DNA of 55,504 nt from the IMG/VR virus record IMGVR_UViG_3300027749_000136, positions 1-55,504 of that record; one strand, given 5' to 3'. The notes beneath the pieces were generated by a model that saw nothing but the letters and a program-made list of their open reading frames with translations, ran no database searches and was not told the origin of the DNA. The stretch's first letter is position 1; the number at the start of each line of letters is the position of its first letter. Below are positions 1 through 55,504 of the stretch, in pieces. Source of the stretch: a virus. A program made the translations under genes and the position numbers.

Positions 1-2
1 TT

Positions 3-566
3 GACAACAAGATCCATAAGGATGTTGTAGGGTTCTTAACTTTCTCTAAAAAGGATCTGTACGACTTTGATCCAAAGTCAGCAAGCCGTGCGTTTGCTAC
101 TCCACGTAGTTGGGCGTTTGTATCTGAGTTGTTGTTTGATGACGAAGAAGATACTGACACATTGACCGATTTGATCTCGGGTGCGGTTGGTGAAGGTTTG
201 GCTGTTAAGTTTATGGCTCACCGCAAGATTAGCTCAAAGTTGCCTGATCCTACAGACATCTTAAACGGCAAGGTTAAGAAAATGGATACTAAAGAAATCA
301 GTGCCATGTACTCATTAACTGTGTCATTGTGCTATGAGCTCAAAGATGCCTCTGACAAAAACGACAAGAAGTTTAACGATAAAGTTAACTACTTCTTCCA
401 GTTTATGATGGACAATTTTGAAACTGAGTTAGTTGTTATGGGTACCAAACTTGCATTGACTCAATACCAACTGCCGTTGGATCCGGACGAGATCAAGTGT
501 TTTGATGACTTCCATACTAAATATGGCAAGTACATTGCGGCAGCTACAGAAAAGCATTCACGCTAA
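3..566 (+). CDS. MoxR-like AAA+ ATPase, C-terminal part (5' truncated by window)
   Basis: An open frame runs from the window edge to the stop at 564-566, so the N-terminus with Walker A and B lies upstream. The visible 187 residues contain GFLTFSKKDLYDFDP, then FATPRSWAFVSELL, then a helical segment ending in LPDPTDILNG. From family knowledge this is the lid region of MoxR-type AAA+ ATPases that partner with VWA proteins. The next gene is exactly such a partner (metallopeptidase plus VWA), which supports the call. The pair probably forms an ATP-driven chaperone acting on a protein or metal cofactor target; the phage target is unknown. A related possibility is a CobS-like ATPase of the kind found in cyanophages. 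The first in-frame ATG here (129) is internal and is not the start. Confidence 0.72.
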   Translation, partial: DNKIHKDVVGFLTFSKKDLYDFDPKSASRAFATPRSWAFVSELLFDDEEDTDTLTDLISGAVGEGLAVKFMAHRKISSKLPDPTDILNGKVKKMDTKEISAMYSLTVSLCYELKDASDKNDKKFNDKVNYFFQFMMDNFETELVVMGTKLALTQYQLPLDPDEIKCFDDFHTKYGKYIAAATEKHSR

Positions 567-582
567 TTTGAGCTAGCGTCAG

Positions 583-611
583 TTGACAGGAGCTTCGGCT
601 CCTGTTATAAT
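583..611 (+). promoter_or_regulatory. Consensus sigma70-type promoter with hairpin spacer
   Basis: TTGACA (583-588) and TATAAT (606-611) are both exact consensus hexamers with a 17-bp spacer. The spacer and the end of the -35 box form an 8-bp inverted repeat closed by a TTCG tetraloop (586-593 with 598-605). The promoter lies between the ATPase stop and the start of the VWA gene at 643, so it should drive the VWA gene and the downstream operon. Confidence 0.8.
586..611 (+). terminator. Tetraloop hairpin after the ATPase gene, possible weak terminator
   Basis: The stem ACAGGAGC / GCTCCTGT with TTCG loop sits 20 bases after the ATPase stop codon and is followed by TATAATATATA rather than a clean T tract. 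It has the shape of an intrinsic terminator but the tail is mixed A and T, so termination may be partial. It is superimposed on the promoter of the next gene. Confidence 0.45.
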
Positions 612-642
612 ATATACATACAGCAAATACTTAGGAGCAAAT

Positions 643-1818
643 ATGTCAAGTTATCTAGATCCAATTGTTGACAAAATTATTGTAGCACGAGTTGGTCTGC
701 TACTACGCCATCCGTTTTTTGGTAATATGGCTACTCGTCTTAAAATTGAAGATGCTACAGAATGGTGTGCTACTGCTGCAACGGATGGACGTCATCTTTA
801 TTATAATAAAAACTTCTTTGCAGATTTAACTACTAAACAAGTTGAGTTTGTTGTTGCACACGAAATCCTACATAACGTTTTTGAACATATGCTACGAGTA
901 GAAGGTCGTGATCGTAAGATATGGAACATTGCTGCTGACTATTCAGTTAACGGTACGTTGGTCCGTGATCGTATCGGCGAAGTTCCTCCTAAGATTAAAA
1001 TCTTCCACGATCCTGTTCACTACGGCAAAAGTTCAGAGCAGATCTATGATGAAATCTACGATACTATGGATGACGATGAACTTAATGCATTGGGTCAACT
1101 TTTAGACGAGCATATTGACTGGGAGAAAGAAGGCAAGGGACGTCCTGCTTACTCAAAAGAAGAACTTAAACAAATCCGAGACGAAGTCAAAGAAGCAATG
1201 ATGACCGCGGCACAGGCCGCTGGTGCCGGAAATGTGCCTGCGGAAATTGGTCGTATGATCAAAGAGCTTACTGAGCCAAAAATGAACTGGCGTGAAATTC
1301 TGCGTCAGCAAATTCAAAGTACTATTAAGAATGACTACACCTTTATGCGTCCTAACCGTAAAGCGTGGCACATGAGTGCAATTTTGCCAGGTACTAACTA
1401 CGACGAGACAATTGATATCTGTATTGCTATTGACATGTCAGGTTCTATTAGTGATGAGCAGGCAAAAGACTTTATCAGCGAGATTAAAGGCATTATGGAT
1501 GAGTACAAAGAGTATAAGATTAAACTTTGGTGCTTTGATACCAAAGTATATAACGAAGCAGACTTTGACGGCTATGGTGCAGACATTATGGAATACGAAG
1601 TTAAAGGTGGCGGTGGTACTGAATTTGATGCTAACTGGGACTACATGAAACAACATGATATTAATCCTAAGAAGTTTATCATGTTTACAGATGGCTATCC
1701 TTGGGGATCATGGGGTGATGAAAATTACTGTGATACAGTATTCATTATCCACGGCAATAATACTATTGTTCCACCTTTTGGTGCTCACGCATACTATGAG
1801 TCTAGTGATAAAACTTGA
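643..1818 (+). CDS. Putative metallopeptidase with VWA-like domain (DUF2201/COG3864 type)
   Basis: The protein is 391 residues from the ATG at 643, preceded by TTAGGAGCAAAT, a good ribosome binding site; a longer in-frame start at 583 falls inside the promoter and is rejected. An HExxH zinc motif (HEILH) is at residues 73-77. A von Willebrand A-like half follows with a MIDAS-type DMSGS at about residue 264 and TDG at about 349-351. This domain order matches the family of VWA-like metallopeptidases encoded beside MoxR ATPases in bacteria and some phages. The two probably work as an ATPase plus substrate-binding or cleaving partner. Both key motifs look intact, so it is unlikely to be a remnant. 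The substrate cannot be told from the sequence. Confidence 0.82.
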   Translation: MSSYLDPIVDKIIVARVGLLLRHPFFGNMATRLKIEDATEWCATAATDGRHLYYNKNFFADLTTKQVEFVVAHEILHNVFEHMLRVEGRDRKIWNIAADYSVNGTLVRDRIGEVPPKIKIFHDPVHYGKSSEQIYDEIYDTMDDDELNALGQLLDEHIDWEKEGKGRPAYSKEELKQIRDEVKEAMMTAAQAAGAGNVPAEIGRMIKELTEPKMNWREILRQQIQSTIKNDYTFMRPNRKAWHMSAILPGTNYDETIDICIAIDMSGSISDEQAKDFISEIKGIMDEYKEYKIKLWCFDTKVYNEADFDGYGADIMEYEVKGGGGTEFDANWDYMKQHDINPKKFIMFTDGYPWGSWGDENYCDTVFIIHGNNTIVPPFGAHAYYESSDKT

Positions 1819-2365
1819 TCCTGACGCATTCAGTGCTGGTCAAATTGAAAGTAAAATTTGGGCGGCACGTGAGTTAGAAACTGTAGTGCCTCAACTAAAA
1901 ATTGAGACACTACGTATTGCCATTTTAGGTGGATGGTATGCGCTACTACATTTTATTTTGCAAACTAGAGAACGTGTCACTATTGAATATTGCAGATCTT
2001 ATGATGTTGATCCGAGTGCGTGTATAGATGCAAATCTTATCAATAACACTTGGGAAATTAAAGACTGGCAATTTAGATCGTTCCCTAGAGATGCTAATAA
2101 AGCTATATACGATGATAACATTAATCTGGTAGTCAATACATCCACTGAACATTTTACCAGTAGAGAATGGTATGATCGTATTCCTACAGGAACGCTGTGT
2201 TTGTTTCAAGGTAATGATCTAGTTATTGATGATCACGTACAACGTCCGGAAAGTTTAGAACATTTTAAATCTCTTTGGCCGCTTAAAGAACTGTTTAGTG
2301 GATCTTTGCATTTTGATTTTAAAGATGCGCCCTACACTAGACATATGACTATTGGCTACAAATAA
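1796..2365 (+). CDS. SAM-dependent methyltransferase-like protein
   Basis: The frame is 189 residues from ATG 1796 (MSLVIKLDPDAF), overlapping the VWA gene end by 23 bases; an in-frame extension to 1655 would lie wholly inside the VWA gene and is rejected. The sequence LRIAILGGWYALL resembles the glycine-rich motif I of class I methyltransferases, SYDVDPSA resembles the acidic residue that holds the SAM ribose, and NLVVNTSTEH is like motif IV. The C-terminal strands ending HMTIGYK fit the beta-hairpin of the fold. The substrate is unknown; DNA, protein or small molecule all remain possible. Overlap with the preceding gene implies translational coupling. Confidence 0.62.
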   Translation: MSLVIKLDPDAFSAGQIESKIWAARELETVVPQLKIETLRIAILGGWYALLHFILQTRERVTIEYCRSYDVDPSACIDANLINNTWEIKDWQFRSFPRDANKAIYDDNINLVVNTSTEHFTSREWYDRIPTGTLCLFQGNDLVIDDHVQRPESLEHFKSLWPLKELFSGSLHFDFKDAPYTRHMTIGYK

Positions 2366-2643
2366 TGGCATTAAAAAACGGCAAACCTAATCCACTTAAT
2401 GTACACGACTTGAGAAAAGTGTCATTTCCAGCAGATCACTTTCATTATGCACTATTAGGAAAATATACTCCTTCTTATTGTAAAACTGTAGACTCATGGA
2501 TTTACCATAATTTAAACAGTAGGTACTATATAGGACAAGCGGTAGACTTAGTTAATAATACTATTGTCTACACTACTAAAATCGGGTTTGAGCAAGAAAA
2601 AGAACTTAGTTTTTTCAAACTTGCCTGCCCACATCTAACGTAG
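2365..2643 (+). CDS. Small hypothetical protein
   Basis: A 92-residue frame starts in a TAATG overlap with the methyltransferase stop, so it is translationally coupled to it. It has a mixed alpha/beta composition rich in aromatic residues (FHYALLG, WIYHNLNSRYYIG) and no membrane segment or recognisable motif. I do not recognise the family. Its position in the same operon is the only hint about role. Confidence 0.6.
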   Translation: MALKNGKPNPLNVHDLRKVSFPADHFHYALLGKYTPSYCKTVDSWIYHNLNSRYYIGQAVDLVNNTIVYTTKIGFEQEKELSFFKLACPHLT

Positions 2644-2653
2644 ATGATAATTA

Positions 2654-2675
2654 ATATGCATATATAAATGCATAT
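2654..2675 (+). promoter_or_regulatory. Late-promoter-like TATAAATG inside an inverted repeat
   Basis: ATATGCAT (2654-2661) and ATGCATAT (2668-2675) are perfect 8-base arms around a 6-base loop. The loop and right arm contain TATAAATG (2663-2670), one base from the T4 late consensus TATAAATA. AAGGAGG follows directly and ATG 2687 starts the next gene. It could be a promoter, an RNA hairpin near the ribosome binding site, or both. Confidence 0.4.
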
Positions 2676-2686
2676 AAGGAGGTCGT

Positions 2687-2911
2687 ATGACTGAAGAAAC
2701 TAATACACAACAACCAGCAGATGAAACTGCTCCACAACAAGAATCAGCTGAATTAACAATTTCTGATCTTAATGCAATGAGATCTATTATTGATATTGCT
2801 AGTTCACGCGGTGCATTCAAACCAAATGAAATGGTAGCTGTTGGACAAACATATATTAAACTAACTGCATTTTTAGATCAAGTTGCCAAACAACCTAAGC
2901 AAGGAGTTTGA
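2687..2911 (+). CDS. Small conserved phage protein, function unknown
   Basis: A 74-residue protein with a strong ribosome binding site (AAGGAGG, 7 bases before ATG). The first 20 or so residues are rich in T, Q and E and look disordered; the rest (ISDLNAMRSIIDIASSRGAF and VAVGQTYIKLTAFLDQV) is predicted helical. From memory, short proteins of this shape accompany the next gene in T4-like cyanophages, but I assign no function. Its stop is two bases before the start of the next gene, so the pair is an operon. Confidence 0.65.
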   Translation: MTEETNTQQPADETAPQQESAELTISDLNAMRSIIDIASSRGAFKPNEMVAVGQTYIKLTAFLDQVAKQPKQGV

Positions 2912-2912
2912 T

Positions 2913-3563
2913 ATGGCCCAAAATTTAAAACATGTAGGCCGTATTAAATCAACTGGGCGTAGATGTATGGTAGTGTTTAGAACACTACCCGGCGACGCAT
3001 TTAGCTGTTTAATTATTCAAACAGAAAGTTTAGAGCCTGATTACCATGATCAACTTGTTAGACTAGTTGAAACCCCAGGTGCTCAGCAGGCAAATGAATT
3101 TAGTGAAGTACTTGCTCGTGCAACATTCTCTGATGGTAGCACAATGTTGCCAAGTCTACATGTTAAGGGTCTATTAACTAAAGTTGGAACAGATCAAGTT
3201 GAAATGGTTCCAAACATGCAGGCTACAATTTTGTTATCAGAGTTAAATCAAGTTATTGCACAACAGGCCGGAATTAGTGTGCAGGATCTTGCAATTAAAC
3301 CAACTCCGCAAGACAATGTACAAATACAAGAATTAGCCAGAGTAAAAGATATTAGTCCTACTACTGGCAATACAGAGCCAATTGGTGATCAAGATTTTGG
3401 TCGGACTACTAGTGCTTCAGTTAATGAAGAACCATTAAGTGACGAATCTCTTGCTAAAAAATTCCGTAGTGACGCAGATCGTTTGAGCAAAGAGGCTGCT
3501 GAACTTCGTCGGCAAGCTGAAGAACTTGTACCTACAAAGAAAAAACAAACAGTTAAAGAGTGA
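2913..3563 (+). CDS. Conserved T4-like phage protein of unknown function
   Basis: The protein is 216 residues from ATG 2913, preceded by AAGGAG; an in-frame ATG at 2883 overlaps the previous gene and lacks this site. The N-terminus NLKHVGRIKSTGRRCMVVFRTLPGD is familiar from environmental T4-like phages, where it is annotated only as conserved hypothetical. A beta-rich first 130 residues is followed by a polar helical tail (residues about 180-216) with alternating K, E and R. The stop overlaps the GTG of the next gene (GTGA), indicating coupled translation. Confidence 0.72.
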   Translation: MAQNLKHVGRIKSTGRRCMVVFRTLPGDAFSCLIIQTESLEPDYHDQLVRLVETPGAQQANEFSEVLARATFSDGSTMLPSLHVKGLLTKVGTDQVEMVPNMQATILLSELNQVIAQQAGISVQDLAIKPTPQDNVQIQELARVKDISPTTGNTEPIGDQDFGRTTSASVNEEPLSDESLAKKFRSDADRLSKEAAELRRQAEELVPTKKKQTVKE

Positions 3564-3880
3564 CTAAGGGAAGAATTTTTCCCAAAGATGTGGTTGAACA
3601 TTGGCCAGAAGTATTTGGGGAAATTACGTTAAACGTAGTTCCCCTAAAATACTTAGATTCAATCACTGTTGCATTTAAAAACAAAAAAGTTTGGGAAATA
3701 AAAATAAGTGCAAAACAGGCGCAGGAAGACTGGGAATCTTTTGAAAAGAATCTCAAAGAAATGCTTGCCTCGTACGAAAGCGAAATTGAAAATGTTGATT
3801 TTAAACTAGACACAGAACGAGTTAAAAAAGACATGATTAAGCATACTAATCTTTTTTTAAGAAAACGAAAATTAAAATGA
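3560..3880 (+). CDS. Conserved T4-like phage protein of unknown function
   Basis: A 106-residue protein starting at a GTG that overlaps the preceding stop (GTGA). The sequence GRIFPKDVVEHWPEVFGEI and the tail VKKDMIKHTNLFLRKRKLK match a small protein family I recall from cyanophages and other marine T4-like phages, always uncharacterised. It is basic at its C-terminus and helical (QAQEDWESFEKNLKEML). It ends in an ATGA overlap with thyX, so its expression is tied to nucleotide metabolism genes, but that says nothing certain about role. Confidence 0.7.
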   Translation: MTKGRIFPKDVVEHWPEVFGEITLNVVPLKYLDSITVAFKNKKVWEIKISAKQAQEDWESFEKNLKEMLASYESEIENVDFKLDTERVKKDMIKHTNLFLRKRKLK

Positions 3881-4578
3881 ATGTTAAACTTCTATCTTAT
3901 TCACAACCAACTAAAGAATTTGCTAGTTTAGGAGTTGATGATGCGCAAGAACTCATTGCATATTGTGCTCGTGTCAGCAATCCCAGCAATCAACTCAACA
4001 CAGACACATCAGAAAAACTTATCAGATACTTGGTCAAACACCAACACTGGAGCCCACTCGAAATGGTCTCAGCCTGCATCGAAATTACTACAACCCGAGA
4101 TATTGCCCGTCAAATCTTGCGACACAGAAGTTTTAGTTTCCAAGAGTTCAGTCAGCGATATGCTGACCCTACTAAAGACTTGTCGTTTGTACGTAGAGAT
4201 GCACGAAAGCAAGATACAAAGAACAGACAAAACTCAATTGAATTAGACATTCAAAATGATGATGCTGATCGGTTCCTTGCTTATCAGTGGGAACAGATGC
4301 AAAATAAAGTTATTGAAACAGCCCAAAATGCTTATACATGGGCTATTGAAAAAGGCATCGCTAAAGAACAAGCCCGAGCTGTACTACCCGAAGGACTTAC
4401 AGAGAGCCGTTTGTATATGAATGGCACATTACGTAGCTGGATTCATTTTATTGAATTACGTAGTGCCAATGGCACACAGAAAGAGCATCAAGAAGTTGCA
4501 ATTGCCTGTGCTAAAGTTATTGCTACTATATTTCCAATGGCATCTGATTTAATTACTCAGGCCGATACGGCAACTTAA
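3877..4578 (+). CDS. thyX: Flavin-dependent thymidylate synthase ThyX
   Basis: This 233-residue protein carries the ThyX signature RHRxxSxQEFSxRY as RHRSFSFQEFSQRY at residues 82-95. It also has the substrate-binding ARxVLPxxxxS pattern (ARAVLPEGLTES) and the HWSPLEM region typical of the family. ThyX makes dTMP from dUMP using methylenetetrahydrofolate and reduced flavin, supplying thymidine for phage DNA synthesis. Length fits the family (about 210-250). The start ATG overlaps the previous stop (ATGA). Its 3' end overlaps the convergent glycosyltransferase gene by 26 bases, and a terminator hairpin lies just beyond it. Confidence 0.96.
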   Translation: MNVKLLSYSQPTKEFASLGVDDAQELIAYCARVSNPSNQLNTDTSEKLIRYLVKHQHWSPLEMVSACIEITTTRDIARQILRHRSFSFQEFSQRYADPTKDLSFVRRDARKQDTKNRQNSIELDIQNDDADRFLAYQWEQMQNKVIETAQNAYTWAIEKGIAKEQARAVLPEGLTESRLYMNGTLRSWIHFIELRSANGTQKEHQEVAIACAKVIATIFPMASDLITQADTAT

Positions 4579-5623
4579 CATTAAGTTTAAATTGTTCGTA
4601 TAACCAGGACCAGTCATTAATTTTACTTAATGCGTCCTGGTTATTTTTATTCTCCGTTCCGTATTGCATACCTGACCTTGCACCAGGTATAACATACTCT
4701 CCAAATCGTCTATCTAAACCCTTACTGGTCCAGACAGACAGTCTTGTAGAATTTTCATTTTGGTCTGATCGTGCAATAGTATTACTGGCTAGTTTGGCGG
4801 CTTCGCGAAATCCACTGCGCCATGCATTCCACGGACTAGATGCAAATCTGTTAACGCTTGCAACTTTAGGCACTATAGTGAGTTTATTACTAAGACTAGT
4901 AGTTATGTCAACACCATCTTTTGTTATATCAAATAACATTTTAGGTAGTAGTTTAATAGCACCATTACCATACTCTAGATCGTTTATTTCATTACGGCTG
5001 TGCCAAATGTGTACTAGATCAAAATTATAATCCTCTACAAAATAATCAAAATCAAATGTGTCTAATACTTCATTATCCCCGTCAACTACCCAAAAATAGT
5101 CAGTTGTAGATTGTTCGGCACATGCTTTGTGACTAAGGTATATATTCTTTTCTCCGTATATACGTTTTGCCTGCGGAAATCTCTTACTTAATATTTGCCA
5201 GTTATCCCAACTGTTAGGTTCGTTGTAAGATAGAAAAAATATATCATATAGTATATCTGCTTGTATAACATATTCATTGACATATTTTAAATTATCAAAA
5301 AATTCTTGAGTTGTGTCTATATAATGATTTTTTGATATAAGATAACACTGAAACTTATCAACGTATTTTTGATATAGCTTAAAAACATGAACGTATTCTT
5401 TGTCCCATTTTTTAGGTTCAAAGGTTAACATTGCATCTAAGAATTCATAATTTGAATCTATAAACCAAAAGAATTTAGTAATTACAATTTTCTTAGCTAA
5501 GTCAGCAGTTGTAGTTAGTGTGCCGTTAAACTCTACAAATTTAGCAAAAGGATATTTTTCTACTAAGAGTGTTTTACGCTCTTCAGATAGCGGTTTAGAA
5601 TTATAAAATACTATATCGTACAT
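4553..5623 (-). CDS. GT-A-like glycosyltransferase with partial internal duplication
   Basis: A 356-residue protein. Residues about 126-190 hold a nucleotide-sugar binding half-domain: YDIFFLSYNEPN, then FPQAKRIYG, then YFWVVDGDNEVLD with a DxD-type DGD at 181-183. Residues 2-63 repeat this pattern in degenerate form (YDIVFYNSK, YPFAKFV, FFWFIDSNYEFLD) with the DGD changed to DSN, so the N-terminal copy has probably lost catalysis. The second half shares WxAxRSGFREAAK and RxxVWxxxGxD-type segments with the next gene upstream, so the two are paralogues. It probably glycosylates a phage or host surface target; the substrate is unknown. Its start shares one base with the previous stop. Confidence 0.68.
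   Translation of the reverse strand: MYDIVFYNSKPLSEERKTLLVEKYPFAKFVEFNGTLTTTADLAKKIVITKFFWFIDSNYEFLDAMLTFEPKKWDKEYVHVFKLYQKYVDKFQCYLISKNHYIDTTQEFFDNLKYVNEYVIQADILYDIFFLSYNEPNSWDNWQILSKRFPQAKRIYGEKNIYLSHKACAEQSTTDYFWVVDGDNEVLDTFDFDYFVEDYNFDLVHIWHSRNEINDLEYGNGAIKLLPKMLFDITKDGVDITTSLSNKLTIVPKVASVNRFASSPWNAWRSGFREAAKLASNTIARSDQNENSTRLSVWTSKGLDRRFGEYVIPGARSGMQYGTENKNNQDALSKINDWSWLYEQFKLNVKLPYRPE
4602..4650 (+). terminator. Intrinsic terminator after thyX, inside the opposing gene
   Basis: AACCAGGAC (4602-4610) pairs with GTCCTGGTT (4634-4642) and an inner stem CATTAA / TTAATG (4615-4620, 4627-4632) extends it. ATTTTTATT follows on the plus strand. It starts 23 bases after the thyX stop and is encoded within the last codons of the convergent glycosyltransferase gene. 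Confidence 0.8.
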
Positions 5624-6534
5624 TATTCTTTTTCCAAAAATCCAAAACCGGTACGATACTGATTTAAGTGTACGGCTTTAAAAAATTTACTAGCGTCAGC
5701 ATCTAATTCTGCTATCTCAAGATCAAGTGCGTTTTTTAAGCTGACACCGTAGGTATTGATCAAGTCTTCAACATTCATATGCTCTACCTCACTATGCCAT
5801 AGACTAGCAAGGTAATCAAAATCTCTAACTTGCACATAATCCCAATCTGTACAGTTAGTCAAATAACACCCGTGGCGAGCACCAAGGATTGCCCACAGAC
5901 CGTTTGTTGAGTCAGCTCCAACATTGAGCCATACTCGCAAACGATCTAAATTTTTCCAATGAATTTCTTTTTTAAATTCTTTGTTAGCAGTTCTAACTCC
6001 ACGCTCAAGTGACATCTTAACACCTTCACGGAAACCTGCTCGCCATGCCTGGAACGGACTTGCATTATTATACACATCACTAAAGCATCTATTCATCTGT
6101 ATGTACTCTGCATCCCAACAAAAATCTACCTGTGCATTAGGATCGTCAGCAGGTGCATTTTCGTGCGTTTTCATATCTAGAACATATTGTTTAGGCCATA
6201 ACTTTAATCCGCCATTACCGTACATAAGTCCGTTAACTACATTATATCCTGCCCAGCTGATAACACATTTTGATAAATCTTTATGTTCTTCAAAGTTAAC
6301 TTCTTGATTTAGGAAATCTTCACGTACAATATTGTCACCGTCAACTGTGACAAATCTTTCAGTTTCACTTAGATTTGCACAGGCTTTGTGTGCCGCATCA
6401 CTACCTTTAACTCCATGTACACGTTTAGCCCAAGGAACTTTAGCGCACAAATCGGCATAGTTTTTTTCAGCATTTGGCTCGTCATAACTAAGATAGATAA
6501 TATCATAGTCTAAAATTTTAACTGTTTGTGTCAT
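5623..6534 (-). CDS. GT-A-like glycosyltransferase
   Basis: A 303-residue paralogue of the downstream gene with one copy of the module: YDIIYLSYDEPNAEKNY, VPWAKRVHGV, then VTVDGDNIV with DGD at residues 65-67. Further shared blocks are FQAWRAGFREGVKM and LRVWLNVGADS followed by ILGARHGCY. DxD motifs of this kind bind the metal and the nucleotide sugar in GT-A enzymes. No signal peptide or membrane segment is seen, so it should act in the cytoplasm. It overlaps the upstream gene by 17 bases, indicating coupled translation. Confidence 0.7.
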   Translation of the reverse strand: MTQTVKILDYDIIYLSYDEPNAEKNYADLCAKVPWAKRVHGVKGSDAAHKACANLSETERFVTVDGDNIVREDFLNQEVNFEEHKDLSKCVISWAGYNVVNGLMYGNGGLKLWPKQYVLDMKTHENAPADDPNAQVDFCWDAEYIQMNRCFSDVYNNASPFQAWRAGFREGVKMSLERGVRTANKEFKKEIHWKNLDRLRVWLNVGADSTNGLWAILGARHGCYLTNCTDWDYVQVRDFDYLASLWHSEVEHMNVEDLINTYGVSLKNALDLEIAELDADASKFFKAVHLNQYRTGFGFLEKE

Positions 6535-7144
6535 ATAATATTTGATACCCTATTGTTGAGAAAAAATTTCTCACAAAGATTCTATTTTCAGTGTTTGCTT
6601 CTTTAGGTGAAGCGTGTGCAACGTATAATCGATCAGTATTAATTAAGTCGTTTAATGACATTTTAATACCTCTAATTAACATATTGTTATTATTTTTATC
6701 AACTACAAAAACTTCAAATGTAGTATTAAGATTATGAGATTGTAAAGTATCTCGTTGATCTGGTCTTAATTGAAATCCCCATTGCTCCAGTAGTGGATAA
6801 TTTTCAATAGTAAATGTACTATCCCAATTATCCACTAACGGTACTTGATCAATAGATACTAACTTAATATCGCCTTCGGATTTAGAAACAATAGTTGGTG
6901 TTGTTTGATCAGCAAATATAATCTTATAGTTAGACAATTGCTTTTTACCAATTAAGAATGGTCTAACTACTGCATAATCAACGTCTATAGAATTAGTAAA
7001 TTCTAAATTTTCTTCGTTGGTTATTGATAGTATATCTCCGGTATCTTTACTAAAATATACTTTATAGACAGCTGGCACATTACTTATTGCAAGTGCGTGT
7101 GCTAGTAGCTCAGGAGGAATAATATCTTCTTCTGGATTATACAT
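6518..7144 (-). CDS. Hypothetical protein within glycosyltransferase operon
   Basis: A 208-residue protein I do not recognise. It starts MYNPEEDIIPPELLAHALA, continues with VPAVYKVYFSKDTGDILSITNE, and is beta-rich in the middle. The segment FEVFVVDKNNNNMLIRGIKM looks like a strand pair with an asparagine-rich turn. It overlaps both neighbours (8 and 17 bases) and so belongs to the glycosyltransferase operon, perhaps as an acceptor or accessory protein, but this is only context. Confidence 0.6.
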   Translation of the reverse strand: MYNPEEDIIPPELLAHALAISNVPAVYKVYFSKDTGDILSITNEENLEFTNSIDVDYAVVRPFLIGKKQLSNYKIIFADQTTPTIVSKSEGDIKLVSIDQVPLVDNWDSTFTIENYPLLEQWGFQLRPDQRDTLQSHNLNTTFEVFVVDKNNNNMLIRGIKMSLNDLINTDRLYVAHASPKEANTENRIFVRNFFSTIGYQILYDTNS

Positions 7145-7961
7145 TTAATTTCTTTATAATTTCGTCAGTTAAAAACTTGTCGTTAACATAATGGAACACT
7201 CCACGTTGTTTAAAATTATTCAAATATAATTCGTGAGTATCAGTAAAGTTAATTAACAACTGACTTAGGCAAGATTCGGGAATCGGGTCCCATCCCTGTA
7301 ATGCTGGTTTTAAATGTGTAAAAGTAAATGGACTATTTTTGTTTGTAATAACGTCATCAATTCCTAATAAAGTAGCAGCTATTGCAATTGACACATCAAG
7401 ACTATAAAAATTCTGCATGTTTTTAGGAGCAACAGTATAATACATTTTCTCCCAATTGTATGTTATAAATTCTAACAATTTAAAAAATTCAAGAGCAGTA
7501 TCTGACTTTCTAAAATAACACATACCTGAATATAGATTTGGTAAGTCATTAGCCACAAACATTTTTCTATATGTAGAATTATCAATCACACGATTTTTAT
7601 AATCAACTACTAACGATGTAAACACTAAATTTCGATCGTTGACAAAATCCCATACACCTTCAATATTATCTAGTACTAACATATCAGTATCAAATATTAT
7701 AGTTTTATCGTAAGGGCTAGCGTAATAAAGTTTCCATCTATTTTCAACTTTCCATGTACTATTAGATGCCGCATCATTAAATGGAATTGGAATTATTTTA
7801 TCAAATGCTGACTGATATTCTTCAGGGATTGAATCATTAGTGACAATACTGATATTATTAATATTGGGCTGAGTTGCTTTAATACTTAATGCCAATGCAT
7901 ATGCTTGTCGGACATAATCAACATCACTATTTTGAGCAAGAACTAAAAACCCTTTACTCAT
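7137..7961 (-). CDS. Glycosyltransferase, GT8-like
   Basis: A 274-residue protein beginning with a beta-strand and turn (GFLVLAQNSD), then ALALSIKATQ, SIVTND and YDKTIIFDTDMLVLDNI. The DTD at residues 91-93 after a hydrophobic strand is the classic DxD of GT-A retaining enzymes similar to family GT8. NLYSGMCYFRKSD matches the acceptor-side region. It is paralogous to the next gene upstream (same start, spacing and DxD placement) but not closely related to the two DGD-type enzymes downstream. It is cytoplasmic by composition. The target is not evident. Confidence 0.72.
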   Translation of the reverse strand: MSKGFLVLAQNSDVDYVRQAYALALSIKATQPNINNISIVTNDSIPEEYQSAFDKIIPIPFNDAASNSTWKVENRWKLYYASPYDKTIIFDTDMLVLDNIEGVWDFVNDRNLVFTSLVVDYKNRVIDNSTYRKMFVANDLPNLYSGMCYFRKSDTALEFFKLLEFITYNWEKMYYTVAPKNMQNFYSLDVSIAIAATLLGIDDVITNKNSPFTFTHLKPALQGWDPIPESCLSQLLINFTDTHELYLNNFKQRGVFHYVNDKFLTDEIIKKLNV

Positions 7962-8797
7962 TTAGCAGTCCCCATATCTATACATCTTGTTAAACTATAT
8001 TTGTTCATAACATGCATATCTAAACTATCTGTTTTAGTAGCTATAAATTCACCAAAGTAGTTTTTCTTTTCTACTAAAAATTTTAAAGAATTTTCTTTTA
8101 TTTCTATTAGCAGGTCTCTATCAAGAGTATAATTCATCTTTCCGGGAAGCTCTGCAAAAAATTCTTTCCCCATTATATGTATTGCTATACTAAATGCAAA
8201 ATCATTTCTAAAAATTGCAGAATCAATGTTATATAACGACCTATAGTAAGACCAATTTTCTTTTATGTAATTGACAATATCAAAAAATGATTTATTAGTG
8301 GAAGTTTTTTTAAAATAAAATGTAGTTGCCCAATAAAACGGAATTGAATATTGATTCAAATATTTAAAGCTACTGTCATCTCTCCATTGCGCTAGATCAA
8401 AGCTATTAGAATAGATTAAAAAATCATTCTGATTATTCCATATGTTTGATAAATTACTACTACTAATAATATAGTCACTATCAATAACTAGTGTTTCGTC
8501 GTATGGGGTTAAATTATAACAATCAGACCGTGATAAGTTTTTCCATACCAATGTTTTTGACGATAATGTTCCGTCGTAGAATTGTTTAGTTTGATCTGTG
8601 TCAGTCCATATAGGTATAATATTATCAAATACTTCATCAGCGTCTGGCTGGCTTGCTAATAACCAGTCTTTGCTGTCTGTCACTAGGCTAACTGGAACAT
8701 TTAAATATTGTTTTACCCGCTTGGCTGCAAATAGTGAGATTTTAGCATAATCAATCTCACTGTTGTTTTGAGCAAAAATTAATACGCCACGTGTCAT
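7958..8797 (-). CDS. Glycosyltransferase, GT8-like
   Basis: A 279-residue paralogue of the downstream gene: GVLIFAQNNSEIDYAK, PVSLVTDS, then YDETLVIDSDYIISSSNL with DSD at residues 106-108. The acceptor side has PFYWATTFYFKKTST, equivalent to the neighbour's LYSGMCYFRKSD. Sequence identity between the two looks modest, so they may use different sugars or acceptors. It overlaps both neighbouring genes by 4 bases (ATGA-type coupling). Confidence 0.7.
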   Translation of the reverse strand: MTRGVLIFAQNNSEIDYAKISLFAAKRVKQYLNVPVSLVTDSKDWLLASQPDADEVFDNIIPIWTDTDQTKQFYDGTLSSKTLVWKNLSRSDCYNLTPYDETLVIDSDYIISSSNLSNIWNNQNDFLIYSNSFDLAQWRDDSSFKYLNQYSIPFYWATTFYFKKTSTNKSFFDIVNYIKENWSYYRSLYNIDSAIFRNDFAFSIAIHIMGKEFFAELPGKMNYTLDRDLLIEIKENSLKFLVEKKNYFGEFIATKTDSLDMHVMNKYSLTRCIDMGTAK

Positions 8798-9141
8798 AAA
8801 TTAATTAAATCTTCAACTTTTCTTTTAGACTTAATTGATCCATATTTAGACAAATACGTATTAGTTGCTAATGTATAAACTTCTCGTAAATTGTCTAAAA
8901 ATTCTTTTAAATTTTTAACATTTAACGGAATATAATTATCATCTAAAATAATAGATTCGTTATCTCCGAGCTCAATTAACGTATGTACGAATACTATCAA
9001 TTCTCGTGTCACTGTGAAACTCGAACCTTGAAAATAATATATAAGACTTTGTTGATATTCTTCTAATGCTGTTTTCCTAAGATTACTTAGGGTAGCCATA
9101 TAATTGGCTGTTTGAAATGCTTTTTCTATTCGTTCGTCCAC
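8794..9141 (-). CDS. Small hypothetical protein, first gene of glycosyltransferase operon
   Basis: A 115-residue, mainly helical protein starting at a GTG with GGAGG in front of it. It contains SNLRKTALEEYQQSLIYYFQGSSF and FLDNLREVYTLATNTYLSK with no known motif. It lies directly downstream of a sigma70-type promoter that overlaps a palindrome. Being the first gene next to an operator-like site it could be a regulator, but no DNA-binding motif is visible and I leave it unassigned. Confidence 0.6.
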   Translation of the reverse strand: MDERIEKAFQTANYMATLSNLRKTALEEYQQSLIYYFQGSSFTVTRELIVFVHTLIELGDNESIILDDNYIPLNVKNLKEFLDNLREVYTLATNTYLSKYGSIKSKRKVEDLINL

Positions 9142-9155
9142 AGAGACCTCCAGAT

Positions 9156-9180
9156 TAACTACTATACAGTATAGTAGTTA
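9156..9180. repeat. 25-bp palindrome over the -10 region, operator candidate
   Basis: TAACTACTATAC (9156-9167), a central A (9168) and GTATAGTAGTTA (9169-9180) form perfect 12-base arms. The left half contains the -10 box of the minus-strand promoter and the right half fills most of the spacer. A site like this would suit a dimeric repressor or form a cruciform or RNA hairpin. Confidence 0.75.
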
Positions 9181-9189
9181 TCTTGTCAA
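9161..9189 (-). promoter_or_regulatory. Sigma70-type promoter of the glycosyltransferase operon
   Basis: On the minus strand TTGACA (9189-9184) is separated by 17 bp from TATAGT (9166-9161). The GTG start of the first gene lies 20 bases further. This resembles the promoters at 583 and 38946, so the operon is probably read early by host polymerase. Confidence 0.78.
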
Positions 9190-9205
9190 TGGTAGTTGGA
9201 GGTAA

Positions 9206-9231
9206 AATCCTGACTGCGTAGCAGTAGGATT
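9206..9231 (-). terminator. Hairpin at the end of the tail fibre cluster
   Basis: AATCCT-ACTGC arms (9206-9217, one bulged G) pair with GCAGT-AGGATT (9221-9231) around a GTA loop. It overlaps the stop codon of the last fibre gene. On the minus strand a short TTTT run begins in the stem and continues past it, so it is a plausible but weak terminator separating late fibre genes from the early glycosyltransferase operon. Confidence 0.55.
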
Positions 9232-10147
9232 ATGATAAGCCGGTGCCGCTAGCAGTTGGACTTGCTACAGATACATTCGAGCCGCTTGGGCGATATTGTG
9301 AAACAATGCTGTTTAATGTAGGAGTTACATTTTCATCAAAGTTTGGATCACCGAGGTCGTTATCCTGGAATTCAATTGTTAAAATAATCTGTGTACTATC
9401 TACGCTTTTTCTTGCTCTTATTACATAAAGATTTTCAGCGTACGAACCAGACGGTGCTGATTTTTGTCCAATAATTTGATTACTTGTAGTTAAGTCATTA
9501 AAACCTATATTTGACCCTGTTGCACTTGCCCCAGTATACGTAGTTTGGGTATAGTTCATAACAAACTCACCCATTTGTGTAAACATTAGACTCCATGTGT
9601 TATTTTTAGAACTTCCGCTAGTTATATTAGCAGCAATTCTAATTGAGCCGCCAGCATTGAAAAAATATTTTAAATTATTTAATGAGCCGCCGCCTGATGT
9701 TGAACCTGTTATTGCCACTGTATGCGTTAATGTACCATTCCAAGCTGAAGTTTGAGATCCTGTGACTAACCCTTCAGACGAATACTGACCACCTACATTA
9801 TCAATATCTATAGATGTTTTATTAGAATTAACTGTACTTGCAAATAGTGCAAATTGATTTCTTAAAGCTTCTGTTATTGTTGCGCCGCTAGTCGGCACTA
9901 CTAAATTACGACCATCATTTGCTGAGGTTGAGCCAACTGCCGAACCAATTTGGTGTTGTCTTGCTTTAACTAGATCAGTACGTAGATTAAACCATTGCAA
10001 TGCTGTTATAATCGATCCAGCAGTTGTGTCCGATGATAAAAGAGATTGCCCGTATCCGTCGGCGTTTGCACCTATGACGCTATCTACAATAGATCTAATG
10101 CTATTGTAATCAGTATTTTGAATTAGTTGTCCAACACCTGCTGTCAT
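9230..10147 (-). CDS. Putative virion structural protein, end of fibre cluster
   Basis: A 305-residue protein rich in T, S, N and G. The N-terminus (GVGQLIQNTDYNSIRSIVDSVIG) and LQWFNLRTDLVKARQHQIGSAV are familiar from marine T4-like phage structural proteins, and the rest is beta-rich with low-complexity stretches. It is last in the fibre and baseplate operon, 9 bases after the preceding gene. No catalytic motif or signal peptide is visible. A fibre tip or fibre-associated protein is the most likely role, by context. Confidence 0.6.
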   Translation of the reverse strand: MTAGVGQLIQNTDYNSIRSIVDSVIGANADGYGQSLLSSDTTAGSIITALQWFNLRTDLVKARQHQIGSAVGSTSANDGRNLVVPTSGATITEALRNQFALFASTVNSNKTSIDIDNVGGQYSSEGLVTGSQTSAWNGTLTHTVAITGSTSGGGSLNNLKYFFNAGGSIRIAANITSGSSKNNTWSLMFTQMGEFVMNYTQTTYTGASATGSNIGFNDLTTSNQIIGQKSAPSGSYAENLYVIRARKSVDSTQIILTIEFQDNDLGDPNFDENVTPTLNSIVSQYRPSGSNVSVASPTASGTGLS

Positions 10148-10156
10148 TTTTATTCC

Positions 10157-11299
10157 TTACAATATAATTGATTCAATTAGCTTTTCGCTAGCATCGTCAC
10201 TAGATTCTAAAGCTACTGCAAACACGCCACTAGCATGTGGAACTGCTACAGTAGCACACCCGTTGTCTGCTGCAATCAATTCATCGCCTTTATTAACTCG
10301 ACCTATAACTTTAACTGGAACGCGACCTTTTAATGCAACTGGGGTTCCTCCCTTTAATTCACTATTCATTAAATACGCAGGATTAGTAGATACTGCTCCA
10401 ATTGCACGTTTACCCCATCTGCTTGCTGTAATTTCTTTGTTGCCACCAATTATAACAACTGTACCAGGAGCATATTCTGCATCTGCAAGATAATGTTCAG
10501 CTAAGTCAGCATATTTTGCACTAGACGCTACTCCCTGAAATACATTAGCAAATATGTCGCCGCTACCGTTTCTTGCGGCAACTGTATTACCAGTTGCAGC
10601 ATTGGCAGTTGCTGTTCTACTAGTGCCGTCTACATTCAATGCTTCAGCCTTTAACGAATTACTAGCAGTTCCCCAAAATCTATGACTAGTAGTAGTAATA
10701 CCAGATATTCCAGTATTAACTAATGTTAATCCCTTTTTAATATTTGCAAAACCAATTTTAGAATTAATTGCATTATCTAACGTAAATTCGTCTGCTGAAA
10801 TTATGTAAGTTGTCACATCGTTAACTACTGCTGACATGATAGCATGTGGTTGGTTAGTGTCATCTATTACTGTTTCAGATACAAATTGAGTGACTCCTTG
10901 ACCAGAGGCTGTTTGTGGACCAATTAACACATACCCGCCAGCGGCCGATTTAGCATAAAGCTGGCTGTTTGCATCATCAAACCAAAAATCTCCAGTGCTT
11001 AACCCCGACGGTGCAGTGCCGCCAATTTCGGCTCCACCGGTAGTTCTCCATTTATTGTTTTTATCAAAAAATTTAAGTTTATTTTTGTCACTATCATACC
11101 AAAGCTGGCCGCTTAGTGGACGAGGAGGTTCGCCGGTGCCTGAGAAATTTTCTAATAAATTTACGAAATTTTCATTTTGTACTTCTCCATAGCCAGCATA
11201 ATTTTTACCGATTAATTTAATATCGAGAGTGCTGTTTATAGTACCGTCTTCGACAACAGTTATTTCTGTTCCATTATATCTATTAATGCTGTATGGCAT
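10157..11299 (-). CDS. Tail fibre-like protein (shared N-module, YADLAE C-domain)
   Basis: A 380-residue protein. Residues 1-100 carry the module shared by three neighbouring genes: LIGKNYAGYGEVQNENF, LLENF and LSGQLWYDSDKNKLK. This presumably attaches each protein to the baseplate or to one another. The C-terminal 130 residues begin KYADLAEHYLADAEYAPGTV and continue with STNPAYLMNS and VPVKVIGRV; the same domain ends the protein at 15207-16307. AAGGGG precedes the ATG and a late-promoter-like element lies at 11318-11329. Receptor binding or adapter function is inferred. Confidence 0.68.
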   Translation of the reverse strand: MPYSINRYNGTEITVVEDGTINSTLDIKLIGKNYAGYGEVQNENFVNLLENFSGTGEPPRPLSGQLWYDSDKNKLKFFDKNNKWRTTGGAEIGGTAPSGLSTGDFWFDDANSQLYAKSAAGGYVLIGPQTASGQGVTQFVSETVIDDTNQPHAIMSAVVNDVTTYIISADEFTLDNAINSKIGFANIKKGLTLVNTGISGITTTSHRFWGTASNSLKAEALNVDGTSRTATANAATGNTVAARNGSGDIFANVFQGVASSAKYADLAEHYLADAEYAPGTVVIIGGNKEITASRWGKRAIGAVSTNPAYLMNSELKGGTPVALKGRVPVKVIGRVNKGDELIAADNGCATVAVPHASGVFAVALESSDDASEKLIESIIL

Positions 11300-11317
11300 T
11301 CGTGCTACCCCTTAACT

Positions 11318-11329
11318 TTATATATTTAG
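11318..11329 (-). promoter_or_regulatory. Late-promoter-like element CTAAATATATAA
   Basis: On the minus strand CTAAATATATAA lies in the short gap between two fibre genes, about 18 bases before the ATG at 11299 and ahead of an AAGGGG ribosome binding site. It matches the TAAATA core of T4 late promoters. Confidence 0.5.
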
Positions 11330-12426
11330 TTCAAATCTTGCCAACCGCTTGGCGTATAAGTTTGTACTGCATCAGTGCTAGTATTATAAATTAACTCTCC
11401 GTAATTTGCAGAGCTTAATGTTCGTGCATCACGGGTTGTAGTTGTATACTGTGGCAATTTAAACTGCGAACTGGCTCTAAAACTTCCGTTAACATCTAAC
11501 GTATAGCTAGGATTTTCATTAAAAATACCAACTCTTTCAGTTATGCTTTTAGCTGTTATTGCATCCTTTGTTCCGCCAGAATTTTTAACTCTAATCTTAT
11601 AATCTTGTCCAGAATTATTGCTAATGATTGTAAGAGCTGCAGTATTAGCGGAAATTTCAAAATTTTGATTAGGGCCAAGTATCAATGGCAATGCATTTTG
11701 TATAGTAAGTGTTCCTGCTGAGCTATTACCAGCAGGATCTACTTTATTCATAAAATCATCAGCAGTGTAAGTTAATGTGCCTTGTAAATTAGCCACTCGA
11801 TCTGCTTCGCTTGCTCTAACATTAAACTTCATCCCTGAAAGGGTACCTGCGTTAAACCCAGGTTTAATTGTACCGCTAAACCCAGATATTACACTTTTTG
11901 GTTCAAATTCTACAGAGCTTTTACTAAAAATTCCAAGTAATATATCACCTACCCACAACTTAACAACTACTCTAAGTGCATTATTTGAGTCATAGATAGA
12001 CTCAGCGGTTAGTCCAGATTTTCCCTGACTATCATTCCATATTTTACTAGCTTCGTATCGGTTGTTGGCTGACGAATAAAAATACAAGCGATTTTCTAAA
12101 CTATCAATCCACATATCACCCTGAACAACGTTGACAGGAGGTGTGCCTTGTACAATAGGTCCACTGCCTATTCTAAATCCTTGTCCATCGTATACTTTTA
12201 ATCTGTTTGTAGCAGTATCAAACCAAATTTGTCCTGCTATGGGGTTGTTAGGTGAAGATGTATTAGCAAAATTTTCTAATAATTTTACTAAATTTTCATT
12301 AAAAAATTCGCCGTAGCCTGCTACGTTTTTACCTATAAGAGTAAGATCAGTAGCTGTTTGATCAACTGTACTGTCAACAATTTCAGTTAACAACGAACCG
12401 TCTGTTTTATTAATTTTGTAAGTCAT
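11326..12426 (-). CDS. Tail fibre-like protein with shared N-terminal module
   Basis: A 366-residue paralogue. The N-module has LTLIGKNVAGYGEFFNENL, LLENFANTSSP and IAGQIWFDTATNRLK, followed by a second short WIDSLENRLYFYS unit that repeats the same pattern. The C-terminal part is different from the neighbours: ERVGIFNENPSYTLDVNGSFRAS then TRDARTLSSANYGELIYNTS, a pattern common in fibres that trimerise through a beta-prism. The start shares one base with the preceding stop (TAATG). Host-range specificity is a plausible role. Confidence 0.65.
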   Translation of the reverse strand: MTYKINKTDGSLLTEIVDSTVDQTATDLTLIGKNVAGYGEFFNENLVKLLENFANTSSPNNPIAGQIWFDTATNRLKVYDGQGFRIGSGPIVQGTPPVNVVQGDMWIDSLENRLYFYSSANNRYEASKIWNDSQGKSGLTAESIYDSNNALRVVVKLWVGDILLGIFSKSSVEFEPKSVISGFSGTIKPGFNAGTLSGMKFNVRASEADRVANLQGTLTYTADDFMNKVDPAGNSSAGTLTIQNALPLILGPNQNFEISANTAALTIISNNSGQDYKIRVKNSGGTKDAITAKSITERVGIFNENPSYTLDVNGSFRASSQFKLPQYTTTTRDARTLSSANYGELIYNTSTDAVQTYTPSGWQDLN

Positions 12427-14549
12427 TAATCAATCCTACCAGTGAAAATTATATAGTTTATTGTTAAGTAAGGATTCATAACATTTAAAGGAACATCAAT
12501 TTGTGTGGAATCAACAGGGCCGGCATTTGGTAGTAATCTTGAAAATCCTTCAGTTAGTTGCGAAGTTTTTCCTACTGCATTATCATCAATAATATCTACC
12601 GAGCCCGTAGTGTCAATAGTTGGTGCATAGAATTGTGTTCCATTGCTACCTGTTAAATTGTGAGTATGCTGTGGTAAGTTTTTAGTCTGAACTGACTTTT
12701 CTTCGTTGCCATTTGCTAATCCTACAGTATCAGCAGTTACATCGGTCACTCGATTAGCCATTGTTCCTATAGTAGGTCCGGCAGTATTACCGTCCGGTAA
12801 TAACGGAACAGCTATATCGTTATTCATGTTGTCAGCACCTAAAGGAAATCTACCTCTAAGATCAGGTAATCGAAAAGTTGATACTCCAATATATGGATTA
12901 GATCCTTTATATATGTTTCCTATAACCGAATATAATGTGGCATACTGACTAATTTGTACTTCAGCACCATCACACATTAAGTACCCCGAAGGAATACTAG
13001 TACTTGCGCCGGCAAACGGCATTATACATCCAACTGGTACAAATGGCAATTTAGATAAAAATGTATTTTTGGTAATTTTCTTTAGGCCGGTACCAACTCG
13101 ATTAATTAATAACTCATCAGTAGACAACGAATCAAATGCTTGATCTTTTGTGGAAATAACGTCTGTACTTAGTACAGTATTAAAAATTGCAACACCGCCT
13201 AACTGAGCACCGTTAAAACTAACAGTATTACTTGAGATATCACCGGTTAATGAAAAATCAGTAGAGCTAGTTAGTCGAGATGCGGTACCAGTCACTGATC
13301 CGTTGAACGCTCCAGAGAACGAACCTCTAAATACTGTTGATAAGTCTTCATTACCTATTGTGTTAGCGTATATTGTTTTGTATCTTAAAGAATTAGTTCC
13401 TAAGTCGTATAAATTATTTGCAGAGGGGCGTATATTATTAGATGTTAAATTTCCGGATATGTTTGCACCAGTACCAACATATAATGTTTTTGCTATACTG
13501 GCGCCACCTGCCGTAGTAATACTTCCAGTTGTTAAATTAGTAGAGTCAGTTATAGCATTAACAATTAATCCATCACTTGTTTGTATTTTTCCAATAACAT
13601 CTAATGCTTCTGTAGGATTAGTTTTATTAATACCAACAGTGGTTCCAGTCACGGTTAATACATCTTTTAACGTTCCAGATTGATTAACTCTTACATAAAT
13701 TGTAGAGCCTTCTGTTTTATTGTATAATACAGTAGATCCGTTAGAATTATTCGATAATACTGTGTTTAAATCAGCACCTATGGTCAGTCCAACATTATTT
13801 CGTATGTTAATACCAAATCCAGTTGTATTAGTTACATCAGTTCTTAAGAAACTATTTGCATCTAATCCCTCTGCATAGCCAGAAACTACTAATTTGTCTG
13901 CCCTATCAGCTGTGCCCCAAAATTTGTTAAGCATTGTTCCGTTAAGATCAAAGTCTTTTGATGACATGTTGATGCCTTGATTAATCCCGATAAAGCCTTC
14001 AATAACAGCTTTAGGAGTAAATGCATCTTTACTAACAATTGCAACAGTTTGGCCGCTAATAATAAAACTTAGAATTGTGTGCGGATTATTTGATGCATCA
14101 TATACAACATCAACTTTAGGACCAGTTTGAGCACCTTCACTAAATTGCGGGCCTACTAAAATCCAATTTGATCCAGACCACAAATATAATTGTTGATTAG
14201 AAGTATCTACCCAAAGATCACCAATAACTGCACTAGTTGGACGAACAATTTTTTTAGTGACGTTGCCAGCAGCTACCCAATTAGTGCCGTCCCATACCTT
14301 TAGCTGAGGTTGTGATGGAATATTATTAATATTGGTATCATACCAAAGTTGTCCAATGATCGGATTAGGCGGTGCCGTTGCCTTTGCAAAATTTTCTAAT
14401 AAATGTAAAAAATTTTCTGCTAGGCTTTTTGCATAGCCAGTATAATTCTTTCCAACAAATCCTAAACTAGTTTCTTGATTTATTGCTTGATCTGCAACGG
14501 TTATACTGCCGTAGTTTGTAAGATCTGAATGGTCTATTTGATAAGACAT
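12426..14549 (-). CDS. Tail fibre protein with phage tail collar domain
   Basis: A 707-residue protein. The N-module (LGFVGKNYTGYAKSLAENF, LLENFAKATAPPNP, IIGQLWYDTN) is shared with the next two genes. The middle has repetitive beta segments. At about residues 503-575 is a phage tail collar domain: PVGCIMPFAGAS, SGYLMCDGAEV, and TFRLPDLRGRFPLG. The C-terminus has QTKNLPQHTHNLTG and ends MNPYLTINYIIFTGRID, the usual end of collar-type fibres such as T4 gp12-like short fibres. It is coupled to the preceding gene by TAATG. Confidence 0.85.
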   Translation of the reverse strand: MSYQIDHSDLTNYGSITVADQAINQETSLGFVGKNYTGYAKSLAENFLHLLENFAKATAPPNPIIGQLWYDTNINNIPSQPQLKVWDGTNWVAAGNVTKKIVRPTSAVIGDLWVDTSNQQLYLWSGSNWILVGPQFSEGAQTGPKVDVVYDASNNPHTILSFIISGQTVAIVSKDAFTPKAVIEGFIGINQGINMSSKDFDLNGTMLNKFWGTADRADKLVVSGYAEGLDANSFLRTDVTNTTGFGINIRNNVGLTIGADLNTVLSNNSNGSTVLYNKTEGSTIYVRVNQSGTLKDVLTVTGTTVGINKTNPTEALDVIGKIQTSDGLIVNAITDSTNLTTGSITTAGGASIAKTLYVGTGANISGNLTSNNIRPSANNLYDLGTNSLRYKTIYANTIGNEDLSTVFRGSFSGAFNGSVTGTASRLTSSTDFSLTGDISSNTVSFNGAQLGGVAIFNTVLSTDVISTKDQAFDSLSTDELLINRVGTGLKKITKNTFLSKLPFVPVGCIMPFAGASTSIPSGYLMCDGAEVQISQYATLYSVIGNIYKGSNPYIGVSTFRLPDLRGRFPLGADNMNNDIAVPLLPDGNTAGPTIGTMANRVTDVTADTVGLANGNEEKSVQTKNLPQHTHNLTGSNGTQFYAPTIDTTGSVDIIDDNAVGKTSQLTEGFSRLLPNAGPVDSTQIDVPLNVMNPYLTINYIIFTGRID

Positions 14550-15160
14550 TATACTACCTCACTTAGACCAGTTAAACTTTGAATCCGTACTGTATAGTCA
14601 ATTTGAATTAATCTATTCAAAGATTTTTGTACAGGATGAAAAATAACATGAGTCAATAGCTTGCTTGTTCCTGTATTACTGTAAGATTTTAATCCCAGTT
14701 CATCAAACACATAAGTGTTGTTTGATAAGGCTGAATTATCAAATGCATCTTGATTATTTGGCTCGCCGTAGTCCAATAAACAAGTGACAAATACATCAGT
14801 GTAATTGGTCCCAGTCACATGTCTAGTTTCAATTTTATTTCGAATAGGGTCTAAATTTACAGTTGCTCTATCGTCAACCACTTTAGAATAAGTTTTATTG
14901 TAGAGATCGGCATTTGTACCTGTACTGTTTGGTGTCAAGTATGTTATTATTCCAGTAGGATCAATAGTTGTACCGCCATTGCCAAAAGACATTTCATATA
15001 TAAAACCCTGCCCAGCATTAGCTATACTCTCAGCTAATGAGATGCTCATGTTTTCATAGTGAATAGCATTACGTTTATTAACAAATACTTCTCCAGTGTC
15101 TGGATTATGTATCTTAATATGTCCTTCGATGTGTATTCCTGATAAGTCTTTACCTTGCAT
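14549..15160 (-). CDS. Conserved virion-associated protein, function unknown
   Basis: A 203-residue protein starting MQGKDLSGIHIEGHIKIHNP with VNKRNAIHYENMSISLAESIA and FGNGGTTIDPTGIITYLTPN. I recall similar small beta-rich proteins next to collar fibres in pelagiphages and cyanophages, annotated only as structural. The composition suggests a baseplate-to-fibre connector. It is followed by the collar fibre with a one-base overlap and preceded by a late-promoter-like element. Confidence 0.62.
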   Translation of the reverse strand: MQGKDLSGIHIEGHIKIHNPDTGEVFVNKRNAIHYENMSISLAESIANAGQGFIYEMSFGNGGTTIDPTGIITYLTPNSTGTNADLYNKTYSKVVDDRATVNLDPIRNKIETRHVTGTNYTDVFVTCLLDYGEPNNQDAFDNSALSNNTYVFDELGLKSYSNTGTSKLLTHVIFHPVQKSLNRLIQIDYTVRIQSLTGLSEVV

Positions 15161-15175
15161 ATTATGTCTCTTTTT

Positions 15176-15184
15176 TATATTTAC
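15176..15184 (-). promoter_or_regulatory. Late-promoter-like element GTAAATATA
   Basis: On the minus strand GTAAATATA lies about 15 bases before the ATG at 15160, in the gap between two virion genes. The TAAATA core fits the T4-type late signal, but this one is close to the start and has only AGAGA as a ribosome binding site. Confidence 0.4.
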
Positions 15185-15206
15185 CTAATATTAATAACTG
15201 CATATA

Positions 15207-16307
15207 TTATAAAATAACTGCAATAACAATTCCCGGACCGTGTGTAGTTTTATCTTCTAAACTTTTTGCAAAAACTGCGTTTGGAGGAGACTGTGGGTCT
15301 GCAACTTGTGCAAAACCTGCTATATTGCTAGTCACTAATAGGTCACCTTTCTTAACAGTTCCAATTATCTTTACAGGGACTTTACCCCTAAGCGCAACTG
15401 CCTGTCCTATAGAGTCTCCGTTCATAACATATGCCGGATTTGACGATATTGCGCCAGCAACTCGAGTATCTGCGTAAGTATTTGAAACTGTAATTTCTTC
15501 AATTCCGCCAAACACAACTACAGTTCCTTCTTCGTATGTAGTGTCTGATATATATTTTTCAGCCAAGTCTGCATAAGTTGCTTGGAAAGTTCCAGTTATA
15601 CTCCAATTTCCAGTTATTGATCCTGCTGTAATTGCGCTGCCAGTTGTTATAGATGTAGTTGTCACTGTGCCGGTAAATATTGGTTCAGAAAACATTGTTT
15701 GCTTTGATTCGTTAGTGACATTTGCTAACCCTACATCATCAGCAGTCACTGTACTCCAATACGGGGATCTGGCAACAGATCCGGTTCCGGTACCAGTTAA
15801 AAACTTTTTAGTAGTTGTTATATTGCCAGGGAGAACAGAAGTTGTACTTGTGCCAGTTTGGTATGGTATTCCTCCAATTGCTCCGCCTATGATATTAGCA
15901 CCTTCTACTGATATAGTTCCATTGTTTACTGCAATTCCCGATCCTATTCGCACTCCTCCAAGTTGTACAGGAGATGCCGTGGGCAAATTGTATGTATAAC
16001 TTACACTTAATACACTAGTATCATCAATTGTTAGTCCACTACCTACTCGTATGCCTCCTAATACTTCACTTGAAGCAGGAGGTAATGTGTATCCGCTATA
16101 ATTCTTAACAGATAGTACACCAGTGTCAGATACAGCTAGTCCTGCGCCTACTTTTATTGATCCTAAAATAGTTGGCGTAGCTTGTTTTACAATTGAATTT
16201 TTTAAATCAAGAAGAGTAAGTTTTCTAGTAAGTTGGCCATCACTGATTGGGAATACATTATTATCCGACGGGGATTCAATTTTTGGTAAATCTGTTATGC
16301 GTGCCAT
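15207..16307 (-). CDS. Tail fibre-like protein with repeated LGGIRVGSGL motif and YADLAE C-domain
   Basis: A 366-residue protein beginning MARITDLPKIESPSDNNVFPIS. Residues about 45-135 carry three repeats of the type ILGSIKVGAGLAVSDTGVLSV, LGGIRVGSGLTIDDTSVLSV and LGGVRIGSGIAVNNGTISV, a beta pattern common in trimeric fibres. The C-terminal 130 residues (YADLAEKYISDTTYEEGTVV, SSNPAYVMNG, VPVKIIGTVKKGD) match the end of the protein at 10157-11299, so the two probably share an assembly or tip function. The start is two bases after the giant gene's stop. Confidence 0.66.
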   Translation of the reverse strand: MARITDLPKIESPSDNNVFPISDGQLTRKLTLLDLKNSIVKQATPTILGSIKVGAGLAVSDTGVLSVKNYSGYTLPPASSEVLGGIRVGSGLTIDDTSVLSVSYTYNLPTASPVQLGGVRIGSGIAVNNGTISVEGANIIGGAIGGIPYQTGTSTTSVLPGNITTTKKFLTGTGTGSVARSPYWSTVTADDVGLANVTNESKQTMFSEPIFTGTVTTTSITTGSAITAGSITGNWSITGTFQATYADLAEKYISDTTYEEGTVVVFGGIEEITVSNTYADTRVAGAISSNPAYVMNGDSIGQAVALRGKVPVKIIGTVKKGDLLVTSNIAGFAQVADPQSPPNAVFAKSLEDKTTHGPGIVIAVIL

Positions 16308-16309
16308 GT

Positions 16310-19300
16310 TTAATCAAGCTCCAATGGGTCATTATCGTCGGTAGTTAGTGTCTGATTGTCATCACTAGATAATATGTACTGGTATTTATCCTCCAGATAC
16401 TGTGAAAATACAGCCTCAGTATTCTTAATAAACTTAATAATATCAGTACTGGTATGTGTCGGATCAGTTAGCGGAGTATCCCACTGCTGACCTATCTTCT
16501 TAACAACTACTATTCTTGAATTTTCAGGCACGGTATTATTCAACTGCACAGTTGAAGAATTACTGCTTACTGTAAATTCAGCGTCAAAACTGCTATCTCC
16601 TTCTGGGCTGTACGGGTATCCATTTGACTCTTCGAATAAAGAATACGAATTCTTTTTCAATCTATATCCGCCGACAAAGATATCAATACTGTTATTACTA
16701 GTTGGATTGTAATTTAAATCAACACTGTTGGTACTACCATTGCTAATAAAAGTTTCAACTACATGTTTATCCATGTATGGAATAGTTTCAGTTGGACCAA
16801 TATCAAGAACTATCGTTCTAACTCTATGTAATATTGGGGCACCTGTACCCAATGTACCGCGGCGTAATTTTCCTAAAATATTTCCAGTTTTACTAAAATA
16901 TTCAATACGCTCACCATTTATTTCAATAATACCTGGTAGGTTAAGTTCTGAGTTCGGCGGGCTTAATACTTCTCCGTTAACTACTGTTATTGTTGCATCT
17001 TTTTGTAATAGGTCTTTAGCTAGTCTAGTTGATTTAGCTTTTGAAATTCTCTTATAATGCACACGATTAAGCATATCTTTAAATTGCATATATCCGTAGC
17101 TATGATTAACTATGTTATCGTTAAAACAAATAATATCGATCTTGTCACTAAAGTAAACACTATCTTTTAATCTAATTGTTGTTAAATCTGAATCTAGATA
17201 ATAATCAACGCTATGTGTTAACATTAATCCGTTTTTAATAACCCAAACATAATCATCAAATGCTACCATTCGTTCTAATGTAATTTTTCCACTAGTCACA
17301 TTTTGATAGCTATAATATGTCGAAGTACCTGGAATAATATTATTTTGATACACTGTATATTCCGAAGTTCTTTGAATATCTTCAACATTATGGTTAAACA
17401 TTGAAATAACTTCGATAACATTGCCGGCAAATAATGTAGATGTAAATGTAATTTGATCATCTGTTATAGTATATTCTGCGTTGGTAAAATTTACTACCGT
17501 TAAAGTTGAGTCTTGTTTATATACTTGTTTATTAATAGTAATAGAAACATTTGGTACATCATATATATAATCAGCTCCAAAATTTAATTCAACTCCGTCC
17601 AAATAAACTTTAAAGTTTGCCGGATTCATAACCGTTTCATTTTCTTTATATTTTTTTAGATTATACGTTAGTTCATCATTTGTTAGAGTGAAATATGCTG
17701 AACTAGAAGGAGTTAGTACACGATTATCTTTTATTACTATAACATTATTAGATAAAGGTAGACTGTTTCCTATAATATTACTTAGAGTGAGTGTTTGTGA
17801 TAATCCGTCTGATACAAAATTTTCAGATTTAATAATTGATGCTGACTGATTTTTATCAGCAGTTATCATATATGTTATTAACGATCCCTGAGGAATATTT
17901 TGTACAATACGTATTCCTGTTTTTTCAGGAGAGTCATACGACTCGCTAGTTCTAAATAATTCGTAATTAACAGCTTGTCCATCCACTAGCACTATAGATC
18001 CTAATGTATCAATCCACGGTGCTTTGGTAATATATTCTGTAGTGATACCATCACTGATAAAATAATCCGAATCTAATAAATCTTGACTTGCTACTCCAAA
18101 TGTTATAATACTTAATATAGATTTATCTGTTGGGGCAACCGCCAGCGTAATAGTTTTGTCTTGCCAGTTAACAATATAATCAACATCTTGTTTTAAAATA
18201 ATATTATTGCCAAGTTTGACAAATATAGACGCAAGATTGTTAGGAATCTGAGCTAGCTCAAATACATTAGTAATTCCGTCACCAATATAATTTTTAAACA
18301 TTATTTTAGCGGACCCAGCTGTTGGTAGTTGATAAACTTTAATAGCAACTGCATCTGTAATATGTCCTGGAACAATTTCTTCAGGGGCTGCACTAGATGT
18401 TGGTGTTATTAGCCCGTCTCCATCTAAAATAATGTCATCAGGTGCAAGACCTGTTGCAGTACTGTACGCTAAATTGCCGCCAGATAATTGAGTGTCATAT
18501 TCTCCAGGCAATGGTGTGAAGCTACCATCGCTAGTACTCTTGCGGAATATAATAGTATCACCAGCATTGATAACTAGTGTTAAATTAGGAATTGTAAAAG
18601 TTTTTGTAGTACCATTGCCAACAATTGTTTGCATAACAGTATTTGCAGGAGCTATTTTTCGTCCGTTAGGTTGTTCAGTGACTCCGTCATACGTATTAAA
18701 ATATGGGTCGTCGATGCGTACACTGTTAATATACACGTTAATTTTTTCATTTAATACTGGTGCATACGGTAATGTGTATGTATAGGTACTGGCGCCAGCA
18801 ATTACAATATAATCATCAAACGCTGCATCAAATCCGTCCCATGAGTCCGTAAACCATGGTAGACTGTCCCAACCTCCGCTAATATTAAATCCAATTCCAG
18901 TAATGCTAACTCCTCCGTAATCAATACCTGTCATTAATTGTGCTAAATCTTTACCGTACATTCCGCTTTCAGGATTGTAATAAAAATTAATCCTATCAGT
19001 AGCTGATAAATGGTTAAAGTTTTTAGTATAACTTACCACAATTTCTTCTCCAGCTGCTGGAGCAGTTTGTAATGTCAGTGATCCAGAATAACTTGTAAAG
19101 CCTTTTGACGTTGACGTTTTAGTAGTTAATAAAAATTCATTTCTTAAAACATCAACGCCGTTGATCTTAACTGAGTTAGTTCCAGTAGTAGGAACTGGAC
19201 TAAATTTTAAAGGCCATTGTAGTCTTGAACCAGTTCCTACAAATGTTTCTGTTTCAGTTAACTCTGTCACATAATATGTCCTAGTTATCCTATCAAATTT

Positions 19301-22300
19301 AATAGTAATTTTATTAGATCGAACAACTTCGCTTTCTATCTTAACTGCTGCCCTTGCTGCAATCCCGTACTCAGATAGACCTCCTTCAATAGAGATTAGA
19401 GGAGCTTTTAAATACCCAGTTCCGCCTGATATTAGTTGAATTCTATTAACTGATCCGTTTGCAATATATGCTTTAGCGATAGCGCCGTTGCCAAATCCGC
19501 CTTGGATGCTAACTGTTGGTTGGGAAATATATCCTGAACCACCGTCTATTAAAAATAGTTCTTGAACCGTAAATCCAATATTATCATACCAATGTTTCCA
19601 CGGATAAGAATTGAAAACATTATTCTCAGATTGAATAATACCTGCGCTATCAATTTTTGTGGTTATTGGAACTACTTTAAAATTAGAATCAATAATAGGC
19701 AATAGATCAAAGTCGCTGACAGAATTATATGAAGGATCTAATTTAGTATAAGAACTAATATATTCTCTAATTTGTGTTCTATAAGGTTTAACTTCTTTAA
19801 TATAATCTTCAAAATTTTCTAAATTATCGCTATTATAATTTACTTTTTGTGTCAATGCTCCTACGTTATGAGTTGCTTTTACAAAACTAGTTTTCATAAC
19901 CCAGTCTGAGAATGTTTGCTCGCTTAACACGTATCGAATACTTGCAAAAAATAATGTTAAGTATTCTGTTCGTAAGTCATCAACTAGTATTTTATTCTTA
20001 ATTGTTTCAATAATTATCTTTAACTCTGTAGATGCAACATTATCATATAGTGTAGAATCAAATAATGCACTGTCATAACCTAATCCATTAAAAGTATATA
20101 AGGAATTAGAAAATTGTATAGTACCGTTATTACGTCCAACAACTTTAAAATTTTGTGTATAATCAATAGTAGTTAAATTATTATACTGTTCTAATAACAA
20201 CCAACCGCCGGTGCCAATATTTTTAACTTTTACTAGTTGTCCTATTGACGATTCCAATAGTGCTAACTCATAAGTATTGTTAACTATATGATCAATTTTA
20301 GTAAATTGAGTGTATCCCGTGGCATACCAATCAGTATAATTCCAGTATCTATTAACATCAAATGCCTGTCCTCGTGTGCGTTCCCATTTTAGAGTAGCGG
20401 CAATCCATTGGTATGTGCTCCATTTATCAAAAATATTTGCATCGCTATTAACAAGCACAGTATAAGGTCTAACTGATAATATTGTATTTGCAGTTAGTAT
20501 ATTATATGGAGAAGAATTGTCTAGATATCCTTCTCCAGGATTTAATACTTTTACATCAATAACTTGACCTTCTAAATTTATTATAGTACGTAAACTAGCA
20601 TTTCTACCTTGTTTTTTACTGTTAACAACAACATAAGGAGCATTAACATACCCTGCCCCCGAGTTAACAATAGTGGCGCCTGTTATACGCCCATTTTTAA
20701 TTATAGGATGCAAAACTGCTTGCTGCAAAGTAGCAACTCCTACAAATTTTAATTCAGCGTCTGTGTCAATTGATAAGTCCCATTCGCCAGACATATCACT
20801 TGGTGGCAAGTTGTATGATTTAAGATCGGTTAAGTCATATTCATCTACAATTAATCTTGTAGACAACACTAAATTAACTCTTTCAATAAATTGTTTTAAT
20901 GCTTCGGTACGGTTGATAAACATACTCTGGCGAGGGCGGAAACTAACACCATATCGTTGTTTAAAAGGTAAATTGATATCGGGTACTACTCGATCGTTGT
21001 CGTCTTTTCCTGTTAAACTATGAATCCATTTTTTTTCAATTTCAATCGGAATAACTGTATTAACATGTTCGCTTATAACTTTCCATTGACTGTGAGCGTT
21101 AGTTCCAGTATAACGGTCATCTACTAGCCAATATTGTATTGTTAGATTATAGTCAGTGCTATTAATAATTGACGGAACATTAACTAAGTTAAAGGAATCA
21201 GTACCTGTTAGTGCTAGGCATACATAACCTTCAGAAATAGGATCAGCGATTAAACGAGAAATATTATATGCTGATAAATTTCGACCTATAGATTTAGGAA
21301 CTACTGTTGAATTTTTAACCCAATAATAGTAAGTGCTTTGGAAAGATTTAGATATAGTGTCGTATTTTTTCTTAACACTATAAACAGTATCTCCGTATCG
21401 ACTTTTTCCGCTAATACTTAATGCATCACCTTTGTCAGTACCCGATAACTTATCCCACTCTGATGGAAGATATTTTGTTTCTATCCATTCATAGATATCA
21501 ATACTAGCAGTTTCATATAATTTATTCCAAGTAGTAGATCTATATACTACATTACCACATTGGTTATCTAAAAACTTAGCGCGAGTTAAGTCCCACCACA
21601 CTGCGCCTACTTGCGCCGTAGTCCAGTTTAGACCACTATCTACATTAACTGGCAATCCGTTGACAACAACATTATCTCCAATAGAATATGTAGCTGGATC
21701 AAAATATGTTTTATAATTAATTTCTTGATCAGCGGGTCCTGGAATTTTTCCCTGTATAGGATCAACTACATCCAAATAAGATGTTAATTCATTTTTAGTT
21801 CGGTTGTAGATAAATGATTTTTTAATTTTGTAAGCGTTTGGTCTAGGATTTTCTTGGTGTAATATTTTCCAAGACGTACTATTAACTGGTCGTGTATAAG
21901 ATAATACTGTGCCGCTGTTATCATTATCGTTAGGTGCTCCTACTAATACAATGTCATTTGATACAGCAATTGCAGAACCGTATGCGTCTGAAAAATCAGT
22001 AGTTGTTCCTGTTTCTAAAGTTTCGCCGTATATAAAATTATTATTGTAGCGATCAAAAATATCAACACGTCCAGAATCTATCTGTATGTCGATGAGTTGT
22101 AAAGAAGAATTATCAAAAGTTGTATAATTAGGAGTATCAAAGATTGTTTTGCGGGCAGTATCACCGTTAGCTGAGAAAACAACTAAGGAGGTATCATCTT
22201 TCATAAAGTTAACAGTAAACCCAAATTTTTCAAAATTTTCAGTTTTAACACTTATTAATGTTTGCTGTAGATCAAACAATGGAGCAGTTCCTAATGAAAA

Positions 22301-25300
22301 AACATAAACTTTACCGTCATTTAAAGAATCAGTAGTTGCAAATGGCGCACCAACTGCTAATAGTTTTCCATTAGCTGAAATATCAATAGAATTTCCAAAT
22401 TGATATTCGTCATCTAAGTTAAGAGAGTCTACAGATCGATCTATTAGATCTATAAATTCGTATTGGCCACTGTTTAATCTATAAAGATAAACTGCTCCAG
22501 CATTGTTATCGTAGTTAGGTGCAGACGCTGCAAAAATATTACCATTAGCAGATAGTGAAATACTATACCCGTATTGATCAGGGTCGTTTGTTCCGCTTGT
22601 TAACGGATTAGCAAATGTAGTCCATATAATGTTTCCACTTCCTTGTTTATAAAAATAAACTTTACCTTCTGAACCGCCATATCCAATTGCCGATACTGCT
22701 AATATAAAAGTATTATCTAATGTTTTTGCAAATGATAATTTAGATCCAAAGAATTCATTGTTGGCCTCATCTTGGCTAACAATAACTTGAGCAAACTCAT
22801 AATTTATCGATGTTGCTCTATAGTATAATGCTACATATCCCTGTTTGTTATACCCGCTACTGTTTACATTCGATGCTGTCTTTGCTGAAATTGCAAGCCA
22901 GTATCCGTCGGGAGAAAATTTTATATCAGTTGCAAAGTTTAGATTTGAGAGATCTGATATTTCTGGGGGTCTGATAACATCATGGGCTATCCATGAATTT
23001 AATTTACCATCCTTAGAGTATATTCTTGCAGAGTTAATTGAAGCTACTACTGCAATAGATCCGTCCGGACTAATTCTTATAGTCTTTCCAAAGTATGCGT
23101 TCGAAGCAGGAGTAAAGTCAGCTAATACTTTTTTATTAAATACTTTGACATTTGTGTATACGGAATATAGCCCTGCTCCGTTATCATCTGCCCAAATATT
23201 TTCTAACGGTTGTAAACTACTAGGGATGAGTTCATTAATATTATCAACTCCTCGAGAAATAAGTTCTCCAGTAATACTGTCATATACATTTTTTGCTCTT
23301 GCTGAATAGAATTGGAAAGTTAATATTTGATCAGTAAATGGGGATACCCAATTAGTAATAGTTGCTCCGATGAGTATAGTTCTGTTATTAACTGCCGTGA
23401 CTTTATAAAATCCGGCAATAGATGTAGAATTAGTTATGCCAAAGATATCGCCTGGTTGGGCACTTGGTATCCTATCGCAAGTAATAGTCAATGTTTTATT
23501 AGAATAATTAACACTCTCAACATTAAATTTAGATTTTGTAAATCGATATATGTTCCAGTCTCTTTCTTCAAATGCGCACCATACGTAGTTGCCTTCTTGG
23601 AAAGACGTAATGTCTTTAGAAAGTATATCATCTAAAGAATCAATATTTAATTTAACATCTTCGTACCTTACGTATCCAGGAGTTCTAAGATAATTAACAG
23701 TTCCGTTAGTAGACCATAAATTATTAGTATATCCTGTTGGTTTTATATAAACATCTGTAGGAAGTTGTCTATAAACAAAATCTACAACTGTTGGATCAAT
23801 AGATGATACTAATTCAACAGGTTGGGGAGTTAATTTAAATAAACTTTCATCCAACTTAAATTCAATTTCTTTAAAAGAATCAACTGCTCCGTAGTTGCCG
23901 ACACGAATTGCCCATTCTTCATTAAATGTTAAACTTTCCATACCGTCGGCACTGAGTACATCGAATAATTTACTAAACACATTCTGTGTACCTTTTTCAA
24001 TGATCATTCCTTGATAGAATTTGTATTGACTTACATCATCTTGAATAATATTTTCTAAATACTGTCTTTTTTGGTATCCAATTAAATGCTGGGCCATCTT
24101 TTGCTGACCTACATCAAAATTGTCGCTATCTAAACTATAAAAGTCGGCAAATTGATTAGCTTTATAATCCCAGTTTGGTATCATTCTACTAGTTGGTTGC
24201 TGATCAAGTCTAACCCATGCATCTGAAACAAATGCATCAGTACCGGGTAAAAAGTTATTTGCAGAGTAATAGAATTCTTTATGTTTTACTATATCTCCAA
24301 GACGATAGTCAGTCCAAGGTTCCCATATTTGTAGAATTGCCTGATCGTATATAAATCCTGGAATATTAAAACTTCCGTTCCAGTTAGTAGAAATATAACC
24401 AATAATTTTAATTCTTTCTTGTCTGTATCCCGGAACTTGGTCGTATACTATATCGTTAAACAATGTAGTATTATCTAAAAGTAATACATGTTCTTTCTGT
24501 ACTAGATATAATGTTGCACCATAGATTCCATGGACAGTATTTGATGGTGATAATGTAAATGTATTGCCTTCTCTAAAGCTATTCACAAAGTTAGATTGTA
24601 ATGGTTGTCCGTCAACTTTAAATATTTGATAATCAAACGAACGATCTAGTACGTTATTAACAACTGAATTAATACTTTTAAATACTAAATTACTAGCGGC
24701 TGGGCTTAGAGATAGTACTGCGCCAACTGACCAGTTTTGTGTAGTCCAGAATAAAAATTCTTTTATTGCTGCTTCCCAATTATTAATATTTCTTAAGGCA
24801 GGGTTAAACTCGTCAAATACAAATCCTTCATTTTCTAAGTATGCGCTATATCCTTGCAGGAAATCTACAGTGTCTTGTATAGACTTAAATTTTGTACCGT
24901 ACCCAATAACTATAGGAGTATCGGCGTTCCATGCTTTTCTAAATTCTGCAGATCTTCCGCCAGTGACTGGTAATTCTGCAAGTTTTACGTAGTATGAATT
25001 ATCAAATATATTCCCGCTTTGATGAGAAATTTTTACTCGGTAATATTGATTATTTGCTTTAATTAGTTTACCAACAGCATAATATTTGTTCGATTCCCAT
25101 ACTATAAAACTTTCTGAGATTCCTCCAACTGTTATAGATTTCCCAGGCAGTGTGTATGGATAGTAGGTAAAATAAGGGTTATCGTTGTTATAACCTTTTA
25201 CTTCATAGCCGTCGGCATATTTTGTAATAACAACTCCGCTATAAAAAACTTTTTTAACTGAAGAGCTAGTGTTTAAAACAATATTATAATTTTCGTCTGG

Positions 25301-28300
25301 GATAAAAACTCCTCCAGAACTTGAAACATTTTTACTATCTAATAATAATCTAAATTTAGGTTTGCTAGTAAATCCGCCTAATTTTGAGCTTAGTTTGTTT
25401 GTTAGTGCTGATAAATCATTAGAATATTTTGTCACTAAAGTTGTCACATCACTAGTAATATAATCAACAACGTAATTAATTAAACCTGAAGTAAACACTC
25501 GATCAATACTAAATGTAGTTGAAGGTATTTTAATGTCTGCTAAAGAAATTCGTAAATCAGTATCTCGATATACTAATTGATTATTTAAATTTCTAAAAAT
25601 TCTACTACGGTCTAGGCAAGTTCCTAGTACATAATTAGGTTGTAATAATAGTGCAGTTTCTATCAATGCAAACGCATAATAAGAACTGCGTCTCCATGCT
25701 GATTCAACTGGCCCGCAATCACCGAATACATAGTACCCTTCAGGTGTTGGGTTAATATATCCACTAACTTGTCCTGCATTATACGGGTCTAATAAATTAC
25801 CATTTTCATCTACTGGAACTCCAGTGGCTAGTATGGGTTTTGCAAATTGTGGGGATGTTCGAATTGGGAATCCGGGTTGTCTAATAATTCCATTTTTAAT
25901 ATCGTCCCATAAAATATAATTGTTGTTAGTATATGGTGAAGGCCCATATACTTCATTCCACCACTTAGGCTTTATAGAAAATCCTAAACATTCCCAAGGA
26001 TGCGTGTCGGGGCGATCAGTATCTAACGTCCATCGATATATTCCTCTCCAGAACGCTGGAGTATTGGCACCATCAGCTGTATAATTTTCTCTATAATTCC
26101 ATGTAAACGGATTTAATCTGTCCCAAAGAGTATTATCTTGACTAGTATAATCTTTGTTTATGTTTGTAATCCATTGAAAGAAATACTGACTTAATACTTT
26201 GTCAAATTCTGTTTTATCGTACGGAGTAGTTCTACTATATCCAGGAATAATATTATACAAATTAAAAATTTGCGGATCGTATTTAATTTTAATATTATTA
26301 AAAATACGCATTTCTAATTCTAATATTAATGCATCTCGATAATCATTATAAGCTATTACTATGCTACCGTCATGCCCTTGAATAACCGTTGTTGGTTCAA
26401 GGTAAGAATTATCAACATAGATGCACGGTTCATATGCAGGGTACAGCCCTAACTTAGTAGGAGTAGATGGACAAAAAGATCCATCAGTAGTCTCGTACTC
26501 AAAGGCTTCAATTAAGTCTCCTTCATTTAAACTTACTAAAATTTCAAAAAATACATCGTCACCAAATAGATAATCTCTACCGTGTACTAATTGGTATCCA
26601 TTAATGTATACTCCAACTGCACGGTTCGATAATTGTAATAGGTTAAAAGGTGCCGTTAATGGATATGTTTTAACTCTACTATCTAATACAACATACTCAA
26701 GTCTAGTTGATCCAGAATGCGGAAACATGTCTGAAAGATAATATGGTTGTGTTTTTGTTTTATCTTTTGCTAATTCTTCTAATATAAAATCTACATGTCG
26801 GCGAGGATCAGTATCTATTCCTGACTCACTAGCAAATAAAATAAAAGATCTTTTAAATTTTCCATAATCTATTCTAGCCTGGTCTAATGCATTAACTATG
26901 CTAGTAGAATTTTCTCCAAAGTGATACAAACTTAAATTTAATGGGCCGCTATGTTGCACAAATCGAGTACCATAAGGAGTTATGTTGCCTAAATCTCGTA
27001 TATTACTGTATCCTGGATATGTTCCAGCAAATCCGTTAATGTTTTCTACAATGGTGTCAACATGGTCAATAACTTCACCTAATGTCAGTTGAGTAATATT
27101 TTTATTCAGCGGATTATTTTGTAGATTTAACGGAATTTCATAGTAGCCATTTTCATTCTTTGGCTGTGTTGCTATACATTTTAATGTTAATACATCAGTT
27201 AAATTAATAGGAGTAGTTAATACTACTTTTTTCCTAATAGGGCCGTCTTGTATAACAAAAGATTCTTTATTTTGACGTTTTCCGTTTATGTAAACTTTAA
27301 CTTGTAAGTCATCTAAATTATTTTTAAAATCATAAACATCTATAGGAAAATCGTTAGTTAATCCACTTTCTTTAAATATACGAACAATTGGCTGAACGTT
27401 TTTAATAGTTGACTCTACCCACCCATTTTGGTAAGAAAAATTATCAATAGAAGCAACAATTTTTAAATATCCAATATTGGTATTTTTACTTAATACATCA
27501 GTTAATGATTTATAATTAAAACTATCACTTAGTAAATTAAAGTCAAATACAATATCGCCGATATTATTAATATTTTGATAACTTAAAGGAAATTTAAGCT
27601 CAGCATCATTTGTACCAGATCCTATTTTATAAGAAAATAATTTGGTACCAATAAAATTAGAACCCTCATAAACTTCCGCGTTGCCATAACTTACTCCATT
27701 ATTATCAAATATATCAAACAGTGGAGGTTGACTAATTGAGATTTTATCTTGCCCTAATTGCCAGGTATGGCCATTATACCAAAACATACTTCCTTGGTTT
27801 ACATTGCCTAATTTAACTAAAATAGTTTCGTTATTAACAGGTATTGAATCAGTGTCTTCTACAAGATTAATCTGTCGACGAAGTCCGCCAAATACTTCAA
27901 TTTTATGTGTGCCACTACCTGTGTTAAATAATTTAACTTGGGAAGTTAAGTTCTTGTCTGTATATAATTTAATTTTTGTAGTATCAACTACTACTACAAA
28001 ATATATCTTACCGTTAATTAATCCTTCTATATTTGTATTACCGTTATTACGATATTCAATTTGATTTCCAGTAGTAAGACCGTGGGCGGTTGGAAATGTT
28101 AGTATACTAGTAGTTGTATCTACTCCTGTAGTTGCTACAAAATCTATAAGCCTGCCAGGTATTGAAATTTCAACAAAATTAACTTTAAAAATTTTACCGT
28201 TGACAAATCTATCAGTATCGGCTGTAAATAATACTCGCATTCCATTTACTAAATTAACACCGTCAATATTATATCCTAATGATCCTTCAATAGTTGAAAA

Positions 28301-29653
28301 TACATCCGTTGTAAATGTATCTATAACATCAACATTTTCTTTTGATGCATGACCAAAATTAAACAATTTTAATCCAGCATTAAATTCAATAATAGGGCGA
28401 GTGGCTCGTTGGGCTTGATCTAATTCAGGAACTTGTCCGTTTGCTTTTGCCGATGCAATAATAATATCTTGGTGGAACCATCTATTGTTTCTGCTCCAAG
28501 GATTTCGGTCAATGCTTGCTCTATTGATAACAATATAATCTTTGTCTTTTGGAAAAGAAGTTAGTGTGCTGAACGGTGCTTTATCAAATGGCTCATCATC
28601 AAATAATAATGCAACTTCTTGCGTAAAAGAACTTATAATTTCAAGGTCGGCTTCGTTAACTAACGTAATTGCCGAGCCTACTCCTTCAACATACCAATAG
28701 CCCGTTGAATATTTTTTAGGAGCAATATTACCTTTGAAAAACAATTTCATTCCGTTAGATAACGGAACACCATTATTCATAGTATATGTTTTTTTACCTA
28801 TAATATCTTTTTCTAAATTAAGAAAAGAATTTTCGTCAATATCTTTTACTTGTAATACACCACCTACATTAGGGTCTTGTTCACTAACATAAAATAATAC
28901 ATCAGGTGTATCATTCCCTACTTTAAAAGTTAATGTTCCAATTTCAACTGCACTTGCTGATACTCCTTCAGTATATCTATCTAGCTCACCAGGTGTCCTA
29001 GTTGTTTTTATTGAAAACGGATTATTAGGCGTATTAATGGAAAAATGATAAGTTTGCCCTCTATATAAGGTCAATGCAGGATTACGAGTTAATCCGTCTG
29101 GACTAAAAATATATGCATAAGTATCGCCTTCATCTTCAGCAATGACAGTATACGTACTTTCAATAGCTAATTGTTGGCCTTCTACTTCTACGGGAGTAGG
29201 ACCGTAAGGTAGCCAATAGTACTGTTGAAAATTAACAAATTTATCCCAGCTGATGTGCGGATTCCAAGAATAAAACTCTTGTTTATTAAGTCTTTCGTGA
29301 TTATTTACAATACCACCGGCAACAGAAATATGATTAATATGATCAATATAATCTTTAAAAAATGTAGTATTTCCAAGATAATCTTGTATAACTGCCGCAG
29401 GCTCTAATTGATAATCTTGTCTAGTTTTATCAGATGCTGACAGAAAAACATCTGCCGATTTAACAGATTTTGCACTTTGTCTACCAATAAACCCTGTTAT
29501 TTTTTTAACAGTTCCGGGCTGTGTTAATTGATCTAATGTGGCTGATAAGAATTTTTTATTACTATCGGTTCGATAAAAACGAGGTAATAGATCAGCTGAC
29601 TTTCTATTTTCTCTATTAGAAAGAGGCAAATTTGGTTCGTCTTGATTAGCCAT
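16310..29653 (-). CDS. Giant (4447 aa) baseplate- or tail-associated structural protein
   Basis: A single frame of 13.3 kb with no interruption. The N-terminus (ADLLPRFYRTDSNKKFL, YYWLPYGPTPVE) matches a giant structural protein type I recall from environmental T4-like phages. Near residue 170 is a strand-rich segment (LTLYRGQTYHFSINTP). Residues about 2190-2600 hold a beta-propeller-like array with repeats such as ISPDGSIAVVAS, FSPDGYWLAISA, LSANGNIFAASAP and ISANGKLLAVGAP. Residues about 2980-3050 and 3370-3430 contain GxGYxxxPxVxI modules. It follows gp6 with a one-base overlap, the place where T4 has gp7, gp8 and gp10, so it may replace several wedge proteins. That equivalence is inferred only from position. 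Confidence 0.75.
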   Translation of the reverse strand: MANQDEPNLPLSNRENRKSADLLPRFYRTDSNKKFLSATLDQLTQPGTVKKITGFIGRQSAKSVKSADVFLSASDKTRQDYQLEPAAVIQDYLGNTTFFKDYIDHINHISVAGGIVNNHERLNKQEFYSWNPHISWDKFVNFQQYYWLPYGPTPVEVEGQQLAIESTYTVIAEDEGDTYAYIFSPDGLTRNPALTLYRGQTYHFSINTPNNPFSIKTTRTPGELDRYTEGVSASAVEIGTLTFKVGNDTPDVLFYVSEQDPNVGGVLQVKDIDENSFLNLEKDIIGKKTYTMNNGVPLSNGMKLFFKGNIAPKKYSTGYWYVEGVGSAITLVNEADLEIISSFTQEVALLFDDEPFDKAPFSTLTSFPKDKDYIVINRASIDRNPWSRNNRWFHQDIIIASAKANGQVPELDQAQRATRPIIEFNAGLKLFNFGHASKENVDVIDTFTTDVFSTIEGSLGYNIDGVNLVNGMRVLFTADTDRFVNGKIFKVNFVEISIPGRLIDFVATTGVDTTTSILTFPTAHGLTTGNQIEYRNNGNTNIEGLINGKIYFVVVVDTTKIKLYTDKNLTSQVKLFNTGSGTHKIEVFGGLRRQINLVEDTDSIPVNNETILVKLGNVNQGSMFWYNGHTWQLGQDKISISQPPLFDIFDNNGVSYGNAEVYEGSNFIGTKLFSYKIGSGTNDAELKFPLSYQNINNIGDIVFDFNLLSDSFNYKSLTDVLSKNTNIGYLKIVASIDNFSYQNGWVESTIKNVQPIVRIFKESGLTNDFPIDVYDFKNNLDDLQVKVYINGKRQNKESFVIQDGPIRKKVVLTTPINLTDVLTLKCIATQPKNENGYYEIPLNLQNNPLNKNITQLTLGEVIDHVDTIVENINGFAGTYPGYSNIRDLGNITPYGTRFVQHSGPLNLSLYHFGENSTSIVNALDQARIDYGKFKRSFILFASESGIDTDPRRHVDFILEELAKDKTKTQPYYLSDMFPHSGSTRLEYVVLDSRVKTYPLTAPFNLLQLSNRAVGVYINGYQLVHGRDYLFGDDVFFEILVSLNEGDLIEAFEYETTDGSFCPSTPTKLGLYPAYEPCIYVDNSYLEPTTVIQGHDGSIVIAYNDYRDALILELEMRIFNNIKIKYDPQIFNLYNIIPGYSRTTPYDKTEFDKVLSQYFFQWITNINKDYTSQDNTLWDRLNPFTWNYRENYTADGANTPAFWRGIYRWTLDTDRPDTHPWECLGFSIKPKWWNEVYGPSPYTNNNYILWDDIKNGIIRQPGFPIRTSPQFAKPILATGVPVDENGNLLDPYNAGQVSGYINPTPEGYYVFGDCGPVESAWRRSSYYAFALIETALLLQPNYVLGTCLDRSRIFRNLNNQLVYRDTDLRISLADIKIPSTTFSIDRVFTSGLINYVVDYITSDVTTLVTKYSNDLSALTNKLSSKLGGFTSKPKFRLLLDSKNVSSSGGVFIPDENYNIVLNTSSSVKKVFYSGVVITKYADGYEVKGYNNDNPYFTYYPYTLPGKSITVGGISESFIVWESNKYYAVGKLIKANNQYYRVKISHQSGNIFDNSYYVKLAELPVTGGRSAEFRKAWNADTPIVIGYGTKFKSIQDTVDFLQGYSAYLENEGFVFDEFNPALRNINNWEAAIKEFLFWTTQNWSVGAVLSLSPAASNLVFKSINSVVNNVLDRSFDYQIFKVDGQPLQSNFVNSFREGNTFTLSPSNTVHGIYGATLYLVQKEHVLLLDNTTLFNDIVYDQVPGYRQERIKIIGYISTNWNGSFNIPGFIYDQAILQIWEPWTDYRLGDIVKHKEFYYSANNFLPGTDAFVSDAWVRLDQQPTSRMIPNWDYKANQFADFYSLDSDNFDVGQQKMAQHLIGYQKRQYLENIIQDDVSQYKFYQGMIIEKGTQNVFSKLFDVLSADGMESLTFNEEWAIRVGNYGAVDSFKEIEFKLDESLFKLTPQPVELVSSIDPTVVDFVYRQLPTDVYIKPTGYTNNLWSTNGTVNYLRTPGYVRYEDVKLNIDSLDDILSKDITSFQEGNYVWCAFEERDWNIYRFTKSKFNVESVNYSNKTLTITCDRIPSAQPGDIFGITNSTSIAGFYKVTAVNNRTILIGATITNWVSPFTDQILTFQFYSARAKNVYDSITGELISRGVDNINELIPSSLQPLENIWADDNGAGLYSVYTNVKVFNKKVLADFTPASNAYFGKTIRISPDGSIAVVASINSARIYSKDGKLNSWIAHDVIRPPEISDLSNLNFATDIKFSPDGYWLAISAKTASNVNSSGYNKQGYVALYYRATSINYEFAQVIVSQDEANNEFFGSKLSFAKTLDNTFILAVSAIGYGGSEGKVYFYKQGSGNIIWTTFANPLTSGTNDPDQYGYSISLSANGNIFAASAPNYDNNAGAVYLYRLNSGQYEFIDLIDRSVDSLNLDDEYQFGNSIDISANGKLLAVGAPFATTDSLNDGKVYVFSLGTAPLFDLQQTLISVKTENFEKFGFTVNFMKDDTSLVVFSANGDTARKTIFDTPNYTTFDNSSLQLIDIQIDSGRVDIFDRYNNNFIYGETLETGTTTDFSDAYGSAIAVSNDIVLVGAPNDNDNSGTVLSYTRPVNSTSWKILHQENPRPNAYKIKKSFIYNRTKNELTSYLDVVDPIQGKIPGPADQEINYKTYFDPATYSIGDNVVVNGLPVNVDSGLNWTTAQVGAVWWDLTRAKFLDNQCGNVVYRSTTWNKLYETASIDIYEWIETKYLPSEWDKLSGTDKGDALSISGKSRYGDTVYSVKKKYDTISKSFQSTYYYWVKNSTVVPKSIGRNLSAYNISRLIADPISEGYVCLALTGTDSFNLVNVPSIINSTDYNLTIQYWLVDDRYTGTNAHSQWKVISEHVNTVIPIEIEKKWIHSLTGKDDNDRVVPDINLPFKQRYGVSFRPRQSMFINRTEALKQFIERVNLVLSTRLIVDEYDLTDLKSYNLPPSDMSGEWDLSIDTDAELKFVGVATLQQAVLHPIIKNGRITGATIVNSGAGYVNAPYVVVNSKKQGRNASLRTIINLEGQVIDVKVLNPGEGYLDNSSPYNILTANTILSVRPYTVLVNSDANIFDKWSTYQWIAATLKWERTRGQAFDVNRYWNYTDWYATGYTQFTKIDHIVNNTYELALLESSIGQLVKVKNIGTGGWLLLEQYNNLTTIDYTQNFKVVGRNNGTIQFSNSLYTFNGLGYDSALFDSTLYDNVASTELKIIIETIKNKILVDDLRTEYLTLFFASIRYVLSEQTFSDWVMKTSFVKATHNVGALTQKVNYNSDNLENFEDYIKEVKPYRTQIREYISSYTKLDPSYNSVSDFDLLPIIDSNFKVVPITTKIDSAGIIQSENNVFNSYPWKHWYDNIGFTVQELFLIDGGSGYISQPTVSIQGGFGNGAIAKAYIANGSVNRIQLISGGTGYLKAPLISIEGGLSEYGIAARAAVKIESEVVRSNKITIKFDRITRTYYVTELTETETFVGTGSRLQWPLKFSPVPTTGTNSVKINGVDVLRNEFLLTTKTSTSKGFTSYSGSLTLQTAPAAGEEIVVSYTKNFNHLSATDRINFYYNPESGMYGKDLAQLMTGIDYGGVSITGIGFNISGGWDSLPWFTDSWDGFDAAFDDYIVIAGASTYTYTLPYAPVLNEKINVYINSVRIDDPYFNTYDGVTEQPNGRKIAPANTVMQTIVGNGTTKTFTIPNLTLVINAGDTIIFRKSTSDGSFTPLPGEYDTQLSGGNLAYSTATGLAPDDIILDGDGLITPTSSAAPEEIVPGHITDAVAIKVYQLPTAGSAKIMFKNYIGDGITNVFELAQIPNNLASIFVKLGNNIILKQDVDYIVNWQDKTITLAVAPTDKSILSIITFGVASQDLLDSDYFISDGITTEYITKAPWIDTLGSIVLVDGQAVNYELFRTSESYDSPEKTGIRIVQNIPQGSLITYMITADKNQSASIIKSENFVSDGLSQTLTLSNIIGNSLPLSNNVIVIKDNRVLTPSSSAYFTLTNDELTYNLKKYKENETVMNPANFKVYLDGVELNFGADYIYDVPNVSITINKQVYKQDSTLTVVNFTNAEYTITDDQITFTSTLFAGNVIEVISMFNHNVEDIQRTSEYTVYQNNIIPGTSTYYSYQNVTSGKITLERMVAFDDYVWVIKNGLMLTHSVDYYLDSDLTTIRLKDSVYFSDKIDIICFNDNIVNHSYGYMQFKDMLNRVHYKRISKAKSTRLAKDLLQKDATITVVNGEVLSPPNSELNLPGIIEINGERIEYFSKTGNILGKLRRGTLGTGAPILHRVRTIVLDIGPTETIPYMDKHVVETFISNGSTNSVDLNYNPTSNNSIDIFVGGYRLKKNSYSLFEESNGYPYSPEGDSSFDAEFTVSSNSSTVQLNNTVPENSRIVVVKKIGQQWDTPLTDPTHTSTDIIKFIKNTEAVFSQYLEDKYQYILSSDDNQTLTTDDNDPLELD

Positions 29654-32600
29654 TAATTATTTCCTGCACTAGTTATTGTTTGTTGACTTATTGTCATTGT
29701 ATTTGAGGTTATTGAGCCTGCACTTTTTATCTTACTTGCAGTTATTGCTGATATTATTTCTATATCATTCACCGTGGCACCATTGATAAAAATTTGATCT
29801 TTTTCTGCTCGTATTTCATATAGACTACCAAATGTTAGTGTTGATTGCTTTGGTACTATAATAAAATTTACAATATTTGGAGCAAGTCTATTCATAACAT
29901 ATGTTGATAGTTCAGTAAAATAAAAGTTGCCACCAAAATCCCAATTCTCTAAAGCAAAGAATTCGTTAATTGCAGATAATACTTTTGATTTAACATCGTT
30001 ATCACTGATAACAATTTCTGAATTTTTAACAATTTTAAAAACTGATTGCACATCTGCGCTGGCCTTAGATCCAAATAGTACTTTATACCTAACAGGATGA
30101 TATATAATTTCATCACTTATACTTTTAATTTTATTGAGATCGGATGAAAGTAGATTGTATAAAAAATCAGAACTAGGTGCTAGTGGTTCTGTAATACGTG
30201 TACCGTCTAGCCATTCTCTAAACACTTTATCATAATCTTTAGTTAGAATAAAAACGTCAATTAAATTAGTTAGTCCAGGATCAATACGTGATTCGTAATC
30301 TGCATTATGTATATACTGAAATTTAATATTTGAGCGGCCTTCATAAACTTTATAATTTAATGAAACTACAAACCCTAATGTTAAACTATATTGTTTAACT
30401 ACATTAGTGTCAATGAAATAATAATATTGCCCGTCTACCCCACTGGTTGGTTCTGTGGTCATTATTATAACAACATCGTTGGCATTATCTATCCATCTAT
30501 AATCTTCTTGCCCTTGTTCTATTAAGTATAGTTCAAGCACTACATATTTTGTTGTAGTATTAGTATTAGGATCAACAATTTCTTCAAACAGTGTTGGATT
30601 GTCAACTACGCCATCATCGTCGGCGTCAGCAAAAGTAATTTCAATTTTTTTAGTATCGATGTATCCGTCAATTCCAACATATTCATTTGATATTTCCCAG
30701 TCTCTATCATAAGTAAAAGGAATAATATTGTCGGGTTTGGTATTGATACTTAGAATTTTAATGTTATCTTTAACTATAGTATTAGTTCTAGTATCATAAA
30801 TTTTATCGCTAGCATCAAAATAAAATCTCAATTGTTGATCGCTTTCAAAAATAAATCTTAACAATCTAGACTTAACTGTATAAAATTCAGAATCTGTTGT
30901 GAATAACAATAACCAACTAGAATCTAATTGTTGATTAGAATTATCTCCTTGTTTTCCTAAACTAAAATCACTTGCAGTATTTAAATTAACATTGAATACT
31001 AATTTCCAAGTTCGAGACTCAACATCATATCTTAGACCAAAAGACTTATTGTCAAATATTAAATCAATCATTGTACTGATAATATTAGTGTCAAGTACTG
31101 TTCTCCATGCAGGAATTATTTGACTTAGTATTGCAGTTGACGGAACGATGTCATTTAATACAACAGTTCCTGAGCCGCCTAATAATTTACCAATACCGTT
31201 GTTAGTGCCGTCTCCACTAACTGAAATAATCTTACACCATAATATAGTCGTTGCATTAAAAGGCAAAGGTCCTGTAATAGGCATTAACTTATTAAAATTA
31301 GATTTGTCAAAATAATGAGTATATGTTTTTACTCCAGCATTGTCAGTAGTGAATAAAGATTCAAATTTTACTAAGGCGCTGGGAGTTATAAATCTTAAAA
31401 GTGTGCTAGTATATGTTCCGAGTTTTAGAGGGGCAACAAATCCAATATTAGAACCAATAAATCCTGTACTTTGATTAGTATCGGTAGTTGCATTATACCA
31501 AGAAATCTCAGTTCCTACGGCAATTGCTGTAAATTTAGAATAGTAATAATCTCGTAGTTGTTTTGACTTAAGAGTGTCTAATAATTGATTATATATAACT
31601 GCTTCAATATCTGTTCTAGTACTATATGTAAATCTAAAACTATCATCATATTCTTCTCGGTACAATGCCCCGTCGTCTGCAAATAAATTAGTCTTAGAAT
31701 ATTTGCCTGTTGGGTCTACTAGATCATAATATCGACTTATTCCACTACTTGATCTATTAATAGCTTTAACTTTTATAACTTGCTGATTAACACTTAACGG
31801 ACTAATGTTGTAATCTTCGCCAGTTATCATACGATTTTGTGTATAGTATGTTGCAGGAGCGTTTGCCTTAATGCTAGTGTTTGACTCAGTTGCTGACGAG
31901 TTAGTAATTGAAGACTGCAAACTGAAAGTTATTGATATAGTTTCAGATTGATTATTATTAGAGATGTACGGTACTTCTATAGATATATTTCGCATATCTT
32001 TAGGATTAACTGTATATGCAACTCCGATACTTTGTCGATAATAAGTTCTAAACGAGCCTCTTGGAAGATTTCCAAACACTCCGTCGCTAAACGATAAACT
32101 AACTTTATCATCTGAGCGTGTTATAACACTATAGATATTTCTAATTGATTTTGTTAAACTATTGTAGATAGTGTTGTTGCCCTCTAGAGCTGGGATTTTA
32201 GCCCAATATTCTGACTCTACGCCTGCCTGATCTAATTTATATAACCACACATCGTCGTTGTTTATATTAACAGCATCAATGTCTACAGTCTCAGTTGTAG
32301 ATGGTTGATCAATTGTAAATGTTCCCTGATTTAAAATACCTTGTCGAAAATGGATGAAAAACCCAGTATTTGCACTTCCGTTGCCGCGGCCATCATTTCT
32401 GTATAAAAATGCTAATCTATTACCAACAGCCGGTGGCTCTTCGTAGATATAATTTTCACCTTTAAATGTTGTACTAACAATTTCAAAAGGCAATACTCGA
32501 CCATCTACAGATTTTGAAAAACCATATACCGGAACATCAGTATTCCTGGCTTGGAATCTATATTGTTCTGTAGGTATGTTGTATACTGTAGATTTATCAT

Positions 32601-33120
32601 CTGGTGTACCAAATTGTCTATTAGCAGGTAATGCAGCATTAAGAATTTTAATAAATTGATCATACCAATTTGGATTAGTAGGATCATTCCATGTCACTGT
32701 CTGCCCTGATAAGTTTCTTCCATTAGAATCGTATATAACTTGGCTAGTTGATAAGGTAGAAAACTTTAATAATCCGCTGCCGGCAATATTTCTTTTAGTA
32801 TTATAGCTCAATAGGCGGGCAAGACGGAGAATACTTTCACGACGCTCTGCTAGCTCTAAAAAGTTATCTCGGGCATTTAAATCAATACGGAAAGCTATGC
32901 TTTGTCCCAAGAACGCAATAAGGTCAATTAGAGCAAGGTATTCACTAGATTCAATGTAATCGTTAAAATCTTCAGGATAATTTTCCCTGATATAATTAAC
33001 CATAACTCTGCGAAGATTTTCAAAATCGTAGCTTTGAAAGTCTGCATTGCGGAAGCTTTGGTAAATTCGTGTCCAGTCTTCTGCTACTAGTAATCTATTT
33101 TGTCTATCAGTTGTTGACAT
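29653..33120 (-). CDS. 6: Baseplate wedge protein gp6
   Basis: A 1155-residue protein; T4 gp6 is about 660, so this is the longer form. The N-terminal region is diagnostic: VNYIRENYPEDFNDYIESSE, YLALIDLIAFLGQSIAFRID, LNARDNFLELAERRESILRL and ARLLSYNTKRN. gp6 forms the iris ring of the wedge and joins wedges around the hub. The C-terminal domain (SAINEFFALENWDFGG, FTELSTYVMNRL) is also typical. It follows gp25 as in T4-like baseplate operons. A late-promoter-like element and GATAGG precede the ATG. Confidence 0.93.
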   Translation of the reverse strand: MSTTDRQNRLLVAEDWTRIYQSFRNADFQSYDFENLRRVMVNYIRENYPEDFNDYIESSEYLALIDLIAFLGQSIAFRIDLNARDNFLELAERRESILRLARLLSYNTKRNIAGSGLLKFSTLSTSQVIYDSNGRNLSGQTVTWNDPTNPNWYDQFIKILNAALPANRQFGTPDDKSTVYNIPTEQYRFQARNTDVPVYGFSKSVDGRVLPFEIVSTTFKGENYIYEEPPAVGNRLAFLYRNDGRGNGSANTGFFIHFRQGILNQGTFTIDQPSTTETVDIDAVNINNDDVWLYKLDQAGVESEYWAKIPALEGNNTIYNSLTKSIRNIYSVITRSDDKVSLSFSDGVFGNLPRGSFRTYYRQSIGVAYTVNPKDMRNISIEVPYISNNNQSETISITFSLQSSITNSSATESNTSIKANAPATYYTQNRMITGEDYNISPLSVNQQVIKVKAINRSSSGISRYYDLVDPTGKYSKTNLFADDGALYREEYDDSFRFTYSTRTDIEAVIYNQLLDTLKSKQLRDYYYSKFTAIAVGTEISWYNATTDTNQSTGFIGSNIGFVAPLKLGTYTSTLLRFITPSALVKFESLFTTDNAGVKTYTHYFDKSNFNKLMPITGPLPFNATTILWCKIISVSGDGTNNGIGKLLGGSGTVVLNDIVPSTAILSQIIPAWRTVLDTNIISTMIDLIFDNKSFGLRYDVESRTWKLVFNVNLNTASDFSLGKQGDNSNQQLDSSWLLLFTTDSEFYTVKSRLLRFIFESDQQLRFYFDASDKIYDTRTNTIVKDNIKILSINTKPDNIIPFTYDRDWEISNEYVGIDGYIDTKKIEITFADADDDGVVDNPTLFEEIVDPNTNTTTKYVVLELYLIEQGQEDYRWIDNANDVVIIMTTEPTSGVDGQYYYFIDTNVVKQYSLTLGFVVSLNYKVYEGRSNIKFQYIHNADYESRIDPGLTNLIDVFILTKDYDKVFREWLDGTRITEPLAPSSDFLYNLLSSDLNKIKSISDEIIYHPVRYKVLFGSKASADVQSVFKIVKNSEIVISDNDVKSKVLSAINEFFALENWDFGGNFYFTELSTYVMNRLAPNIVNFIIVPKQSTLTFGSLYEIRAEKDQIFINGATVNDIEIISAITASKIKSAGSITSNTMTISQQTITSAGNN

Positions 33121-33140
33121 ACGCCTATCCCAATTATTGA

Positions 33141-33150
33141 GTATTTAGCG
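33141..33150 (-). promoter_or_regulatory. Late-promoter-like element CGCTAAATAC before gp6
   Basis: On the minus strand CGCTAAATAC sits in the 53-base gap between gp25 and gp6, about 20 bases upstream of the gp6 ATG. The TAAATA core matches T4-type late promoters. It is not part of a stop codon, which makes it a better candidate than similar strings inside gene junctions. Confidence 0.5.
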
Positions 33151-33173
33151 TATATTATTATGTGTGTAGTTAA

Positions 33174-33620
33174 TTACATTCCTGACAAGCCGTTAGCTTT
33201 GTCAAACTTTAACTGGATTGCTTCTTGAATGTTGTAAGGATAATATACTAGTACACACTCAATTTGTATGCCGGTATCATACGAAGTCACTAAAATTTGT
33301 TCAGCACGTACTCTACTATCATAGTTAATAATAGTCTCTACATCTTTAGTAATTAAATTTTTAACTTCTTCAGTTAACGGTTCAAATAAAATATCCCAAA
33401 TCACTGTACCAAAATTAGGCTGTTCTAGTCGTTCGCCAAGTCGTATATGAAAATGATTTAGTATATCTTGTTTGATTAACTGTAGATCATACAGGGCAAA
33501 ACTATCTGCCACAGAAGAAACTGTACTAAAACCTTTATAAGTTTTACTACCTGGTACTATCTGGCTTGCAGATTTGCCTTTTAGTGTAATCTTATCATAT
33601 AACCGAGAACTGGATGCCAT
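33174..33620 (-). CDS. 25: Baseplate wedge protein gp25
   Basis: A 148-residue protein with the gp25/lysozyme-like fold signature: LGERLEQPNFGTVIWDILFE followed by PLTEEVKNLI and VRAEQILVTSYDTG. gp25 is the core wedge protein that binds gp6 and nucleates the sheath, and is conserved in all contractile systems. Length is typical (T4: 132). It starts 7 bases after the spike gene stop with GAGGAG in front, and precedes gp6, a normal order. Confidence 0.93.
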   Translation of the reverse strand: MASSSRLYDKITLKGKSASQIVPGSKTYKGFSTVSSVADSFALYDLQLIKQDILNHFHIRLGERLEQPNFGTVIWDILFEPLTEEVKNLITKDVETIINYDSRVRAEQILVTSYDTGIQIECVLVYYPYNIQEAIQLKFDKANGLSGM

Positions 33621-33627
33621 CTAGTAT

Positions 33628-35532
33628 TTACTCCTCTTCGGGCGGTTCTTGATTAGCCGCTGGCACTTTAGCAAATGTATCAGTTGTAGTCGAATAGACT
33701 CTCCATGCTCCTGGAGGAGTGTTCATATCATCTGTAAAATCACTCTGGTCATTCAATTCTTCACCGTCAGTTGATTCATATCTACCAGCTTCGTCTCTAT
33801 CTAATTTATCAGGTTTATAATTTACAGGATCTAAATTTTCATGGTGGGGATAAGGTTCAGGTGTGGGCATCCTACGCATTATTGACTCAGTACTAGTAGG
33901 AGATTCCCATTGATCTTGTCCTGATAAATCAATAATAGTGTGTAATTTTAATCGTTGAGGCAAATTTGCTTCTTCTGCTTCTTCTGCAACCTCTGCCGCA
34001 GAACCGGTTGCCGCAGTTGCGGCGCCTGGACCGTTCATATGAATTGCTGGGGCGGTTTCAACTATATTACCTCCAGCATGGGTTTCGTTTGATCCGCCAG
34101 ATGTGTGGAATATGTGGCCGCCGGCATTAAGATCATAACTACCGTCCATACTTGTTATTACACTTCCTCCGTTTGTTGACGAACTATCTCCATCTACGCT
34201 AGTAGTAATACCACCGTCAACTTTTATATCTATATTACCCACTACATGATGTAAGAAATTTTGATCATACACCTTATTAACATCTTGTTTTACCAAATGT
34301 TTATAATTTTGATCAAATAATTTATCAACATCTTGCTTAACATGTTGTTTATAATTTTGCTCGTACGTTTTATCTACATCTTGTTTAATATGTATTTTTT
34401 GATTACCATCAACAATTAAAATTTGATCGCCAATAACATGTGTATGTTTCTCACCTTTAACTTTTGTGTTAAAGTTTCTACCAGCTTCCATGTTGATATC
34501 TCGATCTGCATAAAAATTAAAATCTTGCTTAGTTCTAAAACTAATACTATCTTCCGCATAAACTTCTATTTTGCCGTCACTGGTTAATTCGATCCATGCA
34601 GTTCCACGACTATTTCCAATATAAATTAAATCTTCACTATTATGTAATACTATTTGATGGCCAGTTCTTGTACGGAATCTAATTAGTTCATTATGCAATA
34701 TATCTTTTATGCCGTCTTCACCTTGTTCAAGTGAAGCGTACTCAGGAGGGCCGTCAGTAGGTTTTGTTTTACGTAAAAACTTATCATCACCGTCGTCCAT
34801 AACAAAACTAGATCCGCCAAGACGACTAACAAATGCATTATTAATCTTATGTTCGTGTTTACCTACTTTGCCTGTTGGTCCTTGTTTGTCAACTGGTCCA
34901 GGTGTACTAATTCCAAATACCATACTAGGAACTTCTCGACGTGCGCTACTAGTTGTTATTCCACGTATATCATCTTTAAGAAGCCCTTGATCTTCTAATT
35001 TCTTAGCGGCTGGATTTTCAGGTTTTAGTTTTCTTGTAGTATCGCTTTCGGTGTCAACATGTATAACTTTATTATAATCTGATACTGGTACCCGTTCTTT
35101 TTCGGTATCAGTCTCTCTACTGTCGTCTACTACATATTGAGTTGACGCATATCCGGGGAGAGCAAAATTCATGTCTTCGTTTTGAACACATCCAATCCAG
35201 AAGCCTTTTCTAGTATCTCCTCCAATAAAAATTACAACTACAATAGTGCCCACATCTGGAGGTACCATCCACATTCCATAACTTTTTTGCGTATTACCAT
35301 GTGTGTCAGAATCTTCTGAAACGTAATCAATATGTGTTGATCCGTAAAAAGGATTTAAGTATTTTACAGTACGTAGTTGTCCTTCTCTGTCGTCGTCATT
35401 TCCTGCTTCGTGCAGAACTTGCACTTCTAGAGTGCCCATGTATGTAGGGTCTAAGTGGCTAACAATTTTAGCTAAAAAGGGGCCGGCGTCTAGTTCGACT
35501 GAATTGGCCCCTAGTCTGGTTTCTTCTGGCAT
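33628..35532 (-). CDS. 5: gp5-like baseplate spike without lysozyme domain
   Basis: A 634-residue protein. Residues about 15-150 resemble the gp5/VgrG OB-fold: GPFLAKIVSHLDPTYMGTLE, then GMWMVPPDVGTIVVVIFIGG and KGFWIGCVQNED. No lysozyme catalytic block follows, unlike T4 gp5. Residues 381-428 are three tandem 16-residue units (HIKQDVDKTYEQNYKQ and two relatives), followed by short VDGxxxxxxDG beta-helix-type repeats up to about 490 (THAGGNIVETAPAIHMNGPG). The C-terminal 130 residues are polar and likely disordered. It should be the membrane-piercing spike. It starts shortly after the hub candidate. Confidence 0.85.
   Translation of the reverse strand: MPEETRLGANSVELDAGPFLAKIVSHLDPTYMGTLEVQVLHEAGNDDDREGQLRTVKYLNPFYGSTHIDYVSEDSDTHGNTQKSYGMWMVPPDVGTIVVVIFIGGDTRKGFWIGCVQNEDMNFALPGYASTQYVVDDSRETDTEKERVPVSDYNKVIHVDTESDTTRKLKPENPAAKKLEDQGLLKDDIRGITTSSARREVPSMVFGISTPGPVDKQGPTGKVGKHEHKINNAFVSRLGGSSFVMDDGDDKFLRKTKPTDGPPEYASLEQGEDGIKDILHNELIRFRTRTGHQIVLHNSEDLIYIGNSRGTAWIELTSDGKIEVYAEDSISFRTKQDFNFYADRDINMEAGRNFNTKVKGEKHTHVIGDQILIVDGNQKIHIKQDVDKTYEQNYKQHVKQDVDKLFDQNYKHLVKQDVNKVYDQNFLHHVVGNIDIKVDGGITTSVDGDSSSTNGGSVITSMDGSYDLNAGGHIFHTSGGSNETHAGGNIVETAPAIHMNGPGAATAATGSAAEVAEEAEEANLPQRLKLHTIIDLSGQDQWESPTSTESIMRRMPTPEPYPHHENLDPVNYKPDKLDRDEAGRYESTDGEELNDQSDFTDDMNTPPGAWRVYSTTTDTFAKVPAANQEPPEEE
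34249..34392 (-). repeat. Three tandem 48-bp units in the spike gene
   Basis: Three diverged 48-bp coding repeats give units of the form (H/L)xKQDVxKxxxQNxxx at residues 381-396, 397-412 and 413-428. The periodicity fits a triple-stranded beta-helix or coiled shaft. Copy number could vary between relatives and change spike length. Confidence 0.75.
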
Positions 35533-35558
35533 TTAATTATCCGTTATTAACTTGTGTA

Positions 35559-37787
35559 TCAAGGATCAGGTGCGTCACCACTGTCTTGTGGTGGTGGTAA
35601 TTTTGGAGGGAAACTTCCGCCACCACCTTCAGTGACTGTTTGTTTAACTAAGCCTAACGTCTGCGTAAATTTTCCTCTGTTAAACTCACTATCAACTTGG
35701 AGTACCTTATATATACCTGTAAACTCTCTCACCGCAGAAGTATTTCCAAAATCATACTTACCGCTGTCAGTATTTGCATCATCAGGCGTTCTAAATGCTA
35801 CCCTGCAAAAAATTTCTCCAGTTTGCCAATCCATTGATCCTTCGGCATTGATTCCTGCACCTGCTGTTGGAATAGTAAAATTGCCGTGGCCGGTATCTCC
35901 TAAGAAATACGGATCGCCTAATACTTTTAAATTTAGATTGAGCATATCATATCCGCGAGTTGCTAGATCCATAAACTGTCTAGCTGCCGTTGTTGCTGCA
36001 TCGTCAAATCCAGTTCCGCCACCAAATTTTGCAGTTTTAGTTCCAAGTTGATCTTTGCGTGATTGCTCAGGGCCGCCGCTGCCGCCGGCCGCTTCTGCTG
36101 GTAAAGACCCCGAATCAGTTATGTTATCTGAGGCTCCGCCCGTTGAGGATGCGAGGGTTTTATCTTCAGAATTTTTGCCACCATCAGCGTTAAAAGCTCG
36201 ATAAAATCCTACTTTATATTCAATAGCAAAATCAAGTATGTCATGATTTTTACCGGTATAGATATAATTATACTCTCTGGAAATAGCCATTGAAGCAGAC
36301 CCTTTTGATCCAGTATTGGGCGTAGTAAACACCGTGGCATCTACCATATAAGGAACTACTCTAAAAATAACTTTTTTAGCTTTTGTTCCAGTTTTTGGAT
36401 CTTCGCTAGAAATGTTATGCAAGTGAGTTTCTATTCGCCACCATACAACTTTTCCATCAGGTGTTTGGTTGGCTTCTTCTAAGGCTTGTCTACCGTAGTC
36501 ACTAGTTAAAATAACTTGATTAATAATATCTTGTACTGTAGATCCTTGTGCAAATTTAAAGTTTGCATTCTTAGTATCTATTTGTATTTCGCCGCGTTTA
36601 TAAATTCCAGTAGCAGGATCGTATGTTGCGTTATCTTTGGCCATTGGAGTGTCACCTTTGTTATACACATCAAGGCCTAATTTTGATTCTCCAATAGGAT
36701 TGCCCATATCATTACTAGTATATGGATATGTTGGAAAGACAATATCTATTTCATGTGCATATGTCACATTTTTCTTTTTATCTTTATCGTGTTTTAGTTT
36801 ATCATTAATAATCGATTTTAAGCTCTTAGATCCTTCTGACAATAAATTTTTTACTGTGTAGGGGCCTTTTTCGTCACACGCTATCATTGCATCAGTTTTT
36901 ATTTGTGCAAATGTTGACGACATGCCTTGTTCATTCCACGGATACGCTTCGATATCATATTCAGAACCTCGAGCAGTGACTCGCATGGTCACATCTCTAA
37001 TTTTCATATGAATATATTTGTTTGTTTTAGGAATAGTTTGAAACGGTTCGTCTGGACTAAAGTGTCCTTTGAACTCAATTTTTAACATATACGGAGCATC
37101 TACGTAGTTTTTATGTCCTGCTTGTAATGCTGCCGTTTGTAATGTTTCCCAAAATTTTCCCATGCTGTACGGTTCAATAACTTTGAAACTTATACTTAAT
37201 GCATTGCTATTGCCTGCTTGTTTATCAAGTCCTACTGTACCAGATATCCTAACATTATCCATAAATGTGGTTGCGCCAACTGTGTCTCCGTTAGGCATTT
37301 GTATAATCGGCAACCCGCCGCCACGGACTCCGCCATTGACTTCTCCGTCACTAAGTGCATATAGTCCAAACATGTAAGTATAAGATGCATAGGCATGTAG
37401 AGGATTAGACGGAGCACTGCCACCAGCTGCTCCAATTGCTCCAGCAAATCCATTTAGAGAATTTGCAAAGTTTGCAAGTGTGCTAGCAAGACTGGATGCT
37501 CCTAAGGCTCCTGCAACTCCACTAAGGCTTCCTGCAACTCCCGATATGCTTGAAATTGCATTTCGAGCTGCTCCAGCAATACCGGCAGCAGTGTTTGCTA
37601 CTCCTGCAATCTGTCCTATTACCCCAGATCCTGTATTTGTTAATCCGTTAGATACTAAACTTTTAATATTGGCTGCAGATTGACCCACTGCATATATGCT
37701 GTTAGTGGCCTGTGCTACTCCACTAACAGTTCTATTAACATTAGTTAATGCTGTTGTAGCTGACCCTACGCTGTCAAATAATCCCAT
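35559..37787 (-). CDS. Baseplate hub candidate (gp27-like role)
   Basis: A 742-residue protein. The first 130 residues are rich in G, A, S and N with heptad-like hydrophobics (VANTAAGIAGAARNAISSIS), like the neighbouring gp48/54-like protein. From about residue 135 it is folded: YTYMFGLYALSDGEV, MKIRDVTMRVTARGSEYDIE, WWRIETHLHNISSEDP and HDILDFAIEYKVGFYRAFN. It lies between gp53 and the gp5-like spike, and no other gp27 candidate is in the window. Cyanophages have a similar protein in this place, sometimes labelled VrlC. A hub or tube-to-spike adapter role is inferred from position and size. Confidence 0.6.
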   Translation of the reverse strand: MGLFDSVGSATTALTNVNRTVSGVAQATNSIYAVGQSAANIKSLVSNGLTNTGSGVIGQIAGVANTAAGIAGAARNAISSISGVAGSLSGVAGALGASSLASTLANFANSLNGFAGAIGAAGGSAPSNPLHAYASYTYMFGLYALSDGEVNGGVRGGGLPIIQMPNGDTVGATTFMDNVRISGTVGLDKQAGNSNALSISFKVIEPYSMGKFWETLQTAALQAGHKNYVDAPYMLKIEFKGHFSPDEPFQTIPKTNKYIHMKIRDVTMRVTARGSEYDIEAYPWNEQGMSSTFAQIKTDAMIACDEKGPYTVKNLLSEGSKSLKSIINDKLKHDKDKKKNVTYAHEIDIVFPTYPYTSNDMGNPIGESKLGLDVYNKGDTPMAKDNATYDPATGIYKRGEIQIDTKNANFKFAQGSTVQDIINQVILTSDYGRQALEEANQTPDGKVVWWRIETHLHNISSEDPKTGTKAKKVIFRVVPYMVDATVFTTPNTGSKGSASMAISREYNYIYTGKNHDILDFAIEYKVGFYRAFNADGGKNSEDKTLASSTGGASDNITDSGSLPAEAAGGSGGPEQSRKDQLGTKTAKFGGGTGFDDAATTAARQFMDLATRGYDMLNLNLKVLGDPYFLGDTGHGNFTIPTAGAGINAEGSMDWQTGEIFCRVAFRTPDDANTDSGKYDFGNTSAVREFTGIYKVLQVDSEFNRGKFTQTLGLVKQTVTEGGGGSFPPKLPPPQDSGDAPDP

Positions 37788-37788
37788 A

Positions 37789-38091
37789 TTATAGTCCTAA
37801 AATTTTAGATAGACTATTACCTTTTGGAATGTAAATTTGCACTCCTGGGATAAAATCGTAGATTGGATCTTGAAGTACATTTAAATTTCTTTGAGTAAAT
37901 ACCCACCATAATTTAGATGTTTTGTATAAGTCGTAGGCTAAGAGATCAGGCCTATGAGTGTATTGGCTTTCAATAGTATATAAGAAATCATCTGGCTCTG
38001 CAGGAACAGGTCTAATTTTTAAAAAACTTAGATGATTTCCTACTATAGGAGTTTCTTTCCATGGGCTGGTTGATTTGTACACTGCTGACAT
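37789..38091 (-). CDS. 53: Baseplate wedge protein gp53
   Basis: A 100-residue protein with the gp53/LysM-like signature YTHRPDLLAYDLYKTSKLWW, VFTQRNLNVLQDPIYDF and PGVQIYIP. gp53 clamps neighbouring wedges together around the hub. It is shorter than T4 gp53 (196) but typical of environmental T4-like phages. The ATG shares one base with the preceding stop, so it is coupled to the gp48/54-like gene. Confidence 0.9.
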   Translation of the reverse strand: MSAVYKSTSPWKETPIVGNHLSFLKIRPVPAEPDDFLYTIESQYTHRPDLLAYDLYKTSKLWWVFTQRNLNVLQDPIYDFIPGVQIYIPKGNSLSKILGL

Positions 38092-38918
38092 TATATGAAT
38101 CCTGCGGCTCCGCCGCTAATAAACGATTGTAAGTTAAATGTTTTAACTTTTTCTCTACTGTAAATTGGTTGTAATTGTACATTAAAAGAACTTTTGATAG
38201 GCACATGACTTGCACCGCAGGCAATGTAATCTACATCTGCTGGCAAATCGCAAGAATAACTTTTTACAATAACAGGAATGTCTTTAAACACATAATCTCC
38301 GTAGGCATTAAACTTTAATATGATTGGAGGATTTCCATCTGAAAACATTTTTGTACATGCTCTTAAAAAATTTAAAGCACTAATCCATGCTTGTCCTTCT
38401 ACAGAATCCGATACAAAGAACGGTGCTTGTATAGTTATGCTTTCTGCTTTGCTATTTTGATAAGCAAAAAATGAATAATTTTGATGTGTTATAGCAACTT
38501 CTTCGTAGCTGGCTCCGCCACTGATCGAAATAGTAGGAGTAAATGGAAACACTAATTTTCCAACTACTGCTCCAGTTAAGGTTGCTCTCCAATCAGATCC
38601 GCCGCCGCCGCCACTTAATGCACTTGCAAGTCCACCTACTGCGCCCGCAAGTCCACCTACTGCCCCTAATGCATTAGTAAATAACGCTGCGCCTGCGGCA
38701 AATGATGCAACTGGATTACCTCCATCAGGAAGATTAAAACTTCTTAAACTTGATAGTGCGTCGGCTGCATTAGATACATTACCGATAGCTGATGAGATCC
38801 TGCTTGCTGTACCAGTTACATTATTCAATACACCCATTGCTTGCACTTGGGCAGATCCAATAGATGCAGCCGCTCCGGTGATAGTTGACAATCCGCTGGT
38901 TAAGTCAGAAAAAGACAT
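38091..38918 (-). CDS. Baseplate tail tube cap or initiator (gp48/gp54-like)
   Basis: A 275-residue protein. The first 110 residues are rich in A, G and S. The folded part has VFPFTPTISISGGASYEEVA, HQNYSFFAYQNSKAESIT, APFFVSDSVEGQAWISALNF and LQPIYSREKVKTFNLQSFIS, which match tail tube-like baseplate proteins gp48 and gp54 of T4-like cyanophages. I cannot decide between the two, and only one such gene is in the window. AAGGAG precedes the ATG and a late-promoter-like CTAAATAC lies just upstream, so it heads the baseplate operon. Confidence 0.75.
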   Translation of the reverse strand: MSFSDLTSGLSTITGAAASIGSAQVQAMGVLNNVTGTASRISSAIGNVSNAADALSSLRSFNLPDGGNPVASFAAGAALFTNALGAVGGLAGAVGGLASALSGGGGGSDWRATLTGAVVGKLVFPFTPTISISGGASYEEVAITHQNYSFFAYQNSKAESITIQAPFFVSDSVEGQAWISALNFLRACTKMFSDGNPPIILKFNAYGDYVFKDIPVIVKSYSCDLPADVDYIACGASHVPIKSSFNVQLQPIYSREKVKTFNLQSFISGGAAGFI

Positions 38919-38937
38919 TTTGGACTCCTTAGTGTAT

Positions 38938-38945
38938 GTATTTAG
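38938..38945 (-). promoter_or_regulatory. Late-promoter-like CTAAATAC for the baseplate operon
   Basis: On the minus strand CTAAATAC ends immediately beside the -35 box of the plus-strand gp55 promoter. The ATG of the gp48/54-like gene is 20 bases downstream with AAGGAG between. It is intergenic and fits the T4 late promoter core. Confidence 0.55.
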
Positions 38946-38974
38946 TTGACAAAATTAAGTGCATAGTTTATAAT
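38946..38974 (+). promoter_or_regulatory. Consensus sigma70-type promoter for gp55
   Basis: TTGACA (38946-38951) and TATAAT (38969-38974) are exact consensus with a 17-bp spacer. The gp55 ATG is 20 bases downstream. Host holoenzyme should read it without phage factors, giving late sigma factor early or mid infection. Confidence 0.85.
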
Positions 38975-38993
38975 AGTAGAAAATAGGACTATA

Positions 38994-39815
38994 ATGAAAG
39001 TTAATTATCTAAACAACAAAGATTTACTGGAAGAAATACATAAAAGCAAGAATACATTTTGTAGTTTTATTGACCCGGCATATCATCGATATGATCTAAT
39101 ACTACCTAGTATAGATAAAGTTAACATACGAACTATTGCCGAAGCAAAGCGGGCCCAGGCTAAGCGACAAGGTAGCGAAGAATACCAACGACGTAAAGCT
39201 CTTGGAGAAAAGGTCAAGCAAGCAGATACAGAAGTTGACTATAAGAAAATTGCCAAGACTGATGTTATTTTTCGCATTATGTCATTTGATCATATTCCGT
39301 TAAATGGCACACGCAAGAAAAATCCTAAAACTCTAGCAGATCATAGAGATAAAGTTAACTTTCCTCCTTTCCAGCATTGGAAATTTGACGACAAAGATAT
39401 ACTAATATGTGTCGGTAAATCGCACTGGAAGGGTGACTTAGAGACAGGCAAGTTTAATAAAGATCACGGACAGATTACAAACACTCTAGCCCGCATGTAC
39501 ATTAAACTATGTGAACGCTATGCTACTCGCGGCAATGTACGTGGCTACACTTACAATGACGAGATGCGTGGGCAGGCTATCTTACAGTTAACTCAGATTG
39601 GTTTGCAATTCGATGAAAGTAAAAGCGATAATCCCTTTGCATACTTTACCGCCGCGGTGACTAACAGCTTTGTTAGAATTATTAATTTAGAAAAACGTAA
39701 TCAAAATATTCGAGACGACATGTTGGAAATGAACGGTATGAATCCTAGCTATAGCAGGACCGGTGCTGGTGAACATGCGGCTGCTGTCAAACGATTTGAC
39801 GAAACAACCGATTGA
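38994..39815 (+). CDS. 55: Late transcription sigma factor gp55
   Basis: A 273-residue protein. The diagnostic part is the C-terminal half: ARMYIKLCERYATRGNVRGY, YNDEMRGQAILQLTQIGLQF and NPFAYFTAAVTNSFVRIINL followed by EKRNQNIRDDML, a sigma region 2-like core-binding and -10 recognition segment. The N-terminal half with RRKALGEKVKQ and FPPFQHWKF is an extension beyond T4 gp55 (185 residues). gp55 directs host polymerase to TATAAATA late promoters. It has a consensus sigma70 promoter and AGGA before the ATG. Confidence 0.9.
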   Translation: MKVNYLNNKDLLEEIHKSKNTFCSFIDPAYHRYDLILPSIDKVNIRTIAEAKRAQAKRQGSEEYQRRKALGEKVKQADTEVDYKKIAKTDVIFRIMSFDHIPLNGTRKKNPKTLADHRDKVNFPPFQHWKFDDKDILICVGKSHWKGDLETGKFNKDHGQITNTLARMYIKLCERYATRGNVRGYTYNDEMRGQAILQLTQIGLQFDESKSDNPFAYFTAAVTNSFVRIINLEKRNQNIRDDMLEMNGMNPSYSRTGAGEHAAAVKRFDETTD

Positions 39816-39840
39816 TCTTTATTGACAACTAGTCTATAAT
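39812..39840 (+). promoter_or_regulatory. Sigma70-type promoter before gp47
   Basis: TTGATC (39812-39817) and TATAAT (39835-39840) have a 17-bp spacer and lie between gp55 and gp47. A perfect TTGACA at 39822 is only 7 bp from the -10 box and cannot be its partner. The gp47 start is 20 bases downstream. Confidence 0.65.
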
Positions 39841-39860
39841 AAGCTAACGGAGACATTATT

Positions 39861-40874
39861 TTGAGTAATCTTTTTAAGAAAGTTGCCTGCTTCACAGATA
39901 TTCACTTTGGATTGAAGTCTAATAGCAGTGTTCATAACCAGGACTGCGAAGACTTTGTAGACTGGTACATTGCTAAAGCCAAGGAGGAAGGGTGTGATAC
40001 AGGAATTTTTATGGGTGATTGGCATCACAATCGCAATAGTCTTAATATCACTACTATGGACTATAGCCTTAGGGCCTTGGAAAAGCTCGGTCAGGCGTTT
40101 GATCAATTTTACTTTTTCCCTGGTAATCATGATTTATATTACAAAGACAAACGGGATATACACTCTGTCGAGTTCGGAAAATATATTCCCGGTATCACAG
40201 TGGTACACGAACCGACTACCATTGGGGACGTTACACTCTGTCCGTGGCTTGTAGGCGACGAGTGGCGGGCAGTAGGCAAAAAAGGTGGCAAGTATATCTT
40301 TGGGCATTTTGAGTTGCCCAGCTTTTTTATGAACGCCATGGTACAAATGCCGGATCACGGTGAAATACAGTTAGACAGTTTTAAAAATTACGAACTAGGG
40401 TTTAGTGGGCATTTCCACAAACGCCAACAACAGCGTAATATGATCTACATTGGCAATGCATTTCCGCACAACTATGCAGACAACTGGGATGATGACCGTG
40501 GCATGATGATCCTTGAGTGGGGAGGTCAACCAGAATATCATAGTTGGCCTGCTCAACCTACATTCCGTACGATTAAGCTAAGTCAATTAATTGATGATGC
40601 TGACAAGATTATATTACCTAATCAACATTTAAGAGTTAGTTTAGATATTGATATAACTTACGAAGAAGCGAGTTTTATTAAAGAAGACTTTATGAACAAA
40701 TACAGTATTCGAGAACTAACTTTGATTCCTGAAAAGAAAGAAATAGAGATTAACACAACTATGGATATTCAATCATTTGAATCAGTTGATCAAATTGTTA
40801 GTAATCAGCTGGTTAGTATCGAAAGCGATACATATGATACAAAAATTCTATTGAGCATCTATAACAGCCTATGA
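39861..40874 (+). CDS. 47: Recombination endonuclease subunit gp47 (Mre11-like)
   Basis: A 337-residue metallophosphoesterase starting at TTG with CGGAG upstream. The five family motifs are visible: DIHFG near residue 13, GDWHHNRN near 51, PGNHDLY near 92, a GHFEL block near 152, and GHFHKRQ near 178. It is the nuclease subunit of the gp46/gp47 complex that resects DNA ends for recombination-dependent replication. Length matches T4 gp47 (339). It overlaps gp46 by 4 bases (ATGA), so the subunits are made together. Confidence 0.95.
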   Translation: MSNLFKKVACFTDIHFGLKSNSSVHNQDCEDFVDWYIAKAKEEGCDTGIFMGDWHHNRNSLNITTMDYSLRALEKLGQAFDQFYFFPGNHDLYYKDKRDIHSVEFGKYIPGITVVHEPTTIGDVTLCPWLVGDEWRAVGKKGGKYIFGHFELPSFFMNAMVQMPDHGEIQLDSFKNYELGFSGHFHKRQQQRNMIYIGNAFPHNYADNWDDDRGMMILEWGGQPEYHSWPAQPTFRTIKLSQLIDDADKIILPNQHLRVSLDIDITYEEASFIKEDFMNKYSIRELTLIPEKKEIEINTTMDIQSFESVDQIVSNQLVSIESDTYDTKILLSIYNSL

Positions 40875-42649
40875 TAAAAATTAAAGATTTAACGGTTAAG
40901 AACTTTATGAGCGTGGGCAATCAAACCCAGGCTGTTAACTTTGATAAAGAAAACCTAACACTGGTACTGGGTGAAAATCTAGATCAAGGTGGGGATGACA
41001 GCGGTTCACGCAACGGTACAGGTAAAACTACTATTGTTAATGCATTGAGCTTTGCCTTGTTTGGTAATGCTCTAACTAACATTAAAAAAGATAATCTTAT
41101 CAATAAGATTAACAATAAAAATATGTTAGTGACCTTGTCGTTTAACAAAGACGGTACTGATTATCGCATTGAGCGAGGTCGTAAACCGTCAATTATGAAA
41201 TTCTATGTTAATAATCAAGAGCAAAGTATAGAGTCAACTGACGATAGTCAGGGTGACATGCGTGAAACGCAGAAGGATATAGATGAACTATTGGGTATGA
41301 GTCACGACATGTTCAAGCATATTGTTGCACTTAACACCTATACAGAACCGTTTCTCAGCTTAAAAGCTAATGAGCAACGAGAAATCATTGAACAGTTGCT
41401 AGGTATAACTCTATTAAGTGAAAAAGCAGACGCACTCAAAGAACAAATTAGACAAACTAAAGAATCAATTTTTCAAGAGACTGCTGATATTGAAGCGGCT
41501 AAAAAGTCTAATGAAAAAATACAATTAAGCATAACTGGTCTAGAAACTAGACTATCGGCTTGGTACTCGCAACAGAAAACAGACTGTGAGAAAATTACAA
41601 AAAGTATTACAGAACTGCAAAGTGTCGATATTGAACGAGAATTAACACAGCATACTAAACTAAAGACCTACGTGGAGCAGGCTGCTAAAATTAAAAGTCT
41701 TAATAAAGAAAAAGCCACGCTTGAAACTGCTGTTATTCAAGCAGACAAGAGTGTTAACAAATACACTAAAGAAGTAGAACAGTTAAAAAATAAAACTTGT
41801 CCTGCTTGTGAACAAGAATTGCACAGTCATAAGCACGAAGAAATGACTGCTGGGGCTGAAAAGAATCTTGCAGATGCCTTAATTTACTTGCAGGGCGTTA
41901 GCGACAGCTATGCCAGCGTTATTCAAGAGTTAGATGTTATAGGCGATATCAACGGAAGACCAAAAACTTACTATGATACACTAGAACAGGCACTTAAACA
42001 TCAAAATAATCTTGCTAGTTTAGAAACTGCGTTGGCTACAAGACAACAAGAAACAGATCCTTATCAAGAACAGATTGACGACTTACGTAATACTGCTATT
42101 CAAGAAATAACTTGGGATAATATTAATGCGTTAACCGGCATGAAGGATCATCAAGAGTTCTTGTTAAAGTTATTAACCAACAAAGATAGTTTTATTCGTA
42201 AAAAGATCATAGATCAAAACCTTGCCTATTTGAATAACAGGCTAACGTACTATCTTGACAAAATGGGGTTGCCTCATCAAGTTAGCTTCTTAAACGATCT
42301 AAGCGTTGAGATAACACAATTAGGACAGGATCTAGACTTTGATAACTTGTCGCGTGGCGAGCGTAATCGTTTAATTCTAGGATTAAGCTGGAGTTTCCGC
42401 GATGTGTGGGAAAGTCTATATCAAAGCATTAACTTATTGTTTGTTGACGAACTTATTGACAACGGATTAGATGCCGCTGGCGTTGAAAATGCACTGAGCG
42501 TACTAAAGAAAATGGGCCGTGAACGTAAAAAGAACATTTTCTTAATATCGCATAAAGACGAACTTATTGGTCGTGTTAATAATGTGCTTAAAGTTATTAA
42601 AGAGAACGGATACACTAGCTATTCAAATGATATTGAAATAACAGAGTAA
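40871..42649 (+). CDS. 46: Recombination endonuclease ATPase subunit gp46 (Rad50-like)
   Basis: A 592-residue SMC-type ATPase. Walker A is GSRNGTGKTT at about residues 45-54. The coiled-coil arms run from about 190 to 470 with a zinc hook CPAC at 310-313. The ABC signature LSRGERNRL starts near 493 and Walker B NLLFVDELID near 521, with a switch histidine in FLISHKDE. It powers end processing with gp47 and links DNA ends through the hook. Length is close to T4 gp46 (560). Coupled to gp47 upstream; the next gene starts at the last base of its stop. Confidence 0.96.
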   Translation: MIKIKDLTVKNFMSVGNQTQAVNFDKENLTLVLGENLDQGGDDSGSRNGTGKTTIVNALSFALFGNALTNIKKDNLINKINNKNMLVTLSFNKDGTDYRIERGRKPSIMKFYVNNQEQSIESTDDSQGDMRETQKDIDELLGMSHDMFKHIVALNTYTEPFLSLKANEQREIIEQLLGITLLSEKADALKEQIRQTKESIFQETADIEAAKKSNEKIQLSITGLETRLSAWYSQQKTDCEKITKSITELQSVDIERELTQHTKLKTYVEQAAKIKSLNKEKATLETAVIQADKSVNKYTKEVEQLKNKTCPACEQELHSHKHEEMTAGAEKNLADALIYLQGVSDSYASVIQELDVIGDINGRPKTYYDTLEQALKHQNNLASLETALATRQQETDPYQEQIDDLRNTAIQEITWDNINALTGMKDHQEFLLKLLTNKDSFIRKKIIDQNLAYLNNRLTYYLDKMGLPHQVSFLNDLSVEITQLGQDLDFDNLSRGERNRLILGLSWSFRDVWESLYQSINLLFVDELIDNGLDAAGVENALSVLKKMGRERKKNIFLISHKDELIGRVNNVLKVIKENGYTSYSNDIEITE

Positions 42650-42909
42650 TGATTGAAGAACTTCACGATAAGTTAATGAAGGAGTTTCGAAGTTATTTCG
42701 AAAACTACACAGACTGGGCAACTAACGAAACTCATGCTGCTGGTAAACGTACACGGACTAACTTATCAGAAATTAGACACATAGTCTTAAAAATGAGGCA
42801 AGAAATACTAGAAACCCGCAGGCTTAAACCCAAAATTAAATCACCAAAATACAAAGCAGAGCAACTAGCTCAGAAACAACAGGCACAAGACGACTCAAAC
42901 ACTAACTAG
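42649..42909 (+). CDS. Small basic helical protein, conserved in T4-like phages
   Basis: An 86-residue protein, one-base overlap with gp46. It has FRSYFENYTDWATNETHAAG then KRTRTNLSEIRHIVLKMRQE and a lysine-rich end. From memory, marine T4-like phages carry a similar small protein with a KAAxxRARxxLxxL core, sometimes compared with histone H1-like Hc1 proteins. DNA binding is plausible from charge and helix content but not shown. Its place after gp46 suggests a DNA-related role. Confidence 0.65.
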   Translation: MIEELHDKLMKEFRSYFENYTDWATNETHAAGKRTRTNLSEIRHIVLKMRQEILETRRLKPKIKSPKYKAEQLAQKQQAQDDSNTN

Positions 42910-42912
42910 TTG

Positions 42913-43350
42913 ATGTCATGGTATTATCAAGAAACTTTAATTGAAACCCTTCCAGAAGAATGTATAGGTTTCGTCTATTGTATCACTAATAACATCACTG
43001 GTCGCAAATATATAGGCAAGAAACTAGCAAAATTCTCCAAAACTACTTACAAAACAGTAAAACAAAAAAACGGCATAAAGAAGAAAAAGAAGATTCGTTC
43101 TAAAATTGATTCTGACTGGCGTGAATACTATGGCTCAAGCGACCATCTAACAAAAGATATAGAAACTCTAGGCGCAGAGAATTTCAAAAGAGAAATACTT
43201 TACTACTGCACATCAAAGGCTGAATGCTCATACATAGAGGCAAGAGAACAATTTACAAGACGTGTTCTCGAAAGTGACGACTACTACAACGGACAGATAT
43301 CTGTTCGTGTACACGGAAGTCACATTAAAGGCAAACAACTAAACGGTTAA
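42913..43350 (+). CDS. GIY-YIG nuclease domain protein
   Basis: A 145-residue protein from ATG 42913 (a TTG one codon earlier is also possible; neither has a clear ribosome binding site, so translation is probably coupled to the preceding gene). GFVYCITNNITGRKYIGKKL is a GIY-YIG core with the arginine-equivalent region around WREYYGSSDHL and a likely catalytic glutamate in SYIEARE. Length fits a single nuclease domain with a basic insert (KQKNGIKKKKKIRSK). It may be a homing-type or repair nuclease. A candidate structured RNA begins directly after its stop. Confidence 0.78.
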   Translation: MSWYYQETLIETLPEECIGFVYCITNNITGRKYIGKKLAKFSKTTYKTVKQKNGIKKKKKIRSKIDSDWREYYGSSDHLTKDIETLGAENFKREILYYCTSKAECSYIEAREQFTRRVLESDDYYNGQISVRVHGSHIKGKQLNG

Positions 43351-43700
43351 AGCTCGCACAGGCTAATTTCGTGTGCCGAACAGAAGAAACCTGGACCTAG
43401 TGTCGCAGGGATCCGTAGACTCTTGCCGTTAAGAGCACTCAATCACTATCCTTAACAGGACGAGGATCGCAAAGCTGCCGCGGTTTGATTGTTTAAAGGA
43501 AATACAGGCAAAAAGAGGGAGAAATACCCACGTTTGCAAGCATGTTAGCGTATGTTTGTAGACCGCCGTCATATAAAGACACAGCTCGAGGTACCGGATG
43601 ACCGCCTCTGTAATGCTGTAACGCTAAGTGATAAAGGTGCAACTCAGATAATGTTGATTTTATTTCTTTGCCCGCAAGGGCAAAGTGTGACTGAACAATC
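43351..43700 (+). ncRNA. Candidate structured noncoding RNA, family unknown
   Basis: No gene fits here, and the base composition is visibly richer in G and C than the flanks. I can pair: GCACA/TGTGC (43356/43372), CCTG-GAC/GTC-CAGG (43390-43409), GATCC/GGATC (43410/43464) enclosing CTCTT/AAGAG and TCCT/AGGA, an 8-bp stem CAAGCATG/TATGTTTG (43537-43558), ACAGC/GCTGT (43581/43615) enclosing GAGG/CCTC, and CTTTGCCC-GCAA-GGGCAAAG (43666-43685). This many nested helices in one gap suggests a structured RNA. It matches no class I recognise; tmRNA, RNase P and group I core motifs were sought and not found. Strand is assumed from neighbouring genes. Confidence 0.5.
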
Positions 43701-43809
43701 TAGATAATATTTAAATGCTTCGCATTAATCATTATTAAGTAAAAAAAAATAGTTCGAGCGCAAGCGAAGAACAGATGTACGCAGTACATCATTAACTAAA
43801 TATAATACT
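43701..43809. other. AT-rich spacer with small hairpins
   Basis: After the large structured block the gap continues with an A9 run and three compact inverted repeats: AATGC-TTC-GCATT, GTTCG-AGCGCAAGC-GAAGAAC, and GATGTAC-GCA-GTACATC. CTAAATATA (43796-43804) at the end could be a late promoter. No coding frame is supported. Confidence 0.5.
43796..43804 (+). promoter_or_regulatory. Late-promoter-like CTAAATATA next to a start codon
   Basis: CTAAATATA ends five bases before ATG 43810, with no Shine-Dalgarno between. If used as a late promoter the transcript would be leaderless or nearly so. The close spacing lowers confidence. Confidence 0.35.
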
Positions 43810-44859
43810 ATGAAAGTTTATCAAATTATTAAGGAAGACTACGACTTTAGAGTAGGTGATAGCCCTGCTTCAGCAGCAACTGATGTTGTAAAAAGTGCTG
43901 GATCTGCTGTAAAAGATGTTGCTGGATCTGCAGGTACTAGTTTCTCTAACTTTTACAAAGAACTAGGAATAGATACAAAAACTTTAGTAGTAGGTAGTGT
44001 TGCCGCTGGTATAACTGTAGCTGGCCTAAGTAAAATTGCTTCTAAGTATTCTGAGAAGTATGCAACATCGATAGAAAAAAACGGCAAGATAATGAAGTTG
44101 TATGGCGCATGGGGTAAAGTGTTTACCGTTATTGGCTTAGCAATTGCAATATCACAACTATATGCCGAACTAGCAGTAGTAGAAGCTATGTATGTACAAG
44201 GTAAATTGCCTGGAGACGACGGCGGTGCTGAAATGCTACAACAGCACCGCGAGTTTGCATTTGGAGTATTTCAAGTTCAAATATTAACTCCGCTGATAGT
44301 AAAATTACTTAGCCGAGTCATTGGAGCAACTACTTTAATAAAATGGTTTATTCGAGCACTAGGTGGAGTTAGTGTTTTTGCTAGTATGGGTGCAAGCATT
44401 GTGGCAATTGCTGCATCTGAAGCATTTACACGTTGGCTACAAGCATGGTTAGGGTCTGGTCCAGGAAAAGACTTTATTGCAAAATATATATTTGACGTTA
44501 TACGTTTTACAGGTAAACCATTAGAATCGTTCTGGAGCGATATTATGGGATTCTATAAAGGTGCTGATGTTAAGAAATACGGCAGCGAAGAAGGCGCCAA
44601 AAAAGCCAGTGCTGAAAGAGAAAAGAAGAAACAAGATAATGATACTGGTGTAGGAAGCCTGTCAGGTAAAACTGCAAAAACTGGACAAGTTAACGGGATT
44701 GTAGTGACTGATGCACAAGGATACTTGTTGCCGGCATTAAAACTAATGGCTGATCAAGAACTACAGCAAGCTCGTCGTGATGCAATTAAAGCAGGTACAC
44801 CGGACCCATTAGCTAAATTTCCTATACGTCCCGGACAAAAGCTACCTGAAATTATTTAA
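43810..44859 (+). CDS. Multi-pass membrane or pore-like protein, function unknown
   Basis: A 349-residue protein I do not recognise. Hydrophobic helices are LVVGSVAAGITVAGL (about 58-72), VFTVIGLAIAISQLYAEL (about 98-115) and a long stretch from VQILTPLIVKLLSRVIG to FASMGASIVAIAASEAF (about 155-212). The N-terminal segment has alanine- and serine-rich amphipathic repeats (SAGSAVKDVAGSAG) and the C-terminal third is charged and soluble. It has no cleaved signal. An internal virion protein ejected into the host membrane, or a holin-like pore, are both possible; neither is shown. Its stop overlaps that of the opposing gp51-like frame. Confidence 0.65.
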   Translation: MKVYQIIKEDYDFRVGDSPASAATDVVKSAGSAVKDVAGSAGTSFSNFYKELGIDTKTLVVGSVAAGITVAGLSKIASKYSEKYATSIEKNGKIMKLYGAWGKVFTVIGLAIAISQLYAELAVVEAMYVQGKLPGDDGGAEMLQQHREFAFGVFQVQILTPLIVKLLSRVIGATTLIKWFIRALGGVSVFASMGASIVAIAASEAFTRWLQAWLGSGPGKDFIAKYIFDVIRFTGKPLESFWSDIMGFYKGADVKKYGSEEGAKKASAEREKKKQDNDTGVGSLSGKTAKTGQVNGIVVTDAQGYLLPALKLMADQELQQARRDAIKAGTPDPLAKFPIRPGQKLPEII

Positions 44860-45089
44860 ATTATAGGCATACCACTTTTCTTAGTAGTTTCAATATTTTC
44901 TTTAATAATTTCGTTGATCAACATTCTATCTTCATACGAATAAATGTGGAAGAGATCTTGACTAGATACTCCTCCTCGCATGTACCAACTTAGTCGAAAA
45001 ATTTCATCTTTTATGCCTTTGGCTTCTTGCGAGAGGTAGTCGACATACTTCTCAATTTCAGAATTTGAAAGTCGCAGAAGCCTTATGCG
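44856..45089 (-). CDS. 51: gp51-like tail/baseplate assembly frame without start codon (reached by -1 frameshift)
   Basis: A 77-codon open frame on the minus strand that begins inside the end of gp26 and has no ATG, GTG or TTG in a usable place; its first ATG is at codon 38, inside the conserved part. The protein reads EIEKYVDYLSQEAKGIKDEI, FRLSWYMRGGVSSQDLF and ENIETTKKSGMPII. The WYMRGGV and ETTKKSGxP blocks match, from memory, the short gp51 hub assembly proteins of cyanophages. It is in the -1 frame relative to gp26 and joins it at TTTTTTC (45095-45089). Expression as a gp26 extension is the simplest explanation. Confidence 0.75.
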   Translation of the reverse strand, partial: RIRLLRLSNSEIEKYVDYLSQEAKGIKDEIFRLSWYMRGGVSSQDLFHIYSYEDRMLINEIIKENIETTKKSGMPII

Positions 45090-45907
45090 AAAAAATTTGC
45101 TTGATCCAGTGTCACGGTCACAGTACTTTCAGTACCACAGCTAGCGCATTTAACTGGTTGACTTGGAATATTCCAAGCTTCTTTATTTTCTTCTAACTTA
45201 GTTTTAACTAGTTTGTAAGTGTCTCTGTCAGCATTACGCATCCATTCTTCAATAAATTGTTTTTCTGTGACAGTTTGTCCGTCAACTTGTACACTTTCAA
45301 CTGCTGTTAAAAATAATTGTAGCTGTAGTTCTGACAAGTCTTTATAAATCTGATCGATAGTCTGTTGTTTTTCTTCTTCTTTTAACTCAGCACTTTGATA
45401 TAAAGTCTTTTGTAATTTAAAATTTTCTATACTAAAATAATTCATTTCTTCGTACTGTAAAGGACGGATTCTAATAGTTAATGATTCATCTACTGGTATA
45501 GTATTAATGAATTTTAAATTATTAAAGTAATCTAACAGTTTGCCTAACTCAACATCGTAATCATTTTCTGTAGCACAATTACCGCAAGTTTGAGTCACCC
45601 CCATTTTATCGCCAAATGTTGCAATTCTAATAGCAATAAGAATAGCATCAATATCAATACCTGGCATATGTTTAGCATTTTTAATGTACGGACAGCACGA
45701 TTCAATAACTTTAGCTGTAGACTCACCTGTAAATAAGGCATCAGGAGTCTTCATAATGATTTCATCCATACCACTCATGGCAAACACGGGTACATTATTA
45801 TAATCCCCCTGTAATGATCCGGGCTCGTAATACAACCCTTTGCTAGGCAATGAAATAAACACTTTTGGTTGTCTAAAGTATTTTTGTAATGGGTTAAGTT
45901 GGCTCAT
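45083..45907 (-). CDS. 26: Baseplate hub/assembly protein gp26 (T4_baseplate family)
   Basis: A 274-residue protein from ATG 45907; an in-frame extension to 46012 runs across the promoters and into the opposite gene and is rejected. The N-terminus LQKYFRQPKVFISLPSKGLY and the segment PDALFTGESTAKVIESCCPY are typical of the gp26 family (Pfam T4_baseplate). Two CxxC pairs (C108/C111 in TCGNC, C254/C257 in CASCGTE) could bind zinc. It ends DQANFFA with a T TTT TTC slippery site just before the stop, leading into the gp51-like frame. It is divergent from the tape measure gene, in keeping with a tail assembly chaperone role. Confidence 0.88.
   Translation of the reverse strand: MSQLNPLQKYFRQPKVFISLPSKGLYYEPGSLQGDYNNVPVFAMSGMDEIIMKTPDALFTGESTAKVIESCCPYIKNAKHMPGIDIDAILIAIRIATFGDKMGVTQTCGNCATENDYDVELGKLLDYFNNLKFINTIPVDESLTIRIRPLQYEEMNYFSIENFKLQKTLYQSAELKEEEKQQTIDQIYKDLSELQLQLFLTAVESVQVDGQTVTEKQFIEEWMRNADRDTYKLVKTKLEENKEAWNIPSQPVKCASCGTESTVTVTLDQANFFA
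45089..45095 (-). promoter_or_regulatory. -1 frameshift slippery heptamer T TTT TTC
   Basis: In the gp26 frame the codons read AAT TTT TTC GCA TAA, so the heptamer has the X XXY YYZ phase required for simultaneous -1 slippage. Slippage moves ribosomes into the gp51-like frame, which continues CGC ATA AGG and stays open for 77 codons. A weak downstream stem CGCA/TGCG follows. The fusion product would be 350 residues. Confidence 0.72.
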
Positions 45908-45917
45908 AATTAGTTCC

Positions 45918-45925
45918 GATAAATA
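45918..45925 (+). promoter_or_regulatory. Late-promoter-like GATAAATA for the tape measure gene
   Basis: GATAAATA lies 41 bases before ATG 45967, which has TAGGAA as a ribosome binding site. It faces the minus-strand element at 45934-45941, so the two transcripts would overlap at their 5' ends. Confidence 0.55.
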
Positions 45926-45933
45926 TATTATCG

Positions 45934-45941
45934 TATTTATA
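45934..45941 (-). promoter_or_regulatory. Exact T4 late consensus TATAAATA for gp26
   Basis: On the minus strand this is TATAAATA, identical to the T4 late promoter consensus, 26 bases before the gp26 ATG. It is intergenic and no stop codon is involved. Confidence 0.7.
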
Positions 45942-45966
45942 TGCGCAGATTTCACTAGGAAAAATA

Positions 45967-48900
45967 ATGGCAGAAGAAATTGATTATAAAAAATTAGCCG
46001 AAGCGCAGGCAATAGCTAATGCCAAATATCTAAAACAGGGGGGTAGTGGCGGGGGCGGCAAAGGTACCGGAATGGGTGCTATTGACGTAGGTGTTGACAC
46101 GTTTAAAAAAGCAATTGATCCTTTTGGATCTGCTATAGGTGTGGCGGGTAAAGGAGTCTCAGCACTATCTGATGCACTCAATGAAGGCAAAGATGCATGG
46201 CGCGATCTAAGTAAATCTGGCGCAGGTTTTAATAACGACATTATAGGTATGACCGTTGCCGCAGCCGGCTCACGTTTACCATTACGAGAATTTGCAGGAG
46301 TTATAAAAGACAACACAGACATACTAGGACAACTAGGTGGAAGTGTAACTAGAGGTGCAGAATCTTTTGCTAAGATGAGCAAAGGTTTCTTTGAAAGCGG
46401 AGCCACTGACAGTTTAAAACAATTAGGCTATACAAATAAAGATCTAAATGAAGTATTGGCTTTACAAGCAGTTACACTTCGCGGCAAGTTTAAAGACGAT
46501 CAGCAACGTGATGCAGTAGCATATGAAAGTGCTACTAAGCTAGCAACTGAAATGGACTTGATGGCCAAACTAACTGGCAAGAGTCGTGAAGCTCAAATGG
46601 AGCAGATGAAAAAGAATCAAATGGACATGCAGTTTGAAGCTGCCATTAGGTTAAAAACTGCTGGAATGAGTGCAGAAGAGGCTGCTAAGTTTGAAGCTAA
46701 TGCTAGGATGCAGTTAAAAGATGCACAGCTACGCGGCTCAGGTGATATGTTTAAAGAAGTATTTGCCACAGGGCAGATAATGAGCAAAGAAGCGGCAATG
46801 CAAGCAGCCGTTAATCAAGAACAAGCTGAAGCTACAATGAAGCAAGCTAGGGCTAGTGCAATTGGTGATGAGAACGCTGCTAATGCTGCTAACAGAGAAG
46901 CACAACGAGCAGCGGTAGCCGATGCAAATAATACTACTAAATTAGGTATGGTAGCATTAGGTGCTGCTGGCGGTGCCGCAGGTAAAGCACTTACTGACTC
47001 TATGGGTGCTCAAATAACTTATACTAAGAGTTTAGAAGCTACTGCTGTTGCTAATGGATACGATTTAAAAACAAAAGAAGGCCTTGCTAAAGCTCAAGAA
47101 AAAATGGAAGAAGAGGCTAAGAAAGCCCAATCAGGACAAGATAAAGATGGCAAGCAAGTAGATGGAGTGACAAAAGCTGCAGTGACTCTTGAAAATACTG
47201 TTGATAAAGTACGTGCAGGATTAACAGCTGGATTATTAGAACCATTAAACAAAGAAGTTGGCCCTAAGCTAGGAGAATTTGCAAAAAATGTAGATGCAAT
47301 GAATAAAAACTTTGGCGGCAGTGGTAAAGATACTAGTAGAGCTATTGAAGATTCAACTAAGAAAGGTTTTGCAGGAGGAGTTAGCGATAAAACTACTAAC
47401 AGGTATGAACGAGAACCTGGTGCAGGTGGTCCATTAGGTATTGCAGAAAGTGTAGGTGGCTTAGCCGGAGGTGGAACTAGATTATTAACTGGTGGGATTG
47501 ATAAAGTAAATCAATACATGGAGCCTAAAAAACGCCAAGGCGGTTCTATGGATATGACTGGCGGTATGTTTGAAAATTGGGGCAAGGGCGAAATGGTTGA
47601 GTTGCATGGCATGGAAGGTGTTATGCGTCCACAAGATATTGAAAAGATTGTTGAAACTTCACTGGGTGGAGCTAAAAAATCTTTAAGTTCTGCTAGTGCA
47701 GGTGATATTAGCAAATCTATAAGCAATATGCCGATGCCTAAATTTGAAATGCCTAAATTTGAAATGCCTAAGATGGAAATGCCTAAGATGCCTAAGATGG
47801 AAATGCCTAAGATGGAAATGCCTAAGATGGAAATGCCTAAGATGGAAATGCCTAATCTAACTGCTGGTGGTGGAATTGGCGGAGGCATGGGGGGTCTTGA
47901 TTTAAGCAGCATAACTAAAAATCTCAATACATCTTTTAGTAGTTTAACATCTGGTATTAAATTACCAGACATGAAAGAATTATCAATGCCTTTTAGTTCT
48001 GCATTTAAAGATTTTAATCTAAGTTTCAGTTCAATAACCAAAGACGGTGCAGAAAAGATTGCAAAGACTCCTATCCCTAAAGAACCGTTTGACGAGTTTG
48101 GCAGCAACTTTGACGAAGTAGTTGCTAAGATGGCTGCTGATGTATCCGATGCAATGCCATTAGATGCAATGGATCAAAATGCCGCTGCTTTAGAGTATGC
48201 ATCAAAACGTAGAGCAGAACTTGAACAGCTAATGTCAGATGGCCAAGCAAGGACTGGTAAAGAATGGGATGAAATTTTTGACGAAGCAGAGCAACTAGAT
48301 GGTCAAATTGACAAGTTAGTCACAAAGCAGATAGAAGCAATGACCAACTACAGCGATGGTTGGGATGAATCTGGCAACATGATGGATAAAATCAATAGTG
48401 ATATTGTAGAAGCTGTTGGCGGATCTAAATCTAAAATTGCACAAGATAAAATTGATGCTGCGATTGAAGAAAAGAAAAAAGCAAATGAAACTATAGCGTT
48501 TATGCTTAATAACATTGCAGACGAGGACTGGGACGATGAAGCTCAAGCTGCATGGGACGAGGCAATTGATCGTAGAGATGCTGCAAAAGAAAAGTTAGAT
48601 AAAGTTATAGAAGAGTCAATTGGCGATCTAGCAGACGGATTTGATGACTTTGGCGACGGGTGGAATGATTCTGTTGACAAAATCACAGCTGACATAGCTG
48701 ACTCTTTACCAGTAGATACTGAGTTTGGGGATCTTGACGGTGCAATAGCTAAACAAGCATCTATGCAAGATAATGAGTTTGGTGATCTTGACGGAGCAAT
48801 AGCAAGAAACAAACAAGATGATGAAGCTAAATCAGAACTTGCAAGAGAAAGCAAACGCGGTGCAATGAAAGATGTAGTAGCCGGGTCTAGCCCAACTGCT

Positions 48901-49272
48901 ACACAGAGTCGTGGCATTACTATGGACAGTTTTACACTGGGTCCAAACGGTATGCCTATTGCTAAACCAAAATCTACTGCGGCAGCAACTCCTGATAAGC
49001 CTGCAGAAAAACAAGCAAGTCCCGGAAAAAAGATTAATCCAGAAACTGGAGAAGAGTACACTCCAGTAGGAGATGCTAAACCTGGAGATAAATCCGGAGA
49101 CAAGAAAGGTGCTGCTGGCGGAGGAGAAAAAGCTGCTACTCTAGACGACGTTGTTAAGAGCTTAAATGCGTTAAATACTAAGATGGGTCAACTGATTTCT
49201 GTTAATGAAGATGGCCATAAGGCTTCAGCCAAAGCTGCTAAAAGCGGTAGTACTAATTTATACGCGAGATAA
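45967..49272 (+). CDS. Tail tape measure protein
   Basis: A 1101-residue, largely helical protein. LKQLGYTNKDLNEVLALQAV and DLMAKLTGKSREAQMEQMKK (about 150-225) match tape measure proteins of environmental T4-like phages. At about residues 540-560 GEMVELHGMEGVMRPQDIEK resembles the G-E-x-V/A-V-x-P motif near the C-terminal part of many tape measures. Residues about 590-630 are pentapeptide repeats MPK(F/M)E, and near 917-950 EFGDLDGAIA occurs twice. At 0.15 nm per helical residue it would span up to about 165 nm, but the repeats and the disordered C-terminus make this an upper bound. It replaces T4 gp29 (590 residues). Confidence 0.85.
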   Translation: MAEEIDYKKLAEAQAIANAKYLKQGGSGGGGKGTGMGAIDVGVDTFKKAIDPFGSAIGVAGKGVSALSDALNEGKDAWRDLSKSGAGFNNDIIGMTVAAAGSRLPLREFAGVIKDNTDILGQLGGSVTRGAESFAKMSKGFFESGATDSLKQLGYTNKDLNEVLALQAVTLRGKFKDDQQRDAVAYESATKLATEMDLMAKLTGKSREAQMEQMKKNQMDMQFEAAIRLKTAGMSAEEAAKFEANARMQLKDAQLRGSGDMFKEVFATGQIMSKEAAMQAAVNQEQAEATMKQARASAIGDENAANAANREAQRAAVADANNTTKLGMVALGAAGGAAGKALTDSMGAQITYTKSLEATAVANGYDLKTKEGLAKAQEKMEEEAKKAQSGQDKDGKQVDGVTKAAVTLENTVDKVRAGLTAGLLEPLNKEVGPKLGEFAKNVDAMNKNFGGSGKDTSRAIEDSTKKGFAGGVSDKTTNRYEREPGAGGPLGIAESVGGLAGGGTRLLTGGIDKVNQYMEPKKRQGGSMDMTGGMFENWGKGEMVELHGMEGVMRPQDIEKIVETSLGGAKKSLSSASAGDISKSISNMPMPKFEMPKFEMPKMEMPKMPKMEMPKMEMPKMEMPKMEMPNLTAGGGIGGGMGGLDLSSITKNLNTSFSSLTSGIKLPDMKELSMPFSSAFKDFNLSFSSITKDGAEKIAKTPIPKEPFDEFGSNFDEVVAKMAADVSDAMPLDAMDQNAAALEYASKRRAELEQLMSDGQARTGKEWDEIFDEAEQLDGQIDKLVTKQIEAMTNYSDGWDESGNMMDKINSDIVEAVGGSKSKIAQDKIDAAIEEKKKANETIAFMLNNIADEDWDDEAQAAWDEAIDRRDAAKEKLDKVIEESIGDLADGFDDFGDGWNDSVDKITADIADSLPVDTEFGDLDGAIAKQASMQDNEFGDLDGAIARNKQDDEAKSELARESKRGAMKDVVAGSSPTATQSRGITMDSFTLGPNGMPIAKPKSTAAATPDKPAEKQASPGKKINPETGEEYTPVGDAKPGDKSGDKKGAAGGGEKAATLDDVVKSLNALNTKMGQLISVNEDGHKASAKAAKSGSTNLYAR
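47734..47853 (+). repeat. 15-bp tandem coding repeats (MPKFE/MPKME) in tape measure gene
   Basis: Units of ATGCCTAAGATGGAA and variants with AAATTT repeat about eight times, with one shortened unit. They encode methionine-proline-lysine pentapeptides. Near-identical DNA copies favour slippage, so copy number is likely to vary among relatives. Confidence 0.85.
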
Positions 49273-49274
49273 TA

Positions 49275-50996
49275 ATGAGTTGGAAAAAATACTTTACACC
49301 TGTTGCAGTTGATGCTACTCCTGGAACTTACAGTCCAATTGGAAATGGATCGTCACGTCCAGGCCCGGCCCGCTCAAATTATTCTAGCTACTTGCCAGAT
49401 GTCTATACTGGCGCACCTAATCGTATTGATCGTTATTTGCAATATGATACAATGGATATGGACAGCGAAGTTAATGCGGCCCTGGACATTATTGCAGAAT
49501 TCTGTTCACAAAAGAACAAAGAAAATCATACACCGTTTAATTTATTCTATAGAAATAAAGCAACTAATAGTGAAATTGCTATCCTTCGAGAGTACCTACA
49601 GCAGTGGTGCAAACTACAAAAATTTGAAACTAGAATCTTTAGAATTGTACGAAACGTATTCAAATACGGTGATGCATTCTTTGTTCGTGATCCTGAAACA
49701 AAGAAGTGGAGTTATGTAGATCCCGGTAATATAACTAAGATAATTGTTAATGAAAGCGACGGAAAGAAACCAGAACAATATGTTATACGTGACTTAAATC
49801 CTAACTTTCAAAATCTAGTAGTCACTACAATTCAACCAAATACTACTAATACTAACAATCGCGGAACAGCATTTATATCAGGCGGCGCAGCCGCTAGAGG
49901 TATGGCTGGTGCATATCCTGCAAGCAACGGCACACGCTTTAGCAACAATCAAAATGAAGTGTCTATTGACGCAAAACATGTAGTACATCTAAGTCTATCG
50001 GAAGGATTAGATAATAATTTTCCGTTTGGTAATAGCTTGTTAGAAAGTATTTTTAAAGTATACAAACAAAAAGAATTGCTCGAAGATGCTATTTTAATCT
50101 ATCGTATACAACGTGCGCCTGAACGTAGAATCTTTTATATTGACGTTGGTAATATGCCTAGTCACTTGGCTATGAGCTTTGTTGAACGTGTTAAAAATGA
50201 AATTCATCAACGTAGAATGCCTAGTGCTACAGGTGGCGGTCAGACTGTTATTGATAGTGCTTACAATCCTTTATCAATTAACGAAGACTACTTCTTTCCT
50301 CAAACAGCAGAAGGTCGTGGTAGTAAGGTTGAAACACTACCAGGCGGTACTAACCTAGGCGAGATTGATGATTTAAAGTACTTTACTAACAAGTTATTTC
50401 GTGGTTTAAGAATTCCAAGTAGCTATCTGCCTACAGGTGCAGATGATAGTCAAGCGCAGTATAACGACGGGCGAGTTGGCACAGCATATATTCAAGAACT
50501 ACGTTTTAACAACTACTGCCAACGTTTACAAAGTCTGATGCAAGACGTGCTTGATCAAGAATTTAAGCTATATTTGTATGATCGCGGCGTTAATATTGAC
50601 TCAAGTTTGTTTGAATTACAATTCCAACCACCACAAAACTTTGCCACATATCGTCAAGCAGAATTAGATGGACAACGTGTACCTCAGTTCCAAACTATGA
50701 GTCAAGTTCCATTTATGAGTAAACGCTTTGCAATGAAACGTTTCTTAGGAATGACCGACGAAGAAATGGCAGAAAACGAACGTTTATGGGCAGAAGAAAA
50801 TGGCAAAGGTAAAGCTATTCCTACTGACAGTAGCGGAGAACTACGTGGAGCAGGCATTAGTCAAGCTGGTATTGAAAGTGACCTGAGTGACCTGAGTGAT
50901 GAAACTGTACCACCGGAAGAAGGCGCAATGCCCGGCGCTGCACCAGGAGCCGATGGCGCAGGAGCTGCTCCTACAGCAACGCCACCGGCTGCATAA
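49275..50996 (+). CDS. 20: Portal vertex protein gp20
   Basis: A 573-residue protein with gp20 hallmarks: YDTMDMDSEVNAALDIIAEF near the start, INEDYFFPQTAEGRGSKVET, LPGGTNLGEIDDLKYFTNKL and FRGLRIPSSYLPTG. gp20 forms the dodecameric portal through which DNA is packaged and ejected and starts prohead assembly. Length is close to T4 gp20 (524), with a C-terminal extension rich in A, P and G. It starts two bases after the tape measure stop, with no separate promoter. Confidence 0.97.
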   Translation: MSWKKYFTPVAVDATPGTYSPIGNGSSRPGPARSNYSSYLPDVYTGAPNRIDRYLQYDTMDMDSEVNAALDIIAEFCSQKNKENHTPFNLFYRNKATNSEIAILREYLQQWCKLQKFETRIFRIVRNVFKYGDAFFVRDPETKKWSYVDPGNITKIIVNESDGKKPEQYVIRDLNPNFQNLVVTTIQPNTTNTNNRGTAFISGGAAARGMAGAYPASNGTRFSNNQNEVSIDAKHVVHLSLSEGLDNNFPFGNSLLESIFKVYKQKELLEDAILIYRIQRAPERRIFYIDVGNMPSHLAMSFVERVKNEIHQRRMPSATGGGQTVIDSAYNPLSINEDYFFPQTAEGRGSKVETLPGGTNLGEIDDLKYFTNKLFRGLRIPSSYLPTGADDSQAQYNDGRVGTAYIQELRFNNYCQRLQSLMQDVLDQEFKLYLYDRGVNIDSSLFELQFQPPQNFATYRQAELDGQRVPQFQTMSQVPFMSKRFAMKRFLGMTDEEMAENERLWAEENGKGKAIPTDSSGELRGAGISQAGIESDLSDLSDETVPPEEGAMPGAAPGADGAGAAPTATPPAA

Positions 50997-51004
50997 ATAC
51001 TACT

Positions 51005-51244
51005 ATGATACTTAGAGAATTATTTTATGCGGATAAAGATATGAAAGCAATATCTAACGATTTGCAATACTCTCCAGCACACGATGATTCCGGTATGCAT
51101 CGTGGCGATACACGTAAAACTAGACTATCATTAAGACAGATTAATGAACTACGAAAAGCAAGCGAAGCACACATTTTAGAACAAGAAAAAGATTTAGAAC
51201 TAGTTAGTTCAATGTATGCTACACCGGCAGCACCTGCCGCGTAA
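51005..51244 (+). CDS. Small conserved protein between gp20 and prohead core gene
   Basis: A 79-residue protein beginning MILRELFYADKDMKAISNDL with TRKTRLSLRQINELRKASEA in the middle. It is helical and polar, ending in an alanine/proline tail like that of gp20. No ribosome binding site is evident and it starts 8 bases after the gp20 stop, so it is probably translated by reinitiation. T4 has prohead core genes 67 and 68 in this position. A role in prohead assembly is inferred from location only. Confidence 0.65.
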   Translation: MILRELFYADKDMKAISNDLQYSPAHDDSGMHRGDTRKTRLSLRQINELRKASEAHILEQEKDLELVSSMYATPAAPAA

Positions 51245-51364
51245 TAAATAACCTATCGGGTATTTTATTAAAAATACCTGAAAAAACCACCATTATACCC
51301 TTAATATTACAATTAAGTGTAAATATATTTGACAGCCTTGCAATACAACATATAGGAGATAAAC
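51245..51364. other. Leader region with hairpin before gp67-like gene
   Basis: GGTATTTT (51259-51266) and AAAATACC (51271-51278) form an 8-bp stem with an ATTA loop, without a T run on the plus strand. A TTGACA (51329-51334) with TATAGG 16 bp downstream is a weak sigma70-type promoter candidate overlapping the AGGAG ribosome binding site. Confidence 0.4.
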
Positions 51365-52243
51365 ATGACTGATCGATCAAAGTTCGAGCAGATGCTAGAG
51401 CATCTTGTTAATGAAGAGAGTGACAAAGCCAAAGAGCTTTTCCATCAACTAGTAGTTGAAAAATCCCGCGAAATCTATGAAACTATTCTTTCTGAAGACT
51501 TCACAACAGAAGCTGAAGAAGACGAAGAAATGGACGAGTCTGCTGAAGAAGAAGACGAGTCAATGGACGAAGCTAAGGAAGAAGACGACGAAGAAGACCT
51601 TGATGAGAATTTTGGTTTTGCCGAAGCAGGTGACGAAGAAGAGCATGGAGATATCGGCGGCGACGCAGGTGACGACATGGTACACGATATCGATGCCGGC
51701 GGTGATGAAGGTGACGAAGAAGGCATGGGCGGAGAAGGCGATATTGAAGATCGCGTTATGGACCTAGAAGATGCACTTGACGACCTACGTGCCGAATTTG
51801 AAGCATTAATGGGCGACGAAGCTGGTGAAGGCCACGACGACATGGGCGGTGACGACATGGGCGGAATGGACGACATGGGCGGCGAAGAAGAATTAGAAGA
51901 CAGCTTCATGCGTGAATACGTAGAGAAAGTTGGCAATCCAAAGCACGGTGACAATGGCGCAAACGCTAAGTCTATCGTAGCAAAAGCAAACAATATGGGC
52001 GGTACAACTGCTAATATTGTAAAAGGTGGAGAGAGCACAACAGGCGGTACAAAAGGCGGTTTGTTAAATCCTTCAACTAAAGAAGAAAACTTTGGCAACG
52101 TTAATGTCCCAGGCGGCAACGCAGGTAAGACAGCGTTCAAGAAGAAAGAACCTGGACACGGCGCTGAGAAAAAAGCAACTGGCGACAATGGCGACAGAAG
52201 TGCTGATAGCCCGTTAAATGGCGCTCCTAAAAGAGCAAAGTAA
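51365..52243 (+). CDS. 67: Acidic prohead core protein, gp67-like
   Basis: A 292-residue protein. The first 45 residues form an amphipathic helix (LVNEESDKAKELFHQLVVEK, SREIYETILSED), the same layout as T4 gp67, where a short helical head precedes a long acidic tail. Residues about 50-185 are dominated by D, E and G (repeats of DDMGG). The C-terminal 100 residues are basic and glycine-rich, which T4 gp67 lacks. LSE before DFTTE fits the (I/L)xE cleavage preference of gp21. Position between gp20 and gp21 matches T4. The identification rests on architecture and synteny. Confidence 0.68.
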   Translation: MTDRSKFEQMLEHLVNEESDKAKELFHQLVVEKSREIYETILSEDFTTEAEEDEEMDESAEEEDESMDEAKEEDDEEDLDENFGFAEAGDEEEHGDIGGDAGDDMVHDIDAGGDEGDEEGMGGEGDIEDRVMDLEDALDDLRAEFEALMGDEAGEGHDDMGGDDMGGMDDMGGEEELEDSFMREYVEKVGNPKHGDNGANAKSIVAKANNMGGTTANIVKGGESTTGGTKGGLLNPSTKEENFGNVNVPGGNAGKTAFKKKEPGHGAEKKATGDNGDRSADSPLNGAPKRAK

Positions 52244-52247
52244 GTAG

Positions 52248-52880
52248 ATGACGATGAATTATCTTCGTGAGAACCTGAGTTTCGACCAAGCGAGAGTGGT
52301 CGTTGAATCCGACGGCGAGAATGGAAAGAACCTTTATATGAAAGGTATTTTCATTCAAGGCGATAAAAGGAATCAAAATCAGCGAGTTTATCCTGGACGT
52401 GAAATTGCCAGGGCTGTCAAGACCCTGAACGATCAAATCGCAGGTGGATATTCAGTATTAGGCGAAGTAGATCATCCAGACGACTTAAGAATCAACCTTG
52501 ACCGTGTGAGCCATATGATTACAGAAATGTGGATGGATGGCGCAGACGGTTATGGAAAATTAAAAATCCTTCCAACACCCATGGGACAACTAGTGAAAAC
52601 TATGTTAGAAAGTGGAGTGAAGTTAGGAGTATCATCACGCGGATCCGGGAATGTCAGTGATGGCAGTTCCGGTGAAGTATCAGATTTTGAGATTATCACA
52701 GTTGATGTGGTAGCTCAACCTAGTGCCCCTGGCGCATACCCTACACCAATTTATGAACACCTGATGAATAGTCGCGGTGGTTATAACAGCTTACGCATAG
52801 CGCAAGAGGTTAAAGGTGACCCTAAAGCACAGAAATATCTCAAAGAGAGCTTATTAGGTATAATAAGCAAACTCCAATAA
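52248..52880 (+). CDS. 21: Prohead core protease gp21
   Basis: A 210-residue serine protease of the T4 gp21/herpesvirus assemblin type. The catalytic histidine is in LGEVDHP (H76) and the serine in LGVSSRGSG (S129 or S130); DFEIITVDVVAQPSAPGA is the conserved C-terminal block. It matures the prohead by cutting scaffold and capsid proteins after (I/L)xE. Length matches T4 gp21 (212). The start is ATG 52248 or 52254, both near GTAG without a strong ribosome binding site, so translation is probably coupled to the gene before it. Confidence 0.95.
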   Translation: MTMNYLRENLSFDQARVVVESDGENGKNLYMKGIFIQGDKRNQNQRVYPGREIARAVKTLNDQIAGGYSVLGEVDHPDDLRINLDRVSHMITEMWMDGADGYGKLKILPTPMGQLVKTMLESGVKLGVSSRGSGNVSDGSSGEVSDFEIITVDVVAQPSAPGAYPTPIYEHLMNSRGGYNSLRIAQEVKGDPKAQKYLKESLLGIISKLQ

Positions 52881-52893
52881 AGAGGAGAATCAC

Positions 52894-53988
52894 ATGTTGG
52901 ACGCACTAAAGAATTTGTTTGAAAATAATGTGATTTCGGAAGAGATCCAAGAATCTATTGAGAAAGCCTGGGAAGCTCGCATCGTCGAGAATCGCACCCA
53001 AGTTACTCAACAACTACGTGAAGAATTCGCTCAACGCTATGAACATGACAAACAAGTTATGGTCGAAGCAATTGATCGTATGTTGGGAGACCAACTACGT
53101 GAAGAGATTTCACAATTTGTAGAAGATCGTAATCAATTAGCAGAAGCTAAAGCACGTTATACAGTAAAAATGCATAACGATGCACAGTTAATGAAAGAGT
53201 TTGTTACTCGTCAATTAGCTAGCGAAGTTAAAGAATTACACGAAGATCAAGTACAAATGGCTTCTAAGTTTCACACACTTGAGAAGTTTGTAGTAGAAGC
53301 ATTGGCTCAAGAAATCGCAGAATTCCATACAGACAAGCAAGACATTGCAAAAACTAAGGTACGTTTGGTACGCGAAGGCCGTCAGGCTCTAGCTAAGATG
53401 AAGGAACAATTTATTGTCCGTGCCGCTAAACTTGTCGAATCTACAGTTGAAAAGACTCTAAACAAAGAGATTGGTCAATTGAAAGAAGACATCGAAGCCG
53501 CAAGACGCAACGACTTTGGTCGTAAGTTGTTCGAAGCATACGCTAGCGAATATCAAAACAGTTATCTAAACGAAAAATCAGAAACAGCTAAATTGCTCAA
53601 AGTCATAGACAAGAAAGATTTACAAGTTGCCGAAGCTCATCACGCTGTAGCACACGCAACTAAAGTCCTAGAAAGCAAAGAAGCACAAGTTAAAGCTCTA
53701 ATGGAGAGCAAAGAACGTCAATCAATTATGACTGAACTAGTAGCACCATTGGCTAATACCCAAAAAGCTATTATGATAGAATTACTTGAAAGTGTACAGA
53801 CTGCAAAACTACGTACTAGTTTTGACAAGTACATTCCAGCAGTCATTGCTGGCGAAGCTCCACAGAAGAAGAAGGCACTAGTAGAGGCAAAAGAAGTCAC
53901 AGGCAACAAAGAAACCCACAGCGTCGGTAGCAGCGAGCACGAAAGCAACATTTTCAACATGCGTCGTCTTGCTGGAATTAAACATTAA
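52894..53988 (+). CDS. 22: Prohead scaffolding protein gp22
   Basis: A 364-residue, highly charged, almost wholly helical protein with long coiled-coil stretches (KAWEARIVENRTQVTQQLRE, QVQMASKFHTLEKFVVEALA). The position between gp21 and gp23 and the composition identify it as the major scaffold, longer than T4 gp22 (269). A region near 310-345 (KKKALVEAKEVTGNKE) may be cut by gp21. AGAGGAG precedes the ATG. It should assemble the prohead core and then be degraded. Confidence 0.9.
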   Translation: MLDALKNLFENNVISEEIQESIEKAWEARIVENRTQVTQQLREEFAQRYEHDKQVMVEAIDRMLGDQLREEISQFVEDRNQLAEAKARYTVKMHNDAQLMKEFVTRQLASEVKELHEDQVQMASKFHTLEKFVVEALAQEIAEFHTDKQDIAKTKVRLVREGRQALAKMKEQFIVRAAKLVESTVEKTLNKEIGQLKEDIEAARRNDFGRKLFEAYASEYQNSYLNEKSETAKLLKVIDKKDLQVAEAHHAVAHATKVLESKEAQVKALMESKERQSIMTELVAPLANTQKAIMIELLESVQTAKLRTSFDKYIPAVIAGEAPQKKKALVEAKEVTGNKETHSVGSSEHESNIFNMRRLAGIKH

Positions 53989-54002
53989 TTAGGAGAAAAT
54001 AA

Positions 54003-55181
54003 ATGTCAGAACTACTAACAGGCCGTTGGGCAGAAACAAAAGAAGCACTTCTTGAAGGCCTTCAAGGCACAAAGAGAGCTGTAATGGCATCTACGCTAGA
54101 AAATACTCGCAAGTATCTAGCTGAGAGTGCTAGCACAGGTGCTACTTCTGCCGGAAACGTCGCAACATTAAACCGCGTCATTCTACCAGTAATCAGACGT
54201 GTGATGCCAACAGTTATCGCTAACGAGTTGGTCGGTGTACAACCAATGACTGGTCCAGTTGGTCAGATCCATACACTACGTGTTCGCTATAGCGATTCAC
54301 TTGGTGGCGCATCTGGTGCTACAGCTGGTGAAGAAGCTCTAAGCCCATTCAAAATTGCAGAAGGCTATTCTGCTGGTAAGACTGATGGTTCAGTAACTGC
54401 TGCATCAACTGCATCCTTAGAAGGTGCCGCTGGTAAGCGTTTGAGCATTCAGATCTTGAAACAAACAGTTGAAGCTAAGACACGTAAGTTATCAGCTCGC
54501 TGGACATTCGAAGCTGCTCAAGATGCACAAGCCCAACAAGGTATTGACATCGAAGCAGAAATCATGGCTGCTCTTGCACAAGAGATCACAGCTGAGATTG
54601 ACCAAGAGATCATTGCATCTTTGACTACACTAGCTGGTTCACAGAACACAGCAGCGTATGACCAAGCTGCCGTATCTGGTACTGCTACATTCGTTGGTGA
54701 CGAACACGCTGCTTTAGCTGTTCAGATCAACCGTGTTGCTAACCGTATCGCTCAGCGCACACGTCGTGGCGCTGGTAATTGGGCCGTTATCGGACCAACA
54801 GCATTGACAATCCTACAATCTGCTACTACAAGCGCATTTGCTCGTACAACAGAAGGTACATTCGAAGCACCTACAAACACTAAGTTTGTTGGTACATTGA
54901 ACAATGCTATGAAGATTTATGTTAACACATATAGCGCATCTGACACAACACCAGTGTTGATCGGATACAAAGGTGCTAACGAGTCTGACGCAGCAGCATT
55001 CTATTGCCCATACATTCCATTGATGAGCAGTGGTGTTGTTCTAGATCCAAGCACATTCGAACCAGTCGTATCATTCATGACACGTTATGGTTATGTAGAG
55101 TTAAGCAACACTGCTTCTTCTCTAGGTAATGCAGCTGACTATCTAGGTACTGTAACTATTGCTAACGCAGTATTCAGTTAA
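54003..55181 (+). CDS. 23: Major capsid protein gp23
   Basis: A 392-residue HK97-fold capsid protein. The N-terminal delta-domain ends in TRKYLAESASTG, with LAE/S fitting the gp21 cleavage rule. VILPVIRRVMPTVIANELVG, VQPMTGPVGQIHTLRVRY and GNWAVIGPTALTILQSA are conserved gp23 blocks, and FEPVVSFMTRYGYVEL is near the C-terminus. It is shorter than T4 gp23 (521) but typical of environmental T4-like phages. TTAGGAGAAAATAA provides the ribosome binding site. A strong terminator follows, as expected for the most abundant transcript. Confidence 0.97.
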   Translation: MSELLTGRWAETKEALLEGLQGTKRAVMASTLENTRKYLAESASTGATSAGNVATLNRVILPVIRRVMPTVIANELVGVQPMTGPVGQIHTLRVRYSDSLGGASGATAGEEALSPFKIAEGYSAGKTDGSVTAASTASLEGAAGKRLSIQILKQTVEAKTRKLSARWTFEAAQDAQAQQGIDIEAEIMAALAQEITAEIDQEIIASLTTLAGSQNTAAYDQAAVSGTATFVGDEHAALAVQINRVANRIAQRTRRGAGNWAVIGPTALTILQSATTSAFARTTEGTFEAPTNTKFVGTLNNAMKIYVNTYSASDTTPVLIGYKGANESDAAAFYCPYIPLMSSGVVLDPSTFEPVVSFMTRYGYVELSNTASSLGNAADYLGTVTIANAVFS

Positions 55182-55184
55182 TCA

Positions 55185-55203
55185 ACTTACCGTAAGGTAG
55201 TTA
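55185..55203 (+). other. Small inverted repeat after gp23
   Basis: AACT-ACC and GGT-AGTT arms with one bulged T and a GTAA loop form a 7-bp hairpin just after the gp23 stop and just before the main terminator. It may protect the 3' end of the capsid mRNA. Confidence 0.4.
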
Positions 55204-55208
55204 ATTAT

Positions 55209-55233
55209 AAAGGGCTCTTCGGAGCCCTTTCTT
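55209..55233 (+). terminator. Intrinsic terminator after gp23
   Basis: AAAGGGCTC (55209-55217), TTCG loop, GAGCCCTTT (55222-55230) then CTTA. The 9-bp stem with UUCG tetraloop lies 27 bases after the gp23 stop codon. Confidence 0.85.
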
Positions 55234-55240
55234 ACGAACG

Positions 55241-55248
55241 GATAAATA
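55241..55248 (+). promoter_or_regulatory. Late-promoter-like GATAAATA after gp23
   Basis: GATAAATA directly follows the gp23 terminator and precedes the next gene by 87 bases. The leader between them can form CTTAC/GTAAG and GCGG/CCGC hairpins. The same octamer occurs before the tape measure gene. Confidence 0.6.
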
Positions 55249-55335
55249 TATTGTATGACTTACACAGGGTAAGTTTTATGCGGAAATCCAACCGCGTACA
55301 GCCTAGAACGCTGTCTTTCTTAAGGAGAAAACAAA

Positions 55336-55504
55336 ATGGGACGTCCTTTAAACAAAAAATATTTTGGTAACCGTAATATTGGTTCCGCAAGCACAACAGC
55401 TGATGATAAGATCGGTGGTGAAGGCATAGCAAGTATCAGTGTAGCAACAGCTGGTAGCTTTACTGTTAACAACACTTACAAAAACTTTCCACTATTAAAT
55501 ATTG
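55336..55504 (+). CDS. Start of a putative virion protein (3' truncated by window)
   Basis: The first 56 codons are visible from ATG 55336, preceded by TTAAGGAGAAAACAAA. The sequence MGRPLNKKYFGNRNIGS then GEGIASISVATAGSF looks like the start of a small beta-rich structural protein seen after gp23 in environmental T4-like phages. Late promoter and strong ribosome binding site support a virion role. The rest of the gene lies outside the window. Confidence 0.7.
   Translation, partial: MGRPLNKKYFGNRNIGSASTTADDKIGGEGIASISVATAGSFTVNNTYKNFPLLNI

Follow-up and report, generated by a model that had tools for sequence, protein, structure and literature searches.

Genomic setting of the noncoding block

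The window, that is, the whole stretch of 55,504 nucleotides analysed here (IMG/VR record IMGVR_UViG_3300027749_000136), belongs to a T4-like phage encoding a gp55-like sigma factor, gp47, gp46, a SegE-like GIY-YIG endonuclease, a baseplate hub and a portal protein. The gp55, gp47, gp46 and GIY-YIG genes share one strand and, on that strand, the GIY-YIG gene is followed by a block devoid of genes (43351–43700): its left edge is the stop of the GIY-YIG ORF, the next ORF starts at 43810, and the ORFs inside it, according to the ORF list, are at most 51 aa long. The G+C content of the block is 0.466 compared with 0.364 for the whole window, a richness equalled by 2.8% of 350-base stretches. A preliminary description, made from the sequence alone, had singled out this block as gene-free and G+C-rich, as the above figures bear out; the RNA element proved longer, reaching from ~43339 to 43735 and possibly to 43790 (roughly 400–450 bases). 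In none of ~123 relative loci, among the matches listed, is a consistent ORF kept across the RNA block; 17 scattered ORFs of at least 80 aa overlap it in these loci, for the most part in antisense. Elsewhere in the window, the large ORF 45967–49272, possibly encoding the tail tape-measure protein, contains an in-frame tandem repeat of ~15-base units coding for an MPKME-like peptide (47733–47855).

Conservation as a single unit

More than 100 of the retrieved phage contigs aligned with positions 43341–43720, used as an nhmmer query, over ~375 nt, essentially the full length. The RNA occupies the same genomic spot, with one copy per genome, in well over 100 freshwater T4-like phages, and was present in a single copy in each of eight large contigs (108–347 kb). 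IMG/VR was searched with two patterns, one representing a motif of the 5' half and the other a motif of the 3' half, the locus counts given here being those among the matches listed, and covariance models were built for the 5' half (R1) and the 3' half (R2). Scans with the 3' motif provided 93 newly retrieved loci, among the matches listed, on 92 viral contigs and one contig of a metagenome-assembled genome (MAG); all 93 match R2, of which the motif itself is a part, and 86 also match R1, and therefore the two halves constitute one RNA. Several of the seven loci without an R1 match start within or beside the 3' half, and lack the 5' half because the contig end cuts it off. No match to the block was detected in cultured phages by blastn; in host genomes, the first pattern returned no contigs and the second a single 4.5-kb contig from a Bacteroidetes MAG, probably a misbinned phage.

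A catalogued motif covers the 5' half

A cmscan search against Rfam revealed a full-length match to RF01718, Polynucleobacter-1, at 43351–43494 (model positions 1–141; 90.9 bits, cutoff 37), and ten relatives of the window RNA score 79–120 bits against the same model. RF01718, a candidate RNA with the Rfam type ‘Gene; sRNA’, stops about halfway along the conserved RNA and covers its 5' half only, no Rfam 15 family matching the 3' half (~43500–43735). The preliminary description had assigned the RNA to an unknown class, naming an Rfam hit to a known family as a refutation, and this is what was found for the 5' half; its statement that the block matches no RNA family fails for the first 144 bases and stands for the 3' half. 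In the main text of the original report, Polynucleobacter-1 is one table row, with Burkholderiales and fresh water/estuary as its source and the entry ‘y y ?’ (Weinberg et al., 2010; PMC2864571). The freshwater/estuary origin in that row and the match to the whole model, far above the threshold, link the window RNA to RF01718; beyond the model, the window RNA extends upstream of 43351 by the P1 strand and downstream by the whole 3' core (with two more pseudoknots), the module with two identical boxes described below and the hairpins at the end. Thus, the 5' half of the window RNA belongs to RF01718, and the 3' half, the twin-box module and the sister classes are undescribed within Rfam 15 and the open-access papers searched.

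Other matches in the block were rejected. A sub-threshold match to cow-rumen-2 (RF02947) at 43532–43636 (19.7 bits, E 0.34) was dismissed as chance and did not recur, with E values allowed up to 1, in ten further loci of class I and nine of classes II and III (the classes are defined below), and a sub-threshold CRISPR-DR57 match on the minus strand is accounted for by the GCAA-capped hairpin. The window RNA resembles GOLLD and ROOL in being large, pseudoknotted and phage-encoded (PMC12286853) but is shorter than both, and GOLLD and ROOL are often found near tRNA islands (PMC12286853), whereas the window has no tRNA genes; neither family matches the window at the gathering score or the block at E up to 1. 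A second Rfam RNA resides in the same phage, namely, freshwater-2 (RF02980; plus strand, 55258–55338, 73.9 bits, cutoff 49.9), a cis-regulatory candidate directly 5' of an ORF that begins at 55335 and has an AAGGAGA ribosome-binding site.

Structure and covariation

The single-sequence fold energy of the block is unremarkable (z-score −1.13), so that minimum free energy was dropped as evidence of structure and the structure was tested with relatives. In alignments of 73 and 68 diverse sequences, 88 named pairs were scored along with shuffled and slid controls, and 67 of these, over both halves, show changes on both sides. The two-sided changes affect 31 of 40 pairs in the 5' half (score 0.352 vs 0.149 in the shuffled and no more than 0.089 in the slid control) and 36 of 48 in the 3' half (0.419 vs 0.187 and 0.106, respectively, the latter again as a maximum), well above the controls, which strongly supports the multi-helix structured RNA originally proposed, for which such a covariation check had been suggested.

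The resulting structure (Table 1) includes at least four pseudoknots (43342–346/426–430, 351–353/362–364, 545–550/622–627 and 568–572/598–602). The P1 strand engaged in the first of these lies upstream of the start of the Rfam model and is overlapped by the last bases of the GIY-YIG gene. The RF01718 consensus helices are backed by covariation here, the hairpin 43420–43435 being a weaker exception. Because the tested pairs were picked partly from the same sequences, the percentages paired are inflated, both for the strongest helices of the 5' domain (440–445/486–491, 99.5% of cells; 465–470/480–485, 100%; 10 of 12 pairs two-sided) and for the weaker pairings (hairpin 420–424/431–435, 57.7%; pseudoknot 43342–346/426–430, 68.8%; arm helix 637–640/693–696, 60.6%). 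The first of these helices, the main 5'-domain stem, encloses the near-invariant CACUAUCCUU.ACAGGACGA, whereas in the 3' core the invariant columns GGUA..GG..ACCGCC lie inside the 43581–43619 stem; the two middle pairs of the GUCAU/AUGAC pseudoknot display 26 and 22 two-sided changes. Among the individual stems read from the single sequence, the nested ACAGC/GCTGT (43581–585/615–619) and GAGG/CCTC (588–591/605–608) and the 8-bp GCAA-capped hairpin were recovered, whereas GATCC/GGATC (43410–414/464–468) was rejected: of its five pairs, three are possible in no more than 6, 23 and 39 of the 73 relatives, and 43465–470 pairs instead with 480–485.

Table 1. Features of the RNA and its surroundings (window coordinates; ‘two-sided’ denotes pairs with changes on both sides; percentages of paired cells are inflated, as explained in the text).
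Feature	Positions	Strand	Evidence
Gene for the SegE-like GIY-YIG endonuclease, 5' of the RNA	42910–43350	+	PF19835, E 2.3e-33; phrog_447
5' domain, holding the whole RF01718 match 43351–43494	43339–43498	+	Rfam, 90.9 bits; 31/40 pairs two-sided
P1 strand, pseudoknot with 43426–43430 in the loop of hairpin 43420–43435	43342–43346	+	5/5 pairs two-sided; 69% of cells paired
Pseudoknotted hairpin, 351–353 with 362–364 and 356–360 with 372–376	43351–43376	+	90% and 98% paired; 6/8 pairs two-sided
Hairpin CUGGAC/GUC(G)CAG	43391–43408	+	6/6 pairs two-sided
Main 5'-domain stem 440–445/486–491 around hairpins 449–460 and 465–485	43440–43491	+	Covariation
3' core, outside every Rfam family	43510–43635	+	Aligned together with the 5' half in >100 contigs; covariation
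13-bp hairpin, loop UUAGCG (545–550) pairing with CGCUAA (622–627)	43532–43563	+	Pseudoknot 93.9% paired; 6/6 two-sided
Pseudoknot GUCAU (568–572) with AUGAC (598–602), loop of hairpin 588–608	43568–43602	+	98.2% paired
ACAGC/GCUGU stem around GAGG/CCUC	43581–43619	+	91.5% and 98.5% paired
Arm helix 637–640/693–696 linking the two repeat units, tentative	43637–43696	+	4/4 two-sided; only 60.6% paired
Twin box 1, AGATAAT, flanks CUC_G	43646–43652	+	Same 7-mer as box 2
GCAA-capped hairpin of 8 bp separating the twin boxes	43666–43685	+	Sequence; 78% paired, alignment shifts within the helix
Twin box 2, AGATAAT, flanks UCU_A	43702–43708	+	Same 7-mer as box 1
UUC-capped hairpin AAUGC-UUC-GCAUU, possible 3' end	43714–43726	+	Sequence and relatives; missing in some relatives
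Two downstream hairpins, 43752–43772 and 43774–43790	43752–43790	+	Sequence and relatives

Neighbouring genes and the downstream end

Among the matches listed, the upstream gene lies on the strand of the RNA in 108 of 108 loci; wherever both the GIY-YIG gene and the RNA were identified (146 loci), the gene precedes the RNA on a common strand. This constant order would be expected if the RNA worked with the adjacent nuclease, either as a guide or as a structured partner, as would the comparatively high identity of the GIY-YIG proteins of class II phages (~74–83% vs ~40–61% for gp46), although these loci were picked by GIY-YIG similarity. The family is, however, common in cultured T4-like phages (497 records), six cultured-phage GIY-YIG loci lack the RNA according to models R1 and R2, and in several loci other genes intervene between the nuclease gene and the RNA. 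The gene may be a mere syntenic neighbour; we consider such a partnership unlikely.

The gene downstream of the RNA is not conserved. Among the matches listed, 71 of 123 loci have a next ORF co-directional with the RNA (median distance of 112 nt after the R2 match) and the remaining 52 (42%) a convergent one; the downstream genes are non-homologous, with the window's downstream protein detected in 12 loci only. Were the RNA a cis-regulatory leader or riboswitch-like element, it would be expected to precede homologous co-directional genes consistently; with a convergent next gene in 42% of the phages, the RNA is probably no leader, although it might be one in the 71 co-directional loci. The co-directional loci and one possible reading of the ‘y y ?’ table entry (Weinberg et al., 2010; PMC2864571) speak for such an element, but terminator-like hairpins stand between the RNA and the next gene and the Rfam type is ‘Gene; sRNA’, making this explanation quite improbable. 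Of the two downstream hairpins, the first (43752–43772), ~45 nt past the second box, has a conserved GAGC-GNNA-GCGA head, possibly forming tandem G-A pairs, which is located at most 170 nt away in 171 of 217 loci (79%, among the matches listed) as against 70 of 11012 background stretches, and the second (43774–43790) resembles an intrinsic terminator in many relatives.

Twin boxes with a free sequence and a kept identity

A further property of the 3' module surfaced in the covariation analysis as positions 56 nt apart that change to the same base. These belong to two 7-nt boxes that are identical to each other in 79 of 79 aligned RNAs, comprising nine sequence types, and, in the larger covariance-model alignment, in 143 of 144 distinct RNAs with eleven 7-mer types (among the matches listed), the sole exception (L309) differing at one base. 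Fitch parsimony on the RNA-core tree counts 29 switches of the 7-mer. By contrast, the flanks are nearly fixed and unlike each other (CUC/G at box 1, UCU/A at box 2). Positions −5, +8 and +9 around the boxes also match above chance, in a table for which the search pattern imposed 7-mer identity and left these three positions free; in distant relatives (L160, L048 and L199), the last box position may differ or the flanks change. We infer that selection maintains the identity of the boxes rather than one particular box sequence, and a common partner would be the natural reading of such identity without sequence conservation. No complement of the boxes was found within the RNA, within 1 kb of it or, beyond sporadic single matches, in 12 phage contigs.

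Copies that are identical, free in sequence and bounded by fixed flanks are also characteristic of recombinase overlap regions. The boxes could accordingly be a DNA element, that is, crossover or copying sites requiring matched copies, and some box switches indeed resemble replaced cassettes (L192 vs L196). Against this, no excised single-box form was found among the relatives, the spacing between the boxes varies continuously among loci, and it is implausible that gene conversion would be confined to 7 nt flanked by fixed differences; we regard a DNA element as very doubtful. In one relative (L221:8434–8567), the 3' strand of the loop pseudoknot is missing along with box 1 and the hairpin, owing to either a natural deletion or an assembly error, and here, too, the junction does not coincide with the boxes. 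A mutual copying process may also underlie the identity of the boxes.

Multiple pseudoknots, the GIY-YIG neighbour and two identical short sites near one end could, alternatively, betray a self-splicing or otherwise catalytic RNA, for instance, an unusual group I-like intron with the boxes as reaction sites. Yet, no intron or ribozyme family of Rfam matches the RNA, and the genes on either side look intact rather than like halves of one gene, so that neither mark of a group I or II intron (a match to an Rfam intron family and a host gene split in two) was found; nor is there an internal guide complementary to the boxes. A catalytic role thus appears highly improbable. A further candidate, in which the boxes represent a codon plus a stop, like the takeoff and landing codons of T4 gene 60, was ruled out by AGACGAA, AGCAGAA and similar types, as well as by the fact that no ORF is conserved.

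Related RNAs with different cores

The twin boxes are shared by RNAs beyond the class of the window RNA (class I). In class II, represented by ~20 loci among the matches listed (for example, L185:5415–5783, L167, L163, L154, L170 and L190), the 3' core and the twin boxes are kept and the 5' domain is different; the class II alignment, scored without a control, also displays two-sided pair changes. Class III comprises eight loci, among the matches listed, at the same genomic site (for example, L150:5420–5833, L176:3532–3959, L202:5453–5873 and L188:5674–6088), in which a different, structured-looking core of ~340 nt precedes the shared twin-box module, most of these loci carrying ACATGAA twice. 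The part common to classes III and I would be the twin-box module. None of nine sampled loci (class II, class III and more distant) matched an Rfam family with an E value of 1 or less.

Proposed role and significance

We propose that the element is an independently folding, trans-acting noncoding RNA spanning ~43339–43735, perhaps to 43790, of which RF01718 is the 5' half and in which the twin boxes pair with a common partner, a proposal to which we assign an about even chance. The RNA would be transcribed together with, or just after, the GIY-YIG gene, and the transcript would end at the downstream hairpins near 43714–43790, the 3' end not being fixed. It might then act in trans as a rigid scaffold or a ribonucleoprotein, with the 3' module offering two identical 7-nt boxes, both of which would base-pair with the same partner nucleic acid. 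Because no complementary partner was found, the pairing step is one that we infer and, because no complement was found in phages, the partner is possibly encoded by the host.

A more far-reaching conjecture, to which we give a low probability, is that of a swappable RNA system, in which three structured cores (I, II and III) are combined with one 3' module whose variable but always identical boxes would be programmable points of contact with one partner nucleic acid; if true, this would make it a sequence-addressed phage RNA of a new kind. A catalogued RNA motif, then, makes up one half of a phage RNA that is large, deeply conserved and accompanied by two sister classes. The full-length extent of this RNA gives a construct for structure determination, and the twin-box rule, whereby identity is kept and the sequence is free, is a precise clue to function that had been hidden by a partial Rfam model.
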